A stretch of DNA of 12,549 bases from an uncultured Mucispirillum sp. Lineage in GTDB: Bacteria; Chrysiogenota; Deferribacteres; Deferribacterales; Mucispirillaceae. The notes beneath the pieces were generated by a model, which saw only the letters and a program-made list of their open reading frames with translations, made no database searches and had not been told where the DNA came from. A program made the translations under genes and the position numbers. The stretch spans positions 1 to 12,549 of the forward strand of contig CAMEZN010000012.1 in the NCBI GenBank assembly GCA_945947845.1, read 5' to 3'. Positions 1-12,549 of this stretch are shown in pieces; the first letter of the stretch is position 1, and each line of letters starts with the position of its first letter.

Positions 1-849
1 TTTGTTGAAGAAATAATTTATACAACAAATAAAAGTCATCTTTTTATATTTACAACGAAAGGTAAAGTTCATTTCTTAAAAGTTTATCAAATACCTGAGC
101 AGTCAAGAGATTCTAAGGGCAGACATATTTCTAACCTGCTTACATTAGATGAAAATGAAAAGATAGCATCATTTTTAACTCTGCCAGAAAAAGATGAAAC
201 AAAATCAATTTTCTTTGCTACAAAATTTGGTGTTGTTAAGCGAGTTAAAACAGTTGAATTTAAAAGTGGAAGAAGCGGTATAATTGCTCTTAACTTAAAA
301 GATAATGATGAAATAGTTACTACATTATTAACTGGTGATGATGATAAAGTATTCCTTGCTACAAGGGACGGTAAAACTATTCAGTTTAGTGTAGAAGATG
401 TTCGCCCTATGGGAAGAACTGCAACAGGTGTTCGTGGTATAATGCTTGAAAGAGATGATGTTGTTGTTTCAGCAGAAGTTGTTGAAGAAGACAGTCCGCT
501 TTTAGCTGTAACATCATTAGGATATGGAAAAGGCACTGATAAAGATGAATACAGGCTTCAATCTCGTGGTGGTAAAGGTCTTAAACTTATGAAACTTACT
601 TCTAAAACTGGGCTTGTTGTTGGTGTAAGACAGATAAATCCTGATGAAGATGATATTATGCTTATTACTAAAAACGGTAAAACAATAAGAATTGCAGCAT
701 CTGAGGTGTCAGTAATAGGCAGAAATACACAGGGAACAAGGCTTATGAATACATCAGGTGATGAGATTATATCATTTACTGTTGTTCCAAAAGATGACAG
801 TGATAATGAAGAAGAAATGCAGGGGGAAGATAATGGCAGTAATTCTTGA
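1..849 (+). CDS. gyrA: DNA gyrase subunit A, C-terminal part (5' end outside window)
   Basis: This frame is open from the first base to the stop at 847-849, giving 282 residues of a protein that begins upstream. It reads as the DNA-wrapping beta-pinwheel domain at the C terminus of gyrase subunit A: recurring blade signatures such as ATKFGVVKRV, LATRDGKTIQF, GRTATGVRGI and SRGGKGLKL (in-window residues about 77-86, 120-130, 138-147 and 188-196), ending in an acidic tail (DDSDNEEE) common in bacterial GyrA. GyrA is the breakage-reunion subunit of the A2B2 enzyme that introduces negative supercoils using ATP; this domain wraps DNA around the complex. The N-terminal catalytic tyrosine domain lies outside the window. 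The end overlaps folD by 17 bp. ParC has a related C-terminal domain, but the SRGGKG motif and the full set of regular blades favour GyrA. Confidence 0.92.
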   Translation, partial: FVEEIIYTTNKSHLFIFTTKGKVHFLKVYQIPEQSRDSKGRHISNLLTLDENEKIASFLTLPEKDETKSIFFATKFGVVKRVKTVEFKSGRSGIIALNLKDNDEIVTTLLTGDDDKVFLATRDGKTIQFSVEDVRPMGRTATGVRGIMLERDDVVVSAEVVEEDSPLLAVTSLGYGKGTDKDEYRLQSRGGKGLKLMKLTSKTGLVVGVRQINPDEDDIMLITKNGKTIRIAASEVSVIGRNTQGTRLMNTSGDEIISFTVVPKDDSDNEEEMQGEDNGSNS

Positions 850-1684
850 TGGTAAAATGTTATCTGCAAAATTTAGGGAAAATCTAAAAAAAGAAACGGC
901 AGAAATAAAAGAAAAAACTGGTAAAATACCGGGTATAGCTGTTATTCTTGCAGGTGATGACCCAGCAAGTAATGTATATGTTAATTCAAAAGAAAAAGCA
1001 GCAGTTGAAGCAGGATTTTATTCTGTTGTAGAAAGAATAAGTGCTGATGTAACAACTGATGATGTGCTTTCACTTGTTAATAAATATAATAATGATAATA
1101 AAATCCATGGTATTTTAGTTCAGCTGCCGCTTCCAAAAAGCTGCGATGAAAAAACAATATTAAGAGCTATAAAACCAGAAAAAGATGTAGACGGTTTCCA
1201 CCCTTATAATGTAGGGCTTTTAAATATTGGTGAAGACTGCCTTATGCCTTGCACTCCTTTTGGGGTTATGAATATGCTTGCTGATTACGGCATTGAAATT
1301 TCTGGTAAAAATGCAGTTGTTATTGGCAGAAGTAATATAGTTGGAAAACCAATTGCAGCAATGCTTACAAAAGCTAATGCAACAGTAACTATATGCCACT
1401 CTAAAACAAAAAATTTAGCAGAAGTATGTTCAAAAGCTGATATATTAGTTGCAGCTATTGGCAAACCAAAATTTGTTACAAAAGAATTTGTTCGTGATGG
1501 TGCTGTTGTAATAGATGTAGGCATAAATAGAGTAGATGGTAAACTCTGCGGTGATGTAGATTTTGAAGATGTAAAAGATAAATGTTCATATATTACACCA
1601 GTTCCGGGCGGGGTAGGTCCTATGACTATTACTACTCTTATGCAGAATACTTTAAAAGCATTTAAAATGATTGAGAAATTATAA
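833..1684 (+). CDS. folD: Bifunctional methylene-THF dehydrogenase / methenyl-THF cyclohydrolase FolD
   Basis: A 283-residue cytosolic enzyme of normal family length. FolD interconverts 5,10-methylene-THF, 5,10-methenyl-THF and 10-formyl-THF with NADP(H), supplying one-carbon units for purines, formyl-Met-tRNA and other reactions. Visible hallmarks are the catalytic YxxxK (Tyr49, Lys53), the substrate-site GILVQLPLP (93-101), KDVDGF (117-122), the Rossmann dinucleotide motif GRSNIVGKP (165-173) and the C-terminal signature TPVPGGVGPMT (255-265). The ATG at 833 is chosen because a strong AGGGGGA ribosome site (821-827) sits just before it and the family N terminus (VILDGK) begins there; an in-frame ATG at 758 would add 25 residues unlike FolD. 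It starts inside the end of gyrA, and its stop shares a base with the mnmE start, which implies translational coupling. Functionally it feeds the next gene, because methylene-THF is the carbon donor for MnmE-MnmG. Confidence 0.96.
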   Translation: MAVILDGKMLSAKFRENLKKETAEIKEKTGKIPGIAVILAGDDPASNVYVNSKEKAAVEAGFYSVVERISADVTTDDVLSLVNKYNNDNKIHGILVQLPLPKSCDEKTILRAIKPEKDVDGFHPYNVGLLNIGEDCLMPCTPFGVMNMLADYGIEISGKNAVVIGRSNIVGKPIAAMLTKANATVTICHSKTKNLAEVCSKADILVAAIGKPKFVTKEFVRDGAVVIDVGINRVDGKLCGDVDFEDVKDKCSYITPVPGGVGPMTITTLMQNTLKAFKMIEKL

Positions 1685-3039
1685 TGAATAATACTGATAC
1701 TATTGCTGCCCCTATTACTCCGCTTGTAACAAGCCCTGTTATATCATTAAGAATATCTGGAAGTAATGCACTTTCTGTATTTTCTTTAATGGAAAAGGGC
1801 GGCAAGAGTATCAATATATCTGATATTAAGCCAAACTATGTTTCACTTTACAGGTTTAATATAGAAAAAGAAAATCTCCATGATGATGTATTAGCAGTAT
1901 ATTTTAAAGCACCCCATTCATTTACAGGTGAAGATGTTGTAGAAATATCATTTCATGGTAACCCTGTTCTTGTTAATGCTGCACTTTCTGCAATATATTC
2001 ATTAAAAATAAGACATGCAGAAGGCGGCGAATTTTCTAAACGAGCTTTTTTAAACGGTAAAATTGATTTAACTCAGGCAGAATCTATTCAGGAATTAATC
2101 TCTGCAAAATCAGTAGAAGGGGTTTATTCTGCATATAATCAGCTCCAAGGTTCTTTAAAACATGAGCTTGACAGCATAAAAGATAAACTTTTAAAAATGA
2201 AAGCTTTAATGGAAGCAAAAATTGATTTTCCAGATGAAGATACAGTAGATGAAGAAACTCCATTATTAAAGCATGACTGCGAAAATATTTTATCAGTTAT
2301 TGATTGCCTTATCTTATCCTATAAAAGTTACAGAAATGCAAACCGTGGGTTAGAAATAGTTATTGCAGGCAAGCCAAATGTTGGTAAGTCTTCTTTAATG
2401 AATGCTTTTTTAAAAGAAGAAAGAGCCATTGTTTCAGATACTCCCGGCACAACAAGAGATTTTATAAAGGAAAGTTTATATATAGGCGGTATTCCTGTTC
2501 ATATTACAGATACAGCAGGTATTCGCTCATCAGATGAAAATATTGAGCAGATAGGAATAGATAGAAGCAGGCAGAAAATAGAATCTGCTGATATTATACT
2601 TTTACTCTTAGATGTTTCTAGGCCTTTAACAGAAGAAGACTATAACATACTAGATGAAACTAAAAACTCTAACCGTATTATAATTGGAAATAAACTAGAT
2701 ATAACTGAAAATAAATCTTATGATAATGCAGAGATATATATATCAGCAAAAACTGGTATAAATATAGAAAAGCTTGTTGAAATACTGCGGGAAAAAACCA
2801 GCCTACATGATAATGAAACAAAGTCAAATGCGGCAGCTATTACAGAAAGGCACCATACAATATTAATAGAGATAAAAGAGATTATAGAAAAAATAAACTC
2901 ATCACTTTGTATTTACCCTATTGATATGCTCTGTATTGATTTAGAAAGGGCAATAAACCTGCTTTCAGAAATAACAGGTGATAATTATACAGAAAAAGTG
3001 CTGGATATTGTTTTTTCTTCATTCTGTATAGGTAAGTAA
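1684..3039 (+). CDS. mnmE: tRNA-modification GTPase MnmE (TrmE)
   Basis: A 451-residue protein of standard length. With MnmG it installs the cmnm5/nm5 group on U34 of tRNAs reading split codon boxes, using methylene-THF, FAD and GTP hydrolysis. It has the N-terminal folate-binding TrmE domain (about 1-118; DTIAA at 5-9, HSFTGEDVVE at 78-87), a helical domain split around a Ras-like G domain, G1 GKPNVGKSS (229-237), G2 TTRD (256-259), G3 DTAG (276-279), G4 NKLD (336-339), a G5-like SAKTG (354-358), and the obligatory C-terminal FCIGK with catalytic Cys448. The start overlaps the folD stop (TAATG) and is the only sensible one. One oddity: the usual glycine-rich stretch after the first TP (in E. 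coli PGRGGVGILRISG) reads LVTSPVISLRISG here, the same length but without the glycines. The stop lies 2 bp from the convergent EamA gene stop, and I see no terminator between them. Confidence 0.95.
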   Translation: MNNTDTIAAPITPLVTSPVISLRISGSNALSVFSLMEKGGKSINISDIKPNYVSLYRFNIEKENLHDDVLAVYFKAPHSFTGEDVVEISFHGNPVLVNAALSAIYSLKIRHAEGGEFSKRAFLNGKIDLTQAESIQELISAKSVEGVYSAYNQLQGSLKHELDSIKDKLLKMKALMEAKIDFPDEDTVDEETPLLKHDCENILSVIDCLILSYKSYRNANRGLEIVIAGKPNVGKSSLMNAFLKEERAIVSDTPGTTRDFIKESLYIGGIPVHITDTAGIRSSDENIEQIGIDRSRQKIESADIILLLLDVSRPLTEEDYNILDETKNSNRIIIGNKLDITENKSYDNAEIYISAKTGINIEKLVEILREKTSLHDNETKSNAAAITERHHTILIEIKEIIEKINSSLCIYPIDMLCIDLERAINLLSEITGDNYTEKVLDIVFSSFCIGK

Positions 3040-3041
3040 GT

Positions 3042-3908
3042 TTATATTTTTAAAGCAAGTCCTATTGTGCCTGCAAATATTAGCATTAATCCAAATATAG
3101 TTTTTCTATTCATTTTTTCATTAAAAATAAAGTATGATAATATAACAGCAACTAATATACTTAATTTATCAATTGCTGCTACTGCTGATGTAGTTCCATC
3201 TTGCAGAGCTTTATAATATAACAGCCAGCTGCTGCCACCTGTTATTCCTGATAAAATTATAAATTTTATTTCTGCTTTATTAATATTTTTTAATTCTTTA
3301 AAGTCTTTTTTTATAAATAAAAGAATCCATGCAGCAACAACTACTACAAAAGTTCTTATGGCACTTCCTAGGTTTGATTCAACATTTTCTATACCTACTT
3401 TTCCAAAAATAGGGGTAAGTGCAGAAAATAAAAGAGAAAGCAGTGCATATATAAGCCATTTATTATTTTCTTTATTTTTATTTTTACTTTTTTTATAATC
3501 AACCATAAAGTATGTTCCTGCTGCTATAAATATTAATCCAAAAATCTTGCAGGCAGTTATTTCTTCCTGTAAAAATATAAAAGAAAAAAGTATTGTTAAT
3601 ACAAGGCTTGATTTACTAATAGGCGATACTTTATTTACATTTCCAGATTGCAATGCTTTATAATAATAATACCAGCCAGCACCTGTTGAAAAGCCTGAAA
3701 GAATTAAAAATATCCATGTTTTAATATCAATGTTTATTATCTGATTTTGTGAGCCTGCAATAAATACTATTATAATAGAAAAAATTAGAACAACTACTGT
3801 CCTTAAAGCAAGTGCTGCATTTGTATTTGTAGTCTGCACTCCTTTTTTTAGAAATATTGTAGTTACACCTGCACATAGTGCTGATAATCCTGCATATAAA
3901 ATCCACAT
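3042..3908 (-). CDS. EamA / drug-metabolite (DMT) superfamily transporter
   Basis: A 288-residue inner-membrane protein made of two similar halves of about five transmembrane helices each (about 1-137 and 151-288), joined by a short lysine/asparagine-rich loop (about 138-150). The internal duplication can be read directly: WYYYYKALQSGNVNKVSPI followed by FSFIFLQEEIT in the first half corresponds to WLLYYKALQDGTTSAVAAI followed by LSYFIFNEKMN in the second. This is typical of EamA (RhaT/YdcZ-like) DMT carriers, whose members export amino acids or other metabolites or take up small molecules; the substrate cannot be read from sequence. The ATG at 3908 is preceded on the minus strand by an AGGGTG ribosome site four bases away. 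The upstream minus-strand methyltransferase ends 132 bp away, so co-transcription is possible but not obvious. It is convergent with mnmE, with stops 2 bp apart. Confidence 0.88.
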   Translation of the reverse strand: MWILYAGLSALCAGVTTIFLKKGVQTTNTNAALALRTVVVLIFSIIIVFIAGSQNQIINIDIKTWIFLILSGFSTGAGWYYYYKALQSGNVNKVSPISKSSLVLTILFSFIFLQEEITACKIFGLIFIAAGTYFMVDYKKSKNKNKENNKWLIYALLSLLFSALTPIFGKVGIENVESNLGSAIRTFVVVVAAWILLFIKKDFKELKNINKAEIKFIILSGITGGSSWLLYYKALQDGTTSAVAAIDKLSILVAVILSYFIFNEKMNRKTIFGLMLIFAGTIGLALKI

Positions 3909-4040
3909 TTTACACCCTAAAATTATACTGTAATATCAATAAGTTATACTGCTTAATTTATATTTTGGTTTCTAAGCCTTTTTTTTATGTATTTATATAT
4001 TATAATATACTAAAATTCGTTACAGGGCATTTTTTAGGGC

Positions 4041-4724
4041 TTATATTTTACCCTTAATGGATATTAAATTTAAATATTTTCCATTATCTGCTTTTAAAAG
4101 TTCTATATCTTCTATTGCATAAGGATTATCGCAGCTTAACCAGCTTTGCCATGCTTGATGAAAACAGTTCATTTCCTGCACTTTAATTTCTTTTAAATCT
4201 TTTTTCAGCAGATTTTCCCAGTAGTGTATACTTTTAAAAAATTTAAATTCATCATCTTTTATATTATGCTTTAATTCATCTGGCACATTTTTATAATCAT
4301 TTTTTATTCCGGGCACGGCAATATATATTTCTCCATTTTCTTTTAAAAGTGGTTTTATGTTATATTTAAAATAATCTTTTTCTAATCCAAAATAGTGGTA
4401 TGAATCTATACTTATTATAATATCAAAGTAATTTTCAGCAAAGGGTAATTTTTCAGCATTACAGTTTAAAGGAATTATTCTGTTATCTAATTTATAATCC
4501 TTAAAAAATTTATAGTTATCTGCTGCATCTACCCATAAGTCAACTGCAAAAATATCTGCATTTTTATATTTTTCTGATATATATATTGATGTTAACCCTT
4601 TTCCACAGCCTAAATCAAGTATTCTTATTTTGTCATTATTTATACTTTCTTTAATTAATTCATCTATAATTATAATTGAATCTGGTCCCATCATTCTTTG
4701 TTTTTTTATATCTTCTTCAATCAT
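4041..4724 (-). CDS. Class I SAM-dependent methyltransferase, substrate unknown
   Basis: A 227-residue cytosolic protein with a Rossmann-type methyltransferase fold. Motif I is ILDLGCGKG (35-43), the acidic residue at the end of strand 2 is in FAVDLW (59-64), AEKLPF (90-95) matches the adenine-side loop, and DIIISIDSYHYFG (101-113) is the post-motif strand and following loop, with a later strand EIYIAVPG (132-139). The MGPDSI near the N terminus plus DLGCGKGLTS and SYHYFG recall a family annotated in many anaerobes simply as SAM-dependent methyltransferase; I know of no defined substrate and assign none. The start at 4724 has an AAGGTG ribosome site five bases upstream on the minus strand. 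It is transcribed divergently from the protease gene at 4884 and points the same way as the EamA gene. The tail contains a tryptophan-rich patch (HQAWQSWLSC, about 189-198). Confidence 0.85.
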   Translation of the reverse strand: MIEEDIKKQRMMGPDSIIIIDELIKESINNDKIRILDLGCGKGLTSIYISEKYKNADIFAVDLWVDAADNYKFFKDYKLDNRIIPLNCNAEKLPFAENYFDIIISIDSYHYFGLEKDYFKYNIKPLLKENGEIYIAVPGIKNDYKNVPDELKHNIKDDEFKFFKSIHYWENLLKKDLKEIKVQEMNCFHQAWQSWLSCDNPYAIEDIELLKADNGKYLNLISIKGKI

Positions 4725-4835
4725 TTTTCACCTTTTATATTATATTTTTATGCAGCACCTTATTATTTTGTGTTTTATGTTTTATTTTATGTATATAATA
4801 CTGCCATAATTGTATACTTTTGTAAATTTTATTTA

Positions 4836-4864
4836 TTGCTTTAATCATAGTTTTTTTATATATT
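4836..4864 (+). promoter_or_regulatory. Possible sigma70-type promoter for the IdeS-like protease gene
   Basis: TTGCTT (4836-4841) and TATATT (4859-4864) are separated by exactly 17 bp, which would put transcription start near 4871, just ahead of the GAGGTG ribosome site (4874-4879). The resulting leader would be only about 13 bases. The region is so AT-rich that chance matches are common, so this is a weak call. Confidence 0.25.
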
Positions 4865-4881
4865 AAAATTAATGAGGTGTG

Positions 4882-4904
4882 TAATGTTTCAAGGAACATT
4901 AAAA
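4882..4904. other. Contracted parS-like sequence overlapping the protease start codon
   Basis: TAATGTTTCA (4882-4891) and AACATTAAAA (4895-4904) match ten bases on each side of the true parS at 7086. The five central bases of the true site (CGTGA) are replaced by three (AGG), giving the arms TGTTTC-AA-GGAACA. The start codon ATG (4884-4886) lies inside. The two-base contraction should disrupt canonical ParB binding, so this may be a decayed parS or a coincidence. Confidence 0.4.
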
Positions 4905-7040
4905 TTTATTTTTTTATTTTTATTTGGTTTATTTTTTGTGGTTGGCTGTAATAGCACAAGTTCAAATTCATCATATTCAATAAGTGATAATTCATCAGGC
5001 AATACAGGAGATAATGCTTCATATACTGTTTCTTTTAACAGTAATGGTGGTGCAGGAGAAATGAAAAGTGTAACTGTCTCTGGTGGTAAATATAAGCTTC
5101 CATTAAATACATATTATTATGAAGGGTATAATTTTATAGGCTGGTCTAACTCTGCTAATGGTGAATTATTATATGGCGATGGAGAAGAGATAGAAGTAAG
5201 CAGTAATATAACATTATATGCTTTATGGCAGGAAGAATCTTCTTCTGGTGTAGAAACATATTATACTATAACTTTTGATAGTAATGGTGGTGATGGTGTA
5301 ATGGAGAGCCAGTCTGTTTTACAGGGTAAAAGAGTTCAAATTACCCTTAATAGTTTTTTAAAGAATGGTTATTCATTTACTGGCTGGTCTCTTTCAAATG
5401 ATAATATACCATATTATTCTAATGGTGATTATATAACAGTAGATAGTAATATTACTTTATATGCCTGCTGGAAAGATGATTCTATTTCTACTGCATCTTA
5501 TACTGTTTATTTTAATGGTAATAATGGTGATGGTTATATGCCTCCATTAAAGGTTAATGGTGGAGAAACTTTTGAACTTACTTCTAATATTTTTACTCGT
5601 GCAGGCTTTGCTTTTGAAGGTTGGTCTTTAACAGAAAATGGCGAAGTAGCTTATAAAGATGGTGCTTCGCTTTCTATAAATAGTGATATAGAGTTATTTG
5701 CAGTATGGAAATCTGTTCCTTTTTATAATATTACATTCCATTCAAATAATGGCAAAGATGAAGTAATATCTGTTAGTTTTCCTTCTAATGTAATGCCAGT
5801 AAAACTTCCAGATAATACATTCCAAAATGGCAGTAAAAAATTTACTGGCTGGACAACATCTGATAATTCAGTCAGCTACATAGATGGCTGTGATGTTGTT
5901 TATTTAACTGGTGATTTAGATTTATATGCTTCTTGGAGTGATAATCCAGTTAAAATTACATTTGATGCATTTAATGGTAAAGATGAATATTCAATTATTT
6001 ATGCAATGGCAAGTAGTGTTATTAATCTTCCAAAGGCTGAATTTACACGAAATGGTTATGAATTGTTAGGTTCATATACCTGCTATGTAGATGAAATATA
6101 TGGTGGAGTTCATAGGTTTGGTGTTGATTATACTGTTCCAAGTGATGCTAAGGAAATTGTTTTTTCTGTTGGCTGGAGAGAGCTTCCTAAACCACCAACA
6201 CCAGCTTTTGGCGGTAATAGTGATAAGTATAAAAATCAATATGTGCTTGTCAAAGGTGTTAATATGACAGAAAAAGACTGGATAGAATCACTTACTCCGG
6301 GTTTATTTTACGGTGTATGGAATGTTAATGCTGGCTGGTATGATTCAAGTCAATGGAGATATAATTTATGCTGGGCAGGCACATATTCTAATATGTTACA
6401 CTGGTGGTATGATAGAAATAAAGAAAATATAGAAAAATATTATGCACATTATGCCTCAGATGAAGTAGTAAATAATAAACCTAGTTCAAAATATTATGGT
6501 GAAGGTGTTAGTGATATTTTTATTATATTTAGAGACCATTGGAAAGATGCTGGATATTTGATAGAAATAGGTCTTGAATGGTATATATTTGGAACACATT
6601 ATAATAAAAATGGTGGTGGATATTTTAAAGAAGTATTTTTAGAAGAAGATGTTCCATCTGTTATTGAAGAATATTCTGGTATAACACAGTATACTTTTAA
6701 TACAAATATTAATAAAGCTTTTGATAATGGTATGGCTGTCGGTCTTGCCGAAGTCAATGGTTTTGGTAGCCATGCAATTACATTGTGGGGTGTTCATTAT
6801 GATGATGAAGGGTTGATTGATGGAGTAATTGTTGCAGATTCTGGAACACGCTCAGGTAATAATGCCCCAACTGGTTATGATACTGGATTAATTTATATGA
6901 ATATTATATATGACACTTTTGGCAAACCGTTTATGACAAACAGTTATGGTTCAAGGCTGCCTTTAACTCAGCTTGTTCTTTTGGGCGACGGTGCAGAGCA
7001 GTGGAAAAAGTATTTTGATACACATGAGCCTATAAGATAA
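4884..7040 (+). CDS. Predicted surface lipoprotein: Flg_new-type repeats plus IdeS-like (C66) cysteine protease domain
   Basis: A 718-residue protein from the ATG at 4884. That start is preferred over an in-frame ATG at 4872 because GAGGTG (4874-4879) lies four bases before it; the upstream ATG has no ribosome site. A hydrophobic signal peptide ends in lipobox VVGC, with lipidated Cys22, followed by a Ser/Asn-rich linker. Four clear and one degenerate repeat of about 70-75 residues follow (about 46-116, 126-197, 205-276, 281-352, 356-432), with FNSNGG-like starts, GYxFxGWS centres and LYAxW ends, as in the Listeria-Bacteroides (Flg_new/InlB B-repeat) family. The C-terminal domain (about 452-718) resembles streptococcal IdeS/Mac and Treponema dentipain: VNAGWYD, then NLCWAGTYSNMLHWWYDRN with probable nucleophile Cys496, then SHAITLWG (His630) and VADSGT (Asp652). 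The His-Asp spacing of 22 residues equals that I recall for IdeS. I infer an exported thiol protease, possibly against host immunoglobulin; the substrate is unproven. A terminator follows immediately. Confidence 0.85.
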   Translation: MFQGTLKFIFLFLFGLFFVVGCNSTSSNSSYSISDNSSGNTGDNASYTVSFNSNGGAGEMKSVTVSGGKYKLPLNTYYYEGYNFIGWSNSANGELLYGDGEEIEVSSNITLYALWQEESSSGVETYYTITFDSNGGDGVMESQSVLQGKRVQITLNSFLKNGYSFTGWSLSNDNIPYYSNGDYITVDSNITLYACWKDDSISTASYTVYFNGNNGDGYMPPLKVNGGETFELTSNIFTRAGFAFEGWSLTENGEVAYKDGASLSINSDIELFAVWKSVPFYNITFHSNNGKDEVISVSFPSNVMPVKLPDNTFQNGSKKFTGWTTSDNSVSYIDGCDVVYLTGDLDLYASWSDNPVKITFDAFNGKDEYSIIYAMASSVINLPKAEFTRNGYELLGSYTCYVDEIYGGVHRFGVDYTVPSDAKEIVFSVGWRELPKPPTPAFGGNSDKYKNQYVLVKGVNMTEKDWIESLTPGLFYGVWNVNAGWYDSSQWRYNLCWAGTYSNMLHWWYDRNKENIEKYYAHYASDEVVNNKPSSKYYGEGVSDIFIIFRDHWKDAGYLIEIGLEWYIFGTHYNKNGGGYFKEVFLEEDVPSVIEEYSGITQYTFNTNINKAFDNGMAVGLAEVNGFGSHAITLWGVHYDDEGLIDGVIVADSGTRSGNNAPTGYDTGLIYMNIIYDTFGKPFMTNSYGSRLPLTQLVLLGDGAEQWKKYFDTHEPIR

Positions 7041-7046
7041 ATTTTT

Positions 7047-7078
7047 AACTGCCATACAAATGTGTGGCAGTTTTTTTT
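7047..7078 (+). terminator. Rho-independent terminator of the IdeS-like protease gene
   Basis: A 9-bp stem, CTGCCATAC (7049-7057) with GTGTGGCAG (7062-7070) and including one T-G pair, closes a 4-base AAAT loop and is followed by eight T residues (7071-7078). The flanking AA/TT extends the stem. It begins 9 bases after the stop of the protease gene and separates that unit from the mnmG unit. Confidence 0.9.
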
Positions 7079-7079
7079 G

Positions 7080-7107
7080 TTTTAATGTTTCACGTGAAAC
7101 ATTAAAA
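7080..7107. other. parS: Chromosomal parS site 1 (ParB/Spo0J binding site)
   Basis: TGTTTCACGTGAAACA at 7086-7101 is an exact match to the well-known bacterial parS consensus. The palindrome continues perfectly outward to 28 bp (7080-7107). ParB loads here as a CTP-dependent clamp, and with ParA and SMC it segregates origin regions. It sits between the protease terminator and the mnmG promoter. parS sites often lie near mnmG and the origin. Confidence 0.92.
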
Positions 7108-7196
7108 ATCCTTTATTTAATACTGCATAAAATCGGTTTTTCTTAATTTGTATTAATATTTATAAGTTGTAACATATAATTGTAATAATTAATATC

Positions 7197-7225
7197 TTTA
7201 CAAAATAGTTAAAAAAACATATTAT
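7197..7225 (+). promoter_or_regulatory. Probable sigma70-type promoter for the first mnmG
   Basis: TTTACA (7197-7202) and TATTAT (7220-7225) are spaced by 17 bp, predicting a start near 7232 and a leader of about 22 bases carrying the AAAAGGG ribosome site (7242-7248). The upstream terminator at 7047-7078 means a promoter is needed in this gap, which supports the call. AT-rich background lowers certainty. Confidence 0.45.
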
Positions 7226-7253
7226 AAACATCAAAATTTTTAAAAGGGTATTT

Positions 7254-9134
7254 ATGGATTTTCAAAAGATTTATGATGTGATAGTTGTAGGGGCTGGGCA
7301 TGCAGGTTGTGAAGCATCACTGGCTGCTGCAAGAATGGGAGCAGAAACTTTACTGCTCACAATATCAATAGATAATATTGCTTTAATGCCATGTAATCCA
7401 GCAATTGGTGGCATTGGTAAAGGTAACCTTGTGAAAGATATGGACGCTCTTGGCGGAGAGATGGCAAAAAATATTGATGAAACAGGTATCCAGTTTAGAG
7501 TGCTTAATAAAAGAAAAGGTCCTGCTGTTTGGTGCAGTAGAGCACAGGCAGATAAGCATTTATATAAAGATAGATTCCAGACGGTTATTATGAATACACC
7601 ATCTCTTGATGTTAAGCAGGGTATAGTTACAGAAATTCTGGTAGAAAACGGAGCAGTCCGTGGGGTTGAAACTGCCTGTGGACAAACTTTTCTTGCAAGA
7701 AGAATTGTAATATGCGGTGGAACTTTTATAGGTGGTGAAATATTTATTGGTGATAGAGTTATAGAAGCAGGCAGAATGTATGAACCTGCTGCTACGGGGC
7801 TTTCTTGCTCGTTAAAAAAGATAGGCTTTAATCCTATTCGTTTGAAAACAGATACTCCTGCTAGGCTGCATATAGACAGCCTTAACCTTAATGGTCTTGA
7901 AGAATATGTAAGCGATGAGGTGATGATACCATTTTCAGCAGAAACTGAAAGTATAAGACTTCCACAGATAAAATGTTACGGCACACAGACTAATGAAGAA
8001 ACTCATAAGGTTATAAGAGAAGCTGCTGAAAAAAGTTTGTTTTATAATGGAGCTCGTGAAAGTAATGGTCCTAGATACTGCCCAAGCATGGAAGATAAGG
8101 TTTTAAAATTCCCTGAAAAAACAGGGCATAAACTTGTAATAGAGCCGGAAGGTTTAAATACAAAAGAAGTTCATGTTAACGGATTTTCCTGCTCTATACC
8201 AGTTGAAGCACAGATTAAAGCATATAGAACGGTTAAAGGTATGGAAAATTGTCAGTTTATTCGCCCTGCTTATGCTATACAATATGATGCTTATCAGCCT
8301 ACTGGACTTTATCATTCTTATGAAACTAAACTTGTTAAAGGTTTATTTTTTGGGGGGCAGTTAAATGGAACAAGTGGTTATGAAGAAGCTGCTGTCCAAG
8401 GATTTATGGCTGGGGTGAATGCTGTTTTATCACTTGATAATAAAGAACCGCTTGTTTTAGGAAGAAATGAAAGCTATATAGGTGTGCTTACTGATGATTT
8501 AGTTTTAAAAGGGATAACAGAGCCTTATAGAATGTTTACTTCCCGCAGTGAATACAGGCTTATAACTAGGGAAGATAATGCAGAAGAAAGGCTTATAGAT
8601 TACGGGTATAAATTGGGGCTTATTTCTAAAACAAGGTATGACAGGTTTAAGAAAGAAATGTCAGAAATTGAAAGTGAAATAGAAAGGTTTAAAACTACAC
8701 TTATAAAGAAAAATAGTGAAAATGAAAGCTATCTTTCTCAATTTGGAGTAAGTATAAGTCAGTCCTTTAAGGCAGAAGAGCTTTTAAAAAGACCACAGTT
8801 AAGCTATAATGATATTGTAAAAATGATTGGTGGTGGTTTAAGTGGCAGGCAGGCAAGGCAGGTTGAAATAAAGATTAAGTATTCCGGTTATATTGAAAGT
8901 ATGGAAGAAAGTAATCATGAAGAAATAGAAAGTATAATTATCCCAGATGATTTTTCTTATGATAATATTTCTGGTTTAAGGTTGGAATATTCTGATAAGC
9001 TTAAAGATATTAAACCTAAAACACTAGGGCAGGCTTTAAGAATACCGGGAATGACAAAAACTGCTATATCGGTTTTAGCTGTTGAAATTTATAAACACAA
9101 TAAAATAACAGATAAAACAATTAAATCAAAATAA
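7254..9134 (+). CDS. mnmG: tRNA uridine-5-carboxymethylaminomethyl modification enzyme MnmG (GidA), copy 1
   Basis: A 626-residue protein of full family length. MnmG is the FAD/NADH partner of MnmE in making cmnm5U34 in tRNA. Key features are the FAD-binding GAGHAG (13-18), Cys47 in PCNPAIGGIGKG (46-57), KGPAV then RAQAD (88-100), the second conserved Cys276 in GPRYCPSMEDK, NGTSGYEEAA (371-380), EPYRMFTSRSEYRL (423-436), and the C-terminal MnmE-binding region with RQVEIKIKYSGYI (535-547). Both family cysteines are present. Departures from consensus are MPCNP instead of MSCNP, KTDTP (198-202) in place of the usual KTGTP, and GGTF/FFGGQL variants around FAD-contacting loops. The AAAAGGG ribosome site is five bases upstream of the ATG. 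A related mnmG lies 1.65 kb downstream, collinear and about 60% identical (300 of the first 500 residues, hand count). It may carry the ordinary activity alone or share it with copy 2. Confidence 0.93.
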   Translation: MDFQKIYDVIVVGAGHAGCEASLAAARMGAETLLLTISIDNIALMPCNPAIGGIGKGNLVKDMDALGGEMAKNIDETGIQFRVLNKRKGPAVWCSRAQADKHLYKDRFQTVIMNTPSLDVKQGIVTEILVENGAVRGVETACGQTFLARRIVICGGTFIGGEIFIGDRVIEAGRMYEPAATGLSCSLKKIGFNPIRLKTDTPARLHIDSLNLNGLEEYVSDEVMIPFSAETESIRLPQIKCYGTQTNEETHKVIREAAEKSLFYNGARESNGPRYCPSMEDKVLKFPEKTGHKLVIEPEGLNTKEVHVNGFSCSIPVEAQIKAYRTVKGMENCQFIRPAYAIQYDAYQPTGLYHSYETKLVKGLFFGGQLNGTSGYEEAAVQGFMAGVNAVLSLDNKEPLVLGRNESYIGVLTDDLVLKGITEPYRMFTSRSEYRLITREDNAEERLIDYGYKLGLISKTRYDRFKKEMSEIESEIERFKTTLIKKNSENESYLSQFGVSISQSFKAEELLKRPQLSYNDIVKMIGGGLSGRQARQVEIKIKYSGYIESMEESNHEEIESIIIPDDFSYDNISGLRLEYSDKLKDIKPKTLGQALRIPGMTKTAISVLAVEIYKHNKITDKTIKSK

Positions 9135-9192
9135 TGGAATATATCTTTTCATAAAAGTTAAGATAATAATTTATATTTATAAGGGAGTTTAT

Positions 9193-9744
9193 ATGTTGTT
9201 GAAAAAATATTTATGGCTGTTTATATCTGGTTCAATTATTATTTATATAGTAGATGCTGTTGCAAATTCATTTAACTTTATGGATATCCTGCCCGGCTAT
9301 TTAGTATTAGATTTTATTCCGTTTTTTATTGTTTGCATCTATGGTTTTATATTTGAAAAGATTACAAAGAAGCATGGCAAGGAATATATTCTTTGGTCTT
9401 ATTTTGCATTTATGCTTGTATCATACTTGTTTGATGATATTACTATATACTATACTTTAAAAAATTATTTAAAAACAGATTTATCATTTTTACATATAGG
9501 AATTTATGCAGCTATGTTGTATGGTGTATTGTATGGACTGCAAAATAGAGAAGAAAAGAAATCAGAAATACACTATATTGAAAATAGAGACAGTAAAATA
9601 AGCAACCATGTTATAGAAAAAAATAATAAAATTAATATGTTTTTTATGCAAAAAAAATATCTTGTTGAATTAGTGATTGGTATAACTGGTGCAATGACAA
9701 TAATAAATTTTAAAGTAATTGGGCTGGTTTTGGGTTATATGTAA
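9193..9744 (+). CDS. Small multi-pass membrane protein of unknown function
   Basis: A 183-residue protein I do not recognise. It has about five predicted membrane segments (about 8-25, 36-54, 66-88, 99-116, 156-181) and one charged, Glu/Lys/Asn-rich linker (about 117-154) before the last. A strong AAGGGAG ribosome site five bases before the ATG supports real expression. It begins 58 bp after mnmG copy 1, with no terminator evident, so it is probably co-transcribed. It shares features with the 189-residue protein starting at 10115: an IPFFIVCIY/IPFVIIILY helix early on, an HIGIYxAxL helix (101-109), then a charged linker and one last helix. I infer distant paralogy; function is unknown. Confidence 0.72.
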   Translation: MLLKKYLWLFISGSIIIYIVDAVANSFNFMDILPGYLVLDFIPFFIVCIYGFIFEKITKKHGKEYILWSYFAFMLVSYLFDDITIYYTLKNYLKTDLSFLHIGIYAAMLYGVLYGLQNREEKKSEIHYIENRDSKISNHVIEKNNKINMFFMQKKYLVELVIGITGAMTIINFKVIGLVLGYM

Positions 9745-9773
9745 AAATATTTTTAAGTATTGCTGTGGTATAT

Positions 9774-9799
9774 ATTAATGTTTCACGTGAAACATTAAT
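9774..9799. other. parS: Chromosomal parS site 2 (ParB/Spo0J binding site)
   Basis: TGTTTCACGTGAAACA at 9779-9794 is again an exact parS, within a perfect 26-bp palindrome (9774-9799). It lies in the 93-bp gap between two small membrane protein genes, 2693 bp from site 1. Two intact copies this close support a ParB loading cluster near the origin. Confidence 0.92.
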
Positions 9800-9837
9800 G
9801 ATGAGAAAAAAACAACAAATATAGTTGAACAGAAAAA

Positions 9838-10098
9838 ATGGTATATAAAAAAATAAGCAAATGGAAAGCATTTAAAATAATCTTCTTTTTCATAATGTCT
9901 TTAATAATTATAACCGGCACATTATCTGCTGTGGTAAGGACATATTTTGATACTGGGTTCCGTTATATTTACCTGCTGCCACAGCTGCTTGTTTTATTAA
10001 ATTTTGCTTATATATGGAGTGGACGAAGCCAGCGGAATAGTTTTATTTTTTCCATACTAACAGCAGTTACAACTGGCATAATATTAAGAATAATATAA
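9838..10098 (+). CDS. Small hydrophobic membrane protein, unknown function
   Basis: An 86-residue protein with a basic N terminus (KKISKWKAFK) and about three predicted membrane helices (about 12-33, 42-60, 68-85). I do not recognise the family. The ATG at 9838 is the only usable start, because an in-frame stop lies at 9826-9828. Its ribosome site is poor (only an A-rich stretch with GAACAG), so translation is less certain than for its neighbours. It follows parS site 2 by 38 bp and ends 16 bp before the next membrane gene, which suggests a shared transcript. Confidence 0.55.
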   Translation: MVYKKISKWKAFKIIFFFIMSLIIITGTLSAVVRTYFDTGFRYIYLLPQLLVLLNFAYIWSGRSQRNSFIFSILTAVTTGIILRII

Positions 10099-10114
10099 AA
10101 AAGGAAGATAGTAA

Positions 10115-10684
10115 ATGATGTTTAGAATTATATGGCAGGGAGTAATACTTATACTATTATTTGCATATATTATAGAGTTTGCATTTTTTGGAGTGCACTC
10201 TATAAGCAGTAACTTTTTTGATATATTTCAAGAAACATTAATTGTTGAAATAATACCTTTTGTAATAATTATTTTATATTTAAATAAAAGAATAAAACTA
10301 TATTTAAGAAATAAGTTCTTAATAACAGTATTTATTACAATGGCAGTAATAAATTTCATATTTACAAGCAGTATAATACAGCAGTTATTTAATAAACTTG
10401 CTTTTAAAATGAATGAAGCAATAGACTTTGTAAATATTCCATTAACAGAGTTTTTTTACTATATTAAAACAATAATGTATATGCCGTATTATATCCATAT
10501 AGGAATATATTTTGCATTACTTGCAGTAATAAAAAATAATAGAAAAGAAGTAAAGAATAATGAAAAATTAGTTATAGAAGAAAGAAAAACAAAAGGTTTG
10601 TATACTAATAAAAAAATAATTTTTGCTGGTATATTTTTTGGTATAATGCCATTGATTGTGAAAATAATTATGAATGAGTTTTAA
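10115..10684 (+). CDS. Small multi-pass membrane protein, apparent paralog of the 183-aa neighbour
   Basis: A 189-residue protein, very rich in Ile and Phe, with about five membrane segments (about 7-25, 43-56, 66-87, 123-139, 166-186) and a charged linker at about 140-165. The AAGGAAG ribosome site (10101-10107) serves the ATG at 10115 or the adjacent ATG at 10118. It resembles the protein at 9193 in layout and in two short motifs, IPFVIIILY (47-55) and HIGIYFALL (128-136) followed by a basic/acidic linker. It lies 99 bp before mnmG copy 2, with no clear terminator between. No enzymatic motif is visible and I assign no function. Confidence 0.7.
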   Translation: MMFRIIWQGVILILLFAYIIEFAFFGVHSISSNFFDIFQETLIVEIIPFVIIILYLNKRIKLYLRNKFLITVFITMAVINFIFTSSIIQQLFNKLAFKMNEAIDFVNIPLTEFFYYIKTIMYMPYYIHIGIYFALLAVIKNNRKEVKNNEKLVIEERKTKGLYTNKKIIFAGIFFGIMPLIVKIIMNEF

Positions 10685-10783
10685 TAAAGGGTTAGAAATA
10701 AAAATTATAGCAGATAATTTAAAATAGTGATATATTATTTCTTGTTTTAAAAAGAATATAAAAAGAATGAACACAAGGTATAT

Positions 10784-12549
10784 ATGGATTTTGAAAAAAT
10801 ATATGATGTAATAGTTGTTGGTGGAGGACATGCAGGCTGTGAGGCGGCTCTTGCTGCTGCAAGAATGGGTGCAAAAACACTGCTGATGACATCTACAATA
10901 GACAGTATAGCACAGATGAGCTGTAACCCTGCTATTGGTGGGCTTGCAAAAGGAAACCTAGTTAAAGATATAGATTCATTAGGTGGAGAAATAGCAAAAA
11001 ATATAGATGAAGCTTGTATTCAATTCCAAATGCTTAACAGTAAAAAAGGTGCAGCTGCAAAAAGTTCAAGAGGGCAGGCGGATAAAAAAATATATGTAAG
11101 AAGAATGATAAATACTTTAATGAGCCAAAGCAGTCTGGAAGTAAAGCAGGGAGAAGCTGCCCAAATATATATAAAAAATAATGAAATTTATGGCATAGGA
11201 AATATCTGGGGTGAAAATTTTAGATGTAAAAAAGCAGTTATATGCACCGGAACATTTTTAAATGGAAAGGTATTTATTGGAGAAACAAGTTTTCCAGCTG
11301 GAAGAACTTATGAAAAACCATCAATTGAGCTTTCAAAATCATTAAAAGGAATAGGATTTCAAGCAGTCCGCCTTAAAACAGGAACACCTGCAAGAATAGA
11401 TATTCGCACTATTGATTATTCAAAATTAGAAGTGTATGAAATGGAAGGTGAAAAGATACCATTTTCATTTGAAAATGAAAGTTTTAAACTGCCGCAGATA
11501 AAATGTTATGCTACATATACAAATGAAGAAACCCATAAAATAGTCCAAGAAAATATACATAGAAGTATATATTATAATTCAAAAGATAAGGGGATAGGTC
11601 CTAGGTATTGTCCTAGTATGGAAGATAAAATAGCTAAATTTCCAGAGAGGACAAGGCACCAGATTATATTAGAAAGAGAAGGTTATGACAGCAGAGAAGT
11701 ATATCCGAATGGATTTTCAACATCTTTGCCAGTAGATGCACAGCTTGCAGCATACAGAACAATTAAAGGGCTTGAAAACTGCCAGTTTATCCGCCCTGCT
11801 TATGCAATAGAATATGAGGCATTTCAGCCAACAGTATTATACCCAACATATGAAACAAAGATTATAAAAGGGCTGTATTTTGCAGGACAGATTAATGGCA
11901 CAAGTGGTTATGAAGAAGCTGCATGTCAGGGTATTATGGCAGGCATAAATGCTGTCCTTGCTATTGATAATAAAGAACCATTTATACTAGGAAGAAATGA
12001 AAGTTATATTGGAGTATTAACTGATGATTTAGTAACGAAAGGGGTAGATGAACCATATAGAATGTTTACTTCAAGGGGAGAATACAGGCTGCATTTAAGG
12101 GAAGATAATGCAGAATACAGGCTGATAGAATATGGCTATAAATATGGTTTAATCTCTAAGGAAAGATATGAAAGATTTACAGCAGAAAAAGAAAATGTTT
12201 ATAGAGAAGTGGAAAGACTTAAAAAAGAAACAATAAGGCTTAAAGAAAATAAAGAAAAGCTGGAAAAATATAATATTAATTTAGAAAGGGGCATATCCTG
12301 TTATGAATTTTTAAAAAGGCCTGAAACTAATATTGATATGATATATGATATGGGGTTAACATCGCTTACTGGCAGGCAGGCAAAGCAGGTGGAAACAATA
12401 ATAAAATATTCAGGATACATAAGCCTGCAAGAAGAGGATATAAAAAAATATAAGTCATTAGAAGATAAGAAAATACCTGATAGTTTTGATTACAGTAATA
12501 TCTCTGGTTTAAGGCGGGAATATAAAGAGAAGCTTAGTAAAATAAGACC
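10784..12549 (+). CDS. mnmG: MnmG (GidA) paralog, copy 2, 3' end outside window
   Basis: An open frame from the ATG at 10784 to the window edge, giving 588 complete codons; roughly 35-40 C-terminal residues are missing if it has normal length. An AAGG ribosome site lies five bases upstream. It has the FAD motif GGGHAG (13-18), Cys47 in MSCNPAIGG, KTGTPAR (198-204), Cys276 in GPRYCPSMEDK, AGQINGTSGYEEAA (367-380), EPYRMFTSRGEYRL (423-436) and KQVETIIKYSGYI (534-546). It aligns without gaps to copy 1 for about 500 residues. It keeps the family consensus where copy 1 departs (MSC, KTGTP, GTFLNGK, FAGQING) but is unusual where copy 1 is normal: the KGPAV...RAQAD segment reads KGAAAKSSRGQAD (88-100), and IGGIGKG reads IGGLAKG. 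So each copy has its own altered motifs. It could be the main MnmG, a second enzyme with altered tRNA or substrate choice, or one half of a heterodimer, since MnmG is dimeric. Confidence 0.9.
   Translation, partial: MDFEKIYDVIVVGGGHAGCEAALAAARMGAKTLLMTSTIDSIAQMSCNPAIGGLAKGNLVKDIDSLGGEIAKNIDEACIQFQMLNSKKGAAAKSSRGQADKKIYVRRMINTLMSQSSLEVKQGEAAQIYIKNNEIYGIGNIWGENFRCKKAVICTGTFLNGKVFIGETSFPAGRTYEKPSIELSKSLKGIGFQAVRLKTGTPARIDIRTIDYSKLEVYEMEGEKIPFSFENESFKLPQIKCYATYTNEETHKIVQENIHRSIYYNSKDKGIGPRYCPSMEDKIAKFPERTRHQIILEREGYDSREVYPNGFSTSLPVDAQLAAYRTIKGLENCQFIRPAYAIEYEAFQPTVLYPTYETKIIKGLYFAGQINGTSGYEEAACQGIMAGINAVLAIDNKEPFILGRNESYIGVLTDDLVTKGVDEPYRMFTSRGEYRLHLREDNAEYRLIEYGYKYGLISKERYERFTAEKENVYREVERLKKETIRLKENKEKLEKYNINLERGISCYEFLKRPETNIDMIYDMGLTSLTGRQAKQVETIIKYSGYISLQEEDIKKYKSLEDKKIPDSFDYSNISGLRREYKEKLSKIR

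What the first reader, a model, noticed from the sequence alone, without database searches (positions are those of the whole stretch)
4884..7040. IdeS-like cysteine protease fused to a repeat-bearing lipoprotein anchor
The C-terminal domain carries the IdeS/Mac pattern: GWYD, then LC followed by NMLHWWYDRN, then SHAITLWG and ADSG with the 22-residue His-Asp spacing. IdeS cleaves IgG in its hinge, and dentipain of Treponema denticola is a known non-streptococcal homolog. Here the domain follows Flg_new-type repeats and a lipobox. That predicts a membrane-tethered, possibly surface-displayed protease in an apparent gut-type organism, where IgA, IgM or mucus proteins would be plausible targets.
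Basis: partly seen in the sequence, partly recalled or inferred. Interest (0 to 1): 0.75.

Follow-up and report, generated by a model that had tools for sequence, protein, structure and literature searches.

The report
Lipid-anchored IdeS-like protease with glutamine site
A gut bacterium, probably a Mucispirillum species, carries a predicted lipid-anchored protease related to streptococcal antibody-cutting IdeS and the oral-spirochaete complement-cutting T-Mac; it has a different active-site residue, and its target is unknown.

Summary

The antibody reading is not supported. The closest solved relative, T-Mac, was reported not to cut human IgG or IgA but to cut C3, C3b, C4 and factor H. IdeS's oxyanion Lys84 is replaced by Gln490, at papain spacing (recalled); it is invariant in 14 of 14 sequences, P0001 included. 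Lys84's partners Tyr255 and Asp286 are missing too.

The organism is probably a Mucispirillum (inferred). The family occurs in 2 of 10 genomes of the genus, not in the one matching M. schaedleri. All 26 B-repeat matches in the genus lie at these loci. The syntenic copy is 40% identical although flanking MnmE and MnmG are 88-89%; 7 of 7 readable non-carriers lack the gene there.

Best reading: a cell-anchored protease against host immune proteins. Substrate untested.

The parts
4874..4879 (+). Likely ribosome-binding site GAGGTG, 4 bases before the ATG at 4884
   Evidence: Sequence read; inference
4884..7040 (+). Gene for a 718-aa IdeS/Mac-1-like predicted lipoprotein (P0001)
4884..4949 (+). 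Signal peptide with lipobox VVGC; predicted lipidated Cys22 (4947-4949)
   Evidence: Sequence; a Gly/Ala/Ser-Cys near the N terminus is seen by eye in 14 of 14 of P0001-P0014
5019..6182 (+). Array of about five InlB-type B-repeats (residues 46-433; four found with Pfam Flg_new, the fifth read from the model's strands)
   Evidence: InlB B-repeat 2y5p found by profile
6231..7037 (+). Papain-fold Mac-1/C66 domain (residues 450-718)
6351..6353 (+). Gln490, in the place of IdeS oxyanion lysine Lys84, six residues before the catalytic Cys
   Evidence: Invariant in 14 of 14; alignment to IdeS
6369..6371 (+). Cys496, aligned with IdeS Cys94 / T-Mac Cys412; first residue of model helix 496-511
6771..6773 (+). 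His630, aligned with IdeS His262 / T-Mac His561
6837..6839 (+). Asp652, aligned with IdeS Asp284; Gly654 takes the place of IdeS Asp286
7047..7072 (+). Terminator-like hairpin followed by a T run, after the stop
3042..4724 (-). Neighbours: EamA-family transporter (3042-3908) and methyltransferase (4041-4724), whose relatives stand between mnmE and mnmG also in genomes without the protease
   Evidence: Pfam; relatives recognised by eye

Best explanation
The gene makes a lipid-anchored, cell-tethered cysteine protease of the IdeS/T-Mac (Mac-1, C66) fold family. The lipid holds it in the envelope (predicted), the B-repeat array holds the catalytic domain away from the membrane (inferred), and the C-terminal domain cuts a host extracellular immune protein by a Cys496-His630-Asp652 mechanism, with Gln490 and the Cys496 amide forming the oxyanion hole as in ordinary papain-like enzymes (inferred from alignment). 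The likeliest substrates are opsonins of the complement C3/C4 kind; a mucosal immunoglobulin is second. Shown here: sequence, fold family, aligned catalytic residues, paralogy, patchy distribution, presence at a fixed locus in two species, fast divergence. Not shown: activity, surface exposure, substrate.
Against: No activity, expression or localisation data. Lipoproteins of Gram-negative cells often face the periplasm (general knowledge), and I looked for no surface-export partner. PF09028 is absent from 8 of 10 genomes of the genus, including the one matching M. schaedleri (one of the 8 is only 57% complete), so it is not needed for gut life. Identity to characterised enzymes is only 24-29%, so substrate transfer is weak. 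The model's pTM is 0.47, so how the repeats and the protease sit to each other is unknown.
Confidence: 0.6

Rival explanations
1. It is an IgG (or IgM) hinge protease like streptococcal IdeS, IdeC or IdeSsuis.
For: Same Pfam family and fold; GWYD and NMLHWW motifs shared with IdeS. In IdeS, alanine changes in the loop before the His had little effect on IgG binding or cutting (PMC9759587), so a different loop does not by itself exclude IgG.
Against: The closest solved relative does not cut human IgG or IgA (PMC11833123; IgM is not among the substrates named there). Oxyanion Lys84, Asp286 and Tyr255 are all missing here; T-Mac, too, lacks Tyr255. The loop before His630 is two residues shorter than the IdeS prosegment-binding loop in the alignment; that loop accommodates the Fc hinge in the IdeS complex. 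By phmmer the protein scores 77.9 bits to T-Mac and 49.5 to IdeS/Mac-1.
Confidence: 0.15
2. It is a periplasmic or interbacterial protease that acts on bacterial envelope proteins, not on the host.
For: A lipobox predicts only membrane attachment; no export partner was looked for.
Against: An array of about 390 residues of B-repeats, T-Mac's surface location, and host substrates of the characterised members IdeS and T-Mac.
Confidence: 0.12
3. It is mainly an adhesin; the Mac-1 domain is a catalytically weak or binding module.
For: B-repeats also occur in internalin B; the oxyanion lysine is replaced, and loss of Lys84 in IdeS lowers activity (PMC11833123 citing others).
Against: Cys, His, Asp and Gln490 are invariant in 14 of 14, and the replacement is by the residue that papain uses (recalled).
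Confidence: 0.08

Closest known systems
T-Mac / TDE0362 of Treponema denticola (PDB 9arc, 9mdm, 9mdo, 9mdk)
   Different: T-Mac has two Big domains, here InlB B-repeats; T-Mac has Lys379 and, by its authors, Asn585 in the triad, here Gln490 and Asp652
IdeS/Mac-1 of Streptococcus pyogenes (1y08, 2au1, 8a47) and IdeC of S. canis (9hb1)
   Same: Same Pfam family and fold, triad aligned
   Different: About 24-26% identical; secreted without a membrane anchor (recalled); oxyanion Lys84 with Asp286 and Tyr255, none kept here
IdeS/Mac family protein of Ornithobacterium rhinotracheale (P0018; name given by a source)
   Same: Lipobox-like N terminus by eye, Gln at spacing 6
   Different: 435 aa; no Flg_new match at E 0.1, though by eye one B-repeat-like stretch lies before the domain; Asn at the Asp286 place
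Big_2 + Mac-1 proteins of G047, same family, other genus (L035, L036)
   Same: Same fold family; lipobox-like N termini by eye
   Different: T-Mac-like layout with Big_2 domains and lysine-type active site
InlB B-repeat / Listeria-Bacteroides repeat (PF09479)
   Same: N-terminal array
   Different: In internalin B the repeat belongs to an internalin, not a protease

Membership tests
IdeS/Mac-1 family (Pfam PF09028, MEROPS C66) | Profile match above the curated cut-off | tested here: met
   54.3 bits against 20.3
IdeS/Mac-1 family (Pfam PF09028, MEROPS C66) | Papain-like fold closest to IdeS/T-Mac | tested here: met
   [not shown]
IdeS/Mac-1 family (Pfam PF09028, MEROPS C66) | Cys-His-Asp/Asn triad in order | tested here: met
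   Cys496, His630, Asp652 aligned, and invariant in 14 of 14; geometry not measured
IdeS-type enzymes proper | Oxyanion lysine (Lys84) with Asp286 and Tyr255 (PMC9759587, PMC12418751) | tested here: not met
   Gln490; Gly654; no Tyr in the 8 residues before the His in P0001-P0014
IdeS-type enzymes proper | Cleaves IgG in the lower hinge | not testable with these tools
   Needs protein
T-Mac | Lipoprotein signal | tested here: met
   Lipobox VVGC read in the sequence; no signal-peptide program was available
T-Mac | N-terminal Big domains that bind FPR1/CXCR1 | tested here: not met
   Flg_new and Flg_new_2 found, no Big domain listed at E up to 1; receptor binding not testable
T-Mac | Cleaves C3, C3b, C4, factor H | not testable with these tools
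   Needs protein
Canonical papain-like active site (clan CA) | Gln six residues before the catalytic Cys (papain Gln19-Cys25, recalled), completing the oxyanion hole | tested here: inconclusive
   Residue and spacing met in sequence; geometry not measured, no coordinates were given
InlB B-repeat (PF09479) | Profile match above cut-off | tested here: met
   E 6.6e-43, 145.1 bits against 27
Genus Mucispirillum (host organism) | Genome statistics of the phylum's genomes match published Deferribacterota genomes | tested here: inconclusive
   Three genomes match PMC12887300 Table 2; no named sequence compared

The most novel reading that the evidence does not exclude
Some gut Mucispirillum species carry a diversified set of three to five surface-anchored Mac-1 proteases that M. 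schaedleri lacks, most of them with a papain-type glutamine in place of the IdeS lysine and each fitted to a different host immune protein (complement factors, IgA, IgM), so that a mucus-dwelling bacterium disarms several opsonins at its own surface.
Probability: 0.3. Interest if true: 0.72.

Novelty: new variant of a known kind. Interest (0 to 1): 0.5.

Why it matters
IdeS is a licensed drug (PMC9759587 passage) and T-Mac a recently described complement-cutting enzyme; both come from germs of people. A lineage of gut bacteria with a set of predicted membrane-tethered relatives, with a different oxyanion residue and fast divergence, would widen the known active-site types of the family, offer new enzymes with possibly new complement or antibody specificities, and give a concrete, testable reason why some Mucispirillum species might persist against mucosal immunity while others do without.

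Tried and rejected
Early guess that the organism was Brachyspira: dropped, because the phylum held only 50 genomes and their statistics fit Deferribacterota; the paper search made under that guess gave nothing.

Search for organism names by FISH-probe sequences: the passages seen of the two papers found point to supplementary tables for the probes. The organism therefore rests on genome statistics.

One scan of genome contigs with P0001 returned one relative (L016, Saccharibacteria) out of 10 stretches that matched a pattern; the tool states that genomes near the window's may be left out there.

A single origin of the Gln-type: a first tree of 29 domains separated the lysine rows (6) from the glutamine rows (23) at 93/93, below the tool's own mark of 95 (L016 fell out of that tree because my pattern missed it). 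With the trait's own columns removed or masked and L016 added (30 rows), the split was not recovered: 3 changes; holding the 7 lysine rows together is not rejected (AU p 0.188). So how often the residue switched is open.

Gene of foreign base composition: G+C 0.320 against 0.211-0.355 for nine other segments of the window, so no signal either way.

NCBIfam: none of the 6 proteins given matched an IdeS-type model.

Paper searches: Mucispirillum with IdeS gave 2 papers, of which 1 was listed, an IBD review with one mention of each word, not opened; of 186 papers holding two or more of six terms I saw the 20 listed, none with Mucispirillum. I therefore found no report of these genes, within this library and these searches only.

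Papers, what was seen: PMC11833123 abstract and outline, passages, sections 7, 9 and 11 and part 1 of 2 of the Discussion; PMC5285517 passages and part 1 of 7; PMC12887300, PMC4678223, PMC9759587, PMC12418751, PMC10318531 passages only.

Full report
What is there. The open frame at 4884-7040 gives 718 residues. A GAGGTG lies just before the ATG at 4884 and a hairpin with a T run follows the stop (7047-7072). From the N terminus: a hydrophobic signal with VVGC ending at Cys22; InlB-type B-repeats over residues 46-433 (Pfam Flg_new, E 6.6e-43, four stretches; a fifth unit is seen in the model's strands); and a Mac-1 domain (PF09028, 54.3 bits, cut-off 20.3).

Active site. [quoted passage not shown] in IdeC Lys84 is held by Asp286, which bonds to Tyr255 (PMC9759587, PMC12418751). 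In this protein the alignment puts Gln490 at that place, six residues before Cys496; papain's Gln19 and Cys25 have the same spacing (recalled). Gln490 is invariant in 14 of 14 sequences of alignment A1, two of which (P0001, P0002) are 99% identical. Over 30 domain rows (residue; spacing and neighbours; the pattern missed L032 and L016): 23 have Gln, 23 of 23 at spacing 6; 7 have Lys, at spacing 11 to 20 (P0015 is given as 15 and 14, because two neighbouring lysines fit the patterns). Counted by me, the residue at the place of Asp286 is Asn or Asp in 7 of 7 Lys rows and in 1 of 23 Gln rows (P0018; the rest are Gly 12, Ala 8, Tyr 1, Gln 1). Rows not among these 30: L031 (99% to P0016), L036 (100% to P0019), L035 (100% to P0021), and C9a, whose frame is broken (its Cys piece is Lys-type). 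The rows are related, so these are not independent events, and the trees do not settle how many switches occurred.

What this says of function. The closest solved relative did not cut human IgG, IgA, C5 or C4bp; it cut C3, C3b, C4 and factor H, and loss of the gene lowered survival in serum (PMC11833123); it has a lipoprotein signal and was found on the cell surface. The present protein lacks the IdeS Lys84-Asp286-Tyr255 set (T-Mac keeps a lysine and lacks a Tyr255 equivalent), and its loop before His630 is two residues shorter than that of IdeS in the alignment. I take complement or another opsonin as the likeliest kind of substrate, and IgG-hinge cutting as a minor possibility. No substrate was tested, and identity to either enzyme is under 30%.

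Genome and organism. The window is contig C12 of a 336-contig assembly, 75% complete. The phylum is represented by 50 genomes. Three of them match published Deferribacterota genomes: G002 (one contig of 2,347,083 bases, 31.5% G+C in a 12-kb sample) against M. schaedleri (2.35 Mb, one contig, 31.1%); G014 (about 1.3 Mb, 50 contigs, 90% complete, 47.4% in 10 kb) against Rimicarispirillum (1.34 Mb, 49, 90.7%, 47.4%); G040 (about 1.6 Mb, 260 contigs, 78%, 43.6% in 6 kb) against MS499-41 (1.58 Mb, 254, 78.6%, 44.1%). The window's genus contains G002, so it is probably Mucispirillum. This is inference.

Distribution. PF09028 is matched in 3 of 50 genomes of the phylum: G000, G001 (same genus) and G047 (same family, another genus). 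By loci: three in G000 (C12, two on C9), five in G001 (C45, C148, C149, C150, C19), two in G047 (C34, C10). In the genus, PF09479 repeats occur in the same 2 of 10 genomes, and 26 of 26 matches at E up to 0.001 (two of them under the cut-off) lie at Mac-1 loci, so repeats and protease go together there. G047's two proteins have Big_2 domains instead, the T-Mac layout, with Lys-type sites. Relatives outside include an Ornithobacterium protein (P0018), fimbrillin-like fusions (P0015, P0024; P0024 has a sub-threshold Flg_new match) and a Saccharibacteria protein (L016). Arrival by transfer is likely from the patchy spread, but neither donor nor event is shown.

Locus. In G000 the gene lies between mnmE and mnmG, beyond an EamA transporter and a methyltransferase. 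In G001 a related gene lies in the same interval with EamA, and no frame of 90 residues or more for a methyltransferase (L034). In the 7 genomes whose interval could be read (G002-G008) I recognise by eye an EamA-like frame in 7 of 7 (in G006 only 142 residues), a methyltransferase in 6 of 7, and no Mac-1 gene in 7 of 7; G009's interval is split over contigs. The G000 and G001 proteins at this locus are 40% identical over 631 columns, against 88% for MnmE and 89% for MnmG: fast change, or replacement by another family member.

Verdict. A real, intact, well-placed gene for a new variant of the IdeS/T-Mac kind: B-repeat lipoprotein layout plus a papain-like glutamine site, in a family with several loci per carrier genome.

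Noticed in passing
window 7254-9134 and 10784-12547: Two mnmG genes, 57-59% identical, in the same stretch; two copies are found in 9 of 10 genomes of the genus (G008, 57% complete, shows one partial copy), and in G003 and G006 the second copy is reported with one TAA inside.
   Followed up: partly
L015 196-4713 (G000:C9): Two further Mac-1 loci in opposite orientation, both with interrupted frames; one keeps a lysine-type active site. An intact relative of that one exists (P0023). Real decay or assembly error cannot be told.
   Followed up: partly
L015 4825-8875; L030 1053-2264: A run of membrane-protein frames that look related by eye (about 400 residues where whole) beside the C9 Mac-1 pair, with a look-alike beside the G001:C150 Mac-1 locus; not searched.
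   Followed up: no
L016 5203-6807 (JAUMWY010000002.1): A Candidatus Saccharibacteria assembly encodes a Mac-1 protein at 342.6 bits, closer to IdeS (131.5 bits) than to T-Mac (36.6), with a lysine-type site, beside a transglutaminase-core protein.
   Followed up: partly
L036 6122-8554 (G047:C10): A Big_2-rich protein of 810 aa, lipoprotein-like by eye, next to a Big_2 + Mac-1 gene in another genus of the family.
   Followed up: no
G000 contigs C60, C111, C162: Long frames with Big_2 domains (17 matches) in the window's genome, none at the Mac-1 loci.
   Followed up: no
[not shown]
   Followed up: no
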